Shown here: positions 1 through 64,000 of the stretch, piece by piece
Layout: each line of letters begins with the position of its first letter
How positions within the stretch are numbered: the first letter of the stretch is position 1
Source: Gammaproteobacteria bacterium
GTDB taxonomy: Bacteria; Pseudomonadota; Gammaproteobacteria; Pseudomonadales; Azotimanducaceae
Direction of reading: 5' to 3'
Assembly (NCBI GenBank): GCA_026707945.1
Contig: JAPOVV010000038.1
Span: forward strand, 124,001-188,000
Length of the DNA stretch: 64,000 bases
The notes under the pieces: model-generated
The model's database searches: none
Told to the model about the DNA's origin: nothing
Seen by the model: the letters and a program-made list of their open reading frames with translations, nothing else
Translations under genes and position numbers: made by a program

Positions 1-1575
1 ATAGGCGGCGAGTTTCGTAGGCGGCTGACTGAACTTGCCAAAGCTCATGTTGAAGATATCGACGTCCGTTGAATCTGGTTGAAAATCACTTGCACCAAGT
101 GAAGCGATCAGAGCATGTAGCTGATCTGACGCTTGCAGCATGTTGTAGCCACGAAGATGCGCGTTGGGCGCTACCCCGCGGCCGCCAACGCTGTTGTCAG
201 CGGTGGCAGCGATAAGTCCTGCGACCGAGGTGCCGTGACCTACAGCCGGATCAAAATTGAAAGGGTCGCTGGACTCCTGTCGAAAAAGCCAAGGATCCAG
301 TTCCGTTGTCTCAAGGCTCTCGGCATTAAAGTTAAACGAAGCACCTTGTTCGACATTAGCCCATAAATCAGGGTGACACAGTTCCAAACCCGTATCAACG
401 ACGGCTACTTTGACCCCGCTACCGGTAGGACCGGTACTTAACGTCTCCGCCATGCCTAAATCTTCGCCCGCTGTGCCTCCTCGTCTCGCAAGCGCCGATT
501 GCCCTGTGTTCGTCAGATGCCATTGATGAGTTAGCAAGGGATCCGTACCAGCTGACATCAATTCCTGGTCTGGCGCGGTGCAGGTAAATCGGATGCGTTT
601 CAAGGCGTCGAACGTGAATCCAGATTGACCCGTCGCTTGCCTGGCTGTACCGATGGCGGGGAATGCACCCGCAAAGACGTTCAGCACAAGTAAATAGGTG
701 GTGTTTGCATCGAGCGAATCGCGCTCGAACGTCACTGTAATTTCAAACGGTTCCCCTTTCGGATCGATTGGCTCTATGCGTTTGTGATCGGTGGCAACGG
801 TAGAAAACGTCAAGCCATTGGGGTCACTGGTCGTCGGGTTGGGGACCACCGATACGAGTTCGCTCCGGAGCGTCGATATCCGTGACGTGGTCCCGCCGAA
901 ATTGAATATGTCGATGTTGAACGTAGGATCTGGCGCTGTGAACTCGAGTTTTGGGACGATATAAAGATCTTCCGTCAACGACTCCTTCCCAAGTGGTTGG
1001 TGATCTGCCGACGAGGTACGGTTTGTCGGGCTGAGCGTTCCCGTATATCTACGAAATTGGTCGGCGAAGGTCACTTGAGCGTCTACAACTCTCGGATCGA
1101 GTCGAAGCTGCTCGACGACGGAGGTTGGGTTCGCGCCTTGGGATAAACGCAACGCCGCAAAACCCAGCGTTGGATATCCTCGTCCCCATGCTACGTCGTG
1201 GTCGGCCATGACGTGCTCAAGCGTTCTGTCATCGTGCAATTCGACGATGACGCTGGAGGTCAATGCTCGGAATCGACGTTGAGTCAGGTCAAATACAAAG
1301 TGCTTTTGGTCAGCTTCGAGGTTCGCATATGCCACGTAGGATGATTGATCAAGCGTCGCTCGATATGTTCGATATTGGTCGTTACTCGTAATCTCTATAC
1401 GCATATCACCGAGATCATGGCCGATCGAGATATTCATATCGCGATTGGGAACAACGACCACGTCGTTTTCCTTATCGCTGGTGGTGTGGAAGTCGACCGT
1501 TTGCGCCTGTATGTTGTAGAGAGGTGCGGCAATCAACCCGATTGAAAACGCAATAATCTGCCGAGTGTGTGGCAT
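1..1575 (-). CDS. Subtilisin-like (S8) secreted serine protease, C-terminus cut off by window edge
   Basis: I read 525 codons on the minus strand from ATG 1575, which has a good ribosome site (GGAGGC about 5 bases upstream), and the frame runs off position 1. The N-terminus is a signal peptide ending near AQ at residues 24-25. About 360 residues of pro- or accessory region follow, then a peptidase S8 core. The Asp box is VAVVDTGLELCHPDL with D394, and the His box is GHGTSVAGL with H447. The visible part ends after the strand-like DVDIFNMSFG, so the catalytic Ser box would lie beyond the window. The protein should be exported and cleave proteins outside the cytoplasm; whether it carries a C-terminal P-domain, barrel or repeats cannot be seen. 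It is divergent to the sterol-like genes starting at 1728. The S8 assignment is secure; substrate is unknown. Confidence 0.9.
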   Translation of the reverse strand, partial: MPHTRQIIAFSIGLIAAPLYNIQAQTVDFHTTSDKENDVVVVPNRDMNISIGHDLGDMRIEITSNDQYRTYRATLDQSSYVAYANLEADQKHFVFDLTQRRFRALTSSVIVELHDDRTLEHVMADHDVAWGRGYPTLGFAALRLSQGANPTSVVEQLRLDPRVVDAQVTFADQFRRYTGTLSPTNRTSSADHQPLGKESLTEDLYIVPKLEFTAPDPTFNIDIFNFGGTTSRISTLRSELVSVVPNPTTSDPNGLTFSTVATDHKRIEPIDPKGEPFEITVTFERDSLDANTTYLLVLNVFAGAFPAIGTARQATGQSGFTFDALKRIRFTCTAPDQELMSAGTDPLLTHQWHLTNTGQSALARRGGTAGEDLGMAETLSTGPTGSGVKVAVVDTGLELCHPDLWANVEQGASFNFNAESLETTELDPWLFRQESSDPFNFDPAVGHGTSVAGLIAATADNSVGGRGVAPNAHLRGYNMLQASDQLHALIASLGASDFQPDSTDVDIFNMSFGKFSQPPTKLAAY

Positions 1576-1727
1576 GTTGCCTCCGATTCGATTCTGTTGT
1601 TAGATGTTTTGAGATTGAAAGAGTTTGATGCCGTAGTAGCGAGGTGGGAACTTAAGAACTATTCGAAATCCCGAACACGGCTTGATTTAACATCAATTGA
1701 TATAGTCGTCATTACATTCGTTGGTTC

Positions 1728-2402
1728 ATGAAAATCTGGTTGATCGTATGTGTCTTCGTCGCGTTATTAGCGGGCGCGGCGCTTGCCATTCGGTTCTGGA
1801 CAACAGGCGATTTCAATGTCGCGCATTCGCTACTTATTTTGTTTCTAACGGTGAATATCTTGGTGTCCTATTGGGAAATTTGCCTGTTCTTGCGGATTTC
1901 CGAGATCGAAGAGAAAAGGAAAAGTTGGGACTCCGTGAGATCGGAATCAGGTGCGGTTCCAGCGCTCAAGTTTCTGACGATGTCGGTTCCGCTTCGAAAA
2001 GTCTTTGCTCCAAGCGTTTGGGCGGAACTATGGGGCGTTTATTCTCTGTACGATGCGTCCTATGCAGATCGAAAGACTTTCGGCTTTAACTGTGACGTAG
2101 CCAATGGAGTGGTTACGCCGCTACTCTCCTTGCTATTACTCGGTACGTTCACGATCCCATTTCTGCCCGCGCGCGTGGCGGGAATCCTCGGTGTCCTACT
2201 CTTCTGGCAATGGATTTACGTGACGTCCGCCTACATCATGAGTTTCTTTATGGCGGGTCGCCATCGATTGATTAATCGCAAAGAAATTCTGATATATATC
2301 TGGGGACCGAATCTGTTTTGGATCGTGTTGCCGATATTCGGTTTCTATGTCTCTGTCCGATTGGTTCTCGAAGGGAGCTATGTAGCGCTAGGCTTGAATT
2401 GA
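1728..2402 (+). CDS. EXPERA-domain membrane protein, emopamil-binding-protein (sterol isomerase)-like
   Basis: This 224-residue protein has about five hydrophobic segments (near residues 4-22, 34-56, 125-147, 150-170 and 188-212). Residues 101-123 align without gaps to the signature of eukaryotic emopamil-binding protein: LW..Y...D..Y.....F....D, where human EBP has LW..Y...D..Y.....F....E. The last helix has N195, W198 and VLP, matching the human N-x-x-W-x-VLP segment that holds active-site residues N193 and W196. The human His76 has no clear equivalent, and Glu122 is replaced by Asp123. EBP moves the sterol double bond from C8 to C7; the same fold also occurs in TMEM97 and other EXPERA proteins, so the reaction here is inferred. 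Start ATG 1728 has only a weak ribosome site. The next genes encode a sterol desaturase-family enzyme and an NSDHL-like dehydrogenase, which supports a sterol or steroid role. Confidence 0.65.
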   Translation: MKIWLIVCVFVALLAGAALAIRFWTTGDFNVAHSLLILFLTVNILVSYWEICLFLRISEIEEKRKSWDSVRSESGAVPALKFLTMSVPLRKVFAPSVWAELWGVYSLYDASYADRKTFGFNCDVANGVVTPLLSLLLLGTFTIPFLPARVAGILGVLLFWQWIYVTSAYIMSFFMAGRHRLINRKEILIYIWGPNLFWIVLPIFGFYVSVRLVLEGSYVALGLN

Positions 2403-2504
2403 GGCTCGAAAGCGCCTATTGAAATTCATGACGTGGTTCATTAAGACCGATCTACAATGAGTTAGAGCAAGCGTCAACGCGTCGTCGGGAACAGTAGGAA
2501 TCCC

Positions 2505-3170
2505 ATGAATCTAGCTGTAGGACTCGCCGGTGTCGGCGTGGCGGTCGCAATATATGGAAGCGTTGCGACATGGTCATCGGCTTCGGCTCAATTTCGGCAT
2601 CTTCGGATCCGAACGGTAACCCAACCAATCCCGAGAAAATACGTGTCGATCACGTTGAATAGCACGTTCGCCGCGACGCTATACGTAGTTGCCGTGCTAA
2701 TTGGCGAAGGCGTCCTGTACCAACAAGAAGTAAATCACAGCGTTCTACGCGTTCTAGTGGATTCGCTGCTCGTGCTGCTGGTTTATGACTTTCTTTATTA
2801 CTTCTTTCACCGTTGGCTACACACACATACGATGATGCGTCACGTCCATGGCGTGCATCATCGCGTGCAATTCCCAGAAGCTATGGACGGACTCTTCATA
2901 CATCCGGCAGAAACCACTGGGGGTTTAGCATTGCTGTTCGCCGCGATGGCGGTCGTCGGCCCCATCAGCGTGGCGTCGTTCCTCATCGTCGCGTTCGTAC
3001 ATGCGGTTGCAAATATTGCCACGCACACGAATTTAGTCGTACCACATCCGGCGTTCGCACTGTTCAACTACTGGGCTGTACGTCACGATTTCCATCACAG
3101 CACCCACCGTAACTCAAACTACGCTTCGATCTTCCCGGTTTGGGATCGCATGTTTGGGACATACCGATAG
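2505..3170 (+). CDS. Sterol desaturase / fatty acid hydroxylase family membrane di-iron enzyme
   Basis: The 221-residue protein has hydrophobic segments near residues 1-22, 52-72, 84-101 and 143-172 and the three histidine clusters of the fatty acid hydroxylase superfamily: H102-x3-H106, H115-G-V-H118-H119 and H194-D-F-H197-H198. These bind two irons. Members use O2 to hydroxylate or desaturate lipids, including sterol C5-desaturase (ERG3), sterol C4-methyl oxidase (ERG25) and cholesterol 25-hydroxylase; sequence alone does not tell which. The protein ends soon after WDRMFGTY, as in many bacterial members. ATG 2505 follows AGGA at a suitable distance. It lies 102 bp after the EXPERA gene and just upstream of, or slightly overlapping, the NSDHL-like gene, so the three genes probably form one transcription unit. 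Confidence 0.88.
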   Translation: MNLAVGLAGVGVAVAIYGSVATWSSASAQFRHLRIRTVTQPIPRKYVSITLNSTFAATLYVVAVLIGEGVLYQQEVNHSVLRVLVDSLLVLLVYDFLYYFFHRWLHTHTMMRHVHGVHHRVQFPEAMDGLFIHPAETTGGLALLFAAMAVVGPISVASFLIVAFVHAVANIATHTNLVVPHPAFALFNYWAVRHDFHHSTHRNSNYASIFPVWDRMFGTYR

Positions 3171-3184
3171 GTCACTCGGGATCC

Positions 3185-4195
3185 TTGGGCACCGTCTTGG
3201 TCACTGGTGGAAGCGGCTTTATTGGTTCAACGATTGCGTCAGCATATGCACGGACAGGCCGACCGGTTCGCGTTATTGATAAACAGCGCGGTCCGTTGCG
3301 TGAAGGAATAAGTTTTGAAAAGCTCGACCTCACTAACTACCCAGCAGTTGAACATGCGTGTCGTGAGGTGGAAACGGTCATTCACTGCGCGTCTTTGGTA
3401 CAGACCCGCAACAACGCACGAGACGCGGTGTGGGCGACGAACTTTGGCGGTACGCAAAACGTCATCGCGGCTTGTCGAGAGCAGGATGTCGCGCGTCTTA
3501 TCTACGTCAGTTCGGCGAGCGTGGTTTACGACGGTAGAGACGTTGAAGACGGTGATGAGAGTCTTCCATATGCCACGGCAGCTCCGAGTGTATACGTCGA
3601 AAGCAAGATCGCGGCGGAGAAGGCGGTGTTGGACTTTGCAGCCGAGGGTACAACGCGTGCTTGTGCGTTACGTCCGCATTTGGTGTTTGGTCCGGGCGAC
3701 AACCGACTGATTCCAAACTTTCTCGCTCGACGAGGCCGTATGCGTGAAATCGGGAACCGCAGTCATTTGTCGGATTTCCTGTATATCGACAACTTCGTCG
3801 ATGCTGTGCAAGCGGCCGATGCTCGGATGGCGGATGATTCCGCGATTTCTGGCGAAGCCTTTTTCATCACGAATGGTGAACCGCTTGCGTTTTTTGAGTT
3901 TGTCGAGCGGGTATTAGCAGCGATTGATCATCCTGCGATCCTGGGTCGTGTCCCGTCTTGGGTTGCATACTTAGCCGCTACGATCGTCGAGTTCTACTAC
4001 CAATTGATGTCACGCGAGATCATTCCAGAGGATGGCGTGTCGCGCTTTGCAATACGCTACCTGACGACGCACCATTACTTTTGTAGTAAGAAAGCTCAAA
4101 AAATGCTCAATTGGAGGCCGCGCATACCGATCGACGTCGGTATTGAGCGGACCGCTGAGTATCTTCGGACCTCACAGGTTGGGAATCCAAGCTAG
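3185..4195 (+). CDS. 3-beta-hydroxysteroid dehydrogenase / NSDHL-like NAD(P)-dependent dehydrogenase
   Basis: This is an extended short-chain dehydrogenase of about 336 residues. The N-terminus is the nucleotide-binding loop VLVTGGSGFIGS, and the catalytic pair is Y137-x3-K141 in SVYVESK. The second half carries features of the sterol-4-alpha-carboxylate 3-dehydrogenase (ERG26/NSDHL) and 3-beta-HSD families: FGPGDNRLIPNFL, a SDFLYIDNFVDAV segment, GEAFFITNGEP, and a late THHYFCSKKAQKMLNW block. NSDHL oxidises the 3-hydroxyl during C4-demethylation of sterols. I chose TTG 3185, which places the glycine loop two residues after the start, as is usual; TTG 3140 in the same frame would add 15 residues and overlap the upstream gene by 31 bp. 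Close spacing suggests co-transcription with the EXPERA and desaturase genes. Family assignment is firm; the steroid substrate is inferred. Confidence 0.85.
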   Translation: MGTVLVTGGSGFIGSTIASAYARTGRPVRVIDKQRGPLREGISFEKLDLTNYPAVEHACREVETVIHCASLVQTRNNARDAVWATNFGGTQNVIAACREQDVARLIYVSSASVVYDGRDVEDGDESLPYATAAPSVYVESKIAAEKAVLDFAAEGTTRACALRPHLVFGPGDNRLIPNFLARRGRMREIGNRSHLSDFLYIDNFVDAVQAADARMADDSAISGEAFFITNGEPLAFFEFVERVLAAIDHPAILGRVPSWVAYLAATIVEFYYQLMSREIIPEDGVSRFAIRYLTTHHYFCSKKAQKMLNWRPRIPIDVGIERTAEYLRTSQVGNPS

Positions 4196-4425
4196 CTGTT
4201 GGTGCATTCTGTCAAGTCTGAATAAAAAAACGAAATTCGTGAGTACTTGGTATTAATCGAGCTAATTCACACCACGTTTTAGCGAGGATAGCCAACTGAT
4301 CAGGACGACTGCAACCTGAGATCCTCAAAAATGTATATAAATCAAAGAGTTGTCAACTACGTGGCCTTGGCATGAAGGTTGTATTGAATAGGCTGTGATG
4401 ACTTTCAGTTCGGTTTGATCGAAAT

Positions 4426-6018
4426 ATGGGCGACATGCGAGTGCGAAAAGTACTTAAGACCTTATTGGTTTGGTTCTTTGCGATTGCCACGGTAGGTACG
4501 GGCATGGCTAACGAAGGCGAGTTATTCGATATACACGAGATCAACTCGGGCGAAGCTGTGCATCAGACCGTCTTGACGGGTTCGTTTACCGACGCTTCGC
4601 ACATCGAACTCGCCATCTTGAGCACTGACAAAGAAGGGAATTCTCATGTTGAGGTTTTTCGCTTGGAAGGTGATCGATGGACGGAAGTTCAAAACTGGCC
4701 ACTTGACCAAGGTGTTTTGTTTGTCGACCGAATGAAGTTGGCAGGTCGCGACCACTTGCTTACGTACCGGATTGGGGGCTTTAGTCGGTTTGATTTAGCG
4801 ACCGGTAATGAAGAGAACCTCATTGAACTAAACGCTGGCTTTCGAAGAGCGGGGGATGGGAGCATCCCTCGTCTCAACGTGGTCCGCGATCTGAATGGGG
4901 ATGGTCGAGACGATGTCATCATGCCAGATACTGATGGATTCTGGATATCCTCGCAATTGCCCGATGGGACGTATTCGGACCCGACCAAGATCGGTCCCCC
5001 TGAGCCGCACGTTGACGCTAACGCATATGGCGATGAGTTAACCTACGGTGAGGTCGGGATCGACGCCCAGACATTACCCTGGTACCTAAGTCGCATACAT
5101 CAATTTGACTACGATCTAGACGATCAGCCTGATCTGGCATTTTGGAACGACACTCATTTCGAGGTCTATCGCCAGGATGAGTCAGGTGGCTTCGCTCAGG
5201 TACCAGACTCTTTTTCAGTAGATGTCCCCTTCGATTTCGATGGATCGTACGCACTTGCGTTTCAGTTTAGTGATAGAAGTGTCGCTTCCCTGCTGCTCGG
5301 ACTAGGCGGTCGCTTCGAATACACGATCTTGCAGGGATTTCCGGACTTGAATGGAGACGGAATTGCGGATCTCGTCACCTTAACCTTCTCAGGACGCAGG
5401 GTGTTCAGCCTTCGTGGACGCTACGATGTCCATTTCGGACGCGCGACAGCACAAGGAATTCGGTTTTCGCACCTGCCAGACACATCGGCAAGGACACCAG
5501 GTCCTGCAGGGGGTAGCGCATGGGGTTACGCGTCGCAGCGCTACATGGATGTTGACGGCGACGGCATGAAAGATCTAACTATGGCGTCGGTCAACACAGG
5601 GCTTGGTGGTATGGCTCGAGCGATGGTAGGCAATTCCATTTCCATGAATCTCGCTGTGTACCGTCTAGAAAATGGTGCTTATCCCGCACGACCGGACGTC
5701 AGGCGAAAGGTACGACCACCATTTGCGCCGTTTGACAAGCGAGGCGTGCTCTTTCCGACCGTACTATCAGGCGACGTGAACGGCGACGGGCGGATGGATT
5801 TACTAGCCGTTGAACGATGGGATGAACTGTCGGTTTTCCTTGGCGTGGACAGTTCGCAACTGTTGTCGGATCAGCCTATCAATGTCGATGTTGAAGCACC
5901 CGTTGATGAGCGCTTCGCTAGTGTGCGTGATTTGGACGACGATGGCAAAGATGATGTTGTGATCCACTATCCATCGAAAACAGAATCAAATCGTATTGTC
6001 GTGCTGAAAGGGCGATGA
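4426..6018 (+). CDS. Exported FG-GAP/VCBS-repeat protein
   Basis: The 530-residue product has a signal peptide (positive start, hydrophobic core near residues 10-24, likely cleavage around GMANE). The rest holds at least six acidic calcium-loop motifs typical of FG-GAP/VCBS repeats: DLNGDGRDD, DYDLDDQPD, DLNGDGIAD, DVDGDGMKD, DVNGDGRMD and DLDDDGKDD. Such repeats build a calcium-bound beta-propeller. No catalytic motif, membrane anchor or sorting signal is visible, so it is probably a secreted or periplasmic propeller of unknown ligand. ATG 4426 is used; ATG 4435 is a close alternative. It stands alone between the sterol-like trio and the ABC-2 fusion gene. Confidence 0.8.
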   Translation: MGDMRVRKVLKTLLVWFFAIATVGTGMANEGELFDIHEINSGEAVHQTVLTGSFTDASHIELAILSTDKEGNSHVEVFRLEGDRWTEVQNWPLDQGVLFVDRMKLAGRDHLLTYRIGGFSRFDLATGNEENLIELNAGFRRAGDGSIPRLNVVRDLNGDGRDDVIMPDTDGFWISSQLPDGTYSDPTKIGPPEPHVDANAYGDELTYGEVGIDAQTLPWYLSRIHQFDYDLDDQPDLAFWNDTHFEVYRQDESGGFAQVPDSFSVDVPFDFDGSYALAFQFSDRSVASLLLGLGGRFEYTILQGFPDLNGDGIADLVTLTFSGRRVFSLRGRYDVHFGRATAQGIRFSHLPDTSARTPGPAGGSAWGYASQRYMDVDGDGMKDLTMASVNTGLGGMARAMVGNSISMNLAVYRLENGAYPARPDVRRKVRPPFAPFDKRGVLFPTVLSGDVNGDGRMDLLAVERWDELSVFLGVDSSQLLSDQPINVDVEAPVDERFASVRDLDDDGKDDVVIHYPSKTESNRIVVLKGR

Positions 6019-6204
6019 TCCGGTAGACAGGCAACTGAAGTCAGAGCAGCCTAATAAGCAACGAGTTTAAACGAGCCTTGTCGATTAGATACTTCGAGAG
6101 CGACTTCGGTCTAAGTCGATAGACCAAAAGATTTGTGAGTTGTGGTTTTGTGGCGCATGACGAGTTGGCGGTCTTAGATAGAAGTGTCGTGAATCGCTTT
6201 AGCC

Positions 6205-9200
6205 ATGAAATTCATCGATTCGACTAGAGCTCATCTTGTCGTAGTTTGGACCTTAGCGTTCGAGGAGATCCGTTTCGATCTCCGTCTGACGCGCACTTGG
6301 TTCGTTGTCGCGTTCGCCCTCTTAGTAGGTGTGACCAACACCATCGAGCAGGTAAACGTGTATTCGCAACTCTCGGCGGTTGGTTCTGGAACCTTCATGC
6401 ACTCGCCGTTGTTGTCGCCGACCACGATCTTTCCCGACTTTCAGATCGTTATCACCTTTGGGCTCGTGTTCTTTGGCATCGAGATTGTTTCGCGCGATCG
6501 GATTGCCCGAATGGATGAAGTGATCGGTGCGATACCCATAAGTAACAGCCAAATCGTGTTCGGGCGTGCGCTTGGGTTATCTACGCTGTTTTTCCTGTTG
6601 TTCGCAGCGTTCATGTGCGTGTATGTCGTGGTCGCTGTCTTGTGCGAGCGTGCGTTTCCAAACTTGGGATTTGGCTCACCGGAGCCGTACAGCATGCTCG
6701 CGACTCTCGTCACTGACGCTTTGCCCTATTTGTTCTTTTGGATCGCCACAGTGATGTTTCTTACGGTCCTGGTCCGGTTTCGCGTGTTGGCGGCCGTTCT
6801 CGCGATTGGGTTGATGCTATTGATGTACTGGTTACAGAACAATGCGCCAATGTACTTACTCGATGTGCTAGGAACCTATAGCCTCAGTACTCAGTTGTCG
6901 TCCGAGCTTGCACCGAATTTCACATCGAGTGCTATCGTCTCCCAGCGACTCGCACTCATTCTGTTAGCGATTGCTTTACTGTATTGGACGGCATACCTGC
7001 TTCCACGCCTAAATACTGTCCGTACCCGAAAGCCTGTTGCGCTCGCTGCGTCAATAACGGTAGTAGCGGGAATCGGATTTAGCATCGTCCACGCACAAAC
7101 CTCCTCACGTCTAGATCAGTTCGCAGGTTGGCGGGATCACCACGCAAAGTACGACAGCACCTCACAGATTGATATTCAGCGTCTCACTGGACAGATCGAG
7201 CTCGACCCCGGCGGCGCTATAACGATTGATCTCGTGGTCGACTTCGTACTGGTTCAGCAATTACACCAAGACGACTCATTGGTGTTCTCTCTCAATCCTG
7301 GATACGAAATCGAGCACCTCGCACTTGGCAACCATCAAGCAGCCTTTTCGTTCGAAAGCGGTCTTTTAAGGGTGGTAACTCCCCGAAATCTAGAGCGTAA
7401 CGCGGGGTCGCGTTTGCGGATCAAGGCACATGGTCCTCCTGACTCGAGTTTTGCCTATTTAGACGCCGCGATCGATCCTATGACTAGTGATGCAGTAAGC
7501 GCTTACGGACTATTCCTACTGGGATCGGACGCGGCGATTAACCGAACGGACTATGTGGCACTTACCTCGGCAATCGCGTGGTATCCCATGGCCGGTCCGC
7601 ACCTTGACCGGGACGCCATCAGCCTTCGACCACGCGATTACTTTGATGTAAATCTTGAGGTACTAACGCCGATCGAGTGGCATGTCGGTGGACCAGGGAA
7701 ATCTGGGATTGAGGTAGGCTCCGATCGTAGGGTGCATACGTTCACACCGTCGATTCCTATCCATGAAATCGGATTGTTTGCAGCTCAGTTCGAGCGGAGA
7801 GCAAAGTCGATAGCAGGTATCAACTTCGAACTATTGGTGTCGCCCAAACACACTCAAAATCTCGAGATATTCAAGGCTATTCTCGACGACATCGAAGCGG
7901 AAATCGAGGAACGAATTGCGTTCGCTCTCAGCCGAGGATTCGAATTCCCATTCAAGACCTATACGATCGTTGAAACGCCGATATACCTGCGAACATATGG
8001 TGGTGGCTGGCAGATGCCTTCCACGCAGTCTATACCCGGGGTATTTCTCCTACGAGAGGGTATGTTCCTATCAGCGAACTTTCAATCAATCGCCGATTCG
8101 GTCCATCGAGACGCTGACTTGACGGATGAAGAAAAGCGCCAACGATTGCTAGCGTATCTGACTGGATATTTCGGAAACGATGTAATCGGTGGTGATGTTT
8201 CAAAGGCGTTTGTCGATAACTTTGTGCGCTTTCGCGCGGAACCCACGGGACCTCGCGCCGAATGGTTCGGATTCTTAATCGAGTACTTAGCGTCCGAAGT
8301 CATTTCTCAGTCGTCGGGGTTTTACTCAGTACAAAACCTGAAGACGGTAGGAACATGGTCAACAGCCCGTTTAGCTTCGTTTGAACTCGATGCGGAACGC
8401 ACCGGAAATACTTTGAACCGGCTCTACTTTAATCGATATATCGAACGACCGGAGGTCTGGGAGTTGATGCTTGAGGGGTCATCCAAGGAGCCATCAACAT
8501 TGCAAACCCCGCGAAATCAACTCCACGCAGGTTACCTCTATAGCAAGACCATGGGAGAGCTCATATTAGATTGGTTCGGTCCTGAAGAAGTAGGGACGCT
8601 ATTGAGGACGCTTGTAGACCGGTACAAGGGCACCGCTTTCACCTACGATGACTTCAACGTGGTTGCGTCAGAGCTAGGTATGTCGTTACGAGATAGATTT
8701 GGTGATTGGCTACACGATATCCGACCCGCAGGCTTTGTTGCGAGTGCGTTCACGACGGAGCGTTTGCCGGATGACAGCAACGGATCGCCCGTCTTCGAAC
8801 ATACCTTTCATGTGCAGAATCGAGAAGAAAGAGCGGGATTGTTCCGTGTTTCGTATCAATTCGCAGGTGCGGGAGATCTGCCGATCTATTTGACCCGATC
8901 TACAGAACCCATGGCGCTTGAAGGCGATAGCTCCGCGGTAGTTTCAATTCAAGTTGATGCACCTATTCGGGTGATGAAAGTAATCCCGTACTTCAGTTTG
9001 AACCGATATAGTTTCGACGTTCATTCCGTTGGCGGTCAAGATATCCCCGCCGTGTCGCGTGATCCCGCTCCTTTGATCCAGCCTTCTGATTGGCAATTGG
9101 CAATCGGCGACGGAATTTACATCGATGATCTCGACCCAGGGTTCATGGTCGATCCGCCTAACATCGGCGCGAAACCACGATTTTCCGTTCGAATGATCTC

Positions 9201-9714
9201 ATTAAATCAGCCTGATCCAGAACTCGTAAGTACAGACCAAGGACTTCGGTTGTACAGTATTTACTCGAATAGAAGCGAAACCGGATGGACGCGTCAGCAA
9301 GTCGATACCTCATTCGGGTTGTACCGGCGAACGCTCGCTCGAGCCGAGCATGAGTCGACGTCGCAGAGAGCTCATTTCCGTGCCTATCTTCCGCACGCTG
9401 GATCATGGAATCTGCATTACCATCTTCCAGACATCGCGGATGTCAGATATAACCTTTTTGATACCCGTGGGCGAGATGGATTGACTAGCAGCGGACGTGT
9501 CAAGAGACCAGATCTAGATATTTCAGTTGCTCAAGTGGGACGTGTTCGATCGGTTGTATCGCCCGGCGATGATTTGGTCACCGGCTGGAATCCTATTGGT
9601 ACTTTTGAACTAGAAACTGGCGAAGTGAAGGTTAGCATTTCAACAGAAACTACGGTTGGGACCGTCATCGCGGATGCGATTTTCTGGGAACGAGCCAGTT
9701 CATCGGAACGCTAG
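6205..9714 (+). CDS. ABC-2 permease fused to M1-like aminopeptidase fold, zinc site absent
   Basis: The 1169-residue protein begins with about 300 residues holding roughly seven hydrophobic segments, including an ABC-2 type permease pattern (FGIEIVSRDRIARMDEVIGA, then a helix-rich part). After the last helix near residue 295 comes a long soluble part whose order matches the known ABC-2 permease/M1 aminopeptidase fusions: beta-rich N-domain, then VETPIYLRTYGGGWQ near residues 590-604, then an alpha-helical domain. I find no HEXXH zinc motif anywhere: HE occurs only in IHEIGL and EHEST. The peptidase part is therefore probably inactive. No ABC ATPase gene is adjacent, so the partner ATPase would have to be encoded elsewhere. 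No function can be assigned beyond membrane transport or export linked to a peptidase-like domain. Confidence 0.72.
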   Translation: MKFIDSTRAHLVVVWTLAFEEIRFDLRLTRTWFVVAFALLVGVTNTIEQVNVYSQLSAVGSGTFMHSPLLSPTTIFPDFQIVITFGLVFFGIEIVSRDRIARMDEVIGAIPISNSQIVFGRALGLSTLFFLLFAAFMCVYVVVAVLCERAFPNLGFGSPEPYSMLATLVTDALPYLFFWIATVMFLTVLVRFRVLAAVLAIGLMLLMYWLQNNAPMYLLDVLGTYSLSTQLSSELAPNFTSSAIVSQRLALILLAIALLYWTAYLLPRLNTVRTRKPVALAASITVVAGIGFSIVHAQTSSRLDQFAGWRDHHAKYDSTSQIDIQRLTGQIELDPGGAITIDLVVDFVLVQQLHQDDSLVFSLNPGYEIEHLALGNHQAAFSFESGLLRVVTPRNLERNAGSRLRIKAHGPPDSSFAYLDAAIDPMTSDAVSAYGLFLLGSDAAINRTDYVALTSAIAWYPMAGPHLDRDAISLRPRDYFDVNLEVLTPIEWHVGGPGKSGIEVGSDRRVHTFTPSIPIHEIGLFAAQFERRAKSIAGINFELLVSPKHTQNLEIFKAILDDIEAEIEERIAFALSRGFEFPFKTYTIVETPIYLRTYGGGWQMPSTQSIPGVFLLREGMFLSANFQSIADSVHRDADLTDEEKRQRLLAYLTGYFGNDVIGGDVSKAFVDNFVRFRAEPTGPRAEWFGFLIEYLASEVISQSSGFYSVQNLKTVGTWSTARLASFELDAERTGNTLNRLYFNRYIERPEVWELMLEGSSKEPSTLQTPRNQLHAGYLYSKTMGELILDWFGPEEVGTLLRTLVDRYKGTAFTYDDFNVVASELGMSLRDRFGDWLHDIRPAGFVASAFTTERLPDDSNGSPVFEHTFHVQNREERAGLFRVSYQFAGAGDLPIYLTRSTEPMALEGDSSAVVSIQVDAPIRVMKVIPYFSLNRYSFDVHSVGGQDIPAVSRDPAPLIQPSDWQLAIGDGIYIDDLDPGFMVDPPNIGAKPRFSVRMISLNQPDPELVSTDQGLRLYSIYSNRSETGWTRQQVDTSFGLYRRTLARAEHESTSQRAHFRAYLPHAGSWNLHYHLPDIADVRYNLFDTRGRDGLTSSGRVKRPDLDISVAQVGRVRSVVSPGDDLVTGWNPIGTFELETGEVKVSISTETTVGTVIADAIFWERASSSER

Positions 9715-9921
9715 CTTTAATCCTCGTACTTAATTTTGGTCACATAAATCCAAATTGGCCTATAGGTTTAAGTCCATTGCTCGAATTCGATAGAGTGTCT
9801 GGCTTTATCCGTCTTTATGAATTACATCGTAATTTCTCTGCGAGAAAAGCATCGAAGTTGCTAGACTAAATTCTCTGAATGATTTTCATTACACGTATGA
9901 GAATGAGGTTTGCCGAGAAGA

Positions 9922-10305
9922 ATGAGCGAAATTGATGATTGGGTAGGCGTCCCCATAGAGGAGTTTGTAGACACCCTTCATCAGAATGCGAAGTCATTTG
10001 ACGCGATCTGGTCTGACCCTGACTTGGTCAGTAAATATCCGCAGAAGTGGGTAGCGGCTTTCGAAGGAAAGATTCAGATCGTAGAGGACAACCTAGACTC
10101 ACTTCTTCGCAGTCTTGATGAAAGTAATGTGCCGCGAGGTCACGCGGTTATTGAGTATGTTGAAGTAAATCCAAGGACGTTAATTGTGAATGTTGAAAGG
10201 CGATTACAAGACATTAGCCGAACGACCTTATATTCAAGGATGGGTGCACCTCCCACGTCTATCAGTACAAGGAACGATCTGGTTTCTGGCAGGCACGGGC
10301 GCTGA
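9922..10305 (+). CDS. DUF5678-like small protein, 3' end probably run-on
   Basis: This encodes a small acidic protein whose core KYPQKWVAAFEGK, followed by a helix and then VIEYVEVNPRTLIV, resembles the DUF5678 family (KY.gKWVA..., unknown function). A paralogue lies at 55767-56048 and ends directly after TLIL. Here the frame instead continues for about 40 residues through the start of the next gene, overlapping it by 116 bp. The bases GTGAATG at that point hold a TGA one frame away, so a one-base indel has probably removed the natural stop. ATG 9922 is my start; TTG 9910 in the same frame is possible. The expected partner is the retropepsin-like gene that follows. Confidence 0.6.
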   Translation: MSEIDDWVGVPIEEFVDTLHQNAKSFDAIWSDPDLVSKYPQKWVAAFEGKIQIVEDNLDSLLRSLDESNVPRGHAVIEYVEVNPRTLIVNVERRLQDISRTTLYSRMGAPPTSISTRNDLVSGRHGR

Positions 10306-10537
10306 CCGCACGACTTTAATGCCCGTTGACGGGCTATCGATTGAGACCCTAGAGGAACCTCACCCAGCCGATACCGAACCTAGTACTTTCAAGATCATCA
10401 ACGTTGAAGAGTCGACCGATGTTGATCGAGATGCCATCGGTACTTGTCACCTTGTAAATGGCTTGTCCCGTTACGGTGAATCCGTCATCTGTATCACGGA
10501 GGCCGTCGACTGTGATTCCGAAAAGCATGTCGCCTGA
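10190..10537 (+). pseudogene. Retropepsin-like aspartyl protease, catalytic Asp lost and 3' end replaced
   Basis: From ATG 10190 the reading frame gives GWVHLPRLSVQGTIWFLAG followed by TGADRTTLMPVDG. This matches bacterial retropepsin-like proteases, where the motif is FLVDTGADRTTL. Codon 35 is GGC (Gly) instead of GAC (Asp), a single-base change that removes the catalytic aspartate. After about residue 52 the frame runs into the antisense of the outer-membrane gene at 10349-10954 and loses family resemblance, so the C-terminal half is missing. Such proteases often follow a DUF5678 gene, as here. I regard it as a decayed gene rather than a working enzyme. Confidence 0.65.
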
Positions 10538-10954
10538 CTCAAGCAGACCACCAAATCCGACGTCCCAGTCCGTCTCGTCGTCCGTGAATGACTGGTTGAG
10601 CACCGAATATGTTGTGTCGACTTTCACAAAACTGGTTTTAACGAAAGGCGTGAAGTTCTCGAATCGCTTACCGAGTGCAACCGAGGTGCCGATAACGTCA
10701 GTGTCAGCTTTGACGCAGAAGCCTTCGATGCATTCACTAATTCCGGCGTTTTGGATGCCACCAGATACGTTTACATAGACCTCATTGTCGAACCAATGCG
10801 TCAAATCGATACCCGCTCCCCAACCGTCGAAGTCAGCGTCTTGGACCTCGTCTGAAGTTGCCCGGAAATAGTCACCTGAGACGGTGACATAGGTTTGTGC
10901 CATTAGACTGGAGGACGTGAGTAAGGCCGCAAAAATAAGGGTGGCTTGCTTCAT
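10349..10954 (-). CDS. Small outer-membrane beta-barrel protein
   Basis: The 201-residue product has a clear signal peptide (MKQATLIFAALLTSSSLMAQ, cleavage after MAQ or MA). The mature part alternates short polar turns with amphipathic strands (TYVTVSGDYF, VYVNVSGGIQ, FTPFVKTSFVKV, MLFGITVDGL, ISINIGRLF) and ends in FGIGWVRFL, a hydrophobic C-terminus typical of barrels inserted by BAM. This fits an eight-stranded OmpW/OmpA-like barrel. Two Cys (in SECIEGFC) could form a loop disulfide. Its 3' end overlaps the antisense tail of the broken protease frame. Its role is unknown. Confidence 0.75.
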   Translation of the reverse strand: MKQATLIFAALLTSSSLMAQTYVTVSGDYFRATSDEVQDADFDGWGAGIDLTHWFDNEVYVNVSGGIQNAGISECIEGFCVKADTDVIGTSVALGKRFENFTPFVKTSFVKVDTTYSVLNQSFTDDETDWDVGFGGLLESGDMLFGITVDGLRDTDDGFTVTGQAIYKVTSTDGISINIGRLFNVDDLESTRFGIGWVRFL

Positions 10955-11378
10955 TTGTGGTGTTCAACCATGCCGCGAAAATGGGTTGATTTAGACAAAG
11001 TTTGACCGTTTGTGTTCCCGGTTCAAATTCACAAATTCGGTGGTTTGCTTGTATCGTTTTGCGTTAGTTTTCGATTTGAAAACACCGAACAAACTGTAGC
11101 TTGCTAGAAAGCGTTTTTATAGAGTCGGAGGCGCCATGGCGGAGACTACATAAGGAGCTCCAAGATGTCGCGATAGGCTCAACTTTCTTCATTTTTGGTT
11201 GCTATGCTGGTGTGTGTTTCAGCTGCAGCGTACGACTCACTTTGTTAACTTGACTAGAACAGCACATCGATCGATGTGAACCATAAAGAGCTGGAGATTC
11301 AGCTCTTAGCAACCTTTGCCAAGGCAGGCATACCGCAAATTTGGTATCGTTTTGATTCCAGAAATTGAGGAAGAGTTA
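10955..11378. other. Gene-free interval between divergent small genes
   Basis: About 420 bases between the barrel gene (minus) and the FitA-like antitoxin (plus). It must carry promoters for both, but I see no confident -35/-10 pair. A frame from 11316 leads into the antitoxin but its first 21 residues do not resemble the family. Confidence 0.4.
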
Positions 11379-11651
11379 TTGGCGACCATAAATGTGCGTC
11401 GTCTGGATCAGGATGTTTTTGATCGGTTAAAGCTACGCGCTTCATTGAACAATCGCTCGCTTGAAGGCGAGGCACGCCACATCCTGAAATGTGAAGTCGA
11501 AGATGACATGGCATTAAAACGCGCCGCATTCTTAAAAATCATGGACAAGATACGTCCATTGACCAGCGGTCGTCAGCATACTCCGGCAGAGGTCCTGATC
11601 GGTGAGGATCGCGATCACGGTCATCGTGACGGCGGACGTGCGATTCGCTAA
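11379..11651 (+). CDS. FitA-like ribbon-helix-helix antitoxin
   Basis: Starting at TTG 11379, behind GAGGAAGAG, the protein reads MATINVRRLDQDVFDRLKLR, followed by ASLNNRSLEGEARHILK. This is the classic Arc/MetJ-type ribbon-helix-helix of FitA antitoxins: a DNA-contacting beta strand, then two helices with the RS.E.EAR.IL motif. The tail (MDKIRPLTSGRQHTP...) would wrap a PIN-domain toxin. The family normally represses its own operon. The partner toxin gene should overlap the 3' end, and only a stump is found there, so this antitoxin looks orphaned. A longer frame from 11316 exists, but it lacks a ribosome site and family similarity. Confidence 0.75.
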   Translation: MATINVRRLDQDVFDRLKLRASLNNRSLEGEARHILKCEVEDDMALKRAAFLKIMDKIRPLTSGRQHTPAEVLIGEDRDHGHRDGGRAIR

Positions 11652-11718
11652 TACACTAATTTCTGTAGGGCACGGCCAATCAGCTATGACTCTCTCGGAC
11701 TATGCCAAGGCTCTCTGA
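11638..11718 (+). pseudogene. Remnant of PIN-domain (FitB-like) toxin
   Basis: In the frame starting with GTG 11638, overlapping the end of the antitoxin as FitB genes do, the translation is VRFANTLISVG followed by unrelated residues and a TGA at 11716. A working PIN toxin starts with a strand like VVDTNVLIS; here the first metal-binding Asp is Ala (GCT for GAT). The frame stops after 26 codons. No further PIN acidic residues are seen downstream, so the toxin is lost. Confidence 0.5.
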
Positions 11719-11858
11719 CGGTGTTCGATATGCCTAGCTGCCAGCGTACGCGTTTCGAGTGCTCAACGTATCGTAATGATTGAGCGTCAATGAGGTAACC
11801 GGCACAATCTTGAGTCTTGAGCGTTTGCGCAATCTAGGTGAGCGCGCCTCACCGAGAT

Positions 11859-12167
11859 TTAGCGATTTCGCGGAAACGATATATTCTGTGAGCGTCCAAA
11901 GTTCTCCTTCAGATTCTCTACGGTTAGTCCATCGAGATCTGCCAGTTCCTTGTAATTCACTCTCTCGGTAGCGAGTTCAACGGGTCTTATCTGTCGCTTG
12001 TTCATGGAGACGTCGACTCTATTCAGGTCTGTCCGTTCGCCCATCGATTGATCATAGGAAGCGAGTACACCGGCACCGGAGAAGGTAATTTCATCGTCGC
12101 TCTTAAGGAATGTAGCGCACCCGGAGAGAAGTCCTAGAGCAAGTATTGCAGCGATCAGTCGAGTCAC
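11859..12167 (-). CDS. Small lipoprotein
   Basis: The 102-residue product starts with GTG 12167 behind GAGGAC. It carries a lipoprotein signal peptide with the lipobox LLSGC at residues 13-17, so it should be lipidated on Cys17 and anchored in a membrane. Residue 18 is Ala, not Asp, so outer-membrane sorting is expected. The mature part is short, hydrophilic and without recognised domain. It is transcribed in the same direction as, and downstream of, nothing obvious. Function unknown. Confidence 0.7.
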   Translation of the reverse strand: MTRLIAAILALGLLSGCATFLKSDDEITFSGAGVLASYDQSMGERTDLNRVDVSMNKRQIRPVELATERVNYKELADLDGLTVENLKENFGRSQNISFPRNR

Positions 12168-12258
12168 AAGTTTGTCCTCATTAGAACCTCGATTTATTGT
12201 AGTGAAGTTGGCACCTATTTAGGCCTGCACTTAATACCGACTCGCCACTCTTTCACCT

Positions 12259-15200
12259 TCAATCCGTCGGCCATAGCAGATCTACGTCAACTCGCATGTC
12301 CTCTTCACCGTCTAATCGATCAAGTGCAGTAAGGTCGGCACTCGCAATCAAGAGGATTTGTCCACGCTGATTTTGACCGTCATAGTTAGTTAGGGAAACC
12401 ATGATGTCTTCGAGGCCATCACCATCAAAATCTCCAGCGCAACCGACGTAGGAATAGTAGGTATTAGCGGTTAATTGACCGAAGGAAAGATGCCAGACGG
12501 CTGGACTTTCTTGTTCAAGTACGGCATTTAGATCGATCGTCCCGTCCTCCATGTCATCAACACTATCAAGCGATGCCAATTGTTCGGTATTGAAGACGAG
12601 CAGCTCAAGCGGATTCGCCGACGAAATATCTAGGGCGACATCTAGGAGTGACGCAATGACCTGTGCCCTTCCCATTGTTTCGTCAGGCTTGCAAACGCTT
12701 AGGAGCCCGACGTTCGGGAATGTCCACGTGTAATTCGCGCTCGTATCAAAGGTGGTTACGACGCCATCCGAGTCTTCGTCCGCACCATCGTGTTCCGCCA
12801 GATACCTCAAGTCGACTAGGTGTGACGTTTGGGGGTCACCGATCTTGAGAAGCGGCAAAAGGTGACTTCGTTGTTCGCCGTCTACTGAGTCTTGTACAGA
12901 TGACGTCACGATATTGGACTGAAAGAGCTCGAAGTCGTCTATACGGAAGGAGTTAGGGAATCGATAGGAAGCGGCTAAATTGATCCCGCCATCGACGTTG
13001 AAGTCTGCCGTGTCCATCCCCTGCAAGTCACTGGATGAAAGTACGTAGATGCGCGTTGTTGGACTCAATGGCGTGAGCAACATCAGCTCGTCGACACTAT
13101 CCTGATCCAGGTCGGGCAGGCGACCGACTAAAGTGAACATATCAAAAAGACCCTCAAATTCGGGGTAAAACGAGTAAGTGTCGGCGTGTTCCAGCACATT
13201 GCTTAGGAGCACATTCCCGTCCGTATTTGCGGACACCGTTTCCTCGATAGACTTGTGAGAGATCAAAAATGATGTGCCGAGCCCACTCCGACCACGTGTG
13301 CGTGCTTGCCCTCTCGCCGCACTTATCGCAAGTGACATTTCATCACCGCCAAAGATATTTGCTAGTGGTGCGCTAAGCAAACTGAACGCGTGCGCAGGTT
13401 CATCGCTGCGGATTCTCGTACAAGACTTGGATTCGACGCATGCATGTAAGTCAATTTCGCCGTCGATTTCGCCATCTGCCTGGTCGAGCTCGGACCAACC
13501 CCCGCCGTATACGAGCGCGAGCGCGCCGGCGCCACCGTAGGACAATGGGTTTGACAAGCCTAAATCTTGAATCCCATCGCCGTTTAGGTCTCCGACATTC
13601 CCGGTACTGATTTTGAGCGAATCGAACCCAGGTTGAGTATTGACAAACCGCCAGCTCGACGGTCCTTCATGTATGCGATTAATTTGAATGACTTTGTTGA
13701 CTTGACCGTCGATGCTATCAATCGCTTCGAGGTCGGCACTCGACAAAAGAATCCAAGGTTCACCGGAGACATTAGATAAAGCGTTGGCGATTTCGATGTC
13801 GTCAAACCCATCTCTATCGAAGTCGCCGAGTCGATAGGCTTCGACGGACGCGACTCCAAAAATCCCTCCAACGACCGCTTCCCAATCTGTGACGAGTCGA
13901 TAGGAGTTAAACGCCGTGCTGCCATGGTTGTCGCCTAAGCCATCACCGTCTTTGTCTTCCCATTCGAGGGGGTCGAGCGGGAATGCGTCTTGGTTGTCAC
14001 CGAAGCCATCGCCGTCGGAATCGAGCCACTCTGTAGGATCGAACGGAAACGCGTCTTCTTCATCGAGATATCCGTCGTTATCGTCATCTGGGTCTGCGTT
14101 GTTGCCTATGCCGTCCTTATCGGTGTCGAACGCTTCTGTCGGGTCATCGTCGAACTCGTCGGCGTTGTCGCCAACCCCGTCACCGTCAATGTCAGAACTT
14201 TCGGACGGATCGATGGGGAATACGTCCTCGCCGTCCAACACCATATCGTTGTCGTCATCGGGGTCGAGTCTATTAGGCGTCCCGTCATTGTCGGTATCGA
14301 ATGGGAATTCATCGTCGTCGTTGAGAATGCCATCACCGTCGGCATCTATATCTTGACCGTCGCCCACGCCGTCGAAATCGATGTCCGAGAATTCGAAGGG
14401 ATTCAACGGAAAGACATCGATCGCGTTTGCGTAGCCGTCTCTATCTGCGTCAAAACGAAACTCCGTTAGGTGCGGGTACGTATCCTGCAGATCCGGTAAA
14501 CCGTCGCCGTCATCATCATCGTCGTGCAGATTCGGGATCCCATCGCCGTCGATATCGGCCATGTTGTTTTGAAGCATGACCACGCCGTCGTCGTCACCAT
14601 CGGCTTCGTCCAAGACGCTCAATTCGGACGTGAAGACCGCATACATCGTGCTAACGGACCCTTCTGTTTCACCGGAAAACATGGAGAACACAAAATCGGG
14701 CTTGTTATCTTCGTCTAGGTCCCCGACCGACGTCACGCCGGCCATCCTCATCCGTCCACTCGGTCCAAACGGCGCTCTAATGTCGTATATGTCGGGGTAG
14801 CGGACACGTATGGGGATGTTGATGACGCTGTTCAAGTCGTCACCAGAAGGGTCATCCAGATAGTCGAGATCGCTTAAGTCTGCGATAAACATCGATCGCA
14901 AAAAGGGAAATGCGAGCTGTTCGGAGGTTGACGCTCCGTGTGAGGTAAGGATTCCAGATGAAGATGACGGAGATCGTTTCCCGAATCGATTGAACAGCCA
15001 GGTGCCGAATTCCTCCTGAGCATCTTCGGGTAGATCGACTGAGGCGTCGAGACTCATATCGTTCAGATCGTGAAAGCGAATCCCTCCGATGGTGAACAGG
15101 TAGTTTCTGCCTTGGGAGCCCCAAACCATCAGGTCGTTGCGCCCGTCGTCGTCTCTATCTGATAGTGCATCGACGCTGATGCCGAAGTTAGAGTCTTCCG

Positions 15201-17652
15201 AATTAGTGACACGATAGGTTTGATTGAGACCGACCAACGTGTCGATGTCGATGCGTCGATCGTCGTCGCCGTCGAATTCATCGATTGATTTGAGCTGTTC
15301 ACCGCCAAGCAAGTAGAGACGACCAGGCGTTTCATCACCCAGGATGCCTAGTGCGAGGTCATTCGTTGCAGTATCCAACGTACCGCCTAGAAATTCGAGG
15401 TCTGCAACGCCGTAATAACCTGAGGTTGTGAGTACGAAACTTGCTTCATCGGCATCGAACAGATCGACAAGAGTGAATGGGTCGTCTTCCGTACCAGCGA
15501 CGATTTGAGAGAAACCTGCGCGACTCAGGAAATAAACGGACAGATCTTCCTGTTGTTCGCTCACAAATGAAACGATGCCGATGTCGATTCGCCCATCTTC
15601 ATCGAAGTCAGCAACCGGAGACACATCGGTAGCGTTTAGAAGCGCGCCGAGCTCAAGCCGCACGCAGCCATCCGTATCGTCACATTGCTCAAGGGAAATT
15701 TGGCGATCGTTGGTACTGTCCGCAGAATCGAGGGCCGATAGAACCGTTACATCCAACGTGATCAGGTAAAGCGAATCAATGCTCCGCACCACCATTTCCG
15801 GCGTAGCGTCCACGTGGTCGAGAACTACTAGCTGTACACCTAAACTCCTGTCGTCAGCAGAGGCAAGAATTTCCCAGGAGTTTCCTGCTGCCATGACGTC
15901 GGCGAGCGACTTTGTCCCAGGCGATGTCGCATCAGTCGTCGTAGGCGCGATGACATCGTTGAACGAGAGGAGATACACCTTGCCCGACGCTTCCTCCTCC
16001 CCAATGTCTGCTATAGGAGCGGTAACAGCAAGGTCTGCAACTCCGTCGTCATTTAAATCGTTGATCGTCGTCGCAAAGTAGCCAAACCAATCGCCCGTTT
16101 CGTCGCTGGTAATCGCCGTAAGCCGTAGAGCATCCGCCTCGGCATCGAACGGATCAGGGTCGGCGAAATTCAGGATCCCGTCGTTGTCGTTGTCCGGGTC
16201 CGAGTTGTTGCCGATGCCATCACCGTCGGCATCTGCCCACTCTAATGGATCGTCAGGAAACGCATCGATGTTGTCGCCGAATTGGTCGCCGTCCGTATCA
16301 GCCCATTCGTCTGGATCGGTTGGAAACGCGTCTGCGACTGCGCCGAAGCCATCCCCGTCGACGTCGAATTCAGGATCGGGAGTGGATGTTTGCGCGAACT
16401 GGTATTTAAGGATGTTTAGCGTCAGCGCCGCGTCGGCGCTGCCGTGGGAATTGGGTTCGGTGTGCGGGATGCCACAGGGCTTGCCAAGGCAGTCGAGCTT
16501 CGGACTTGAGAAGACATCGAGACCTACGCCGCGAAATACCGCTTCAGCGTACGACATGATGGTGCCAAACTCACCTTCAACCGCGTGTCCACGTGACCAG
16601 GGAAACGCACCAACAGAAAACTGTTCAAAAGAGTGGCCGAGACCGATTAGATGACCAATTTCATGTGCGGTCGTATCAATGGAGCAGACCGTTGGGTCGA
16701 GAAACATCTCAATGTAAGGAAATCGCTCGCTGGGGTGTAGAAAGCCTCTCCCATGTAGTCCACCGATTGACACGGCGAATCCACACAGAAAGCCGGAGCC
16801 GCCCCGGTAGACGGCGACTAGGTCTGCCTGATATTCGTCCAGGAGTTCGAGGTAGCGCGATTCTTCGAGAGGTGCGCGCGAAGCGAGTTCAGACACCGTC
16901 GACGAATCCAATGCTCCTACCGTGCGAAACTTGATAGGACTCTCGCTTTGCTCGTACATGTCGTTTGTTACATGGACGATGTGCGATAAGAACGTGTTCG
17001 AATCCATGTTGAAATGCTCAAACGCGCCGTCTTCGAACAAGATCAGAACATCAATCGTGGGATCTTCAGGTGTACTGTCCGGGTCTGACGGATCGGTGCC
17101 TTCGTGCTCTTCGTTCAGATCGCCGACACCGTCGCCGTCCGAGTCGACGAGGTAGTTCGCGTCCTCCAAATCGAGCGTGGTCGGAGGCGTTTCTTGAAGT
17201 CCCTTAAACCAGACGGAATCCAGCAGTTCTTCGCCGTCCAGCGTCTCGGTGTTGTGCAGCAGCAGCTCGAAGTAGTAATTGCCTTCTGGAATAGCGCCTA
17301 AATCGATGGTGTATGTGGTGGCTTCTGTCGTTGACTGGGGGTCGATTGACACTTCAAGCGCAACGGTGTCGAGAAATGCGGTGTTAGTGGCCGGTTCATC
17401 CTCACTTTCCGACTCTCTAAACTCGTTTGCGACGATGCCGACCGTCGCGTAGAGCGTATCGACCGCGGTGTCTGTGTTGTTGGCGAGACCAAACGAGAGT
17501 TCGGCCGATTCACCGTCGCTACTTTCAAGCGTACAAGGGCATGAAAAGTTGACGTGCGTCCGTTCAAACTGGGCGTGGAGCGGAAATCCAAACGCGAGAA
17601 CGGTAAGTAGTCCAATCGCTCGCCCGCGTGCGAGGAGAAGGCGACTCAACAA
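12259..17652 (-). CDS. Giant secreted metzincin with thrombospondin type 3 and FG-GAP repeats
   Basis: The 1797-residue protein begins with a signal peptide ending PLHAQ at residue 28. Residues 30-180 form a beta-rich domain. A metzincin peptidase follows with HEIGHLIGLGH (H330, E331, H334, H340) and a Met-turn at M366 (FGTIMSYA). Two blocks of calcium-binding thrombospondin type 3 repeats (DxDxDGxxD) lie near residues 427-500 and 1030-1245. Long FG-GAP/VCBS-type regions fill the gap between them and the C-terminal 550 residues. It is likely an exported, calcium-stabilised zinc protease. No sorting domain or barrel is visible at the C-terminus. The start is TTG 17652; a nearby ATG at 17664 is in another frame. 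A different metzincin is encoded at 31644-33185. Confidence 0.85.
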   Translation of the reverse strand: MLSRLLLARGRAIGLLTVLAFGFPLHAQFERTHVNFSCPCTLESSDGESAELSFGLANNTDTAVDTLYATVGIVANEFRESESEDEPATNTAFLDTVALEVSIDPQSTTEATTYTIDLGAIPEGNYYFELLLHNTETLDGEELLDSVWFKGLQETPPTTLDLEDANYLVDSDGDGVGDLNEEHEGTDPSDPDSTPEDPTIDVLILFEDGAFEHFNMDSNTFLSHIVHVTNDMYEQSESPIKFRTVGALDSSTVSELASRAPLEESRYLELLDEYQADLVAVYRGGSGFLCGFAVSIGGLHGRGFLHPSERFPYIEMFLDPTVCSIDTTAHEIGHLIGLGHSFEQFSVGAFPWSRGHAVEGEFGTIMSYAEAVFRGVGLDVFSSPKLDCLGKPCGIPHTEPNSHGSADAALTLNILKYQFAQTSTPDPEFDVDGDGFGAVADAFPTDPDEWADTDGDQFGDNIDAFPDDPLEWADADGDGIGNNSDPDNDNDGILNFADPDPFDAEADALRLTAITSDETGDWFGYFATTINDLNDDGVADLAVTAPIADIGEEEASGKVYLLSFNDVIAPTTTDATSPGTKSLADVMAAGNSWEILASADDRSLGVQLVVLDHVDATPEMVVRSIDSLYLITLDVTVLSALDSADSTNDRQISLEQCDDTDGCVRLELGALLNATDVSPVADFDEDGRIDIGIVSFVSEQQEDLSVYFLSRAGFSQIVAGTEDDPFTLVDLFDADEASFVLTTSGYYGVADLEFLGGTLDTATNDLALGILGDETPGRLYLLGGEQLKSIDEFDGDDDRRIDIDTLVGLNQTYRVTNSEDSNFGISVDALSDRDDDGRNDLMVWGSQGRNYLFTIGGIRFHDLNDMSLDASVDLPEDAQEEFGTWLFNRFGKRSPSSSSGILTSHGASTSEQLAFPFLRSMFIADLSDLDYLDDPSGDDLNSVINIPIRVRYPDIYDIRAPFGPSGRMRMAGVTSVGDLDEDNKPDFVFSMFSGETEGSVSTMYAVFTSELSVLDEADGDDDGVVMLQNNMADIDGDGIPNLHDDDDDGDGLPDLQDTYPHLTEFRFDADRDGYANAIDVFPLNPFEFSDIDFDGVGDGQDIDADGDGILNDDDEFPFDTDNDGTPNRLDPDDDNDMVLDGEDVFPIDPSESSDIDGDGVGDNADEFDDDPTEAFDTDKDGIGNNADPDDDNDGYLDEEDAFPFDPTEWLDSDGDGFGDNQDAFPLDPLEWEDKDGDGLGDNHGSTAFNSYRLVTDWEAVVGGIFGVASVEAYRLGDFDRDGFDDIEIANALSNVSGEPWILLSSADLEAIDSIDGQVNKVIQINRIHEGPSSWRFVNTQPGFDSLKISTGNVGDLNGDGIQDLGLSNPLSYGGAGALALVYGGGWSELDQADGEIDGEIDLHACVESKSCTRIRSDEPAHAFSLLSAPLANIFGGDEMSLAISAARGQARTRGRSGLGTSFLISHKSIEETVSANTDGNVLLSNVLEHADTYSFYPEFEGLFDMFTLVGRLPDLDQDSVDELMLLTPLSPTTRIYVLSSSDLQGMDTADFNVDGGINLAASYRFPNSFRIDDFELFQSNIVTSSVQDSVDGEQRSHLLPLLKIGDPQTSHLVDLRYLAEHDGADEDSDGVVTTFDTSANYTWTFPNVGLLSVCKPDETMGRAQVIASLLDVALDISSANPLELLVFNTEQLASLDSVDDMEDGTIDLNAVLEQESPAVWHLSFGQLTANTYYSYVGCAGDFDGDGLEDIMVSLTNYDGQNQRGQILLIASADLTALDRLDGEEDMRVDVDLLWPTD

Positions 17653-17689
17653 CGGAGTGGCATGACCGACGACGTGGTAAAGTGAGTAT

Positions 17690-18526
17690 TCACAGGCCAG
17701 AGTCTCGAAGATTGTAGTAGCACACTGAAACGATCGGTGCCAATAAAACTAGGGTGAATATCTGGCTGACGAAGGTTCCTGCGCGGTTAAGCGTGTTCAT
17801 CCATTCCCCGGGATTGTCGTGTAGCAGCCAAAGCGGCACAAACAAGCCCAGATAAAACACCACCGTACACAAGGTAGCAAGAACTGATGCGATCGCAACC
17901 ACAACAAAGAGCCTTCCTAGTTGCGATTTTGACATGATCCAACTTCGACGAAAACATGAGAATACCCCAATATCTTCCATTACCATGGCAGGGAAAGCCA
18001 GGGTCAATTTCAGCGATATCCAAATCGAAATAGGGATCATTAACGCCAGTATCACCATAGCGATGGTGAAATTTCCTAGGATCAATCCACCGACCACGGG
18101 TAGAGCAGAGCAAGCCAGAATTGCGCAGCTAACTACTAAGTAGTAGAACGTTCGAACGAGAATACGAACATTAAGTGTGCGAAATGCAGCGACCGCTAAG
18201 CTCCAAGCTGATTCGATCGAGGAGTTAACTCGGGTCTGGGGCTGTGATTCGATTGTCTGAATGGTTAGAGGAACCACCGCTAACCACATTATCAAGGTAG
18301 AGGCAAAAACGATTGGTACTGATTCAAGAGCCTGCAGAGAAGGGAATTCCGACAAGTCAAATCCGAAAGTTGAATCAATAAAGGAATTTAGTCCCGATAA
18401 GGCTTGAGTTGTTACAAAACTCGCGATCAAAGCAATCGCGACGATGGTCACGAACTGCCTTCTTACTATGTGAAGACCAGTCTTGATTGTCGACCAGACA
18501 GGTAACTTTGTGATAGTCTGGCTCAT
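17690..18526 (-). CDS. Polytopic membrane protein, YciC/GPDPase-membrane-domain-like
   Basis: The 278-residue protein has about six hydrophobic segments. The segment LAFPAMVMEDIGVFSCFRRS, followed by W and a new helix, matches the glycerophosphoryl diester phosphodiesterase membrane domain/YciC-like families (pattern aPaiv.E..g...a..rSw.l). Those proteins are inner-membrane components of unknown function, sometimes fused to a GDPD enzyme, which is absent here. ATG 18526 is the only good start. It is 37 bp upstream of the giant metzincin gene on the same strand and may be co-transcribed with it. Confidence 0.6.
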   Translation of the reverse strand: MSQTITKLPVWSTIKTGLHIVRRQFVTIVAIALIASFVTTQALSGLNSFIDSTFGFDLSEFPSLQALESVPIVFASTLIMWLAVVPLTIQTIESQPQTRVNSSIESAWSLAVAAFRTLNVRILVRTFYYLVVSCAILACSALPVVGGLILGNFTIAMVILALMIPISIWISLKLTLAFPAMVMEDIGVFSCFRRSWIMSKSQLGRLFVVVAIASVLATLCTVVFYLGLFVPLWLLHDNPGEWMNTLNRAGTFVSQIFTLVLLAPIVSVCYYNLRDSGL

Positions 18527-19004
18527 AAATTCAAGATCTTAGGTCGAGAGGTCGAATTACGCATTTCGTCATGCCCACTCTGATCCAGAACAATAGCTAG
18601 GCGTATCGAAACCCATACAAAAAGTGGGCAAGATGAATCCTTCTACAGAGCGGCTTTAACCACGACGCTTGAAATGAACGTGACGTAAGCTGGCGAAAGC
18701 TAGTCAAGAACGACATGGCGCGGCCGATAGGCCCATAAGGCACGAATTCCAGGTTAAGTACTCCAACATGACATGGAAAACGTACGCTTCTGCGAGGTCA
18801 TTTTTAGGCGCGAATCCGCCGTACCAGTAGGTGGGGGCGCATCACGTCGATCGATGGAAATTGCGTTTTGCGTGTCCGAGTGACCCCCATATAGGGGCTC
18901 TGGGTGCTTTCTCGTGCCAGTTTGAGTAAATGTTAATGCATCGACTCTTGACGAATTGACTACTACGGTCGTTCGTTGGACGTAGAGGGCAGCGTGCCGT
19001 TAGG
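18527..19004. other. Gene-free interval
   Basis: About 480 bases with no reading frame that I can support. It holds a short near-palindrome CCCCCATATAGGGG around 18885-18898, of unknown meaning. The interval is upstream of 18526 (minus) and downstream of the AbiEi-like gene. Confidence 0.4.
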
Positions 19005-20093
19005 CTAATTCAGCCAAGGGAAATAGGTCTGCGCAAGATTCTCTGCTGCCGCCTTGTCGTGGTCGTTTCCAGCCCAGAGATCCAGATACGTTACGGTAGG
19101 ACTGCTACAGAACACATTCGCGGAAGGTTCAAACGCATCAAGAAACGGACTTTCGTCCTTGACGACCGAGAGTATGACGTTCGGACCTTCGACATTTCGT
19201 GTTAGTGCCAAAGCGGCGTACAGAACTTCGGCTCCCTTCTCGTTAACGTAGAACGTGTGTATTCCACTTGGATCAAGTGGTGCAAGCCGTTGCGCCGCGG
19301 AATGTAGGGAGTAAATTGCTCGAGGATGTTCGGGGAACGGATTAAGTTTGTCCCACAATCTCTGGTCAAACTCACTGCCCTGGAACGTCGTATATCCGCT
19401 GATGGACTCGCAGACGGGTGGGTGATAGCTATCGCGCCACTCTTGCAGCAACGAATTAGGCTGTACAAGCACAACACCTTCGGATTCGACTTCGATCCAT
19501 TCACGTTCAAGTAGCGCCCTCCGGACATTACTCACATGACCGTAGCTCGCGCGAGCCTCGTCAGCTAATTCGGCGACTCGCCATGCACGGTCCGGTTCAC
19601 GTAATAGGACACGAAGGATCGCTGCAGCCTTTGGCGTAAACAACGATCGTAGCGCTCGTGATTCAGTGACTGGTCGATCGGCGACAGCGCGCTCGATGTA
19701 AACTGATTCAAAAACAAGCCTAGCGTTTCCAAATAGATCGAGGTAAGCAACTTCATGGTCCGTGCAGATCGATCGTGACTTTGGAGATAGATACTGACTC
19801 AGGATCATCGGGATGATGGGTACATTGGCGTTCCCTTTGGGTACCTGCTGTAATCGAGCTATGTAACTTTCTAGCTGATAGATACCAGCACGTACGTAGC
19901 GGGGCGCGCCGTTTGCCTTAACGTGGACCGCGAGTGAAAAGTTGGCACCTGCGTGAGTAAAAAAGACTAGACCATCAATACCGTACTGCGTTAGAGATTC
20001 TTCGTCGTACCGCACCGAGTTGATTTGTGCCCCTGGAACCTGGCAGAGTAACGTACGAATGGCTTCAAAGGTATCAATTCCTTTTGCGTCCAT
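19005..20093 (-). CDS. AbiEi-type transcriptional regulator (type IV antitoxin family), no partner toxin
   Basis: From ATG 20093 (preceded by GTGAGAC) this gives 362 residues; a TTG at 20210 would add 39 residues lacking family features. The N-terminal half is an alpha/beta fold. A winged helix follows after FTPKAAAILRVLLREPDRAW, with LADEARASYGHVSNVRRALL as the recognition region. The C-terminus ends in TYLDLWAGNDHDKAAAENLA, the hallmark of long AbiEi-family proteins. AbiEi proteins are antitoxins and autorepressors paired with the nucleotidyltransferase toxin AbiEii. No AbiEii-like gene is found on either side, so this one may act as a stand-alone regulator or be orphaned. Confidence 0.7.
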   Translation of the reverse strand: MDAKGIDTFEAIRTLLCQVPGAQINSVRYDEESLTQYGIDGLVFFTHAGANFSLAVHVKANGAPRYVRAGIYQLESYIARLQQVPKGNANVPIIPMILSQYLSPKSRSICTDHEVAYLDLFGNARLVFESVYIERAVADRPVTESRALRSLFTPKAAAILRVLLREPDRAWRVAELADEARASYGHVSNVRRALLEREWIEVESEGVVLVQPNSLLQEWRDSYHPPVCESISGYTTFQGSEFDQRLWDKLNPFPEHPRAIYSLHSAAQRLAPLDPSGIHTFYVNEKGAEVLYAALALTRNVEGPNVILSVVKDESPFLDAFEPSANVFCSSPTVTYLDLWAGNDHDKAAAENLAQTYFPWLN

Positions 20094-20647
20094 TGTCTCA
20101 CTTTTTTCAACGTTTGATGAAAATATAGATTTTAGTAAAAATTGAGACGAGGGTTTTAGTAACGTATTACGTGGGCCGGCATGAGATACTGCCAAAATTC
20201 CTTGGATCAACGCGGCATGACTGCTTCTTGCTCATGCGTGGGGTTAGTCTTGGCTCTGCGGCATTAGGCGGGCTTTTTGTCAAATGGTCAAAGCATGTGG
20301 TTCTGTCCAATAAGACTAGGACGGAAAGCACAATGGAAACCGGGCAGAAATCGGCGCTATTCGAAGAAGGGATGCTCACACATGATCTACTCTTAGATTG
20401 AGGGATCCAAATTCCCGGGCAAAATACATAGGATTGTTACTATGACTCGCCCACCTATTTTGTGATAGATACCAAGAACTACCTACCAGAATTAACCAAT
20501 AGGTCTACACGTATGGACTTCGGTCAACACGATCAGTTTCTGTTTTCCTATTTTGATCAATCTAAGCTCTTGGAACGTGAGTACTACAGAGCTAGGATTA
20601 AGATATACGGACGATCTATTGTAAGACGAATGAATTGACCAAATCAG
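20094..20647. other. Gene-free interval, possible gene relic
   Basis: About 550 bases lie between an AbiEi-like gene and a membrane protein gene, both on the minus strand. Plus-strand frames at 20171-20401 and 20490-20638 give short translations with no domain I recognise; they may be relics of a lost gene. No clear repeat or terminator. Confidence 0.35.
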
Positions 20648-21940
20648 TCATAAACCGTTTTGAGAAAGAGAGTTAACCGCATAATCATTTTCCCAACATG
20701 GACTGGAAACGATTTCAAAAACCACTGACCGATTGAGATAGTCCAAACTGGTAATTCGTTCCTGATCCGTGCGTGTAGAAACTAACTGTTTTGATTCTAG
20801 CTCTTCGTAATCTACAATATATTCATACTCGACCACAAATCCATTTGTTTCTCCGATATGACATTCGCACGTTTGATTAATTAAGTGATCCTCGCTTTTC
20901 TGCATCTTACAACTAGGTAACATGCAACTGGTAGAAAGATTAGACATATCATCAACGTAACCTTGATTTAGACAATAATTACCTTGAGTATCTAGTTTCC
21001 CTCCTTTGCGAAGTAAATAAGAAGCAACGGTTAGGGTTCTCTTATTCGCTACATCGACATTGTAGTGATTTGATTCCTCTTCAGTAAACGCTCTGTTAGG
21101 TTGTACCTTCGAAGAGCTGAATAGACCTTGTACCTTCAAACGTAGTGCTTCGTTAGGGTTCTCGGCCTGACATGACTTTAATGCCGCGTCGAACGCATCT
21201 AAACTTCCGATCATTTGAGGAGTAAGACATATACCCCTTCCGTCCTTTACGCTTCCACTATCAACGTAAAACAGATGGAAGTTTGCTCCTTTCTGAAACT
21301 GAAACGTAGAAGGTTGATACCTATGATCATTCTCCGGCAAAATGTTGTTTAGATACCAAGGACCGTGACTTTCAGGATAAACATACGACAATGAAATACG
21401 CGTCTGATCCGCAAACGGGGCTGCTGCAAGCGTTATTAAAAATAATAAACAAAGTGCCAAAAGGATAATTGTAAAGCCACTTCTTGCTAAAGAAAAAACA
21501 GCCCCGAACACACGTTTGATCTGAAGCGCAAAGCGCGCAATCTTCCATTGAGCTATCCAATCGCGGGCTAAAAAACCTCGTAATTCCACAAAGGTGGCTT
21601 TAACTTTATGTTGAACTTTTTCGCGAAACTTACCGATTAGAACGGTGATAGGCCATACAGCAAATATTAGAGGTAAAACACTTGCGACGATTGAATCTTC
21701 GTTCGTAATGTACTTTGAAATTATACCTTTAAAAAATATAACGATTACGTCAGCAAAGAAAATTCCTACGATAACAGTGATTATGAATAACGTTGCGATT
21801 AGTAAAAAAAGGATTAATTTTAGAAAAACTAAAAGAAAAGAAAGAAACGGATAGCAGAAGAGCCTGGTTGTCTCGACAGCAAGTTCGTGAACGGGATTTT
21901 GAAAAGCCTCAAGTTGAGAAGAGTTGCCAGTTTCTGTCAT
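20648..21940 (-). CDS. Inner-membrane protein with OmpA-like periplasmic segment
   Basis: The 430-residue product starts at ATG 21940 behind AGAGGCGG. Two or three hydrophobic stretches lie at residues 28-75 and 85-105 and another at about 155-175; the remainder should be periplasmic. Residues around 265-320 read LRLKVQGLFSSSKV ... YNVDVANKRTLTVASYL, which has the spacing of the OmpA/MotB peptidoglycan-binding fold (beta strand, then N..(L/V)A..R...V...L). The tail has several cysteines (SCMLPSCKMQ, CECHIG, PCWEN) that could form disulfides. AT-richer than its neighbours. The overall family is not recognised; the OmpA-like reading is tentative. Confidence 0.6.
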   Translation of the reverse strand: MTETGNSSQLEAFQNPVHELAVETTRLFCYPFLSFLLVFLKLILFLLIATLFIITVIVGIFFADVIVIFFKGIISKYITNEDSIVASVLPLIFAVWPITVLIGKFREKVQHKVKATFVELRGFLARDWIAQWKIARFALQIKRVFGAVFSLARSGFTIILLALCLLFLITLAAAPFADQTRISLSYVYPESHGPWYLNNILPENDHRYQPSTFQFQKGANFHLFYVDSGSVKDGRGICLTPQMIGSLDAFDAALKSCQAENPNEALRLKVQGLFSSSKVQPNRAFTEEESNHYNVDVANKRTLTVASYLLRKGGKLDTQGNYCLNQGYVDDMSNLSTSCMLPSCKMQKSEDHLINQTCECHIGETNGFVVEYEYIVDYEELESKQLVSTRTDQERITSLDYLNRSVVFEIVSSPCWENDYAVNSLSQNGL

Positions 21941-22056
21941 ACACCGCCTCTTTAGTTTGGAATTTCGGAACCTTAACGAGTTGAGTGTACCATCATTATA
22001 TTGGTTTTAATGACTAATCGGCGTTACTAACGTAATGACGATCATTTACTTGAATC

Positions 22057-23102
22057 TCGCTTATGCTGAATATTGTAAAGGGTGAAATAAGGCTTACTCG
22101 CTTAATCGCGTAGAAAGTCCCGAAACATAAAATACGCCGCGTGTAGTGTCTAAATACTTAGTGCCAAACCCTCGAGGCAGTATTTTGGAGGGGAGTGCAG
22201 GATTCCGTGACGGTTGTTCTACGTGCCGAGATGCCATGTTCTGCGACTCCGTTCGAACTAAATTAGAATGATTACTTCAGCCAACCGTTCGAGTTGTCGC
22301 GTAAGAGTCCCGTCGTTGAGATGTGCGTCTATGAAGATCGCCGTATTATTCGTGGTCAAGGATTTCGTCCTGACCGTGATGGATTGCGCACCGGTGGCGG
22401 AGCTTTGTGAGGCGTAGGTTTAGGCACCCTGTACGGTCGCCGCCATGGCAACTCACGAGGCGTGATAGAGATCGTGTCTAGCCTCAAGACTGCCATGTTT
22501 GCATGGTGGGTGACGAGTGTGCAGAGTTCGGTCCCATTTGGGACTCTCGGCAAAGAAGGTTTCATACATCTCTAGGACGCCATATAAAGGGTCTAACGAG
22601 CGCTATGCAGCGAGCAATCAACCGCGCATTAGAAACGCCGTAGAATAAATCATCCCAGAGCGGTTCTCGGGTTCCTGGATGGTCGTTTGCTGATGTAGGC
22701 GGTTTTGAAAAAGTGCCCACTTGAAGCGATTGCGCAGCTTAGCGAAATAGGTATTCGTGAGGGCGTTGTATGTTTTATCAAGGCCATGAGCGTGGTAGCT
22801 AAAGCGGGTAAGATCGATGCATAGGTCATGCTTCCGTGCGCAATTCGCGCCACAATGGATGCACGTTCGTTTGCGATAGAGGTTCCGTTCCCGTTCGCGT
22901 ACTTAGTGGGGTTCGGTATTACTTGGATCGGCTTGTTGAATGGCCGCGATAACCTGGTCGAATTGTTTCGCAGTCAGGGTATATGGTAGGACAAGATAAC
23001 GCTTACTTAAGTGTCGTTCGATTCATACGTGTCGTAAGTGATTGATAGCCAACAAAGCTTAGGCACGATTTCGAAAAATCCGCGATTAAAATGCACGAGA
23101 AC
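22057..23102 (-). mobile_element. Decayed IS1595-family copy
   Basis: This stretch is collinear with the intact IS1595 element at 25481-26538 but full of substitutions and indels. Clear matching blocks are ACTCTCGGCAAAGAAGGTTT (about 22540 versus 25985), CACAATGGATGCACGTTC-like sequence (22850 versus 26291), and GTCGTAAGT-ATTGATA--AACAAAGCTTAG (23031 versus 26469). The left end near 22057 and right end near 23102 resemble the intact terminal repeats in degenerate form. No continuous transposase frame remains. Its length of about 1.05 kb equals that of the intact copy, so it is an old full-length insertion that has decayed by point change. Confidence 0.8.
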
Positions 23103-23239
23103 CTATGTTGTCGTAACAGAAGATGACAAAAGACGCAACGCCGTTTTGAATCGTTCACACCCGGGGTTCAGGTCTAACGTTACCTCTTTAGCCATTAAAC
23201 CTCACAAATCTCTCACCTGTATGTGTCCAACTTGAGTCG

Positions 23240-23662
23240 TTACTCTCGATTCTCGTTTTTAGTCCGTTTTCCACCAAACGTGCGTACGGCGCGATACCAG
23301 ACTTGGCGTCGTAGCCAAGCCATACCGTCTTGTTTAAGGATCAAGAGAAAGATGCGGTCGGCGATCTTTCGATTCCTTCGCGTTCGGAATAGGTCGTTCA
23401 TAGCCATTGCTTGGCACATGATGTCGTGCACGAGAGTCGCTCTAACACTGTTTTTGGTTTGCACGACGGGTCCAGAAGCGCCATCCCACGCATAGCCTTG
23501 CTTGGCGGATAGTTCCCGATCACTTATCGTATAAAACTTGCCGTTGATCTCGGATTTTGTATGAAGCGAAAGTCCAAATTCCTTTTCGAAGTCTAGGTGA
23601 AAATCATCTTCTAGCTTGTACCTCCAGATTTTTTCGTAAGTAACCCCGTGGTTTGTCGGCAT
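23240..23662 (-). CDS. DUF1353 family protein
   Basis: The 140-residue product starts at ATG 23662 behind GGAGAAA. It has the DUF1353 core: KQGYAWDGASGP, then VRATLVHDIMCQ, then RKIADRIFLLILKQDGM and a C-terminal YRAVRTFGG. The family is common in phages and prophages and its biochemical function is unknown; the conserved His and Asp in LVHD suggest a metal or catalytic site (inference). It stands alone among insertion-sequence remains and may be a phage leftover. Confidence 0.82.
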   Translation of the reverse strand: MPTNHGVTYEKIWRYKLEDDFHLDFEKEFGLSLHTKSEINGKFYTISDRELSAKQGYAWDGASGPVVQTKNSVRATLVHDIMCQAMAMNDLFRTRRNRKIADRIFLLILKQDGMAWLRRQVWYRAVRTFGGKRTKNENRE

Positions 23663-24199
23663 GTCCGTTTCTCCGCATGGATCGTTCGCTCAATGATGTA
23701 TTTACTCTCCGACATTACTTCCGCTTCGAATGAGTGCTGTAACAATGCTTCGATACATGATTGAGCGAGCCAAGAGCATAAGGGATCATTTATAACTCTC
23801 TAACGCGATGAGAGAGAACGGAAAACGAGATTCCTGCAAACGTCTTTCCAGAAACACCCTTAGTACGATTGATCTGCGAATTCCGATGCTTAAGAAAGAC
23901 GACGAGCACACTCCATTCGACGCATTCGGCAGATCAATATTCAAGTTGCTAAATAATGTATGCATTGCTGTAGTTAACTGAGCTATATAGGCTTTGGCTT
24001 ATATGGACTCGCCCCGTTTTCCGTTTGAGAATTTTCATTGTTGATGTTTGAATCTTGATCGAGGACAGTCTTATATTCGGCTTCTTCATGCGGTGATGTC
24101 AGACGACGTAACCGCGAGCCCGAAAGGGTCTCCCGAAGGAGGAATTCGTCAGCCGGACCCTTTCTCTTGTACGTGCTTGTAGGCACTTAGCCAAAGTTG
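23663..24199. other. Gene-poor interval before IS110
   Basis: About 540 bases without a supportable gene. A short minus frame at 23983-24186 gives a 67-residue basic translation without domains. The segment 24103-24145 holds a loose inverted arrangement (CGAGCCCGAAAGGG / CCCTTTCTC) and could be part of the IS110 flank. Confidence 0.35.
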
Positions 24200-24335
24200 G
24201 GTTCGCCGACTGCGTCTGTTCGATCCTGATCCTTACTCAGTTTATGGTCCTTCTCAAGGGAATGGCAGGCGTGACCGGGGTTAGCCGGGTACGTTCGCCG
24301 TGTCAGGTTGGTAGGTGGTCATGTGTTGGTTTCCT

Positions 24336-25394
24336 TTAGTTCTGATGAATGAATTTCGATGATGCATGGCGCGCATGATCGAATGTCGTTCCATGGTGAG
24401 TTAACGCCCAAAGCACACGAGCATTCTTGTTCGCCCATGCGACGGCGAGCACTTTCTTAGGTTTGGTCACGAGCGCGTCCTGGATAGCAGCGGTTTGTTC
24501 GCTGAACTTCCGCCGTCGTTGTCGTACCAACGCCATGCCACCTTGTACGAGCAGATACCTCAGATCCCGTTGTCCCATCTTGGTAATACCGCCCAGACGC
24601 TGTTGCCCGCCCGTACTGTATTCCCTTGGTGTCAGACCGATCCAGGCCGCGAATTCGCGACCGTTCTTGAACTGCGTCAAGTCGCCGGCGAATGCGAGCA
24701 GCGCGAAGGCAGTGATCGGGCCGACGCCAGGTACGGTCTGATACCGTTTCGCGTCCGGATCCGTGGCGATGATCGCACGCATCTTGGCCTCGCAGTCGTC
24801 GATCTGGGTGGTCAGACGCTCAACCTGGTCGAACAACACGGCTAACGTTCCCGGAACTGAGACGGGCAACGGTTCAAGGGTCTTCAACGTGCCATCTTCA
24901 AGCGCGGCGCGGAGCTTGCCTAACGCGGCGAATCCGCGTCCGCAGATGATGCCGAATTCCAACAGATGACTGCGAATCGCATTGGCTGTCTGCGTGCGTT
25001 GCTGCACGAAGAGCGCACGTGTGCGATACAGCGCCGCACGCGCTTGTGTTTCGCGGGTCTTGACGGCTACAAAGCGCATCGAGGCACGGCTGGCAGCTTC
25101 GGCCACCGCGACTGCATCGTTGGCGTCGTTCTTCTGTCGCTTGACGAACGGCTTGACGTAATTGGCGGGAATCAGCTTGACGTCGTGCCCGAGGGCGCGA
25201 ATGGCGTGACCCCAGTAGTGTGAGCCGCCACAGCATTCCAACGCGACCGTACACGGCGCTTGCGTGCTAAGAAAGGGCAACACCTTCGCACGGGTTAGCG
25301 TTTTATTAAAAACGGTGCCGCCGCTCGCGTCAGCCCCGTGTAATGCGAAGCTGTGCTTTGCCGTATCGATGCCGATAACTTTACAATGATTCAT
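24336..25394 (-). CDS. IS110-family transposase/recombinase
   Basis: The 352-residue protein opens with VIGIDTAKHSF (D10), followed by TVALECCGG and the KRQKNDANDAVAVAEA block. These supply the acidic DEDD residues of the RuvC-like domain. The C-terminal half has VPGVGPITAFALLAF and AAWIGLTPREYSTGG, the Tnp_20 (transposase IS116/IS110/IS902) domain that carries the catalytic serine. Length fits the family, and there is no visible defect. ATG 25394 follows AGGAGA. It recombines its element through an RNA-guided mechanism in characterised relatives. The start codon lies at the edge of a 9-bp inverted repeat described separately. Confidence 0.92.
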   Translation of the reverse strand: MNHCKVIGIDTAKHSFALHGADASGGTVFNKTLTRAKVLPFLSTQAPCTVALECCGGSHYWGHAIRALGHDVKLIPANYVKPFVKRQKNDANDAVAVAEAASRASMRFVAVKTRETQARAALYRTRALFVQQRTQTANAIRSHLLEFGIICGRGFAALGKLRAALEDGTLKTLEPLPVSVPGTLAVLFDQVERLTTQIDDCEAKMRAIIATDPDAKRYQTVPGVGPITAFALLAFAGDLTQFKNGREFAAWIGLTPREYSTGGQQRLGGITKMGQRDLRYLLVQGGMALVRQRRRKFSEQTAAIQDALVTKPKKVLAVAWANKNARVLWALTHHGTTFDHARHASSKFIHQN

Positions 25395-25475
25395 GGACTC
25401 GTTCTCCTAATGATTTCGTTAATCGAGAAAAATCATTATTGGCACATTGCGATGCCTCACCGAGGGCGAGTCCAT
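25393..25475. repeat. Nested inverted repeats in the 5' leader of IS110
   Basis: An outer 9-bp pair ATGGACTCG (25393-25401) / CGAGTCCAT (25467-25475) encloses an inner 9-bp pair TAATGATTT (25408-25416) / AAATCATTA (25430-25438), both perfect. The leader RNA would fold with the transposase start at the base of the outer stem and the ribosome site inside it. This may be translation control or part of a guide RNA; both are inference. Confidence 0.55.
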
Positions 25476-25480
25476 ACCTT

Positions 25481-26538
25481 CTCTTATGTATTTAACTGTT
25501 GCTTTTGCTGCATGTGGTCGCGAATGAAATCAGGTTCGATGGTCTTGTCCGGTCGAAATTCCTGACGCATCAACCAGTTCATGTAGTTGTCGAGGTACTT
25601 CGTACCGACGCCTCGATGCCAGCGATTCAAGGTCGTTTTCATGGTTTGGTGACGGTTATTCACCGTGTTGAGATGCCAACGTCCACGAACTCGCTCGCCA
25701 TGACTGCGATTAATCACTTCATGCGGGCGCTCGAGTTGACGCGTCGCGGCAGCATAACTGCGGTGCGCATCGCTAACGATCACCGTATCCGGGTTGGTCC
25801 GTGATCGCATCGTGACCGTGACAGACACCGCACCCGTGGCAAAGCTGTGCCAGGCATAGGTCTCGCCGCCGCGTGCCACGGCGGTCATGATCGGCTGCTG
25901 TGCATGCGACAGGCCGCGCTGCCCTCTGAGGCCACCACGTTTGCGTGGCGGGCGGCGGCGCCGCAAGGTCCGATCGCCCTTGGCACTCTCGGCAAAGAAG
26001 GTTTCGTCCATCTCGACCACACCGCACAACGGCGCTAACGCGCGTGCCTCAGCGAGGAAGCGGTGCCGCCACAGAAACGCAGTGCGATAACCGATCCCAC
26101 ACCGGTTTGCAGCTTCCTGGAGTGTGGTGCGTTGTCGCAGGCATTCTTGAAACAACGGCCACTTACCCCGATGGCGTAGCTTCGCCAACCCCGTCCCCGT
26201 GAGCGCGGTATACGTCTTACCGCAGCCCTCGGCAAGGCACCGAAAGCGCATCAGACCAGCGCTCTTACCGTGCTTCCGTGTCCCAGTCGCACCGCAATGG
26301 ATGCACCGACGTTCATCGGCGAGTCGTCGTTCACGCGCACGGACCTGATGGGGCACGGTGCCGCCTGGATCCGGTCGCTGAAGGGCTGCGATAACTTGCT
26401 GTCGCTGTGTCCCGGTCAGAGTCTCTAGGTGAGCCAGATAGTGCCTAAATAAAAATCGCTTCATGTATGTCGTAAGTCATTGATAACTAACAAAGCTTAG
26501 ACACGATTTTGAAAAAACCACAATCAAATACATAAGAG
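25481..26538 (-). mobile_element. Intact IS1595-family insertion sequence
   Basis: A transposase gene bounded by terminal inverted repeats CTCTTATGTATTT (25481-25493) and its complement AAATACATAAGAG (26526-26538), total 1058 bp. The transposase stop codon lies inside the left repeat. I see no matching 8-bp target duplication at the two flanks. It directly abuts the IS110 leader. A decayed copy lies at 22057-23102. Confidence 0.8.
25484..26464 (-). CDS. IS1595-family (ISXO2-like) transposase
   Basis: The 326-residue protein has an N-terminal zinc ribbon (CIHCGATGTRKHG ... FRCLAEGC), a helix-turn-helix-like part (LQEAANRCGIGYRTAFLWRH) and the ISXO2-like DDE domain. The latter shows D153 in VVEMDETFF, D232 in VIVSDAHRSY and the late HLNTVNNRHQTMK block. 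Family length is normal and no frame break is seen, so it is probably active. It ends within the left terminal repeat. Confidence 0.92.
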   Translation of the reverse strand: MKRFLFRHYLAHLETLTGTQRQQVIAALQRPDPGGTVPHQVRARERRLADERRCIHCGATGTRKHGKSAGLMRFRCLAEGCGKTYTALTGTGLAKLRHRGKWPLFQECLRQRTTLQEAANRCGIGYRTAFLWRHRFLAEARALAPLCGVVEMDETFFAESAKGDRTLRRRRPPRKRGGLRGQRGLSHAQQPIMTAVARGGETYAWHSFATGAVSVTVTMRSRTNPDTVIVSDAHRSYAAATRQLERPHEVINRSHGERVRGRWHLNTVNNRHQTMKTTLNRWHRGVGTKYLDNYMNWLMRQEFRPDKTIEPDFIRDHMQQKQQLNT

Positions 26539-26695
26539 CCATTAGTTTTGTTGTCTTTTCTGCATTGAGTCAGTACGGCCTTGTCTACGATTTGATACTA
26601 CGAACCTCAACAGAGAGAACATCCCCGGCGCATCGGCCACAACTGAGACTTCACCGAAGGACGTTATAATCGATTGAAAACTGGCAAATTACATT

Positions 26696-29182
26696 ATGTT
26701 ACAAGTACGTACTGTACCGATCCTTAATCCATGGTTTGCTACGACACGCCGTATCAAATACCGAGATCAGGATTTACTCCGAGTTACTAAAGCACGGCAA
26801 AGACGATGTTTATCGTACTCTAGAAAACGATTCAATTTCTTTTTTCAAAACATCGTTTTAGTAAGTTCTATTGCTATTGCGGTGAATACATTAGGGAAAG
26901 ATCTTGTATATATATTAGCTACTAACGATGTAGTCGAAGAGGGAGAAACAGCGGAATTCGAACTTAGAAGAACTGGCGACGGAACCGAGAGTCTGGTAGT
27001 CTATCTTGATTCATCTGAATCGAGAGATATGGTCTCCGACGACGATCTTCCAGAAAGCGCTGCATTTAAGAGAGGTCAGACAGAGACGACGATTAGTATC
27101 CTCACGGAGAACGACGAATTAAGAGAAAACAACAGTAAAGTAACAATCACGATTCTTCCTGATGAAACCTACTATCGCTCCTTTGCTTTGGTAGACAGAA
27201 CTGCTTCTGTATCGATCACCGATAATGACACAGACGACAAGATTGACCTCACCTTCTCAAATTTCGTTTCAATATTTAATGAAGGGAATTCTCGTTTTTT
27301 GGAACGCGCAGTCGTGACAGATTTCGATGGTGATGCGTCTCCTGATATTTTTGTGTACCGGAGAGGGAATAATGGCGGTCAATCACAAGCAGAAGTCATG
27401 TGGATTAGGAATGCGGGCGACGGAATGTTCGATAATGCTGAAACGTTGGATGAAAAACACCACAATGCTATCCTTGAGGGCGATATTGACGGGGATGGAG
27501 ATATAGACATCTTAATAGTAGAAGATGGTTCGACTTACTACTATAAGTTGATACAAAACGAAGGTCGCGGCAGATTCGCCGCACCTGTACGTACGGGGAT
27601 AACTAACAATACAGTCTCAGGGTTTTTTACACCCGAAAAGATAGTTGATATGGATGGCGATAGGCGCGCCGAGATTGTGTTAACGGGAAATCCTACGGCT
27701 AGCGGTCCCTATTGCGGACTCGCTGGCGTGTTGAACTACAAGGAAGATTCAGACCCCGGAATGGGAAAACCAGTCAATCTTTGTGCAGACGAAATAGAAG
27801 GTCAAGAAGACAATGAACAAAATCTGTATTACTTAGCTAGACCAAATCTCACGGTTGGCGATTTAGATGGAGACGGGGATATGGATTTCGTGATCTCGGT
27901 CTTGAGCCGGGATCTCGAGGACACGACTGAAACGTACTACTCTACGCTTCTTGTGGCAGGAAACGAAGGCGAAGGTATATTCGGGGAGGTACGAGAAATT
28001 GCGAAATTCGAGAGCCGAGGTAAAACTTTTCCACCTATATACGAGCCAAAATTGAGTGATATGGATGGGGACGGTGATATTGACGTCGTTTGGCTAGTGA
28101 GATACGTGGGTGTAAATGAATCTGATGCCAACGACGACGAAGCATCGTTATTGATGTTTGAGAATGCTGGCCAATTGGAATTCCAAAAAGGGCGAACGAT
28201 CGATAGCTACAGTTACGAAGAGCGAGACACCTTTACGATTAATCCAGGAACGGTGTTGGACGATTTTGATGGCGATCGAGATATAGATATTTTGTTTTAC
28301 GGGGCGGATGCACAATACCGCGGTTATTATCCGAGACATGAATTCACACTCTATCAGAATTTTGGAGACGGCACATCGTTTAGAGAAACAAAGATGACGA
28401 ATGTTGTCGCGACAGATGTCAAGTCGGCGGACGCGATTGACGTTGATCTTGATGGGGACTTTGACTTGGTTGTATCTAGTAACGAAGGGATTGGTTGGTT
28501 CGAGAATGATTCAGATCACGGCGATGATTACGCTGACGAAACAGCGGACGCCGCGTTAATATCGGTTTTACCCGGTTTTATGCATGGCAACTTAATCAAT
28601 GACGATGTCGATTTGTTTGAATTCAATGGTGGACCAGGGACCTTGCGAGTAAGAGCGGGGGGCGGAACTGACACATACGGAAAAATTTTGGATTCCGAGG
28701 GTATGACGCTCACCGAAGATGACGATTCCGGAACGAATCTGAACTTTGAGCTTTCTTGGGATATCGAATTAGGCACTTACTACCTTGCTGCATCCGGCTA
28801 CGATGCGACGGAAACAGGAGGCTATACGCTTGCGGTTGATTTTCTAGCCGAGGATTTACAGGCGGTTACTTCGCCTAGTCCTCCTCGTAATCTAGATGTC
28901 GTGGCTGGTGACGGTCTAGCGACGCTTAGCTGGGGTGAGAGCGAAAGTGATGGCGGTAGCGCGATATTGAGACATGACTATAGAGTAAGAACGGAGGAAG
29001 AAGATTACGGGGATTGGGTTGCGATTCCAGATAGTGCGCCAGAAGAGGAAAATGCGACTGGATATACGGTAGCCGACCTAGAAAATGGTGTTCGTGTTTT
29101 GTTTCAAGTAAGGGCTGTCAACGAAGACTTTGCTAGTAATCCATCGAACGAAGTAGGTACCACGCCAAAAACACCGTCGTAG
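26696..29182 (+). CDS. Calx-beta / FG-GAP / PPC-like / FN3 exported protein
   Basis: The 828-residue protein has a long basic N-region and then a hydrophobic core near residues 51-65, probably a signal or anchor. Domains in order: a Calx-beta-like domain (residues about 72-160, ending SVSITDND); FG-GAP/VCBS repeats (about 190-600) with loops such as DFDGDASPD, DIDGDGDID, DMDGDRRAE, DLDGDGDMD and DVDLDGDFD; a pre-peptidase C-terminal-like domain (about 608-715, VDLFEFNGG ... TYYLAASGYD); and one fibronectin type III domain (726-828, PSPPRNLDVV ... LFQVRAVNE). All are extracellular binding modules and no enzyme is visible. The gene is AT-richer than its neighbours and sits between IS1595 and IS30, suggesting transfer. 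The N-terminal start is uncertain; ATG 26696 is the first available. Confidence 0.78.
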   Translation: MLQVRTVPILNPWFATTRRIKYRDQDLLRVTKARQRRCLSYSRKRFNFFFQNIVLVSSIAIAVNTLGKDLVYILATNDVVEEGETAEFELRRTGDGTESLVVYLDSSESRDMVSDDDLPESAAFKRGQTETTISILTENDELRENNSKVTITILPDETYYRSFALVDRTASVSITDNDTDDKIDLTFSNFVSIFNEGNSRFLERAVVTDFDGDASPDIFVYRRGNNGGQSQAEVMWIRNAGDGMFDNAETLDEKHHNAILEGDIDGDGDIDILIVEDGSTYYYKLIQNEGRGRFAAPVRTGITNNTVSGFFTPEKIVDMDGDRRAEIVLTGNPTASGPYCGLAGVLNYKEDSDPGMGKPVNLCADEIEGQEDNEQNLYYLARPNLTVGDLDGDGDMDFVISVLSRDLEDTTETYYSTLLVAGNEGEGIFGEVREIAKFESRGKTFPPIYEPKLSDMDGDGDIDVVWLVRYVGVNESDANDDEASLLMFENAGQLEFQKGRTIDSYSYEERDTFTINPGTVLDDFDGDRDIDILFYGADAQYRGYYPRHEFTLYQNFGDGTSFRETKMTNVVATDVKSADAIDVDLDGDFDLVVSSNEGIGWFENDSDHGDDYADETADAALISVLPGFMHGNLINDDVDLFEFNGGPGTLRVRAGGGTDTYGKILDSEGMTLTEDDDSGTNLNFELSWDIELGTYYLAASGYDATETGGYTLAVDFLAEDLQAVTSPSPPRNLDVVAGDGLATLSWGESESDGGSAILRHDYRVRTEEEDYGDWVAIPDSAPEEENATGYTVADLENGVRVLFQVRAVNEDFASNPSNEVGTTPKTPS

Positions 29183-29463
29183 CGAGTACTGAACTCACGT
29201 TTTATCGGAAGGAAGTAGGCAATCGGTCGAGTAGTCTCACAAGGTAGCAACCATCTAACACCGACAGAGTACAAATAAGCCTGCCATCAGGCTCGTGGTC
29301 AGGTCACATGGCGCCCAAATATTCGAACGCATTGCATAGACGATCCGCAACTAGATTTTGCTACCAGTTCGATCAAATCTCAATGGGATAGTGGCCGAAT
29401 AGAAAACAAATAGTGATCCCTAGTTTAATTCCGAAAAGCAACACCAGTTCTTATTGAAATATA

Positions 29464-29495
29464 AAAACGGGACGGCTCATGAGCCGTCCCGTTTT
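29464..29495. terminator. Perfect 32-bp palindrome, terminator-like
   Basis: AAAACGGGACGGCTCA (29464-29479) is followed immediately by its exact complement (29480-29495). With A and T runs outside a GC-rich stem, it works as a rho-independent terminator shape on either strand. It lies at the left end of the IS30 element, where it could block read-through transcription into the transposase. Confidence 0.65.
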
Positions 29496-29560
29496 GTGTC
29501 TTTGTTGAAACGTGCCAGGCGGTTGTGGCATGCTTGCGTTTACGAAGACAACAAAGACAC
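29496..29560. repeat. 12-bp inverted repeat just upstream of IS30 transposase start
   Basis: GTGTCTTTGTTG (29496-29507) and CAACAAAGACAC (29549-29560) are perfect complements separated by 41 bases. The right arm ends 3 bases before ATG 29564, so a hairpin in the mRNA could hide the start. Confidence 0.55.
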
Positions 29561-29563
29561 GCC

Positions 29564-30544
29564 ATGGCCGAAGCCACCAACCGACACCTGACACTTGTAC
29601 AACGATGCAAAATTGAAGCGTATTTGTCAAGTGGCTGTAGCCAACGCGGCATCGCAAACCGGCTCGGCGTGTCGCCTTCAACCATCTCTCGCGAGCTGAA
29701 ACGGAACGGTATTCCCGAGGTCGGCTACGAAGCGCAACTCGCCCATCGGACCGCCGTCGCACGTCGTCGGCTAGCATCGGCGCGACCCCGTAAAGTGACG
29801 CCTCGCCATCTCAACTACATCCATGAACGCATGATTCATGACTGGAGCCCCGATGTGATCGCGCACAAGACCGCGGATCCCAGCCTGAAACTGTCGACGC
29901 CGTGGATCTATGAACTGATCGACCGCGACGTGCAGGCCGGCGACGACGACTGGACGACGATGTTGTTGCGGAAGTATCGTAAACGCCGTGGTCCGCAGAA
30001 GGGCGGTGGTGCCGCCCATCTGATTCCAGATCGTGTCGATATCGACCAACGCCCCGCGGACATCGAGACCCGGGAGACCTTTGGCCACTGGGAAGGCGAC
30101 ACCATCATTGGTACCGAGCATCGCGGCGCGATCGTCACCCTGGTGGAACGCCCGACGCGTCTCATCAAATGCCGTAGCGTCCAACGCTACACCAAACGGG
30201 CGGTCGCCAACGCCATCGAGGTCATGATGCAACCCTACGCCGACACGGTCAAGACCATCACCTTCGACAACGGCGGCGAATTCGCCGACCATGGGCACAT
30301 TGCTAAACAACTCAAGTGCGACATCTACTTCGCCAAGCCGTACCATGCCTGGCAACGCGGGACCAATGAGAACCTTAACGGCGAACTGCGACGCTACTAC
30401 CCGAAGCACGAACCCCTTGACCGTGTTGAACGGGACGAATTAGCCAAGGTCGAGGACCAAATCGACCGGCGCTATCGCAAGCTCCTCAACTATAACAACG
30501 CCGCCGACCGCTTCGCGCACGAACGGACGATTCAACGCGAATAA
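29564..30544 (+). CDS. IS30-family transposase
   Basis: From ATG 29564 the protein has 326 residues. The N-terminus is a helix-turn-helix (LTLVQRCKIEAYLSSG ... GIANRLGVSPSTISREL). The catalytic DDE triad is D179 in HWEGDTIIG, D235 in FDNGGEF and E269 in GTNENLNG; the 33-residue spacing between the second Asp and Glu is that of IS30. No break is seen. An in-frame extension to TTG/ATG 29525 is unlikely, because it lies within the inverted-repeat leader. Confidence 0.93.
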   Translation: MAEATNRHLTLVQRCKIEAYLSSGCSQRGIANRLGVSPSTISRELKRNGIPEVGYEAQLAHRTAVARRRLASARPRKVTPRHLNYIHERMIHDWSPDVIAHKTADPSLKLSTPWIYELIDRDVQAGDDDWTTMLLRKYRKRRGPQKGGGAAHLIPDRVDIDQRPADIETRETFGHWEGDTIIGTEHRGAIVTLVERPTRLIKCRSVQRYTKRAVANAIEVMMQPYADTVKTITFDNGGEFADHGHIAKQLKCDIYFAKPYHAWQRGTNENLNGELRRYYPKHEPLDRVERDELAKVEDQIDRRYRKLLNYNNAADRFAHERTIQRE

Positions 30545-30755
30545 TCCTTAACCCTTCGTTACCCCATTCGGCGCTGCCATGAACCACGGGCGGTCGCCAC
30601 GCGTCGAGCGATCACAAACTCCGTCGAACGACCAACAAAAACATATCAAACGCGCTCGAAAAACGAAAATAAGCCTCAAGCGAGTAGCCCATCTCAACTT
30701 TCTTCTAGTATCGTTTCACGAAAACGCCAACTGTTGCGTTTCGGACTGAAATTCA

Positions 30756-31119
30756 GAGATTAGAATGAAAGGCGAAATGTCGAGTTTAAGTTGCTGCGAA
30801 AACGTAATTGTCGTGATGGCGTAGACGACGGATTTCATCTAATCGCCCAACATGGACGAGCGGGATTTAATTAGGACCGAGAGAGTTCTCAAAACCCAAG
30901 TGTGCGCCATACGTTTCCGCCAATCAAGCGTTAGGCGAAAACGATGACAGAGACCGTTCCCAGCCTGTCGATGGACTTCGAAGTATTTTTGGTGGCGCGG
31001 ATGAAATTCGATCAGACATATTTCGTCGAATAGCAGTTGCCGCGAAGCTTGGATGTCGCTGGGGAATGACTACCGACTTGACGTAGAAGCACGAAACTTC
31101 ATAGCGTGGGTGGAGATAG
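30756..31119. other. Gene-free interval
   Basis: About 360 bases between the IS30 right end and the small secreted protein gene. No frame with family resemblance, no terminator and no repeat that I can support. Confidence 0.35.
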
Positions 31120-31527
31120 TCAATCAGATGGTGGTGGCCACATCCACATTGCCAATATTTGACATTGATTCGAAGTGGAGTCATCTGGGGTCTCTGCGGC
31201 GTAGATATTCACCCGCTGTTTTAGCGTCATGGCTTGTTTCGCCATATCGAAAAGACGTTGCGCCTTGATCGGATCATCGTCGTCAATGAACATGAGCTCA
31301 CTCGTACACTTGCTCAAAGTGGTGTCATCAACGCCTTCTCTCGGATTAGATGGTGCCCGGTCTACTCGGACCGTAAGATTGCCCCGTACATCGGCTTTGA
31401 CACCCGTGATCTGTAACCAATATATCCACGCAGACTCGGCATGCACCGGTGTTGCTAGGATCACTGCCACAACTACACTCAGTATGCCCTTTGAAAGTCG
31501 ACCGATACGAGTTTTTTGTATTTTCAA
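31120..31527 (-). CDS. Small secreted protein of unknown function
   Basis: I start this at TTG 31527 because GGGAGG lies eight bases upstream; a longer frame to 31581 has no ribosome site. The 135-residue product has a signal peptide (KIQKTRIGRLSKG, then a hydrophobic stretch, cleavage after VHA). The mature part is about 105 residues with two cysteines (LSKCTSEL, SNQCQIL) that could pair, and a tryptophan-rich end (MWMWPPP). No family is recognised. It is 116 bp downstream of the metzincin gene on the same strand and may share its transcript. Confidence 0.6.
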   Translation of the reverse strand: MKIQKTRIGRLSKGILSVVVAVILATPVHAESAWIYWLQITGVKADVRGNLTVRVDRAPSNPREGVDDTTLSKCTSELMFIDDDDPIKAQRLFDMAKQAMTLKQRVNIYAAETPDDSTSNQCQILAMWMWPPPSD

Positions 31528-31643
31528 TAAAACCTCCCTACGAGCCAAAAATATCTGGCCGTATAAAAAGTATTTCTCCAACTCGAAGAACGCTTCCCAA
31601 ATTTCTTACTCGGTAACCTTGTTGCGATTGGAGATGAGCTACA

Positions 31644-33185
31644 TTATTGTGCGAGCGATGGTCGCGGCATTCGGCTGCTCGCCATTCCCTGTTCTTCCAA
31701 CAACATTCTCCGCATCGTGGGCGAGTCCACGATCGCCTCATATAGTAGCTCGAGGCGGGCGCGCGGTCGTTGATTCATCAACCTCTCGCTAGATTGGTTC
31801 ATTATCCGGACGGCATTCGATGGGCCGTCAACGCCGGTAACCAATTGAGATCCCTCAATTCCCATTGGGACGCCTAGAAAGAGATTGTTTGGGTTAGAGA
31901 ATCGCTGGAGGAAGTAGAACGTTGCCTCGGGTCCGCACCGGGTGTTGTAGGCGACCCGCGTTAGGTAACAATCAAACGTCGCGCCTTCGGGGGCCGGATA
32001 GATCGCATGCGCGTGTCGGTACGATGTTGGACCCGAGTTCTTTTCGAACTCATAATGTGTCCACCTGTCATGTAAGACGCCAAAGTTGTGTCCTATTTCA
32101 TGAGCCCACACGCCCACGAGCGCGTCACTACGGATTAATCCGAAAGGAACTGAAGTACTAGCCACTCCTCTGACGTTGCTTCGACCAACCACCAGATAGA
32201 CGATGTCTGCGATGCAGGCATTCCGCATGGGATGAACGTCATCCATGTAGCCATCGTCCTTGCCGCTTAGCCGTGCCAGATCCGTGTTTTTATTTCCGGT
32301 CTCGATGTAGTCCGTCTGAAAGGTACCCGTGATGCGGAGGGACACCTTGACGCCACTTGAACTGAGCGCGAGATTAGTGTACGCGAGACCTTGGTCGAAC
32401 AGAGCCAATAGCTGATCCTTACCTTGTGCTTCGGTCACGGCGTCGTGGGTGTATACAACGAGCATGTCAACGACGTTGGGCTGCTCCTCCAGTCCTTTAC
32501 ACGTTGTATCTTCAGGAAGCGCCACGAAGTCTACCTGCTGCCGAGTCTGCGGCGTATACACCCCGGACTCAGCAGCTGGCATATCGTTAGGTTTAGACCC
32601 GATAGTCCTCTCACCGATCACGCCGAGGTCCTCAAACTTTTGCTCGATAGCGGCTCCTGGATGGATAGCCACTTCGGGAGCTGTCGTCCCGCAATCACCG
32701 TCGGTGAAATGCAGAATCCTCGGATCCATTTCGAGGATCGTATACCGTCCGCTGCTGGCTGTGCGAATGAGATAGACGGCGCTGGGCGTGTGTATCTCAC
32801 CGACAATGACGTCGCCGTTTACGACGATGGTCATTGAACTGGGCGTCAAACCATCAATCACCCCGGCTAGGGCATACCCGGACGACGTGGGCGTACTTTG
32901 TTCGACGACCCCTCGCATCACGACATCATTGAACATGTTCAACTCGACCGTCGGCCGCAATTCGCCCATCACCCCTGCCGCTAGCAGACGATCCTTCTCG
33001 GCTGTCACGCTACGGCTACGAACCACGTAGTCGGCTTGCGAAGATTTAATGTGAACGTCCCGCTCAACTTCGAAAAACACGGGTTGCGCTGCCGCACCGA
33101 TATCGATCCAAAATGCGCACAGTATCGCAAAAACACGTAGCGCTGTAATTTGAATTACCGTCAAACGGCCGCCCCTTGGCTTCAA
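31644..33185 (-). CDS. Secreted reprolysin-like metzincin zinc protease
   Basis: The 513-residue protein has an N-terminal signal peptide (core around residues 11-30, cleavage near GAAAQ), a propeptide-like region of about 200 residues, then a metzincin domain beginning VVDMLVVYTHDAV. The zinc motif is AHEIGHNFGVLHD with H362, E363, H366 and H372. Downstream RFSNPNNLFLGVPMG is the FSNP..G.P.G element seen in bacterial secreted reprolysin-like proteases. It should be an extracellular zinc endopeptidase. The start is TTG 33185; TTG 33164 in frame is also possible. It lacks the repeat domains of the larger metzincin at 12259-17652. Confidence 0.87.
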   Translation of the reverse strand: MKPRGGRLTVIQITALRVFAILCAFWIDIGAAAQPVFFEVERDVHIKSSQADYVVRSRSVTAEKDRLLAAGVMGELRPTVELNMFNDVVMRGVVEQSTPTSSGYALAGVIDGLTPSSMTIVVNGDVIVGEIHTPSAVYLIRTASSGRYTILEMDPRILHFTDGDCGTTAPEVAIHPGAAIEQKFEDLGVIGERTIGSKPNDMPAAESGVYTPQTRQQVDFVALPEDTTCKGLEEQPNVVDMLVVYTHDAVTEAQGKDQLLALFDQGLAYTNLALSSSGVKVSLRITGTFQTDYIETGNKNTDLARLSGKDDGYMDDVHPMRNACIADIVYLVVGRSNVRGVASTSVPFGLIRSDALVGVWAHEIGHNFGVLHDRWTHYEFEKNSGPTSYRHAHAIYPAPEGATFDCYLTRVAYNTRCGPEATFYFLQRFSNPNNLFLGVPMGIEGSQLVTGVDGPSNAVRIMNQSSERLMNQRPRARLELLYEAIVDSPTMRRMLLEEQGMASSRMPRPSLAQ

Positions 33186-34089
33186 CTCTCGCGTCAGCTA
33201 GACTTAATAACGTTCACTACGGATTTTAGAGTCGAAACGCCTGTGCGGTAAACGCTTCTGGCAGCTTTAACTGTCGTCTTGTGGAAATCGCTGGTTTTAA
33301 AGCCTATCGTCAATCGGAAAAAGCAAATTCGAAAGTCTTGATAGCCTTGTTGTTCGGTCCGCGCTATTGAATTCGCTGTTTTTGTATGCTGACGCGCGAA
33401 TTTGTAGGTGACGTTTAGCGATGAACGTAAACCACATAGTGGCGTCGTATGACTTTAATCAGCCTTGTGAAACGCCGATGATCTGTGCTAAAACCCTATC
33501 GGTAGCGCCTGCCGCTCCGGGTAAGGCTCACCACCGAACGCATTACGTCGCGAATCAGCGATCGCACGCCAATCTTCCGTGCGTCGGTCGGTAACATCAG
33601 ATATTGCAGTTACGTCAACAACATCCGTACGATCAATCCACACCGGTAATACACCTGATTAGCTGCCAATGACGCGTCGAAACCTCGACATGCGACAAGC
33701 GTTCGCTGGAGGTCATGACCACGGTGTAGGTCGGAATCAACTCGGTCTCGCCTTCCTTCTACAACTAACAGCACAAGACGATATGCCGATAGTCCGGATG
33801 TCAATCGAACGGTTAATAGCGGACCCTGTGCATCTTGCCTAGGTAAGGTTCCGGCTATGGCGTCCAGATCCTGTCCGCGTCAAGCAGGGCAAATATCTTG
33901 GGCTGACCTGGACGCCCGTGACAGATAATGAAAAACGCCCGCCGAACGCGTGTACCTAGCGAGCGAACCCGCTTCGAATATAGACGTTGTCAACCAGGAC
34001 CCAGACCGGGGACTGCACGGGGATAAAGGGGGGTGAAATATTCTTGATCTATGAATCTAACGTTCGTACGCACTGAGGTCGGTTTGGAA
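33186..34089. other. Gene-poor interval, probable decayed sequence
   Basis: About 900 bases without an intact gene. On the minus strand, broken frames between 33600 and 33960 give fragments such as HDLQRTLVACRGFDASLAAN and KIFALLDADRIW. These look like pieces of a former protein, perhaps a transposase, but I cannot name the family. Confidence 0.4.
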
Positions 34090-34431
34090 CTACTTTTTTA
34101 TTTCCTCGAGACGCTTTCTTATTGCGACGGATCGTTCGCCAAGTATGACCAATTCATCGTATTTTGGATACTCCTTGAATTGGAACTCTGAATTCTGATG
34201 ACTGGAACCATCAAGCACCTGGCTGATAAATCTTGAATTACTTGAGAAAGCGTTGGTGGACTTTAATAACTGCTCCTTTACTGATTGGAGCTCGCTTTCA
34301 AGGATCTGAATCTCTCTCGCTAGCTGCTTCGGGGTCTTTCTTGGTGTTCGTCGAACTTGCTTGGCTTCACTGCCTCTAGTTCTAGTCGCGTTTGTTCTCT
34401 TTCTTTGCCTTGGCATTCGCGGAGTCGCCAC
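34090..34431 (-). CDS. Small basic coiled-coil protein, unknown
   Basis: The 113-residue product has a strongly basic N-terminus (PRQRKRTNATRTR) and then a predicted coiled coil (QLAREIQILESELQSVKEQL). A second short charged helix is at the end. No signal peptide, membrane segment or known domain. Basic tail plus coil would fit a nucleic-acid-associated or phage-type protein, but that is a guess. Start ATG 34431 has no strong ribosome site. Confidence 0.45.
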   Translation of the reverse strand: MATPRMPRQRKRTNATRTRGSEAKQVRRTPRKTPKQLAREIQILESELQSVKEQLLKSTNAFSSNSRFISQVLDGSSHQNSEFQFKEYPKYDELVILGERSVAIRKRLEEIKK

Positions 34432-34964
34432 CCGCTACTCCCCGTATGTGCACCTTTACTACGATCGCTCATTATATTGCGATCATGCTCGGGGCTAACA
34501 TATTGGGCGAATTCGGTGACTAATACAAGGTAATTACGGATATTTCTATGTTTTTTTAGTTGTGGCTTAAAGACACGAACTGGTTTGACACCGCGATTGA
34601 TGTCTCGAGACGTACGTCTTCTTTCCATCGGGTTGTGCAGCGAGGGTGGAGAGTTGATAGCTTGTCGTTTTTAAGTGTACCTCGTGAAAGTTCGGTTGTG
34701 TTAGTGTTTGCGCTATTTAGAGTACAGAAGTATGCGGGGATCGTGACATGCTGGTCGACTCCTACCGGCTCAAGCAACGCAAGACCCGCAAGACGGATAT
34801 AGGTGAACGTCTGTTGGCGGCGCGGGTGGCTCAGTTTGGCTCAGCAAGCGTCAGTTTCGTAAATTCAGGTGGGTTGCGTGACTTTAGACAGCGCAACGAG
34901 TTAAACGGGAACGTACCTCGATAAGGAACCTTGCGTAGAAGAACCTTCCGTATAAGGCGTCCAA
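34432..34964. other. Gene-poor interval
   Basis: About 530 bases. A plus-strand frame from ATG 34748 to TAA 34924 encodes 58 residues (basic start LKQRKTRKTDIGERLL) with no recognised family; I do not call it a gene. Nothing else can be supported. Confidence 0.35.
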
Positions 34965-34996
34965 ATCGACGCCCTTCCTGGCGAAAGGGCGTCGAT
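34965..34996 (-). terminator. Hairpin terminator after first giant adhesin gene
   Basis: A 12-bp perfect stem ATCGACGCCCTT (34965-34976) / AAGGGCGTCGAT (34985-34996) with an 8-base loop lies 12 bases after the stop of the gene at 35009. Only a short T run follows on the minus strand, so termination may be partial. Confidence 0.6.
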
Positions 34997-35008
34997 GGAC
35001 TTAGAGGT

Positions 35009-38000
35009 TTAGAAATTAAGCCGTGCGTTAACCTGTACTGATTCCTCAGGCGTACCGGTCATGCTGCTGTCTTGACCAATCTTGACGTCAACATTCAAAT
35101 CCTGCTTGGCTTGCAAGGATTGGAACAGCTTCGCGCCAATGCTGAAATCTTGATAGCTTGAGTAGCCGGTTCGAACGTCGAGGAACGGTGTCAGGATGAA
35201 TCGCTCATCCAGGACAAGGAATCCATAACCAACGTAAGAGTCCCATTTCACTGATTCCTGATTCAGATTAGTGAACGCAGCCATTTGGTGATAGCGATCG
35301 GCTTTGAAGTCATCCTGCCAAAGTGCGTTCGTACTGATCGTACTTGCGCCCCAGCTGGGTGCGACCGAGATGTTGAGACCCGTTGCGCCGGCTGAGGGGT
35401 TAAGAACGGCCATCACACTGAACCCGCTTTCGCTGTAGTCATCCGTGCCGTAAGTCGCTAGCGTTCGGAAGTTTGCGTCAAGTGAGAAGATCGGATTGGT
35501 AATCCTCAAACCACCGGAGATCTCGACGCCGGAGTCTGCGATCTCGTCGTCGCCGCTATCCGAGCGGAAGCCGACGGTTACGAACGGAACGAACGAACCG
35601 TCTGCGCCCATGGCCATATTGAAGGATGACTCTACGCCAGCGCGGATTCTGCTGGTCTCGGCAGTGAGGTTCCCGGCGCTGCCAGGGGCGTCATCGGTTT
35701 CAAGATTCGCCCAACCGTAGTCACCCACGATGCCAAGGTTGAATCCGTTCGGCATGGTGTACACGACTTGTCGACCGCCGAGCAATCCGATGTTCCCTTT
35801 AAGATCGGCTGGGTCGATGTTGTCGCCAATAATCGTCGTTTCGAGGTCGCCACTAGCGACGCCGAACGTACCGTAGATCGTCGTGCGATCACTTGGCTGT
35901 GCCCGGACGTACGGGTAAACCCCGGTCAGCGTAATGTCCAGGGTTTGGGTGGCTGTCCCGTAGGTATAGTCCGACTCGCCGGCATTTCGACCGACGGCAA
36001 GACCGAACGTCCATCGACCCTGCATGGTCATGTCAGCGCCGAAGTAGAACGAGCTCGCGTTGCCTTCGTGATCGGGTCCCTCGAAGGTCTGCCGATCTGC
36101 ACCACCCCAAATGCTCCAGAAGGTTGGATCACCGGCGGCAGCCAACTTCAGTGCGAAGCCGCGACCAAGCATTGAAGCGATGTCATATGCGCCGTTAGGT
36201 GAGTACCCGAGCGCGTTCTGGGATGGCCCGTGTGACCATGGCAGCGAGTGATCGGCAAACGGCGACACGTTGGAAAATCCATCGATCGGTTGCACAAAAT
36301 CTTCACTCGGCGTGAAGTCGTCGAGACTGTAGGTTGTAAACGGCGTGTAAAGGCCATCCGCATCTGCCATCAGACGCGAGCCGATGGTGGCCGAGACGCT
36401 GTTCAGAACCGCACGCGAGAAACTTGCAAGCGCCGTATTCGCGACCTTCTTGAGCTCAGAATCAGTCACGTCAATGCGGACGATTTGCTCGACCGTTGCC
36501 CCTTGTGCATCCGTGGCGGTAAGCGACAGAGACGTTATGCCGCGCGCAACTGGCGTCACGACAAGCATCATGTCAGCTAGCGTGGCAGTCGCGACCTCGG
36601 GTCCGTCGACGGTGACCGACAAGACCAGCACTTCTGATCCGTCGTCACTGAACGCAGCCGAGACGTCACGCGTTTCGGTGTCGCCACCGACCTGCAGCGC
36701 AAACGGTTCGATCACAGTCGCGACAGCTGGATCAAGGTTATCAACCCTTACATTAAAGGTGGTCGATATCGTCCCGCCATTGGCATCGGTTGCGGTTACC
36801 GTCACCATGGTCATACCGAGGTTGATGCCGTCTAATGTCAGCGAGGTGCCTGTCACACTAGTGGTGACGAGATTGGTGTCAGCGGACGATGCGGTTATTA
36901 CCATGTCGTCGCCATCGTCGTCAACGAACACGCCGCTAACGTCCACCGTATGTGTATCGACACGATTCAAGCTCACGAAAGGTAACGTCATACTGACACG
37001 CGGGGCCAGGTTTTCAACGGTGACGGTGAACGTGGTCGATGCGGTTTCGTTGTACGGGTCAACGACCTCCAACGTGACTTCGGTCGTGCCGAGCGTCAGC
37101 GGTTGGAGCGTGACGTCGAAATCGCTTACCCTGACGAGCGCGACCGCGGGTGTTGCGGATTCCGCGGACAAGGTCAGGGTATCACCGTCATTGTCGGCGA
37201 ACACCATGGACATATCGATCGTTGGCATCTCGGTACGGTTGATGATGACATCGTCAGGTTCTTGTGCCACATGAGGCGCCTGGTTGGCGACCGTGACTCG
37301 GAAGATATCGGAGACCGTACCACCAAATTCGTCAGTCGCCGTGACTGTGACTAGGGTGTTGTTTACGGTTTGACCGGTGACCGTCATGGTCGAGCCTTGG
37401 ATCATTGCCGTCGCGACGGCGCTATTGGCGACGTTGGCTTCGAAATCCAGCGGATCGTTGTCGGGGTCTTCGAAAATCATCGAAAGATCGACCACGATCA
37501 TTTCCTGTCGAGTGATCTCTTGATCCTCAATCTCGATCGCAACGACCGGCGCTTGGTTCTCGACGGTCACGTTGAAACTGGCTGAGGCTGGCATGTCCGT
37601 GAGATCATCGTTCGCCGTTACGGTGACCATACTCTCACCGACACCAATACCTTCGACCGTGAGCGTCATACCTGTGATGCTCGCGGTCACGATCTGTGCA
37701 TTCGAGACAGATACGTCGAACATCAAATCGTCCCCATCGGGATCACTAAAGAAGGTGCTCAGATCGAATTCGACCGGTGCGGCGCGGACCATGGTTTGGT
37801 CGGCGAACATCATCGTCGTTTGCGGATCGCGGTTTTGCACTTCAAGGTTGAAGAACGAACTGATTCGGCCTCCGAAGTTGTCGACGACGGTGATGGTCAC
37901 GACCGTCGAACCGAGTCGATTACCCGTGATCATGAGGTTGGAACCGTTGACGGTCGCGGACGCGATTTGGGTATTTGCGACTTCCACAGAATAGGTCAGA

Positions 38001-41000
38001 TCGTCGTTATCGGCATCCGCGAAATGCGCACTTAGATCGATGCTAAGTTCGCCATCGCGATGAGTGGCCTGATTGGGGATCGGAGTCACCACGGTCGGCC
38101 CCTGGTTGATGATCGTTACGACGAAGCTCAATGAACCTGACGCATCGTAAGGGTCGGTTGCGGTCACGGTGACTGACGTAGCACCAATCCCTACCGCGGT
38201 CAACGAGACCATTGTGCCCTCGATCGACGCTTCGACCACAGACTCGTTTACAACCGATACCGAATACGTCAATGGGTCGTCATCACCATCCGTGAAATTA
38301 CCGGCCACATCGATCGTGTCGGTGTCACCGCGATAGGTGATGCTGGATGTGATTTGACCAGTGCCTACGGGGTCTTCATTGGTCACCGCGACGAGGAACG
38401 TCGAGGATACCGATTCGCCGTCCGGATCGAATGCCGTGACGGTCACTTCGGCTTGACCTCTACTGCGTCCCTGGATCGTCAGCGTACGATTGTTGAACAG
38501 CGTCGTCGTGGCGATGTTCGGTTGATCGACCGACGTACTGAACGTGAGGGCGTCGCCATCAGGATCACTAAAGTAGTTGGTGACATCTAATGTCGTCGTT
38601 CCGTTGGGGCGCAATGTCACGGTCGAGATTAGTTGCGTTATTTCCGGCGGCGAATTGCCGAGTACGGTTACGAGAAACGACGTAGTTCCCATCCCGCCGC
38701 GGGTGTCATGCGCGGTGACCGTTACAGTCGCTTGTCCTTCGGCGCGAGGTATGAGCACCACCGATACGCCATCGTTTGACACTTGGGCGATCACGATACT
38801 ATCGTCACTTGAGGTTGCTTCGTAGCGGGCGATACGGTCGCCCGGATCATCGTCGACAAACGTACCGAGCAATGACACTTCCTGTGCGCCCTGATGTACT
38901 GTCAGGGTTTGGGCTAATGGCGCTTGAATCAAGCGCGGCGGTCGGTTCGAAGATACAGTGAGCTGGAAGGCCGCTTGGACTGAAAGACCACCGAGGTCTC
39001 GTGCGGTAACCGTTACCGTTACGGGCGTAACACCTGTCTCCAGCAGTCCGGTGAACTGGACGGTACTGTCCCCCGTTACTTGAACGGTCGCGAACGTTGG
39101 ATTCGAAACTGCGGCTGAAATGAGCAAGCGGTCACCTCGATCTGGATCGGTGAAGTACGAACCTACGTCAATGGATCCGGTGCCGTTTACGGAGACGGTT
39201 TGAGGTGGGATCGTCCTGGTCACACCGCTTGGATCGGTCGCAAGGCGAGGTGCTTCGTTTACGTTCCCAACATCTACGATTACGGAAACGGTCCTGGTAC
39301 TTGTGTCCCAGCCATCGCTTAACTGAATTTGCAACGTATGCTGAGGGGTCGTTTCAAAGTCGAGACTGCCGATGAGCTTTATCCCCACCTCACCGGTGTA
39401 CGTCTGATCGCCGATTACAGGATCGACGACGGCTTCAAAAACGCCGCTGTTAAGGATGGTGGCCGAAATCGTGTCACCGTCGGGATCGTTGTAACGGAGA
39501 CTTGATAGTCGAATGATGTGGTCGGTCGCTTGCGTTTCTGCAACAGGATTTGGTACTTGAACGGTCAAGATGGACTGTTCAAATTCAGGAGGTCGGTTGG
39601 TTTCGCGAACCGTTATGGGAATTGTTATAGGCAGAACGTCAGCTGATCCCACAGCTGTTGCCGTGATCGTGATGATCGTAGTTCCTGCGCTCGTACCAGG
39701 ACTAACTGTCAGAGATGAGCCCGTTGTTGCCACACTGACGATTCCCGGCGCGCTAGAAAACGCTGAGTAGGCAATTGCTAGACCGTCGGGGTCTGTGAAG
39801 TAATCGTTGAGATCGACCGTACGGCCTGCACGACCAAGGACTAGCTGCTTGATCTCATCGATAGGCCCATTGAATTCGAGTCCTTCATCGATGTTCTGTA
39901 TGACGACCTGAATACCAATTCGACTCTGTGGAGGTGTCACACCGGCTAGGTTGTATCCGTCCTGTGCGACGAGGTAGATGGTGTAGGTGCGATCGGGAAG
40001 TGGTGCCGATTCGTAATCGAGATTTCTTCCTTTAATTTGGACATTGGGATTTAAGTCTGTGATCGGCTCAAGCCATGCACAGCCACGTCCTAAAGCAACA
40101 GCGTCTTCGATTATTGTTCCGTCAACGTTGGTTCTGCAAGACAGCGATGCGGCTGGACCGTCCAATCGATAGCTTATGGTGTCTCCATCGATGTCCGAAG
40201 CGTCCCACGAACCAGGAGATGCGGTAGGTGGACCTATCGTTGTAATCGTCGTAGCATCGGTTGACTCATTTATGAATACTCGAAAGCCGGTCGCACTAAA
40301 TGAGGGAGGGTTGTTGACGCCAGTCTTTACGTAGACGGTGATTTTCGCGACGTCTGAGATTTTTGCGTCGTTATCGGGATCTGCTGCAACACCGTTGTCA
40401 TTCTCATACGCTCCCGCCCAACCGCGAAATGTGATAACGGCACGATGTACGCTTGCGGTATCCGCTGCTATCGGCGTGATCCTGACGAGCGATCCTTGCG
40501 TGGTGACGTTGACAACACTGCCGTTTCGAGTTACATCACGCGAAGCAGCATAGTTGCCGGTGTCGGTTGGTGGCGTACAGTGTCTAGCAGTGCCCGTTGC
40601 GGCGTTTTCGTTGTGAGCGTCATCTTCAAATGAGCCACGAGGGTTCGTGATGCCATTTCCACTTAACTGTGTGTCTGACGAGTCGTATTCGATGACCATA
40701 AAGTCGTCGGCACAAGGTTTTAATGCGATAGGAAGTCCTTCAGGGTCGCGAAAGACCTGGTGGGCGAATATCGAGGGAACTGTTCCAACATCCGGGTTTT
40801 TTTGAACGTAGAAGACACGACCAGTTTGAGCGTCAGCAGCATTTGCGAAGTCGCCCAAAACTTCGGGTTCCTCGTCGACTGGGGTAAGCGTTAACGTAAT
40901 CGTTAAGCCGTTATTACCTAACGGGGAAGACGAATCGGATTTCTTCGTAGCGAGGATGAGAAATCGAATTGATCGCGTCTGTTCGTAGTCAAGCGACTCA

Positions 41001-41440
41001 CCGGTCTTGAGAGACAGAGCTAGTGGTGCTGCAGTTGACAACGTGAATTTGGTTTTGCCGACAGGATCCAGTTCAAATTTGAAATTGTCGAATGGCGCAC
41101 TCCTGATATCCGCATGAAGGGCAGAGGTAATCAGATCGTTGATCGCACTGAGAGTTTCAGTGTTTTCTGCGAGGACTGGATTCACAGACGTAATTGTGAA
41201 CGCGTTTTGGGCGTAACCATACGATGCGATGAACAGCGTTAAAACTGAGACCGCAAGTTTCAGTACTTTGGTCCAGATATGACCAAGACGATGTGTAGCA
41301 TCGTCCGAGGCAGGCAGGACCTCCCCAATCTTCGTACGACCTAACTTTGCTCTCGTGCTGGATGCTTGAGGGATACGGGTCAGAGTTTCAGACGAAGCCT
41401 GAGCCTGTTGATTGAAGAATCGCGTAGCGTCGGATGTCAA
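35009..41440 (-). CDS. Giant Ig/cadherin-repeat adhesin with C-terminal outer-membrane barrel (paralogue 1)
   Basis: I start at TTG 41440 because a perfect AGGAGG lies six bases upstream; the frame is open to 41548 but without such a site. The 2143-residue protein has an N-region of about 55 residues before the signal-peptide core (VLKLAVSVLTLFIASYGYAQ), an unusually long leader like the extended signal peptides of autotransporters. Next is an N-domain with SLDYEQ and VFRDPEGLP, then well over ten tandem Ig/cadherin-like units of about 87 residues (F.DPDGD.L ... VTVTA.D ... F.VTV.N). A helical linker (ASFSRAVLNSVSATIGSR, about 1670-1692) precedes an autotransporter-like barrel (about 1755-2143) ending VNARLNF. 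Probably a surface adhesin. Paralogues are at 48835-55191 and 56191-61167. Confidence 0.85.
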   Translation of the reverse strand: MTSDATRFFNQQAQASSETLTRIPQASSTRAKLGRTKIGEVLPASDDATHRLGHIWTKVLKLAVSVLTLFIASYGYAQNAFTITSVNPVLAENTETLSAINDLITSALHADIRSAPFDNFKFELDPVGKTKFTLSTAAPLALSLKTGESLDYEQTRSIRFLILATKKSDSSSPLGNNGLTITLTLTPVDEEPEVLGDFANAADAQTGRVFYVQKNPDVGTVPSIFAHQVFRDPEGLPIALKPCADDFMVIEYDSSDTQLSGNGITNPRGSFEDDAHNENAATGTARHCTPPTDTGNYAASRDVTRNGSVVNVTTQGSLVRITPIAADTASVHRAVITFRGWAGAYENDNGVAADPDNDAKISDVAKITVYVKTGVNNPPSFSATGFRVFINESTDATTITTIGPPTASPGSWDASDIDGDTISYRLDGPAASLSCRTNVDGTIIEDAVALGRGCAWLEPITDLNPNVQIKGRNLDYESAPLPDRTYTIYLVAQDGYNLAGVTPPQSRIGIQVVIQNIDEGLEFNGPIDEIKQLVLGRAGRTVDLNDYFTDPDGLAIAYSAFSSAPGIVSVATTGSSLTVSPGTSAGTTIITITATAVGSADVLPITIPITVRETNRPPEFEQSILTVQVPNPVAETQATDHIIRLSSLRYNDPDGDTISATILNSGVFEAVVDPVIGDQTYTGEVGIKLIGSLDFETTPQHTLQIQLSDGWDTSTRTVSVIVDVGNVNEAPRLATDPSGVTRTIPPQTVSVNGTGSIDVGSYFTDPDRGDRLLISAAVSNPTFATVQVTGDSTVQFTGLLETGVTPVTVTVTARDLGGLSVQAAFQLTVSSNRPPRLIQAPLAQTLTVHQGAQEVSLLGTFVDDDPGDRIARYEATSSDDSIVIAQVSNDGVSVVLIPRAEGQATVTVTAHDTRGGMGTTSFLVTVLGNSPPEITQLISTVTLRPNGTTTLDVTNYFSDPDGDALTFSTSVDQPNIATTTLFNNRTLTIQGRSRGQAEVTVTAFDPDGESVSSTFLVAVTNEDPVGTGQITSSITYRGDTDTIDVAGNFTDGDDDPLTYSVSVVNESVVEASIEGTMVSLTAVGIGATSVTVTATDPYDASGSLSFVVTIINQGPTVVTPIPNQATHRDGELSIDLSAHFADADNDDLTYSVEVANTQIASATVNGSNLMITGNRLGSTVVTITVVDNFGGRISSFFNLEVQNRDPQTTMMFADQTMVRAAPVEFDLSTFFSDPDGDDLMFDVSVSNAQIVTASITGMTLTVEGIGVGESMVTVTANDDLTDMPASASFNVTVENQAPVVAIEIEDQEITRQEMIVVDLSMIFEDPDNDPLDFEANVANSAVATAMIQGSTMTVTGQTVNNTLVTVTATDEFGGTVSDIFRVTVANQAPHVAQEPDDVIINRTEMPTIDMSMVFADNDGDTLTLSAESATPAVALVRVSDFDVTLQPLTLGTTEVTLEVVDPYNETASTTFTVTVENLAPRVSMTLPFVSLNRVDTHTVDVSGVFVDDDGDDMVITASSADTNLVTTSVTGTSLTLDGINLGMTMVTVTATDANGGTISTTFNVRVDNLDPAVATVIEPFALQVGGDTETRDVSAAFSDDGSEVLVLSVTVDGPEVATATLADMMLVVTPVARGITSLSLTATDAQGATVEQIVRIDVTDSELKKVANTALASFSRAVLNSVSATIGSRLMADADGLYTPFTTYSLDDFTPSEDFVQPIDGFSNVSPFADHSLPWSHGPSQNALGYSPNGAYDIASMLGRGFALKLAAAGDPTFWSIWGGADRQTFEGPDHEGNASSFYFGADMTMQGRWTFGLAVGRNAGESDYTYGTATQTLDITLTGVYPYVRAQPSDRTTIYGTFGVASGDLETTIIGDNIDPADLKGNIGLLGGRQVVYTMPNGFNLGIVGDYGWANLETDDAPGSAGNLTAETSRIRAGVESSFNMAMGADGSFVPFVTVGFRSDSGDDEIADSGVEISGGLRITNPIFSLDANFRTLATYGTDDYSESGFSVMAVLNPSAGATGLNISVAPSWGASTISTNALWQDDFKADRYHQMAAFTNLNQESVKWDSYVGYGFLVLDERFILTPFLDVRTGYSSYQDFSIGAKLFQSLQAKQDLNVDVKIGQDSSMTGTPEESVQVNARLNF

Positions 41441-41484
41441 TTTCCACCTCCTGTCGAAATTGCGGCATGAGCCGAGCTTCGTCT

Positions 41485-41523
41485 TTAGTTCGCGACGGGT
41501 ACGTGAACCATCGCACGAAGCAT
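41485..41523 (-). CDS. Possible 12-residue upstream leader peptide
   Basis: GGGAGGAGA stands just before ATG 41523, which opens a frame of 12 codons (MLRAMVHVPVAN) closed by TAA at 41485-41487, 33 bases before the ribosome site of the giant adhesin gene. The ribosome site is as strong as any in the window. It may be a leader controlling adhesin translation, or the site may be fortuitous. Not conserved before the other two adhesin genes as far as I can see. Confidence 0.35.
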   Translation of the reverse strand: MLRAMVHVPVAN

Positions 41524-41548
41524 TCGATCTCCTCCCTGAGAAAGGCAA

Positions 41549-42001
41549 TTCGAGCTACCATCCAGCCATTTGACTAACACCTCAGGTGCCGATGCAGATG
41601 ACTGGCGTTACGATTGCGCCGAAATGCGTTTCAAGTATAAACGAAAAAAGCAAGATTTCATAAACATGAATGGTTTATGACGAACTCCTACCGTGATTGG
41701 CTAGGGTTGGAAATGCTGCTCTGAGATCACGCACAGAAAGTCTGCGTCCGATTTACGCTGTGGTGACATCGGTACTGCGTTGGTTTCACGCGATAGCTCA
41801 AACCTGACCGTCGGCAGAAATGCTTAGTCTGAATTTGACAGCAAGCAATTCTTCGACTGCGCTTGATTTGGGTGTAGCACTCCGTTTTAAAGTCTCGTGT
41901 ATTCATAAATGCGAAGTGATGATGCGCTCCTAGCATCAATACGTTCAACCGCTCGGATACTCCAACTCGTTGTTCTGTTCGTACTCGTGTGGCAGTGATT
42001 A
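41549..42001. other. Gene-free interval upstream of the adhesin
   Basis: About 450 bases. On the minus strand a TATACT sequence lies about 190 bases upstream of the adhesin start (41632-41637), a possible -10 box, but I find no good -35 partner. The remainder shows remains of a signal-peptide-like frame belonging to the broken binding protein that follows. Confidence 0.35.
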
Positions 42002-42836
42002 GTTTCTGCGTCATCTGAATACGACTGTCTCAACGGGGTCCAAGTGTGCCATGGCTACTCGGGAGATAGCGTCATTGATGTGATTCAAGGTCGAGGATTG
42101 CGGAAAGTCGAGGTTTGCCTCTTTGAACCATAGGTGATGTACGATTCGCAAGGTGACCTGATTGGCATCGAAATAGACGCATCGCGCAAATTCGCAGAGG
42201 AAATGCGGGTAAGAATCCAGCACGTACGATCCGATTGGTACTTCATCGTGCAGTCGATCATCGGGGAGAAATGTGGCGTCTTAATTAGCGGCATGAGTGT
42301 CATACCGGACAGTAACTCGCTCATTAACTTCTCCATCCCCTACGCTGAAAACAGAATAGTGATCGACGCTAACGTCGACTTGTCGGAAAAATTGCGATCG
42401 ATTGAGGACTTCAATGACTCTGATGTATTTTTTTGGCGCACAGGCTGGATCCGTGACCGTCCTAGCCGTACGAAAACTATCTCCGAACGCAAGCTTGAGT
42501 CTGTTCGTTTTCGACACAGAACTCATGGAGGTATTGATCGCAGGTCAGATATATGCAGCAGCTGGCAATCAATGCAGCGCGGTTGGTTGGAGCAATGAAC
42601 ATCTGGATGCACTCTCTATGCCTTTCGACAAGTTGTTTGATAAATCACCGGAAGCGACCAGTCTGCGTAAGGACGACTTTGATGGTGTCAACTCTCTTCA
42701 CGATTGGATCGACCACCAAAAATCAAGCAGTTGGTTACAGGAGCGTCGGCAGTATTGGTTTGAAAGTAGAGATTGGGAAGATCTGGTGGCAACGGACAAA
42801 GCGGTCCTCGCAAGTTGCATGGAATCGTTCCGGTAG
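42002..42836 (+). pseudogene. Broken amino-acid ABC transporter substrate-binding protein (SBP_bac_3)
   Basis: The translation shows family 3 periplasmic binding protein elements in order: LFEP, then YDSQGDLIGIEIDASRKFAE, then GVLISGMSVIPDS with FSIPYAE, then DVFF/GAQAGSVTVLAVRKL, then MEVLIAGQIYAA. Three defects break it. TAG at 42131-42133 interrupts FEP.VMYDSQG. A frameshift sits exactly in a run of seven T (42428-42434), where removing one T restores DVFFGAQAGS. Another frame change near 42000-42015 detaches the signal peptide. In an intact gene the product would bind an amino acid in the periplasm. No permease or ATPase gene is near. Confidence 0.78.
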
Positions 42837-43532
42837 CGGCAACCTCACAGTACTTTCTCATATGAACGACGAAGTGTATTGATGCGAAGTTAGGTGTCGC
42901 TTGCGCGAAATTTGGCTTGTGCATTGGCATATCTAATATTGAGCTAAGCGTCTCGACGGACTAGCTTGTCGCGACATGCCATACACCCTGGCGCGTTGTG
43001 ATGCCTTAGCGAACCCGGCTCACGAGATTTAGTTTCTTCTCAACTATCGACTGATGACCCGCGAAGAACAACGCATGTCGCGGATGATCATAGTGTTCGT
43101 GCGACAAATGAACCTTGCGCCTGTTCAGAAAGTGACGCTGTGCGAATAAGTGAATCGCGTAGGACTTCGTGAGACCAATTCACCAGGTATCGCTCGAGCC
43201 TATTCGAATCGACCTAAAAACCCTAGAGTCAGTCGCTGACTGCGGATTTAGAGTATCATCCCAAGCTCGATGGTGCCTACGTTACAGCTTGGTATTAATT
43301 AAGGCATCGCGGGTATCGAGCTCGTACTGACGGTCAATATTTCGGTATTTAGCTAGGACAGAATGTGTCGATTGTCGATATTCTCGAAACTCATATTGAC
43401 AGTTGGAACAGGAACTTCAGGAAAAAGCGAGGAGCTTCCTTTGTCAATTGGTTTTCGCGACATCAATGGTCGCGCTGATGCCGCTTCTCACCGTGCCTCA
43501 CATCGTTCGTAAATTACGCAAGAGACTCAACC
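42837..43532. other. Gene-poor interval
   Basis: About 700 bases between the broken binding protein and the small barrel gene. A plus frame at 43403-43639 overlaps the barrel gene in another frame and has no family signal. Nothing else supported. Confidence 0.35.
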
Positions 43533-44096
43533 ATGCGATACATCCTTACCATCCTACTGACTCCCTTCATCTTCGCTGCGGAGTGGTCGGCTACCAACTA
43601 CAACGAGTTTGGCATCGGTATCGATCATGTGCGGTTTGACGACAGCTCCGAATCGGCGAATACGTTCCTCCTACAAGGTAAATTCGAGCTCAGCAAGCAG
43701 TTCCATCTGGTGGCTGGGGCTTCGCATACCAATTTTGATGCCTATCGCGTCGAGTTGAAGTCTCAGGCGGGATACCTTGGCCTAGGCGTCGATCAGACGT
43801 TGAGCCAGCGTTCCAGCGTGTACGCGAGGTTGATTATCAACCACGTTGACGGCAAGATTGAGTCACGCAACTACGAGGTAACAACCAACGAAACGGATCT
43901 CGTCGCCAACCTCGGTCTGCGGACCAGCATTACGAAACACTTTGAACTCTTTACTGGATTGTCCTTTATTGATTCAGAAACGTCTGGACATTTAGGCTTC
44001 GAGTTTCAAATTAGAGAAGGTTGGGGGATTCAACTGGTAGCAACGAAAGGCGATGACTCGAATGGCGCAGCGCTCGGACTAGTCAAACGGTTTTAG
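43533..44096 (+). CDS. Small outer-membrane beta-barrel protein
   Basis: The 187-residue product begins MRYILTILLTPFIFAAEW, a signal peptide with cleavage near FAA. The mature protein is made of alternating amphipathic strands (TFLLQGKFELS, FHLVAGASHTNF, GYLGLGVDQTL, SVYARLIINHVDG, FELFTGLSFID, GIQLVATKGD) and ends ALGLVKRF with a C-terminal Phe, the BAM recognition signal. An eight-stranded barrel is likely, similar in design to but not obviously homologous with the barrel at 10349-10954. Function unknown. Confidence 0.75.
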   Translation: MRYILTILLTPFIFAAEWSATNYNEFGIGIDHVRFDDSSESANTFLLQGKFELSKQFHLVAGASHTNFDAYRVELKSQAGYLGLGVDQTLSQRSSVYARLIINHVDGKIESRNYEVTTNETDLVANLGLRTSITKHFELFTGLSFIDSETSGHLGFEFQIREGWGIQLVATKGDDSNGAALGLVKRF

Positions 44097-44408
44097 AAGT
44101 AACAATTGAATTTCCTTGAGCAGCTTCGGCTATCTGTCGACTGATCGTAGAGGAACCTCTAAGAGATTTGAATTGAGCGCTGCCTGACGGGCACGCAGCT
44201 AATCTAACTTCCGATACGCGGCTCACTCACCGTGCAGGTTGGCACTTATCGCAACATGTCTCTAACTCGTCGTGCGAAGCTCAGCTCACATCGTCGCAGA
44301 TGTTAATGCGCAAACCGCATGTCGCTAAGTCTGAAACTCACAATGCGACGACATACTTTGGGTGTTTAAAGTAAAGGCATTTGAAAGGTTCCCACATACT
44401 AGCGAGAA
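44097..44408. other. Gene-free interval
   Basis: About 310 bases after the barrel gene. I see no terminator, repeat or frame worth naming. Confidence 0.35.
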
Positions 44409-44690
44409 ATGATCTTGATGAAGAGCGTTACTAACCCGAATAACGAGGTAGGAACTGACCTTCTATATAGAGCTAGGCTCGTCGAGATTGGGCGTGAGGG
44501 AAATACCGTTTACGCACGCAGTTTACGACGCGGTGAAAAGGACACTGGCGAAGGAGTCCATATCGTCGCAGGGGAACGGCTCGTGATTCCCAAGGGCGCG
44601 ATGGTCATCAACATCCGCGATGTGGACAAATATCGCAATCCGGCCGCTACGGGAGGCTATCGACTTATTGGGAACACGGTCTGGGCATGA
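44409..44690 (+). CDS. Small hypothetical protein
   Basis: A 93-residue soluble protein, beta-rich by pattern (DLLYRARLVEIG, NTVYARSLRR, RLVIPKGAMVINI), without signal peptide or known domain. The start is ATG 44409; ATG 44418 is equally possible, and neither has a good ribosome site. Its TGA stop (44688-44690) is followed by the same frame staying open into the HEPN-like gene, which is noted under that gene. Confidence 0.45.
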   Translation: MILMKSVTNPNNEVGTDLLYRARLVEIGREGNTVYARSLRRGEKDTGEGVHIVAGERLVIPKGAMVINIRDVDKYRNPAATGGYRLIGNTVWA

Positions 44691-44801
44691 CATCAGTTCG
44701 CGACTGAGCAGCTAGGCTTCTTTCTCTTCCTTTTCGCGCGTGCGCGGCGCACGGATGCCGCACATTCGCTTTGGCGCGCGGCTGTCGAGGCGCGGAAGAC
44801 C

Positions 44802-45236
44802 GTGCAGAGAGAACAGGGTGGCTTATCGGCACGGCAAACGCACTTTGCAGCTATTGGAACGGCGGAGATGGCGATTATTGCCTTGGGGCGGTGTTACCGC
44901 ATGGTAGAGGGTTTGATTGAGAAGTTTTGTCCTGAGCTAAGTATTCCAGACAGCGTGGCTCGGACGAGCGCTGCCGTAAGGGAAATGAGAAACGCGTTTG
45001 AACACATTGATGAACGAGCAGAAGGTAAGGTCAGAATAGGTGTATTTCAACCAGACGCGTTGACGATCTTCGACCAACCTGACTTTGTTACGTCTTCGAC
45101 TCTCCGCTATCGTCAGTATCGACTGAATTTCGAAGCACAGGTCATCGAGGCTTTAATAGATTGCCGTGAACTAATCGTAGCTGCAATCGAAGCTCGTGCA
45201 AAGCAGCGAGGAGAATCTACTGACACGACGGAATAA
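44802..45236 (+). CDS. HEPN-like helical protein (RX4H motif)
   Basis: The 144-residue product is almost all helix. In its centre it has VREMRNAFEHIDER, which contains R-x4-H, the motif of HEPN-fold RNases and toxins. This is suggestive only; HEPN proteins are very divergent. GTG 44802 is the first start in frame, but the frame is open back to the stop at 44690 and reads WRAAVEARKT just before GTG. That looks like protein, so the true N-terminus may lie upstream with an unusual or lost start. No nucleotidyltransferase (MNT) partner is found. Confidence 0.45.
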   Translation: MQREQGGLSARQTHFAAIGTAEMAIIALGRCYRMVEGLIEKFCPELSIPDSVARTSAAVREMRNAFEHIDERAEGKVRIGVFQPDALTIFDQPDFVTSSTLRYRQYRLNFEAQVIEALIDCRELIVAAIEARAKQRGESTDTTE

Positions 45237-45264
45237 CCGGCGCTCGTTGAGTGTTCGTATACTG

Positions 45265-45947
45265 CTAACTCGCGCTCTCCCCTGATACGAATCGGCGGAC
45301 TAGTGTCCGGATATCTCTATGTCCTCGTCTAGCGCTCAGGTTGTCGAAGCAATAGAACGGGATCCCGATCCCGTTCTTCAAGCGACGAATATCAAGGACG
45401 TGGCTCCAATCTTCGTCGTAGTAGGTGGCGGCAGGGGTGAGGTTGAATTCGCGTTCGTACCGTTCAAGTAACGGTCGGCTCTCGGCGAATACGGCTCGAG
45501 GCCGTATGCGATCGATGAGTGCCAGATTCATCTCTGAACAGAAGTCCCAGTGCGGATGCTGGGTGAAGCGATAGCCAAACCTGGACGTGAAGGACGTTCT
45601 AATGTTGTTCACGCTCCAAAAGAACAACATCGTTAGTGAAGTGCGCCTGAATAGCTCGTCGCCTAGAAACCAACGCAATTTCTTTAGACGTCGCTGACTG
45701 GCTATACTGGGTCCGTACTCTAGCTGAAATTCGTAGTCCCTGGTTTCCTCGGTGTTATGGTGACAGAGATTCCAGTCGTCTCGCCTTCGCTCGGGTGCAC
45801 ACTTAGCCATAAATACTCGGTCTGACCTTTGTACGATCGATCTGGAGGGCAGTTGAATACGAAGTGGTGCGATCTTTGTAGCTCGGAGTACGCGTCTCGC
45901 CTTGCGCGGACACGATCAATCAGGTCGCTTGTGGTATAGCTGTCCAT
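45265..45947 (-). pseudogene. Frameshifted gene of unknown family
   Basis: Two overlapping minus-strand frames make one protein. The first, from ATG 45947, begins MDSYTTSDLIDRVRARRDAY and reaches TEYLWLSVHPSEGETTG; the second continues from about 45790 with TRDYEFQLEYGPSIASQRR to the end at 45265. A one-base shift lies between about 45745 and 45800. The combined protein is near 225 residues, cytoplasmic and without a signal peptide. HWDFCSEMNLALIDRIRPRA, followed by VFAES, resembles the fold of uracil-DNA-glycosylase-like proteins only vaguely. I cannot name the family. Sequencing error is an alternative to decay. Confidence 0.5.
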
Positions 45948-48834
45948 ATTTGAAGGGATTCAGACGTTGGACGAGCTTATATGGTAGCTCCGGCTTAGTG
46001 CACGTATCCCACGTCAGGTCTTTAAAAAAAGGATTTTGTGATTGACCGGGTCGTTCTTCTACTAACGAGGTGCGCGCCGCGGACGTCATTCCCGCCATGA
46101 ATGGTGGGGATTTCTACCGTGCTCAAATGTGGCATTGTGCCAAGGTTTGACTCGCCTCCGCGGGTCCCTGCTGAAGCGCCAATGCGCGGTTGAAAACAAA
46201 ACGACATCCGCCGACAAAGCGTCGCAATCGACGCGACTGCACCGTGTTCGGACGGGATTCACTGCTGAAGTCGTATGTGTAGTGTCGAAGAACGAACCAA
46301 ATTTCGGATCGACTCGACCACGGCACAGGACACATCTCGACGTGAATGGGAAACACCTTGCGCACACGCCATCCCCTCTACTAATGAAGTGGTTTTCGAT
46401 GGATTTTGGTTAGAGACGAGGGCGGCAGGGAAGAATGCGAAGCACGTCCGTTCACATTCAGGATTTTCTCGGGTTACGTCGGGTGCGGTACGCTGCGAGC
46501 GGGTTCGAGCGTTATGTCCTTTGGTGGGAGCTGATGCCGAGTTTTTTGACTGAGTAATTAAGGGAGGCTAGCTTCTTAGATGAATTCAGAGGTGTGAACT
46601 TGGCAGGTTGAAGAGGTGTTTGAATGCGTGAAAGTAGATGGTGTGTCCGGCTCTGTGCCGTTACTTGAAACACTCGTTGGTCTGCCATAGAGGGGGTCGT
46701 CGAAGCGTTTCGAAAGTAACGCACAGCTTTAGGCAACTTCAACATTGAATGTAGGTGAATCAGGTCGTAGCTCTCGTGTTCGTCTTGCAAGCTAGCCGCG
46801 GTTCGAATTTCGTCGGTCGCACGAGTCGTAGCTGAGCATACGTCCGTTCTTGCGCTTGGCGGGTTTTGCGAACGCGTTTAGCACGTCTCTTTATGTCGGC
46901 GGATTCCGCGTGGCTTATTGCGGGTTTGCAACGACGTCCATCAAGAGCGACTTGCATCGAGGAAACATGAACAAGAAGCGTCGTTTGCGATTGACAGAAG
47001 TAATGAGGGGCACTCTGTCTTCTTTTTTGGGGTCATCCTAGAAACAGTCCACCTGTAGTTCGTCATTTGCCACGTGACAAACTCAATGGTGAGCTCGCGG
47101 TTCCCCGGTAAGTAGTGCGAATTGAGCGCGGAGTCATTGCGCGCACTGAAAGGGGATCGAACGCGATGCGTCCGTCGCCATCTTGCGATTTGATCTGTCG
47201 TTTTATTCGTACCACTTAAGTCAGTCGAACGCTACGTGGGAGAGCTCAAGATTCGGTCTTAGTCGATGGAATTGGCACAGTCGAACGCACGAGTCGGGAT
47301 TTTCTACCATGGGATGGGAGCTTTCCCGATCACGTAACTAACAAAGAGCTTCGAACCTGGCCGCACTGTTCTTACTTTACGTGTTAGCTCCTCTTTGAAG
47401 GAATTGGCGTATTGACAGAAATCCAGATGCGTTGCGAAATCGCCATGCGGAAACTCGCGTGAAGCGCTTGATCGCTGTGGTGAGAAAAACAACTCGCCGT
47501 GTGTTTTGACGGACGATGCTGTCATGTATGCGAATTCAATCGGACCTTGTTAGCTCGAACCTGACGTATCCATAACAGATCAATCCATGACCCAGTCCTA
47601 TACGATCAGTCGACGATGAGATGAGGTTCTGCAGCACGAACGGCTTGTTAGTGAAGGTCCGACAGTACTGGTGAATACGAATTTAGTGGACGAACCGAGT
47701 TGCCTCAATGCGTTGGCTAGCCGCGCTCTGCGTTTTGTTCTAATGTGGATCGTCGTATTTCCTGCGTGTTGGTACGCCGAATGCGTCGTTTTTATTGTGG
47801 GCGTTTTAAAGGTGACAGGTGACGCTGTGAACGTGACTGTCCAGCTTGTCGTAGTGAGATGGCGCAAGAGGGTGTTTTGAACTTCGCGGTCATCGCGGGT
47901 ATGGATACCGAGGTTGCGTTTGCATGTACGCTCGTGTTTTTAAACGGGGATGAGTCAGAAGCGATGAGTGTTTGACGACTAAATAAGTCCTCCAACCATC
48001 GCGATCCGAGCCACCGCTTATGTAAGCCCCCGATTTTCCAAAACATTGACCGTATCAGCGTAGACGTGACGTTCACCGAGAAGATGCGCGCCTGTGAACG
48101 ATCTCGCGTCGGGTTCTAAATACTGATCATCAAGGCTCAGAATATGAGCGCAGATTGAAAATCGCGAACGATTGGATGCGGTCGACAACCCTCGGTCTTT
48201 AGATAGTCGAGAGGGCGTTGACGACAGGCAGGTGGAAGGTTATCGGCACCGTGTTTTAATGAGATCGTGTCCTTTAATAGTGATCCGTGAGTGGGCATAC
48301 GAGCGAAAACTGCATGTGTTTTTCTTCACACTGTGGATTTATTCTTGGGAATTCCCTTATATTGCGTATACTTGCGAACCGTTTCAGCACGTTGTTCAGT
48401 TACTGCATATTGTTAGCTGAGTAGATGTGAAAGCATGTGCTGGAACACGACAGCGGCTTGTTTGGAGACTGGCTTACGTCGAAAAGTATGAATACATCAA
48501 ACATCGTTGCATGTGCGGCGGTGCGTTTTTGTGCAGGAAGGAGAGTCAGATTGTTGTATGATGACCACCTTCAAGTAGCTGCGGGTTCGGCCAATGCAGG
48601 GATGCGAAGGCGCAGTTGCGGAAGATTGGTAACTGGAGGAGAGGCCAATTGAATTTCTTCAATGAACATTTAGTTCGAGTGCGAGCGTGGAAGGCGCGTT
48701 TGTCTTCGCTCGGGAGCGTTTGTTCCTGGGTGACGTCGACGCGAGTTCGACAAAAGCCTGTCAGGGCGGTCGTCGAATCGCCTCGCGTCGAAACGACTCA
48801 ACGAATCGAACCCGGAGCTTCTAGAGGAGATGGG
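45948..48834. other. 2.9 kb gene-poor region upstream of second adhesin
   Basis: No intact gene of more than about 90 codons has protein-like character here. A 24-codon frame MNKKRRLRLTEVMRGTLSSF... from ATG 46967 has a GAGGAAAC site and a very basic start. A broken frame near 47840-47880 gives CERDCPACRSEM, a zinc-knuckle-like scrap. The region probably holds old gene remains I cannot name. The last 480 bases contain a candidate promoter and the long leader of the second adhesin gene. Confidence 0.4.
48345..48372 (+). promoter_or_regulatory. Candidate sigma-70 promoter for second adhesin
   Basis: TTGGGA (48345-48350) and TATACT (48367-48372) are separated by 16 bases. It is the best-spaced promoter-like pair in the region upstream of the second adhesin. 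If used, the transcript would carry an untranslated leader of about 455 bases. Confidence 0.4.
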
Positions 48835-51800
48835 ATGATGATTCAAAACACGACATTCCTGCGCCGAGCGGTCGGTAGCCTGCTGGTCGCGTTGGTGACT
48901 CTAGTCGGGTTTCAAGCGAATGCGCAACTTGATTTCGATAGTACGACGGAATTAACTTGGCCGGAATCTAACGGCTTCGGTGACGCGCGTGCTACGGCAA
49001 CTAACGACTTGAATACTCGGATTACGGATGCCTTTGTAGATTCGCCAGCACAGGCGAATTGCTATGCAATTAGCGGTTCTGCATCCGGGGCGTTAGAGTT
49101 TTCAGCGACTGCTGGCCTGTGTACTATCAAAGACGCTGCCGACGCAGCGACTGTTGCCGCAGCGACTGGTAGACGTGCTGGCAATTTAGGTCTAGCGCTG
49201 AAAGATGGTGCCCACATCGACTACGAAAAAGGTGCAAAGCAGCAAGTGATAGTAACCGGTTACGGTGCAGACGGTAAAGCAAAAGAAATGTTGACCGTCA
49301 ATCTAACGATTACCCCGTACGATGAACGTCCGCTTAAGACGCAAAGCAGGGTTCCTACATGGTACATGGATCCAAATGATTCGCGAACGTTGTTAGTTTC
49401 ACAGCTGTTTAGCGATCCCGAAGGGTCCCCCGTGTTTTTCGATCCTATGGCTGCTCGAAATACCGACGTATTTGTCTGTGACGCGGCCGATGGGGGTGAT
49501 CTCACGATCGAGGAAGTGGCAGACGATGCAACCACTCGACCAGATGGAACAGCGAATGGACCAGGTTCGGATATCACGTATACCGGCGGTAGCTCAACTG
49601 ACAATTGCTCGGTTTCTAATCCATTGAGAGCGACAGGAGACGCTCCTCTGGGTGGTGCAGAGGGAACTGGTGGAAATCGAGTCGTGACAACGAAGCGCAC
49701 TGGACCCGTCTTAACCATTACTGCTGATAGTCTTGTCGCCATACCCACAGGAGAGACTGAAGCCGTTGCGAGACCTCGCGGCACGTATGCGGCGACCGTA
49801 TTCATTCGTGCTTGGTCACACACGGTTGCGGAAAATCCAGCACTCTCTCCAGTCGAATTTGCTCAAGTGAATATCCGCGTAAAAATTGGTGCAAACAATG
49901 TGCCACAATTTGCCGGTGGCGCTACTGGATACCAAGTTGAGATGAACGAGGGAGACAGCAATTCAGGTCCGATGACGGCTTGGCTCGCGGGCGATTTGGA
50001 CGAAGGTGGCGACACCAACGACATGTTGGATTACAGCCTGGTCGGAGAGAACGACAAGGGTGAGGTTAGCAGGGCTGGCGGTACGGTAACGCTCGAAGAA
50101 ATCCCTGATGATGACACCACGGCTGACGTAAACGAGCATGCGCTACAACTGAATGGAAAAGGTCTGGACTACGAAGAGGCAACGTCATTTACTGTTACCA
50201 TAAATGTTACGGACAATTGGTCAGCTCCAGTGTCTGTTCCGGTCACTGTGACATTGAAGAACGTCAACGAGCTCGCCAAAAATAAGGACACGATCAAGGA
50301 TCAAAGACTTATCCAAGGCGGGACTAGAACATTCAATCTAGACAACTATTTCACAGATGATGACGGCGATGACATTACTTATTCCGCGCACACGAACATT
50401 TACACAAATGTGGTTGCTGTTGACGGTAGTGATCTAACCATCACGGGTGCTAATACGTCGGCGGAAAACAAAACGAGCGAGGTTACGGTCACAGTCGTGG
50501 CAACCGATGGTAAACTCACGGTGAGTGACGACTTCAAGGTAACGACACGTTTCGAGAATGAGTTGCCGACGATCGACCTCGTTGGGGACGGAACGATTGC
50601 GATCGGCGCGTCGGTCAATGAAAACGGCGACGTAGGTGAGAAAGTCGTAGACATCGATTTTTCGGATGACGATCCTAAAGCGACGGCGATTCTGACTGGT
50701 TCAGACAGCTTTGCCGCAACTGTTAACGACGCAAATAACAAAGTGACAATTTCCGTTGCCAAGTCTCTCAATTTCGAGGCGTCCGACAGGCACGTACTAA
50801 AACTGGTGCTGCAGGATGCTTGGGATGAAACCAAGATGTCGAAGCCGCTTGAAATTCAAGTCAGCGTCGTTGACCAAAATGATGCACCGACCCTTGCTGA
50901 GGCATATCAAGAGCTTGAGGAAGGCGAAAAAGTTATCGACGACCAAAACATCGTCGTTAATGGTTCAAAGTCGTTTTACACTGGGATGTACTTCGTCGAC
51001 GAAGATGGTGATCGTTTGCTCATTAATGCCGCGTCGAGCGATAAGACGAAGGTGACGGCTACTGAAAAAGGTTTGGACGGTGTCACAATCATGGGCGTTG
51101 CTCTAACCGAGGAAGATGCTCCTGTCGTCATTACGTTGACTGCCACAGACCCAGACGGTGCTTCGGAAACTCTCACGTTTAATGTAAACGTTGGTGAAAA
51201 CGGCCCACCTGAAGCTGACTCTGCTGCCTTCATGGCCGCACTACCAGAGGACAACACCATTAATGTTGGTGCGACGGCTGATATCGATCTAGACGGATTG
51301 TTCAGCGATCCGGATGAAGGTGACATGGTCACTTCAGTAACGGCAGCGACATCTGACGAAGACGTACTTCTAGTCGTTTCAACGAACAATGGTGACAGCG
51401 TCACATTGGTCGGTCGTGCTTCTGGTATGGCAACGTTGACCATTACGGCGACGGATGGTGGCGGAAACTCCACGTCCGAAATGGCTGAAATTACGGTCAA
51501 CGCAGCGCCAGAAGAGGCTATGCCGCTTGATCCGCAAACCCTGGATCGCGTCACGCCTCACGTGGTTAGCGTCGCAGACGTCTTCACAGACTCCGATGAT
51601 GGCGACGAAAGCCTAGTGATCACAGCCGAAGCCGTAGGCGACGGTATGGATCGCGTGACGTTAGACGTCATGGGCTTCGATCTGACCATTACGGGTGTCA
51701 TGGGTATTGAGCCTGGTGACGTTGAGATTGAGCTGACGGCGACTGACCCGCACGGCGCTTCTGTTAAGTCGAGCTTCATAGCAACGACCATTAATATCGC

Positions 51801-54800
51801 ACCGACGGTAGCGATGAGCGTCGAAGCACAAGAGCTTGACCGCATTGATCCGCTGTCTGTAGATGTCAACGAAGTGTTCGCTGACGTTGACGGTGAGATC
51901 AGCGCGATTACGGCGTCCGTACCAGAAGACGCAGTCATCGAAGTTGGCGAGATCGACCTCGAAGATGGCATGTTGATGATTACCGGACTGGCGGTTGGCG
52001 AAGCGACGGTAACGCTTGAAGCAACCGACAACAATGGCGGTATGGTCTCTGACACCTTCATGGTCACCGTGAACAACGTTGACCCGGTTGTTGCCAATGC
52101 GATCATGGATCAAACCACGACGCGCATCATGGACCTGACGCTCGACATCAGCGATACGTTCAGCGATCCTGATACCGACTCACCATTGACGTTTGCCGTT
52201 ATGGCGGCTGACGACATGATCGCTAAGGCGACTGTCGAAGACGCTATGGTGACGCTCGAAGGTCTATACGTCGGTTCCACGACGATTACGGTCACCGCAA
52301 CAGACGTCGACGGCGGCATGGTCTCCCATGACTTCATGGTTGAGATCGAGAACGTCAAGCCGACGGTTGCAATGAGCATCGACGATATGTCGTTCGACCG
52401 AATCGCACCGTTAGGTATCGATTTGAGCGACACGTTTGCTGACGCTGACGGGATGATCACCACGCTGACCGCGATGGTTGGTGATGACATGGTCGTTTCG
52501 GCGATGATCGAAGAAGCGACGCTGACCTTGACTGCTTTGGCAGTAGGTAGCACGACGATCACGCTGACGGCGGTGGACGACAACGGCGGCGAAATCATGA
52601 CGGACTTCGATGTGACGGTAGTCAACATCGTGCCTGTCGTTGCGAACGCAGTTGCCGATCAAACCACCACGCGTGTGGACGACCTGACGCTTGACATCAG
52701 CGAAACCTTTAACGACCCCGACCAAGACAACAGCATGTTGTCCATCTCGGTGGCAGTTGAAGACGCTATGACCGTTGAAGCTTCGCTTGAAGGTCATATG
52801 CTCATGATCTCTGGTCTCGAAGTCGGTTCCACGAACGTCACGCTCACGGCGGTTGACGCCGATGGCGGCATGGTGTCTGACACCTTTATGACGACGATCG
52901 AAAACATCGCTCCGGTCGTAGCAAACTCTATTGCTGACCAAGAGATGGATCGACGTGCACCGCTGGTGCTTGACCTATCTAACGTATTCATGGACGCTGA
53001 CAACGGCGCACCCACGATTACGGTCATGATCGGTTCAGGCATGGTACTGAGCGCAGACGACATTACCGACATGATGCTGTCACTGAATGCGCTAGCAGTT
53101 GGTGAAACGGTCGTTACCTTAACGGCAACGGACGTCAACGGTGCATCTGTCATGGATGAGTTCAACGTTACGGTTGTCAACATTGAGCCTGTAGTTGCGA
53201 ACGCAATTGCTGATCAAACCACCACGCGTGTGGACGATCTCTCAATCGATGTTGGCATGACGTTTGACGATCCTGACCAAGACAACAGCATGATGACGCT
53301 TGCAGTGTCTGTCGCTGACGGTACGTTCGTAAACGCATCGCTCTCTGACTCGATGCTCATGATCTCTGGTCTTGACGTCGGTTCCACCATGGTCACTTTG
53401 ACGGCCACGGATGCGGACGGCGGCATGGTTGAAACCACGTTCACGACGACAGTCGAAAACATCGCACCAGTTGTAGCTAACTCCATCAGCCCGATTAGTC
53501 TCGAAGTTGGTGGTCAGCCTGCATCACAAGCGATTGCTGGTCTGTTTAGTGACGACGGTGATCCGTTGACCTACACGATCGCGTCTGCTAACAGCGGAAT
53601 TGCAAGTGCATCGATCAGCGGTATGACCGCGATGATCGGCGCCGTATCACGTGGTGCGACGAACTTCACGATTACCGCAATGGACCCGCACGGTGGCGAA
53701 GCTTCCGTAACTGGTTCCGTAACGGTTGGTGACGGCGAACTCAAAGCAGTGGCTGCCAAGTCTCTCGCAGGCTTTGGACGTGCGTTGCTCGCAAGTGTCT
53801 CTTCAAGCGTTGGTTCGCGTGTCATGACGGACGCACGTTCGTCTGACCTCACGCTCGACGCATGGACACCGGTCGAGAATCAAGGCACGATGGCCATGAA
53901 CATGACGGCTGAAGAACGAAGCGATGCGGCTTGGAACGTTGTTAACGCAACGAATACCGCCGCAACCACGACGCCAACGACCGACGCTTTTGGCGGTCAA
54001 ATGAGCGGCTTGGACGCGCTCCGTTCAACGATCGGACAGAACTTCGCACTTAATCTAGGTTCAAGCGAGAACCCGTCTAACTGGTCCGTCTGGGGCGACA
54101 TTGATCGTCAGTCCTATGAAGGCGAAGGCTATGACGGTATGGCCTCTAGCGTCTATCTCGGCGCCGATGTCACGGTCGCAGAATGCTGGATGTTCGGTGT
54201 TGCAATCTCTAGCAGCTCAGGTGAGTCTGACTACTCCTGGGGTACGGCTACGCAAACGATGGATCTCAGCCTGACGACAGTGCTGCCATACGTGAGCTAC
54301 CAGCCGACCAACGGCTCCTCGATTTGGGGTGTTGCAGGATTCGGTTCTGGCGAACTTGATACGACGGTTGTTGGTGCCTCAAACGACGTTAGTGACTTGA
54401 GCTCAACCATCACGATGGTTGGTGGTAGCCAAGAACTGACGAAGGTGGGTCGCATGTCCCTCGCATTGCGAGGTGATGCAGCCACGGCATCGCTTGAAAC
54501 CGAAGACGGTAACGGCGCAGCTGACGGTCTCGCTGCGGATGTCAATCGCATCCGTGTGGGTCTCGAAGGCTCATTCCGAACCGAAACCGGACAAGGTGGG
54601 ATGCTTGAGCCCTTCGGCCAAGTCAACCTACGCTCCGATGGAGGCGACGGTGATACCGGAACAGGTGTCGAGATTGCAGGTGGTGTGCGCATGACGAGCA
54701 GCACGTTCTCCCTTGAAGTTCAAGGTCGAACGCTTGCCATGCACGGCGCGGACGAGTACAGCGAATCAGGCTTTAGCTTGATGGCGAAGCTCAACCCGTC

Positions 54801-55191
54801 GGCATCCGCAACAGGCGTTTCTGTAACGATCGCACCGCGCTGGGGCGCTGACGCAATGGGTAACGGAATGCTGTGGCAAGATGACATGAACATCGGCTCA
54901 GCAAACACCTATGGCGTGTTGACAGGCTTCGGCAATACCGGTTCGAACAAATCGATCGACACTCAAATTGGCTACGGCATGCTAGTAGCAAATGAACAGT
55001 TCCTGTTCACGCCGTTCGTCGATTTCGGTGTCAGCGATGGCGATCGTCGAGAGATGTTGTTTGGCGCGAGCCTACGACAACTGGTACAAGGCAGTACCAT
55101 CCTCGACATCAACCTAGCACTTGGACGTGTAGAAGAGCGCACCGGTGCTAGCAGCGGCAAGATCGGCTTGAACGCAAACCTGCGCTTCTAG
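48835..55191 (+). CDS. Giant Ig/cadherin-repeat adhesin with C-terminal outer-membrane barrel (paralogue 2)
   Basis: I start at ATG 48835 (ATG 48838 follows), behind AGAGGAGA at 48823-48830; the frame is open back to 48616, but those residues lack protein character. The 2118-residue product has a standard signal peptide ending FQANAQ. The N-domain has HIDYEKG and LFSDPEGSPVFF, as in the paralogues. Many Ig/cadherin-like units follow, the late ones in pairs of about 185 residues that alternate A (VVANAIADQTTTR) and B (VAMS...DR..PL) types. The linker AGFGRALLASVSSSVGSR lies near residues 1645-1662. The barrel (about 1733-2118) has NWSVWGDIDRQSYEG and ends LNANLRF. Probable surface adhesin. A double hairpin terminator follows. 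Confidence 0.87.
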   Translation: MMIQNTTFLRRAVGSLLVALVTLVGFQANAQLDFDSTTELTWPESNGFGDARATATNDLNTRITDAFVDSPAQANCYAISGSASGALEFSATAGLCTIKDAADAATVAAATGRRAGNLGLALKDGAHIDYEKGAKQQVIVTGYGADGKAKEMLTVNLTITPYDERPLKTQSRVPTWYMDPNDSRTLLVSQLFSDPEGSPVFFDPMAARNTDVFVCDAADGGDLTIEEVADDATTRPDGTANGPGSDITYTGGSSTDNCSVSNPLRATGDAPLGGAEGTGGNRVVTTKRTGPVLTITADSLVAIPTGETEAVARPRGTYAATVFIRAWSHTVAENPALSPVEFAQVNIRVKIGANNVPQFAGGATGYQVEMNEGDSNSGPMTAWLAGDLDEGGDTNDMLDYSLVGENDKGEVSRAGGTVTLEEIPDDDTTADVNEHALQLNGKGLDYEEATSFTVTINVTDNWSAPVSVPVTVTLKNVNELAKNKDTIKDQRLIQGGTRTFNLDNYFTDDDGDDITYSAHTNIYTNVVAVDGSDLTITGANTSAENKTSEVTVTVVATDGKLTVSDDFKVTTRFENELPTIDLVGDGTIAIGASVNENGDVGEKVVDIDFSDDDPKATAILTGSDSFAATVNDANNKVTISVAKSLNFEASDRHVLKLVLQDAWDETKMSKPLEIQVSVVDQNDAPTLAEAYQELEEGEKVIDDQNIVVNGSKSFYTGMYFVDEDGDRLLINAASSDKTKVTATEKGLDGVTIMGVALTEEDAPVVITLTATDPDGASETLTFNVNVGENGPPEADSAAFMAALPEDNTINVGATADIDLDGLFSDPDEGDMVTSVTAATSDEDVLLVVSTNNGDSVTLVGRASGMATLTITATDGGGNSTSEMAEITVNAAPEEAMPLDPQTLDRVTPHVVSVADVFTDSDDGDESLVITAEAVGDGMDRVTLDVMGFDLTITGVMGIEPGDVEIELTATDPHGASVKSSFIATTINIAPTVAMSVEAQELDRIDPLSVDVNEVFADVDGEISAITASVPEDAVIEVGEIDLEDGMLMITGLAVGEATVTLEATDNNGGMVSDTFMVTVNNVDPVVANAIMDQTTTRIMDLTLDISDTFSDPDTDSPLTFAVMAADDMIAKATVEDAMVTLEGLYVGSTTITVTATDVDGGMVSHDFMVEIENVKPTVAMSIDDMSFDRIAPLGIDLSDTFADADGMITTLTAMVGDDMVVSAMIEEATLTLTALAVGSTTITLTAVDDNGGEIMTDFDVTVVNIVPVVANAVADQTTTRVDDLTLDISETFNDPDQDNSMLSISVAVEDAMTVEASLEGHMLMISGLEVGSTNVTLTAVDADGGMVSDTFMTTIENIAPVVANSIADQEMDRRAPLVLDLSNVFMDADNGAPTITVMIGSGMVLSADDITDMMLSLNALAVGETVVTLTATDVNGASVMDEFNVTVVNIEPVVANAIADQTTTRVDDLSIDVGMTFDDPDQDNSMMTLAVSVADGTFVNASLSDSMLMISGLDVGSTMVTLTATDADGGMVETTFTTTVENIAPVVANSISPISLEVGGQPASQAIAGLFSDDGDPLTYTIASANSGIASASISGMTAMIGAVSRGATNFTITAMDPHGGEASVTGSVTVGDGELKAVAAKSLAGFGRALLASVSSSVGSRVMTDARSSDLTLDAWTPVENQGTMAMNMTAEERSDAAWNVVNATNTAATTTPTTDAFGGQMSGLDALRSTIGQNFALNLGSSENPSNWSVWGDIDRQSYEGEGYDGMASSVYLGADVTVAECWMFGVAISSSSGESDYSWGTATQTMDLSLTTVLPYVSYQPTNGSSIWGVAGFGSGELDTTVVGASNDVSDLSSTITMVGGSQELTKVGRMSLALRGDAATASLETEDGNGAADGLAADVNRIRVGLEGSFRTETGQGGMLEPFGQVNLRSDGGDGDTGTGVEIAGGVRMTSSTFSLEVQGRTLAMHGADEYSESGFSLMAKLNPSASATGVSVTIAPRWGADAMGNGMLWQDDMNIGSANTYGVLTGFGNTGSNKSIDTQIGYGMLVANEQFLFTPFVDFGVSDGDRREMLFGASLRQLVQGSTILDINLALGRVEERTGASSGKIGLNANLRF

Positions 55192-55205
55192 GTCGTTTAC
55201 GCCAC

Positions 55206-55230
55206 GCGGCGGTCCTGATTAGACCGCCGC
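55206..55230 (+). terminator. First hairpin after second adhesin
   Basis: GCGGCGGTC (55206-55214) pairs with GACCGCCGC (55222-55230) around a 7-base loop. No T run follows, so it may stabilise the mRNA 3' end rather than terminate. Confidence 0.6.
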
Positions 55231-55245
55231 AAATCTCTTCTCCAG

Positions 55246-55277
55246 CCCCGGCACGCCTATGCGTGTCGGGGTTTTTT
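55246..55277 (+). terminator. Rho-independent terminator
   Basis: CCCCGGCACGC (55246-55256) and GCGTGTCGGGG (55261-55271) form an 11-bp stem with one G-T pair and a 4-base loop, followed by six T. It terminates the second adhesin gene. Confidence 0.9.
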
Positions 55278-55314
55278 ATTTAAAATCAAATATGCACTAA
55301 TTAGAAATTTAGAT

Positions 55315-55563
55315 ATGTCAACGAAAGAACACCAAGTCGAGATTCCTTCAGTAGCCTTCACATTCGACGTGCCGGAACCGACGATTACGATCAAACCTAG
55401 AAAGAACTTGAAGAGAAGACTCAAAAAATTCTTGCGAGTTCTGCGAATAGTAGATCTCGCTATGCGAATCGAAGCAAAGGTACGCCCCTGGTACGGGGAG
55501 ATCAGCGATTTTCTTAGTTCTCTTAATTTCCGAAACTATCATGTCAGGGAAAAGACCAACTGA
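55315..55563 (+). CDS. Small basic hypothetical protein
   Basis: The 82-residue product has a short acidic start, then a strongly basic helix (KPRKNLKRRLKKFLRVLRIV) and a final YGEISDFL segment. No signal peptide or known domain. The ATG has no good ribosome site. It lies between a strong terminator and the DUF5678-like gene. Coding status is uncertain. Confidence 0.4.
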   Translation: MSTKEHQVEIPSVAFTFDVPEPTITIKPRKNLKRRLKKFLRVLRIVDLAMRIEAKVRPWYGEISDFLSSLNFRNYHVREKTN

Positions 55564-55766
55564 CCGCTACTTAATAGCGTGCTTTCAGATCGAGATGTCA
55601 GTCGTGTGAAAAGGGATTGACGAGACGCACAAACGTTGGCGCGCTTGAAAGCCAAAAGCTGCATCAAAGGGTCGCTAAATCACAAGGTAGCGACGATTGT
55701 TCAGTGGAGCTATGATTTGGATGACGCCTATTCGTCTACGATCATCCAATCGACGGTTGAGGGGTA

Positions 55767-56048
55767 TTGGATACGAGCTTTGAAATGAAAGTTCATTGGT
55801 TCCTTGAAGCGAGATTCGTCATACGTAATCTCCAAGAATTCGCGAAATCAGCAGAGTTTTGCTCTAGCAGTCAATCACGGCTAATAAGGAAGTATCCATC
55901 TAAGTGGATTGGTGTCTATCGAGAAAATGTTGAAGCGAGTGCTGACGGACTAGATGAACTAATTGATGAATTGAAGGAGAAGAGGATCCCTCTCAGTGAT
56001 ACGGTTATTCGATTTGTAAGTGAAGAACAGCGAACTCTGATTCTATAG
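55767..56048 (+). CDS. DUF5678-like small protein
   Basis: From TTG 55767, behind GAGGGG, the 93-residue product carries RKYPSKWIGVYRENVEASAD, a helix LDELIDELKEK and a final IRFVSEEQRTLIL. This parallels the gene at 9922-10305 (YPQKWVAAFEGK ... VEVNPRTLIV), so the two are paralogues of the DUF5678-like type. ATG 55785 in frame is another possible start. Unlike the first copy it ends at the expected place, but no retropepsin-like gene follows. Function unknown. Confidence 0.6.
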   Translation: MDTSFEMKVHWFLEARFVIRNLQEFAKSAEFCSSSQSRLIRKYPSKWIGVYRENVEASADGLDELIDELKEKRIPLSDTVIRFVSEEQRTLIL

Positions 56049-56190
56049 CGTGTTGGCGACATCTACTGAAGACTATTTCGATCCGATGTAGCAACTACGA
56101 TTGCTATTCAAACCACTAAATTACTCTGATAAAAGGCAAATTTCCCCTAAAATAAAGATCAGCGAATGAGGTTGCTTCGGGACGCGAATC

Positions 56191-59100
56191 ATGCTAACCG
56201 CAGCGAGGCGGATTTTTCTGCGATCGACTGGCAACAAACAACTTCGCAACCTCGTGTCCATGCCTTTGTTAGCTCTCATAGCTTTCCTTGGGCATTCAAT
56301 CAACGCACAATCGCCTGACCACGCGTTAACTCAATCCACGTTGACGCTCGAGTGGAGTGAATCTCCCGAGCAGCTAGCCGCAAACCTTCAGCAACTCAAC
56401 AGGGAATTCAAGGCGGCAAAAGGTTCCCGTGGCGCACGGTTCGCGAATTACTCGATTCGCGACGCCACGAGATCACTCTTTGAGTTTTACGACCAGGAAG
56501 GTCTATATATCACGAATCAGGAGCGGCGTGACTATTCGCACCAGCTAGAGATTCGGCTAAAACCTGGTATGACGGTCGACTTCGAAGCGTTGCCGCAGTC
56601 CAACAAGCAGATCACGCTCGTCGTGGACGCAGTCGCCAAGACCGTCACAGAGATTCGTCGGCTTGTCCACGCGTCAGAGGTCGATGGCGCGCTTGCAGCG
56701 CGAGGAAGGCTCAATACGCCCTCGTCGTTGACGGTATCGATCACCGTGACCGATGTAGAGGAACGTCCTGTCGTAACGACGCCGTACCTTCCTTCATCCA
56801 ACCACCAGCGCGGCTTTCTACTCCGACTCAACGCGCAAGATGGCGCATATCGATTACCCGCTGAACGTGTGTTCCGTGACCCGGAGGGTCGCCCGCTGTT
56901 CTTCAAAGAGCATACGGAAGATGTCGAGGTAAGGGAATTCGTAGGCTACTCGCCGAATTTCGGTGAGCGAACAGTCAATATCGGCAGTACTGAAAACGAC
57001 ACGAATTACATCGTAGGTAATTCGCCGATAACCGACGGTAGTGTTGTCCGAGTAAGAATTGAAGGTACGACGATTGTCATTACGCCGGTTGCTGGCGTGG
57101 TTGACAGAATTAGAAAGGCGGAGATTTGGGTGCGCGGTTGGGATCATCGAGGTCCAACTGCGGTTTTACCCCGCCTGGACCCAGCAACGGCGGAATCATT
57201 AGCCAAGATTACCGTGCTTGTTCAAACAGGCAACAACCGATTACCCCAATGGTCTGGCAACGCGACGGGCTTTTCCATCTCCGTTAGGGAGGGATTTACT
57301 GGACCTCTTGTACCGCAATTCGGTTCCTGGGACGCAACGGACCCCGATAACGACCAAATTACGTACGCATTGTTTGATACGACAACGCGCGATGCGTGTG
57401 CGTCGCCTGCAGGACAGCCGGGAATAAGTTTCGCAGGGGCTTGTATTCGCTTGCAATCGACGGTAAACGTCGTCCTTCAGCTCGACGGGGATTTGGATTA
57501 CGAGTTAGTTCGTAGCAATCCCGTCGGTCAATTCACACTGCTTGCGATCGATTCAAAAGGAGCGGTCGCGGAAGCGACGATCCGAATCCAAGTATTGAAT
57601 GTCGATGAACCAATTACGGGTGGCTTCAAAACCAGCGCACTCAGCATTCATCTACCGACCACGGCGGTAAAACGCTTCGATCTAAGCACGCTCTTCTTCG
57701 ATCCGGAAGATCAGGACACGCTTACGTTTCGTGCGACCTCCGGCTCGTCAGCGGTTGTTTCCGTCAATGAGCGACCAGATCCCATCCTTGAGATTACTGC
57801 GCTCAGACTCGGTCGAACCACCATTCATGCGTGGGCAACGAGTACGACAGGTGAAACTCGACACTCGTCAATGACTGTCATAGTGAAGGACACCAATGAA
57901 CCGCCGGAATTTCCTGGCGGCGTCAGCGGCTTTCAAATGTTCGTTGCTGAGACCGCACCGATCGGTACAAAACTCACCACGACGATTTCAGCAACGGATC
58001 CAGACTTCGGCGACGTGCTGACCTTCAGTCTGGAGGATAACGATCATTTCAGACTTTCGTCCGAAGGTCTACCGGCCAATCAAATCCAACTTGCCACCAA
58101 GGCACAGTTGGATTTCGAAACCCAAGCCAATTACGCCCTCACGCTGACGGTCAGCGATGACGTCACGAGCGACGACGTCGAGATACGTATCGGTTTGTTG
58201 GACATCGACGAAGCCGTCCGAGCCACACCCGCGCAGATTGCCCCAATCCATCTGAGCGTGAACGGTACGCATACCTTTGATGCGAAAGTGCACTTTGTCG
58301 ATGAAGACGGTCATACGCCACATCTCCGCGTCGGCTCATTCGACTCAACGATTGCAGAAATCTTTGTGCGTAACACCGGCGAAGTTCAGATTTTCGCGAA
58401 AAGTAACGGCACAACCGAAGTTACGTTGACAGCGACGGACACGTCCGGCGGCGTCGCAGCGAAGCGTTTCACGGTTACCGTAGAAGAAAGCGAACCGCCG
58501 ATGGTGAGTCGTCCGGTACCCGATCAGTCCATCCAAACAGGGTTGGTAGAAATCTCCCTGGTAGGGCTTTTTACGGACCCGGATAGCGACGTATCAATTG
58601 CGGAAGTCTCTTCAAGCGATGAAGACGTGGTTTGGGCGATCCTACCGCGTAGCGAGCCGGACACGCTCGTGCTCTATGCCTGGAAGGTAGGAACCGCAGA
58701 TATCACGGTTATAGCGCGTGATCCTGCTGGGAACGAGGCGTCGCATACCTTCACCGTGACCGTGACAGATGAAGAACCACCGGTCACGGAGGCACTAATC
58801 CCCGATCAAACACTTACTGTGGGTCAGCGCCATGGCTCGCTGAGCTTGCTGGAGGCGTTCTCGACGGCTGAGCAGCAGCCGACGTCATTCGAGATGAGCT
58901 CGAGCGCGCCGTCGACGGTTGCGGCCGATATTGCCAACTCGGACGTGATTGCATGGTGGCATGCGTTGACTTGCACCCAGAAAGTCGCTGCGGTCGGAGA
59001 CACCGGCGGGGCGGACGCATCAAACCCCTATTGTCAGGACTTCGTGTCATTAAGTGTTCAACATAAGGTGATTGTCCGTGCAGTAGCGGGTCATCACGCA

Positions 59101-61167
59101 TTGCTGCAGGGTATCGCGTTGGGCAGTGCGGAAATTACGGTAACGGCCACGTACGGGTCAGGTGCGATCACAACCACATCCTTTACCGCGACCGTCGAAG
59201 CGATGGTTGCCAGTGTCGCTTCCTCCGTGCCTCAACACGTCGCATACTTAGGTGAACCACTTACTGTCAATGTTCAGAACCTGTTAGGCGTAGGTACACC
59301 TGTAAACGTACTGAAGGTTGCAGCGCGCGAGAGCGACATTGCAAGCGTTCGTCTAAGCGTAGATCAGCGATCCGTCGAGATTAACGGCATCGAAATCGGC
59401 TCTACGTCGGTTGCGCTATTGGGTATCGATGCAACAGGTCAGGCTCACGCGATCCAATTTAGCGTTCGAGTCGCGAATCGGGCACCACAAGTCTCGGCAT
59501 CATCGCTCGTTATGTTGCTCGAGGTTGGTGAAGAACCCTATATTCAGGACCTCCACGCGGTGTTCAGCGACACTCACGCATTGCGTTTTGAGCTGATGGA
59601 TGGCCAAGCGACGGATTTCATTGATGCGAGCATTCAGGACTCGGATCTGGTGGTGTCGCCACGACGTAAAGGGTCGACACATCTAGCAGTACGCGCGACT
59701 GACACGTTTGGCGCATCGGCCACCGCCGTGTTCGAGATTACAGTGAGCGAAGACCTTCTCAACGAAGCGGCTTCTGAAGCACTGGCTGGGTATAGTCGAG
59801 CGATACTGAGCAGTGTCAGCTCGGTGATTGGGTCGCGCGTTAGTGCGCCACTTCGAGTGCCTGACCTGCAACATAGCCAAGCGGGGCTCGAAAGACACTT
59901 GTTTGACGAGAGATCGTCTCGTGGTCTAGATCAAGTAGTACCTGACCTTGGTTCTACACAGGATCCGATTGATGACCAATCGACCGTACATAGTGGATCG
60001 GCATTAGATAGTCGTTCAATGCCGCACATCTCGCATACATTCGCTAAAGCGGACGATACGAGTTATTGGACACTTTGGTCCGATTCGGATTCGCAGTCTT
60101 ATCACGGCGACAGCCATCGCGGACAAACGCGGTCGCACTACGTGGGTACAGATGTTGTTGTGAATAACCGAATCCAAGCTGGCCTCGCGGGATCGCAAAC
60201 AAAAGGCACAGGTGACTACAGATATGGCAATGCCCAACGATGGTTCGATATCGAACAATCCTTCTTGTCGCCTTACATGCGCTATCAAGTTCGCGACGAT
60301 ATATCCATATGGACGATCGCATCCATGGGTCGCGGAAGAATGGCGCTAGCCATGAATAGAGACGAAAAACCAACTCCGACGCACGAACTAAGCACCTCTG
60401 CGGTTATTTTCGGCGCAGCGAGCGAACTCACTCAATTGGATCGGTTAGATCTCGCTTGGTCAGGCGATATCGCCCATTTGTTGACGAACGCAGATGCGTT
60501 GGATCAGGATGGGACCACACTATTCGCACGCGAACAGCGCGTTCGAAGCGGACTGTCTGCGTCCTACAACGTGCCGATATCCTCAAGGATCGTCCTTGAA
60601 CCGTTCCTAACGGTAAATCTACGTTATGACAAAGGAAACGACCAGGAAGGCGGTGGGCTTGAGAGCATAGGCGGTGCCCGTATGACAGCCGGCGGGTTCG
60701 ATGTTGAGATTCGTGGTCGTCGCTTCGAACTTAGCGATAAACAAGCTTATCGAGAGCAAGGATTCGCGATTTCGACCACGTACAACTCGTCTCGAACTCC
60801 TCTCGGCTGGTCCTTCTCGCTTACTCCAACTTGGGGAGACGTCCAAACATCATTCAATCCGTTTTCGTCACACCAAAACTCCGCATCGCGCTTTAACCCT
60901 TGGGTCGAGTCCAATGCGCGTGCAAACATGTTGGGTGTTGAAGGATCGTTGAGTTACGGCATCGTGACAGATCGAGACCGATTCATCTTGACGCCGTATT
61001 TGGAGACACGCGCCAATAGCGTGAATGAACATCGATTGGGAGTGCGTCTGCAAGGACTAACCCGATCCACACGGGCGTTAGAGTTTGATTTAATGATGAA
61101 GCGCGTGGGTCAGGTAGTCGACGATGCCGATGTCGGCGTTGTCTTTGCGGCGACATTGCGACTATAA
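56191..61167 (+). CDS. Giant Ig/cadherin-repeat adhesin with C-terminal outer-membrane barrel (paralogue 3)
   Basis: The 1658-residue protein has a signal peptide (basic start, core MPLLALIAFLGH, cleavage after NAQ near residue 40). The N-domain has TVDFEAL and VFRDPEGRPLFF, matching the other two adhesins. About eight Ig/cadherin-like units follow, less regular than in the paralogues. The linker AGYSRAILSSVSSVIGSR lies near residues 1199-1217. The barrel (about 1285-1658) begins YWTLWSDSDSQSYHG and ends FAATLRL. It should be anchored in the outer membrane with the repeats exposed. ATG 56191 is the start; ATG 56260 is too close to the signal core to be likely. The gene follows a DUF5678-like gene on the same strand. 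Confidence 0.85.
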   Translation: MLTAARRIFLRSTGNKQLRNLVSMPLLALIAFLGHSINAQSPDHALTQSTLTLEWSESPEQLAANLQQLNREFKAAKGSRGARFANYSIRDATRSLFEFYDQEGLYITNQERRDYSHQLEIRLKPGMTVDFEALPQSNKQITLVVDAVAKTVTEIRRLVHASEVDGALAARGRLNTPSSLTVSITVTDVEERPVVTTPYLPSSNHQRGFLLRLNAQDGAYRLPAERVFRDPEGRPLFFKEHTEDVEVREFVGYSPNFGERTVNIGSTENDTNYIVGNSPITDGSVVRVRIEGTTIVITPVAGVVDRIRKAEIWVRGWDHRGPTAVLPRLDPATAESLAKITVLVQTGNNRLPQWSGNATGFSISVREGFTGPLVPQFGSWDATDPDNDQITYALFDTTTRDACASPAGQPGISFAGACIRLQSTVNVVLQLDGDLDYELVRSNPVGQFTLLAIDSKGAVAEATIRIQVLNVDEPITGGFKTSALSIHLPTTAVKRFDLSTLFFDPEDQDTLTFRATSGSSAVVSVNERPDPILEITALRLGRTTIHAWATSTTGETRHSSMTVIVKDTNEPPEFPGGVSGFQMFVAETAPIGTKLTTTISATDPDFGDVLTFSLEDNDHFRLSSEGLPANQIQLATKAQLDFETQANYALTLTVSDDVTSDDVEIRIGLLDIDEAVRATPAQIAPIHLSVNGTHTFDAKVHFVDEDGHTPHLRVGSFDSTIAEIFVRNTGEVQIFAKSNGTTEVTLTATDTSGGVAAKRFTVTVEESEPPMVSRPVPDQSIQTGLVEISLVGLFTDPDSDVSIAEVSSSDEDVVWAILPRSEPDTLVLYAWKVGTADITVIARDPAGNEASHTFTVTVTDEEPPVTEALIPDQTLTVGQRHGSLSLLEAFSTAEQQPTSFEMSSSAPSTVAADIANSDVIAWWHALTCTQKVAAVGDTGGADASNPYCQDFVSLSVQHKVIVRAVAGHHALLQGIALGSAEITVTATYGSGAITTTSFTATVEAMVASVASSVPQHVAYLGEPLTVNVQNLLGVGTPVNVLKVAARESDIASVRLSVDQRSVEINGIEIGSTSVALLGIDATGQAHAIQFSVRVANRAPQVSASSLVMLLEVGEEPYIQDLHAVFSDTHALRFELMDGQATDFIDASIQDSDLVVSPRRKGSTHLAVRATDTFGASATAVFEITVSEDLLNEAASEALAGYSRAILSSVSSVIGSRVSAPLRVPDLQHSQAGLERHLFDERSSRGLDQVVPDLGSTQDPIDDQSTVHSGSALDSRSMPHISHTFAKADDTSYWTLWSDSDSQSYHGDSHRGQTRSHYVGTDVVVNNRIQAGLAGSQTKGTGDYRYGNAQRWFDIEQSFLSPYMRYQVRDDISIWTIASMGRGRMALAMNRDEKPTPTHELSTSAVIFGAASELTQLDRLDLAWSGDIAHLLTNADALDQDGTTLFAREQRVRSGLSASYNVPISSRIVLEPFLTVNLRYDKGNDQEGGGLESIGGARMTAGGFDVEIRGRRFELSDKQAYREQGFAISTTYNSSRTPLGWSFSLTPTWGDVQTSFNPFSSHQNSASRFNPWVESNARANMLGVEGSLSYGIVTDRDRFILTPYLETRANSVNEHRLGVRLQGLTRSTRALEFDLMMKRVGQVVDDADVGVVFAATLRL

Positions 61168-61272
61168 GAGGCGCGACAGATTTAGATTAAGATAAACGAA
61201 TTTAGTCTACGTATTTGTAGACTAATAATATTTTTACTAAAATACTGAGCTTTAAGAGCGCATGATGCATAT

Positions 61273-62487
61273 ATGAGGCTAGTAACGGGTTCGGCAGTCA
61301 CGGGAGAGGACTTTTTCGGACGTGAAATAGAGTTAGACCATCTCTTGCAGAAGGTAATCAACGGAGACCACATCCTATTAACCGGGCAACGACGCATGGG
61401 GAAGACCAGCCTTGCTCGCGAGCTTGGACGTCAATTGGAGGAGCGAGACTGGGTATCGATTTATGTTGACGTTGAAGGCGCGTCATCGATAAAGGACTTG
61501 ATCAGGAAGATCGGACATGCCATTTTCCAAATTGAACCGAAAGCTAAGCAAGTACTACGAAGTATTGGAAAGACGATTCAGCGAATTGAGAAAGTCGAAG
61601 CTTTCGACTTCAGTCTGCAACTCGGTGAATTGCTGGACAGTGGAAGCTGGCGTGAATTGGGTTCACAACTATTTGAAATTTGCAGAAAACACGACAAGAA
61701 TGTGTTTCTCGTGATCGACGAATTGCCGATCCTTCTTTCGAGATTCGAAAAGCAAAATGACAGTTCAGAAGAAATCGAAATGTTGCTCAGTTGGTTCCGT
61801 GCGGAGCTTCAAATGGTGCAGGATACAGAGCTGGTCGTATTGTTTTCGGGAAGTATCGGTCTAGTTCCGCTGGTAACTCGACTTGGGATTTCGGACCGAA
61901 TCAACCACTTGTACCAGTTCCGTCTTGGCCCGTGGAATGAAAAGACATGTATTCAGTGTCTGAAATGTTTGAGCGAGAGCTACGAATTACCTTTGGATGA
62001 AAACGTCCTCCAGGCAATGGTGGACCGATTGGGCATAGGTATACCGTCTCATATACAACTGTTTTTCGACAGGATTCGTATCCATATGCTCATGAACGAC
62101 TTAATTCGCGTCACAGAATCCGATATCGATCTCGTGTACTCTAAGGATTTACTGGGACCACCAAGTTCGAAGGATCTATATCACTTCGAATCTCGTTTAA
62201 GTGACGCATTGAACGACCAAACATACGAAATCGCGATGAAGATTCTTACCGAAGCGGCAGTAAGAGACGTATTTTCAGATCGGTCGAAGCGTGCACTGAT
62301 TTCGATGTATGAGAAAGTAACGGAATCAAGTGTCGAGAAAGTCGCGTGGGCACTGGATACGCTTGAGCAGGATGAGTACCTCGAACGGGATGGGTCCGGA
62401 TACGTTTTCAAGTCGAAGTTGCTTAAGGACTGGTGGACGGTTCGATTTGAGCATTCATACAAACCATTGAACGATTCCCACGGTTAA
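61273..62487 (+). CDS. P-loop ATPase with C-terminal winged helix, first of a pair
   Basis: The 404-residue protein starts FFGREIELDHLL, then Walker A GQRRMGKTS (near residues 38-46) and Walker B VFLVIDELPILL. The rest is helical and ends in a winged-helix-like part (SVEKVAWALDTLEQDEYLER). This fits the ORC/Cdc6-like and STAND-related ATPase group (PF01637-type AAA). It lacks a signal peptide and is cytoplasmic. TAA at 62485-62487 is 17 bases from the start of the second ATPase, so they are surely one operon. Function unknown; such ATPases occur in regulatory and defence systems. Confidence 0.75.
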   Translation: MRLVTGSAVTGEDFFGREIELDHLLQKVINGDHILLTGQRRMGKTSLARELGRQLEERDWVSIYVDVEGASSIKDLIRKIGHAIFQIEPKAKQVLRSIGKTIQRIEKVEAFDFSLQLGELLDSGSWRELGSQLFEICRKHDKNVFLVIDELPILLSRFEKQNDSSEEIEMLLSWFRAELQMVQDTELVVLFSGSIGLVPLVTRLGISDRINHLYQFRLGPWNEKTCIQCLKCLSESYELPLDENVLQAMVDRLGIGIPSHIQLFFDRIRIHMLMNDLIRVTESDIDLVYSKDLLGPPSSKDLYHFESRLSDALNDQTYEIAMKILTEAAVRDVFSDRSKRALISMYEKVTESSVEKVAWALDTLEQDEYLERDGSGYVFKSKLLKDWWTVRFEHSYKPLNDSHG

Positions 62488-62504
62488 GTGGAGGCACTAG
62501 ATCA

Positions 62505-64000
62505 TTGGCTACCTCGCACGGGCAACTATTTAGAACATTCAATCCTGGACTAGCGCAGTCCGACGTCGAAATTGTTGATCAATTTGTCGTTCGACACAAA
62601 GAGCTACGCATAGTAGTCGATACGATAAAGGAGAACATGGCGAGCGATATATGCCAGCACATATTGATTATCGGCCAGCGTGGCTCAGGAAAAACGATGT
62701 TACTTGCGCGGGCTGCTGCGGAGCTACGCAAGGATTCAGAATTTGAAGGTGTGATTCCGGTTCGGTTTTCTGAAGAAAGTGACGAAGTCGTCCACGCTGC
62801 GAGCTTTTGGCTAGAAGTGCTCTACCAAGTGGCTCAAGAGATCGGGACAAGTGATCCCAAGTTGGCGAAGGACACACATGCGACCATAGCGGATTTGTCG
62901 GACCGATGGAGAGATTCCACAGCGGAAGAACAGGCTCAATCAGCCGCTTTGAGATTGGTACAGCGTCTCAGTGCGAAGGTAGTTCTCATGGTAGAGAATC
63001 TCCAGTCGCTCTTTGAAAATACGGATGAGAGCTTTGGATGGAAATTACGCGAGGCGCTCCAGTCGTCCTCGAACCTGACGCTCGTCGGAACCGCGACTCT
63101 GCGGTTTAAGGGTATAGACCGGCTTGATATGCCGTTCTTCGAATTCTTTCGTGTGGTGAATCTTGCTCCGCTCAATCTGGATTCCTGTAAAGAACTTTGG
63201 AATAAGCTCACACTAAATCGCTTCCCTTCAAGACAAATCCGACCATTAGAAATACTGACGGGTGGCAACCCAAGGTTATTGGTCGTTGCTTCAAATCTCG
63301 CACTCCATGACTCATTGAAACAGCTGATGGATGAACTGATTCGACTAATCGATCTCCATACAGAGTACTTTAGGAGTCGACTTGAGGAAATCCCCACCAA
63401 AGAACGGATCGTCTTCCTTTCAATGTTGGATCTCTGGCAGGATTCGACATTGAAGGAAATCGCTACACGTGCTCGGATGAGTAGGCAAAGTGCTTCTGGT
63501 TTGCTGAATCGGCTGACGACTCGAGGGGCAGTTGTGAAGCTAGGATCAGGAAGAAAGCACGTCTACTCCGTAAACGAGAGACTGTTTTGCTTTTACTACA
63601 AGCTTCGGTATAAAAATGACGGCGTTGCCGTAGTTGAACAATTGGTGAACTTCATGGTGTCGTTCTACAGTGGTGCGGAGTTGAAGCAACTACGTAAGGC
63701 GATAAGTGAAGAAGCTAGGGGCACCCCGTTCATTTTCGATGGACTGTTAAAGGCTAAAGAAAATTTTAGATTTGACACTAACAATGATCTATATGAGTGG
63801 AGTAGGGGTTTCGACAGAGATGCACTTAACTCGATAGCTAATCTCTTGTGGGTGAACGAGATTCTTGAAAGTAGCACGGGTGGGGCTCGAGAAACGTCAG
63901 ATGACGAAGAAAGCGCGGCTAAAACGGTTCGTGAAGATCGGAATCAGATAAATCAAGAAGAACCTGCGTCTTCGCAAATCGTGATATCCATCATGCAGCG
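62505..64000 (+). CDS. P-loop ATPase with winged helix, second of a pair, cut by window edge
   Basis: Starting at TTG 62505 behind GGAGG, I read 498 codons that run off the window. A short N-terminal part is followed by Walker A IIGQRGSGKTMLLARA near residues 51-66. The Walker B-like strand is KVVLMVENLQSLFEN, where the usual DE is EN. LTLVGTATLRF acts as sensor, and a winged helix includes STLKEIATRARMSRQSAS, then GLLNRLT. The last part is a helical region with an acidic, low-complexity tail beginning (TSDDEESAAKT), so the protein may extend into another domain. It belongs to the AAA/STAND-type ATPases. It is probably co-translated with the first ATPase. Confidence 0.72.
   Translation, partial: MATSHGQLFRTFNPGLAQSDVEIVDQFVVRHKELRIVVDTIKENMASDICQHILIIGQRGSGKTMLLARAAAELRKDSEFEGVIPVRFSEESDEVVHAASFWLEVLYQVAQEIGTSDPKLAKDTHATIADLSDRWRDSTAEEQAQSAALRLVQRLSAKVVLMVENLQSLFENTDESFGWKLREALQSSSNLTLVGTATLRFKGIDRLDMPFFEFFRVVNLAPLNLDSCKELWNKLTLNRFPSRQIRPLEILTGGNPRLLVVASNLALHDSLKQLMDELIRLIDLHTEYFRSRLEEIPTKERIVFLSMLDLWQDSTLKEIATRARMSRQSASGLLNRLTTRGAVVKLGSGRKHVYSVNERLFCFYYKLRYKNDGVAVVEQLVNFMVSFYSGAELKQLRKAISEEARGTPFIFDGLLKAKENFRFDTNNDLYEWSRGFDRDALNSIANLLWVNEILESSTGGARETSDDEESAAKTVREDRNQINQEEPASSQIVISIMQ

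Follow-up and report, generated by a model that had tools for sequence, protein, structure and literature searches.

Steroid gene clusters of sponge symbionts (PMC9531527) and SMT clusters with a fused squalene monooxygenase and oxidosqualene cyclase (SMO/OSC; PMC10070321) have already been published; in the excerpted text of these two papers, supplements aside, EBP is not mentioned, and ERG2 is present in several clusters (PMC9531527). Excerpts of further papers name C-8 isomerase or EBP homologs in Nannocystis pusilla (PMC10152446), Calothrix (PMC10202945), and Methylotuvimicrobium (PMC13277303), together with ERG25-27 homologs in Nannocystis (PMC10152446), and describe the bacterial C-4 demethylase SdmA/SdmB (PMC10202945). 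The eukaryotic enzymes are represented by human NSDHL/yeast ERG26 and by human EBP (PDB 6oht and 8w0r; PMC6549186), for which eleven important residues have been listed (PMC4263179).

We analyzed three genes (g1, g2, and g3; Table 1) in a 64,000-nucleotide stretch of gammaproteobacterial DNA, referred to as the window. Comparison with the described systems, the bacterial ones as excerpted, revealed that (i) g1 shares with human EBP the predicted fold, the W-Y-D-Y/F-acid and N..W spacing, and an acid at the E80-like helix position, but has 15% identity in the structural alignment, no Pfam match, and no equivalents of His76 and Arg110; (ii) human NSDHL (6jkg) is the best PDB sequence match of g3 (139 bits, E = 1.8e-39 over 225 residues; next-best match 60 bits, E = 2.4e-15), whereas g3 is bacterial and lies beside a short FA_hydroxylase; (iii) the chemistry proposed for g2-g3 is that of SdmA/SdmB, homologs of which occur in the core cluster of the same genome, but g2 is a di-iron protein rather than a Rieske protein, and g3 reaches 45.7 of the 600 bits required for SdmB (NF052578); (iv) the core cluster shares with the published clusters the ERG24-CYP51-OSC order, an oppositely oriented SMT or squalene synthase gene, and the SMO/OSC fusion, some of which include ERG2, whereas the trio in the window lies outside the core; and (v) the isomerases of Nannocystis, Calothrix, and Methylotuvimicrobium are bacterial and putatively catalyze the step predicted for the divergent g1 family, but were named by homology in these excerpts.

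We read the trio, with a probability of roughly 0.6, as a predicted cassette for tailoring the sterol nucleus, carried by a bacterium with de novo sterol synthesis, and we infer its substrates, reaction order, and products as follows. C-14 demethylation and reduction leave a delta8 double bond, which g1, like EBP, would shift to the delta7 position. The sterol would be hydroxylated by g2 on a methyl group at C-4, probably the one remaining after SdmA/SdmB; either g2 itself, in the manner of ERG25, or other oxidases would then carry the oxidation on to the carboxylate. Like NSDHL/ERG26, g3 would oxidize the 3-beta-hydroxyl group and catalyze decarboxylation; together, g2 and g3 would form a eukaryote-like C-4 demethylation pair.

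The three genes and the sterol core of the genome

Table 1. Positions in the window, putative functions, and supporting evidence of the three genes.
Gene	Position	Strand	Length	Putative function	Evidence
g1	1728..2402	+	224 aa	EXPERA/EBP-fold membrane protein; putative sterol delta8-delta7 isomerase	ORF, AF2/Foldseek, residue spacing
g2	2505..3170	+	221 aa	Di-iron FA_hydroxylase membrane protein; putative C-4 methylsterol hydroxylase	PF04116 (E = 3.2e-24), His motifs
g3	3140..4195	+	at most 351 aa	NSDHL/3-beta-HSD-like SDR; putative sterol-4-carboxylate 3-dehydrogenase (decarboxylating)	PF01073 (E = 2.5e-50), PDB 6jkg

The initial annotation had described three plus-strand genes within 2.5 kb, and the corresponding open reading frames were found. 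The start of g3 is uncertain, being either the TTG at 3140, which overlaps g2, or the alternative TTG at 3185. Comparison with two trio-bearing relatives (L050 and L051; for g1 also L052) gave a dN of 0.16–0.22 and a dS of 1.5–2.3, the latter near saturation, and hence a dN/dS of ~0.1 for each of the three; these are real genes under purifying selection. Promoter and terminator scans across the trio gave results at chance level.

A separate contig (C31) of the same genome contains a sterol core. It encodes SdmB-like (293.6 bits) and SdmA-like (401.7 bits) proteins, both under the 600-bit cut-offs, an ERG4_ERG24 protein of the C-14 reductase type, a P450, a 1131-aa frame in which squalene epoxidase (SE; 78.5 bits, cut-off 20.1) is fused to osq_cycl (701 bits), a squalene synthase-like protein, and a g1 paralog (45% to g1) convergent with the fusion. 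A second OSC (677 bits) is located on contig C114. Both cyclases score below the TIGR03463 cut-off of 851, and both carry DCTAE, the oxidosqualene-type motif. With squalene epoxidase and two cyclases of this type, one of them SE-fused, the genome is predicted by its gene content to be sterol-producing. An ERG6-type SMT (Sterol_MT_C, 6.1e-20) lies ~4 kb upstream of g1. In G016, both lie on long contigs (core, 836 kb; trio, 1.4 Mb), and a binning error is therefore unlikely there.

Since genes apparently sufficient for making the sterol skeleton are present in the same genome, the trio probably completes a sterol that the bacterium itself produces. Alternatively, it could modify or degrade sterols taken from a host or from water, and the wider distribution of the genes is consistent with this: g3 orthologs occur in 18 other genomes, none of which has an OSC match above 56 bits; in family f29, a P450 homolog lies near g2-g3 or g3 in 10 of 11 genomes and, in L175, the genome checked, is fused to a ferredoxin domain; and no OSC match above 290 bits was found in 38 of 50 g1-family genomes (drawn from the 69 loci whose flank lacks an OSC fusion). 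Strong OSCs are nevertheless present in the window genome and in both trio-bearing relatives (in G017, split over contig ends). In addition, SMT and EBP flank the core cluster directly in G007 and G015 but sit at the window-type locus in the subgroup of the window; the fetched core regions of G000, G010, and G016 contain no SMT, which is found at the window-type locus instead. Use of imported sterols is somewhat unlikely here, whereas for the g2-g3 family as a whole, the occurrence of the pair in genomes without a strong OSC (18/18) suggests that imported sterols also serve as substrates. The initial annotation had offered a bacterial sterol, a hopanoid-like lipid, or an imported steroid as substrate; at this locus the likely substrate is a sterol made de novo rather than a hopanoid. 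The joint sterol-modifying role it proposed is supported by the predicted sterol core genes, by recurrent linkage, and by the fold model of g1.

The EBP-like protein g1 and its family

The EBP/EXPERA assignment of g1 in the initial annotation fails by profile because no Pfam or NCBIfam match, PF05241 included, was found up to E = 1; searches of the PDB with the g1 sequence and its 48-row profile likewise returned nothing meaningful. The paralog gives a weak PF05241 match (18.3 bits, cut-off 25.7), as does one of 8 further relatives (11.5 bits). This failure at the sequence level is answered by the structure search. The AF2 model of g1 (pLDDT 94.2) has the EBP fold, human EBP (8w0r and 6oht) being the sole PDB match with a Foldseek probability of 1.00 among the best 50 of 184 matches; the similarity is moderate (E = 5.2e-3 and 0.097, TM 0.53–0.63), and no E value under 0.001 occurs among these best 50.

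Residues E50, W102, Y105, D109, D123, N126, and W198 are invariant in all 48 aligned homologs, and N195 in 46 of them. Matched by spacing, W101, Y104, D108, Y111 (as Y or F), N193, and W196 of human EBP are kept in the g1 family, E122 is replaced by D, and T125 by N; the E80 equivalent is kept by helix position. The positions of His76, the proposed proton donor, and Arg110 are occupied by V/I/A and S/A, respectively, in all aligned homologs, the match for His76 depending on our placement of E50. The EBP-like residue pattern was detected in 69 of 72 g1-family ORFs and in none of 1439 other ORFs. On the predicted structure, the conserved spacing, and the weak PF05241 match of the paralog, we place g1 with the EBP/EXPERA proteins, and the best reading is a predicted sterol delta8-delta7 isomerase.

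The missing proton donor would also fit an EXPERA-fold protein that binds or transports sterols rather than isomerizing them, as would the many g1-family genes with no sterol gene within the fetched flank and the many genomes without a strong OSC. Such a role is unlikely, given that the acids at the E80- and E122-matched positions and the N193-W196 pair are retained. ERG2 also argues for an isomerase: in the one genome of 50 in which it was found (50 of the 80 g1 loci, different from those used in the OSC check), it is positioned between SMT and the OSC fusion in a cluster with no EBP-like gene.

The predicted isomerase family spans 8 phyla in a tree that omits 6 redundant A2 loci and the duplicate window row. 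The initial annotation had called EBP-like isomerases unusual in bacteria; g1-type proteins are not rare (110 relatives among the candidate stretches of genome contigs searched), and the excerpted papers cited above had already named homologs in other bacteria. An OSC above 500 bits was present in 11 of 97 genomes (own included), and each of these 11 belongs to the 18 genomes that have a strong g1 homolog (Fisher 3e-10, uncorrected for kinship; 0.011 within the genus). Neighbor clusters spanning at least 2 phyla number 31, and the 11 that span at least 3 consist of g1, an antisense frame that overlies it, and nine neighbor families, of which 7 are sterol-type and 2 are not sterol genes. This recount by phylum, in which loci L067 and L080 were counted as phylum unknown, ruled out the view that sterol genes alone recur across phyla near g1. 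Linkage of g1 to sterol genes was observed almost exclusively in Pseudomonadota, Nitrospirota, and Binatota; in this flank survey, g1 was visible in 55 of 80 loci, some homologs being lost under longer antisense ORFs, and SdmB/g3-type matches below 80 bits were hidden.

The g2-g3 pair

The families proposed for g2 and g3 held at the profile level. g2 matches PF04116 FA_hydroxylase with 86.3 bits (cut-off 31), and its HRxxH, HGxHH, and HxxHH motifs are invariant, with H102, H106, H115, H118, H119, H194, H197, and H198 conserved in all 17 alignment rows (one gene entered twice); profile and histidine clusters both place it in the di-iron family. No solved relative of g2 was found in the PDB, profile search included, and a model built from 3 sequences had a pLDDT of 37. 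g3 matches PF01073 3Beta_HSD with 171.5 bits (cut-off 22), and NSDHL is nearest among solved structures, in agreement with an NSDHL/ERG26-type enzyme.

Of 19 loci outside the genus, 17 have g2 and g3 side by side; an ALDH gene lies upstream in all 17 paired loci, and a GMC gene is nearby in 14 of the 17 fetched. The pair was detected in only 2 of 17 other genomes of the genus examined, in both cases with g1, and in 2 genomes of one other family it forms a single run with EBP-like, GMC, and ALDH genes; the three genes therefore co-occur in relatives.

ERG3 is a member of the FA_hydroxylase family, and its normal substrate is the EBP product. g2 might then be an ERG3-like C5(6)-desaturase, with the trio making delta5,7 sterols and g3 acting as a separate 3-beta-HSD; a search with g2 matched, in its own genome, g2 alone. 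The adjacency of the NSDHL-like g3, together with ALDH and GMC, fits methyl-group oxidation instead, and the conserved NYAS..F..WD..FGT-like C-terminal stretch of g2 resembles ERG25, which makes a desaturase improbable. Between the two activities first suggested for g2, C5 desaturation and C-4 oxidation, the latter fits better, gene context favoring it, and we regard g2 as a putative C-4 oxidation enzyme.

It is very improbable that the three genes act on a lipid other than a sterol, for example an olefin or a hopanoid: OleD (best, below cut-off) and HpnA are the NCBIfam names nearest to g3, but its OleD scores are 206.6 and 220.4 bits (NF042422 and NF042423) against cut-offs of 580, NSDHL is nearest in the PDB by a wide margin, no ole or hpn set was seen by eye in 19 kb of L035, and both cyclases carry the DCTAE motif.

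Proposed sterols of symbionts and further observations

Sterol synthesis in bacteria is relevant to sterane biomarkers and to the question of how eukaryotic sterols originated. We tentatively propose that horizontal transfer has spread an unrecognized EXPERA-fold sterol isomerase, working without the canonical histidine, among bacteria of at least 8 phyla, most of them probably sponge symbionts, and that in one gammaproteobacterial lineage it may have been joined to a second, eukaryote-like C-4 demethylation route composed of a di-iron hydroxylase and an NSDHL-like decarboxylase, with separate alcohol/aldehyde oxidases in relatives. Together these enzymes might yield fully 4-demethylated, 24-alkylated delta7 sterols in symbionts, a type of sterol that in the rock record is taken as a marker of eukaryotes or sponges. 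A divergent EBP family missed by Pfam would fill the delta8-to-delta7 step and explain its oversight in annotation, and g2-g3 would constitute a bacterial route beside SdmAB. Genomes with g2-g3 are predicted to make 4-desmethyl sterols, and sister genomes without the pair may stop at 4-methyl sterols.

The SdmA/SdmB-like genes of the same genome already offer a C-4 route, which counts against the cassette reading of the trio. A 235-aa protein beside the P450-ferredoxin fusion of L175 was considered as the 8,14-sterol reductase of PMC13277303 and rejected after Pfam, NCBIfam, and PDB searches lent it no support. The EBP copies of G010, G016, and G017 are of the window type and the C8-type only, and in G012 the EBP copy is located away from the core cluster.

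Genes of the trio and the predicted EBP-like fold of g1

The initial annotation placed three plus-strand genes (g1, g2, and g3) in the window, which is borne out by the ORF listing and by comparison with relatives. For each gene, dN is 0.16–0.22 and dS is 1.5–2.3 against loci L050 and L051, both of which carry the whole trio (g1 also against L052); thus, all three are being maintained as genes and did not arise as frames by chance. The assignments of g2 to the sterol desaturase family and of g3 to NSDHL/3-beta-HSD-like proteins also hold: both Pfam profiles scored well above their cut-offs, and a PDB sequence search revealed human NSDHL as the nearest solved relative of g3 (E = 1.8e-39; runner-up, 2.4e-15). 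In NCBIfam, g3 scores far under the cut-offs of the curated SdmB and OleD profiles.

Features of the trio and of sterol-related genes in the same genome (C, contig; L, fetched locus)
Feature	Location	Strand	Evidence or remark
g1	window 1728–2402	+	ORF listing
g2	window 2505–3170	+	ORF listing; PF04116 FA_hydroxylase
g3	window 3140–4195	+	ORF listing; start 3140 or 3185; PF01073 3Beta_HSD
SdmB homolog	C31 (L032), core		293.6 bits, below 600-bit cut-off
SdmA homolog	C31 (L032), core		401.7 bits, below 600-bit cut-off
ERG4_ERG24 reductase	C31 (L032), core		after SdmA homolog
P450	C31 (L032), core		after ERG4_ERG24 reductase
SE domain then OSC, one 1131-aa frame	C31 (L032:13614–17009)		TIGR03463, 701 bits; WPVSDCTAE
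g1 paralog	C31 (L032)		convergent to SE-OSC frame
Squalene synthase-like gene	C31 (L032)		convergent to SE-OSC frame; 108.6 bits, cut-off 286.75
Second, unfused cyclase, 649 aa	C114 (L036:7298–9247)		TIGR03463, 677 bits; WPVSDCTAE
ERG6-type sterol methyltransferase (SMT)	about 4 kb upstream of g1		Sterol_MT_C, 6.1e-20
Rieske oxygenase adjoining SMT	C114 (L035:9566–10642), upstream of window		weakly SdmA-like, 49.7 bits

The EBP/EXPERA assignment of g1 stood in structure but not in profile searches, in which g1 had no Pfam or NCBIfam match up to E = 1. The AlphaFold2 model, built from 48 aligned homologs (pLDDT 94.2, pTM 0.89), was used for a PDB structure search, and among the best 50 of 184 matches the only ones of probability 1.00 were human EBP, followed by a best probability of 0.60 at E = 0.55. 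The E values were 5.2e-3 for 8w0r and 0.097 for 6oht (TM 0.58/0.63), and no PDB match fell below 0.001. On this model, g1 is a predicted EBP-fold protein beyond the Pfam family boundary.

Eleven residues are listed as important in human EBP (PMC4263179); His76 is the proposed proton donor, and the proposed cavity residues are Glu80, Glu122, Asn193, and Trp196 (PMC6549186). EBP residues were mapped onto g1 by published spacing, and Glu80 was equated with E50 by helix position. By spacing, g1 retains W101, Y104, D108, Y111 (Y or F), N193, and W196; Glu122 is replaced by Asp and Thr125 by Asn, and Arg110 is absent. Provided that Glu80 is E50, His76 is replaced by V, I, or A in g1 homologs, and the absent histidine would be the chief argument against the standard EBP mechanism. 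E50, W102, Y105, D109, D123, N126, and W198 are conserved in all 48 sequences of the homolog alignment, and N195 in 46; E50 and W102 are conserved in 14 of 16 sequences of another alignment, which includes the C8-type paralogs. The motif W..Y...D..[YF].{10}[DE] was found in 69 of 72 g1-family ORFs, which are related and not independent, versus 0 of 1439 other ORFs. Most likely, g1 is a putative sterol isomerase.

On contig C8, a gap of 34 bases separates a third g1 paralog (L034:9791–10462) from a downstream Steroid_dh gene of the 5-alpha-reductase family (L034:8992–9756; PF02544, 145 bits), an arrangement kept in relative G010 (L048:9782–11253). In the two aligned C8-type copies, E50 is replaced by Gln and W102 by Tyr.

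Sterol genes in the window genome and its relatives

The squalene epoxidase (SE) and oxidosqualene cyclase (OSC) sought in the same genome (3.8 Mb, 117 contigs; window, C114:124001–188000) are both present, fused on C31, and a second cyclase, 53% identical to the fused one, lies on C114. By gene content, the genome is a predicted sterol maker. The sterol-modification role proposed for the trio appears largely right, the function itself being putative. The SE-OSC fusion (about 1130 aa) also occurs in 13 of 13 fetched OSC regions (L185–L197) and in the flanks of 11 of 80 g1-family loci. A sterol cluster from Binatota holds a 51% identical copy of the SMT-adjoining Rieske oxygenase (L064:7472–), with an SMT gene on either side of it. 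Record titles of relatives (COS, RHO, SB06xx, Ca. Palauibacter rhopaloidicola) agree with sponge hosts named in PMC8163846, and the window genome is presumably that of a sponge symbiont.

Bacterial sterol clusters, SE-OSC fusions, and bacterial C-8 isomerases are already known. Published work describes steroid gene clusters in 115 of 537 Ircinia MAGs from 10 phyla, several with ERG2 (PMC9531527); SMTs of sponge symbionts, sterol clusters that carry sdmA and sdmB, and SMO/OSC homologs, with the fusion stated in the methods (PMC10070321); C-4 demethylation by SdmA, SdmB, and SdmC and a Calothrix C-8 isomerisation homolog (PMC10202945); a Methylotuvimicrobium C-8 isomerase (PMC13277303); and Nannocystis homologs of EBP and ERG25–27 (PMC10152446). 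"EBP" does not occur in the available text of PMC9531527, nor "EBP" or "isomerase" in that of PMC10070321. In searches limited to the main texts of open-licence papers, we found no account of the g1-type EBP family or of the EBP-GMC-ALDH-g2-g3 run.

The fetched core region (on C31 in the window genome) has no SMT in the window genome, G010, or G016; in all 3, SMT is present at the window-type locus around g1. In G007 and G015, the core has both EBP and SMT next to it; in G006, EBP is next to the core, and in G012, EBP lies away from it; and G003 has a short contig with EBP, squalene synthase, and SMT, with OSC on a different contig. The EBP copies of G010, G016, and G017 are window-type and C8-type only, so that the window-type copy would be the strongest candidate for an isomerase in these three genomes. 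A binning error is unlikely in G016, where the core and the trio lie on contigs of 836 kb and 1.4 Mb, respectively. In G060 (L045) and G029 (L046), EBP-like, P450, and ERG24-like genes are adjacent with no OSC match genome-wide; such bacteria may take up lanosterol from their surroundings, or their genomes may be incomplete.

Distribution of the g1 family

Matches to g1 (E ≤ 1e-3) were found in 19 of 97 genomes, the window genome included, and 18 were strong; all 11 genomes with OSC above 500 bits fall within these 18 (Fisher 3e-10 over the 97 genomes and 0.011 within the genus of 18, kinship being ignored in both). When genome_contigs was scanned with 16 g1 homologs, 110 relatives were recovered, of which 80 were retained. 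The g1 tree (59 rows, eight phyla) contains supported cross-phylum groups, for example one that joins Acidobacteriota to a gammaproteobacterial row (100/97); such groups suggest spread by horizontal transfer. Eleven ORF clusters occur in at least 3 phyla among the 80 loci: g1, an antisense frame over g1, 2 non-sterol families, and 7 sterol-type families (ERG24-like, SMT, SE-OSC, P450, SdmA-like, SdmB-like, and a second Rieske).

The sterol linkage is almost solely in Pseudomonadota, Nitrospirota, and Binatota. An OSC above 460 bits is present elsewhere in 12 of 50 g1-family genomes whose flank lacks the fusion; the other 38 have no such hit, though some of them hold weaker cyclases (190–290 bits), and the g1 family is thus not exclusive to genomes with a strong OSC. 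In a different set of 50 genomes, ERG2 was found in 1 (G120), between SMT and the SE-OSC fusion (L185, about 5405–5972) with no EBP-like gene nearby, as if it stood as an alternative to EBP; G120 also has an EBP-like gene elsewhere (L080).

The g2-g3 pair

Orthologs of g3 (43–48%) occur in 18 other genomes among 390 sampled from the order, with g2 upstream in 17 of 19 loci (second G263 copy counted; of the other two, one is cut by a contig end and one stands alone). ALDH lies upstream in all 17 g2-g3 loci, one with an intervening gene, and a GMC oxidoreductase occurs in 14 of 17 larger g2-g3 loci. The cassette is conserved as the whole trio in L050 and L051, and as a same-strand run of EBP-like, GMC, ALDH, g2, and g3 genes with gaps up to about 120 bases in the close relatives G179 and G286. 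In a proposed pathway, g2 would convert a methyl to an alcohol, GMC the alcohol to an aldehyde, and ALDH the aldehyde to an acid, and g3 would perform the decarboxylation, amounting to C-4 demethylation. The two genes are most likely a putative C-4 demethylation pair.

None of the 18 other g3-ortholog genomes has OSC above 56 bits. In the bacterial family f29, a P450 homolog lies near g2-g3 or g3 in 10 of 11 loci, and it is fused to ferredoxin in L175, the one locus checked. Since C-14 demethylases fused or next to ferredoxin are reported from bacterial sterol producers and degraders (PMC13277303), a sterol context is likely for g2-g3 in these genomes too. Beside the P450-ferredoxin fusion lies a conserved 235-aa protein (L175:16179–16886), which matches no family and has homologs in 8 of the 11 f29 loci.
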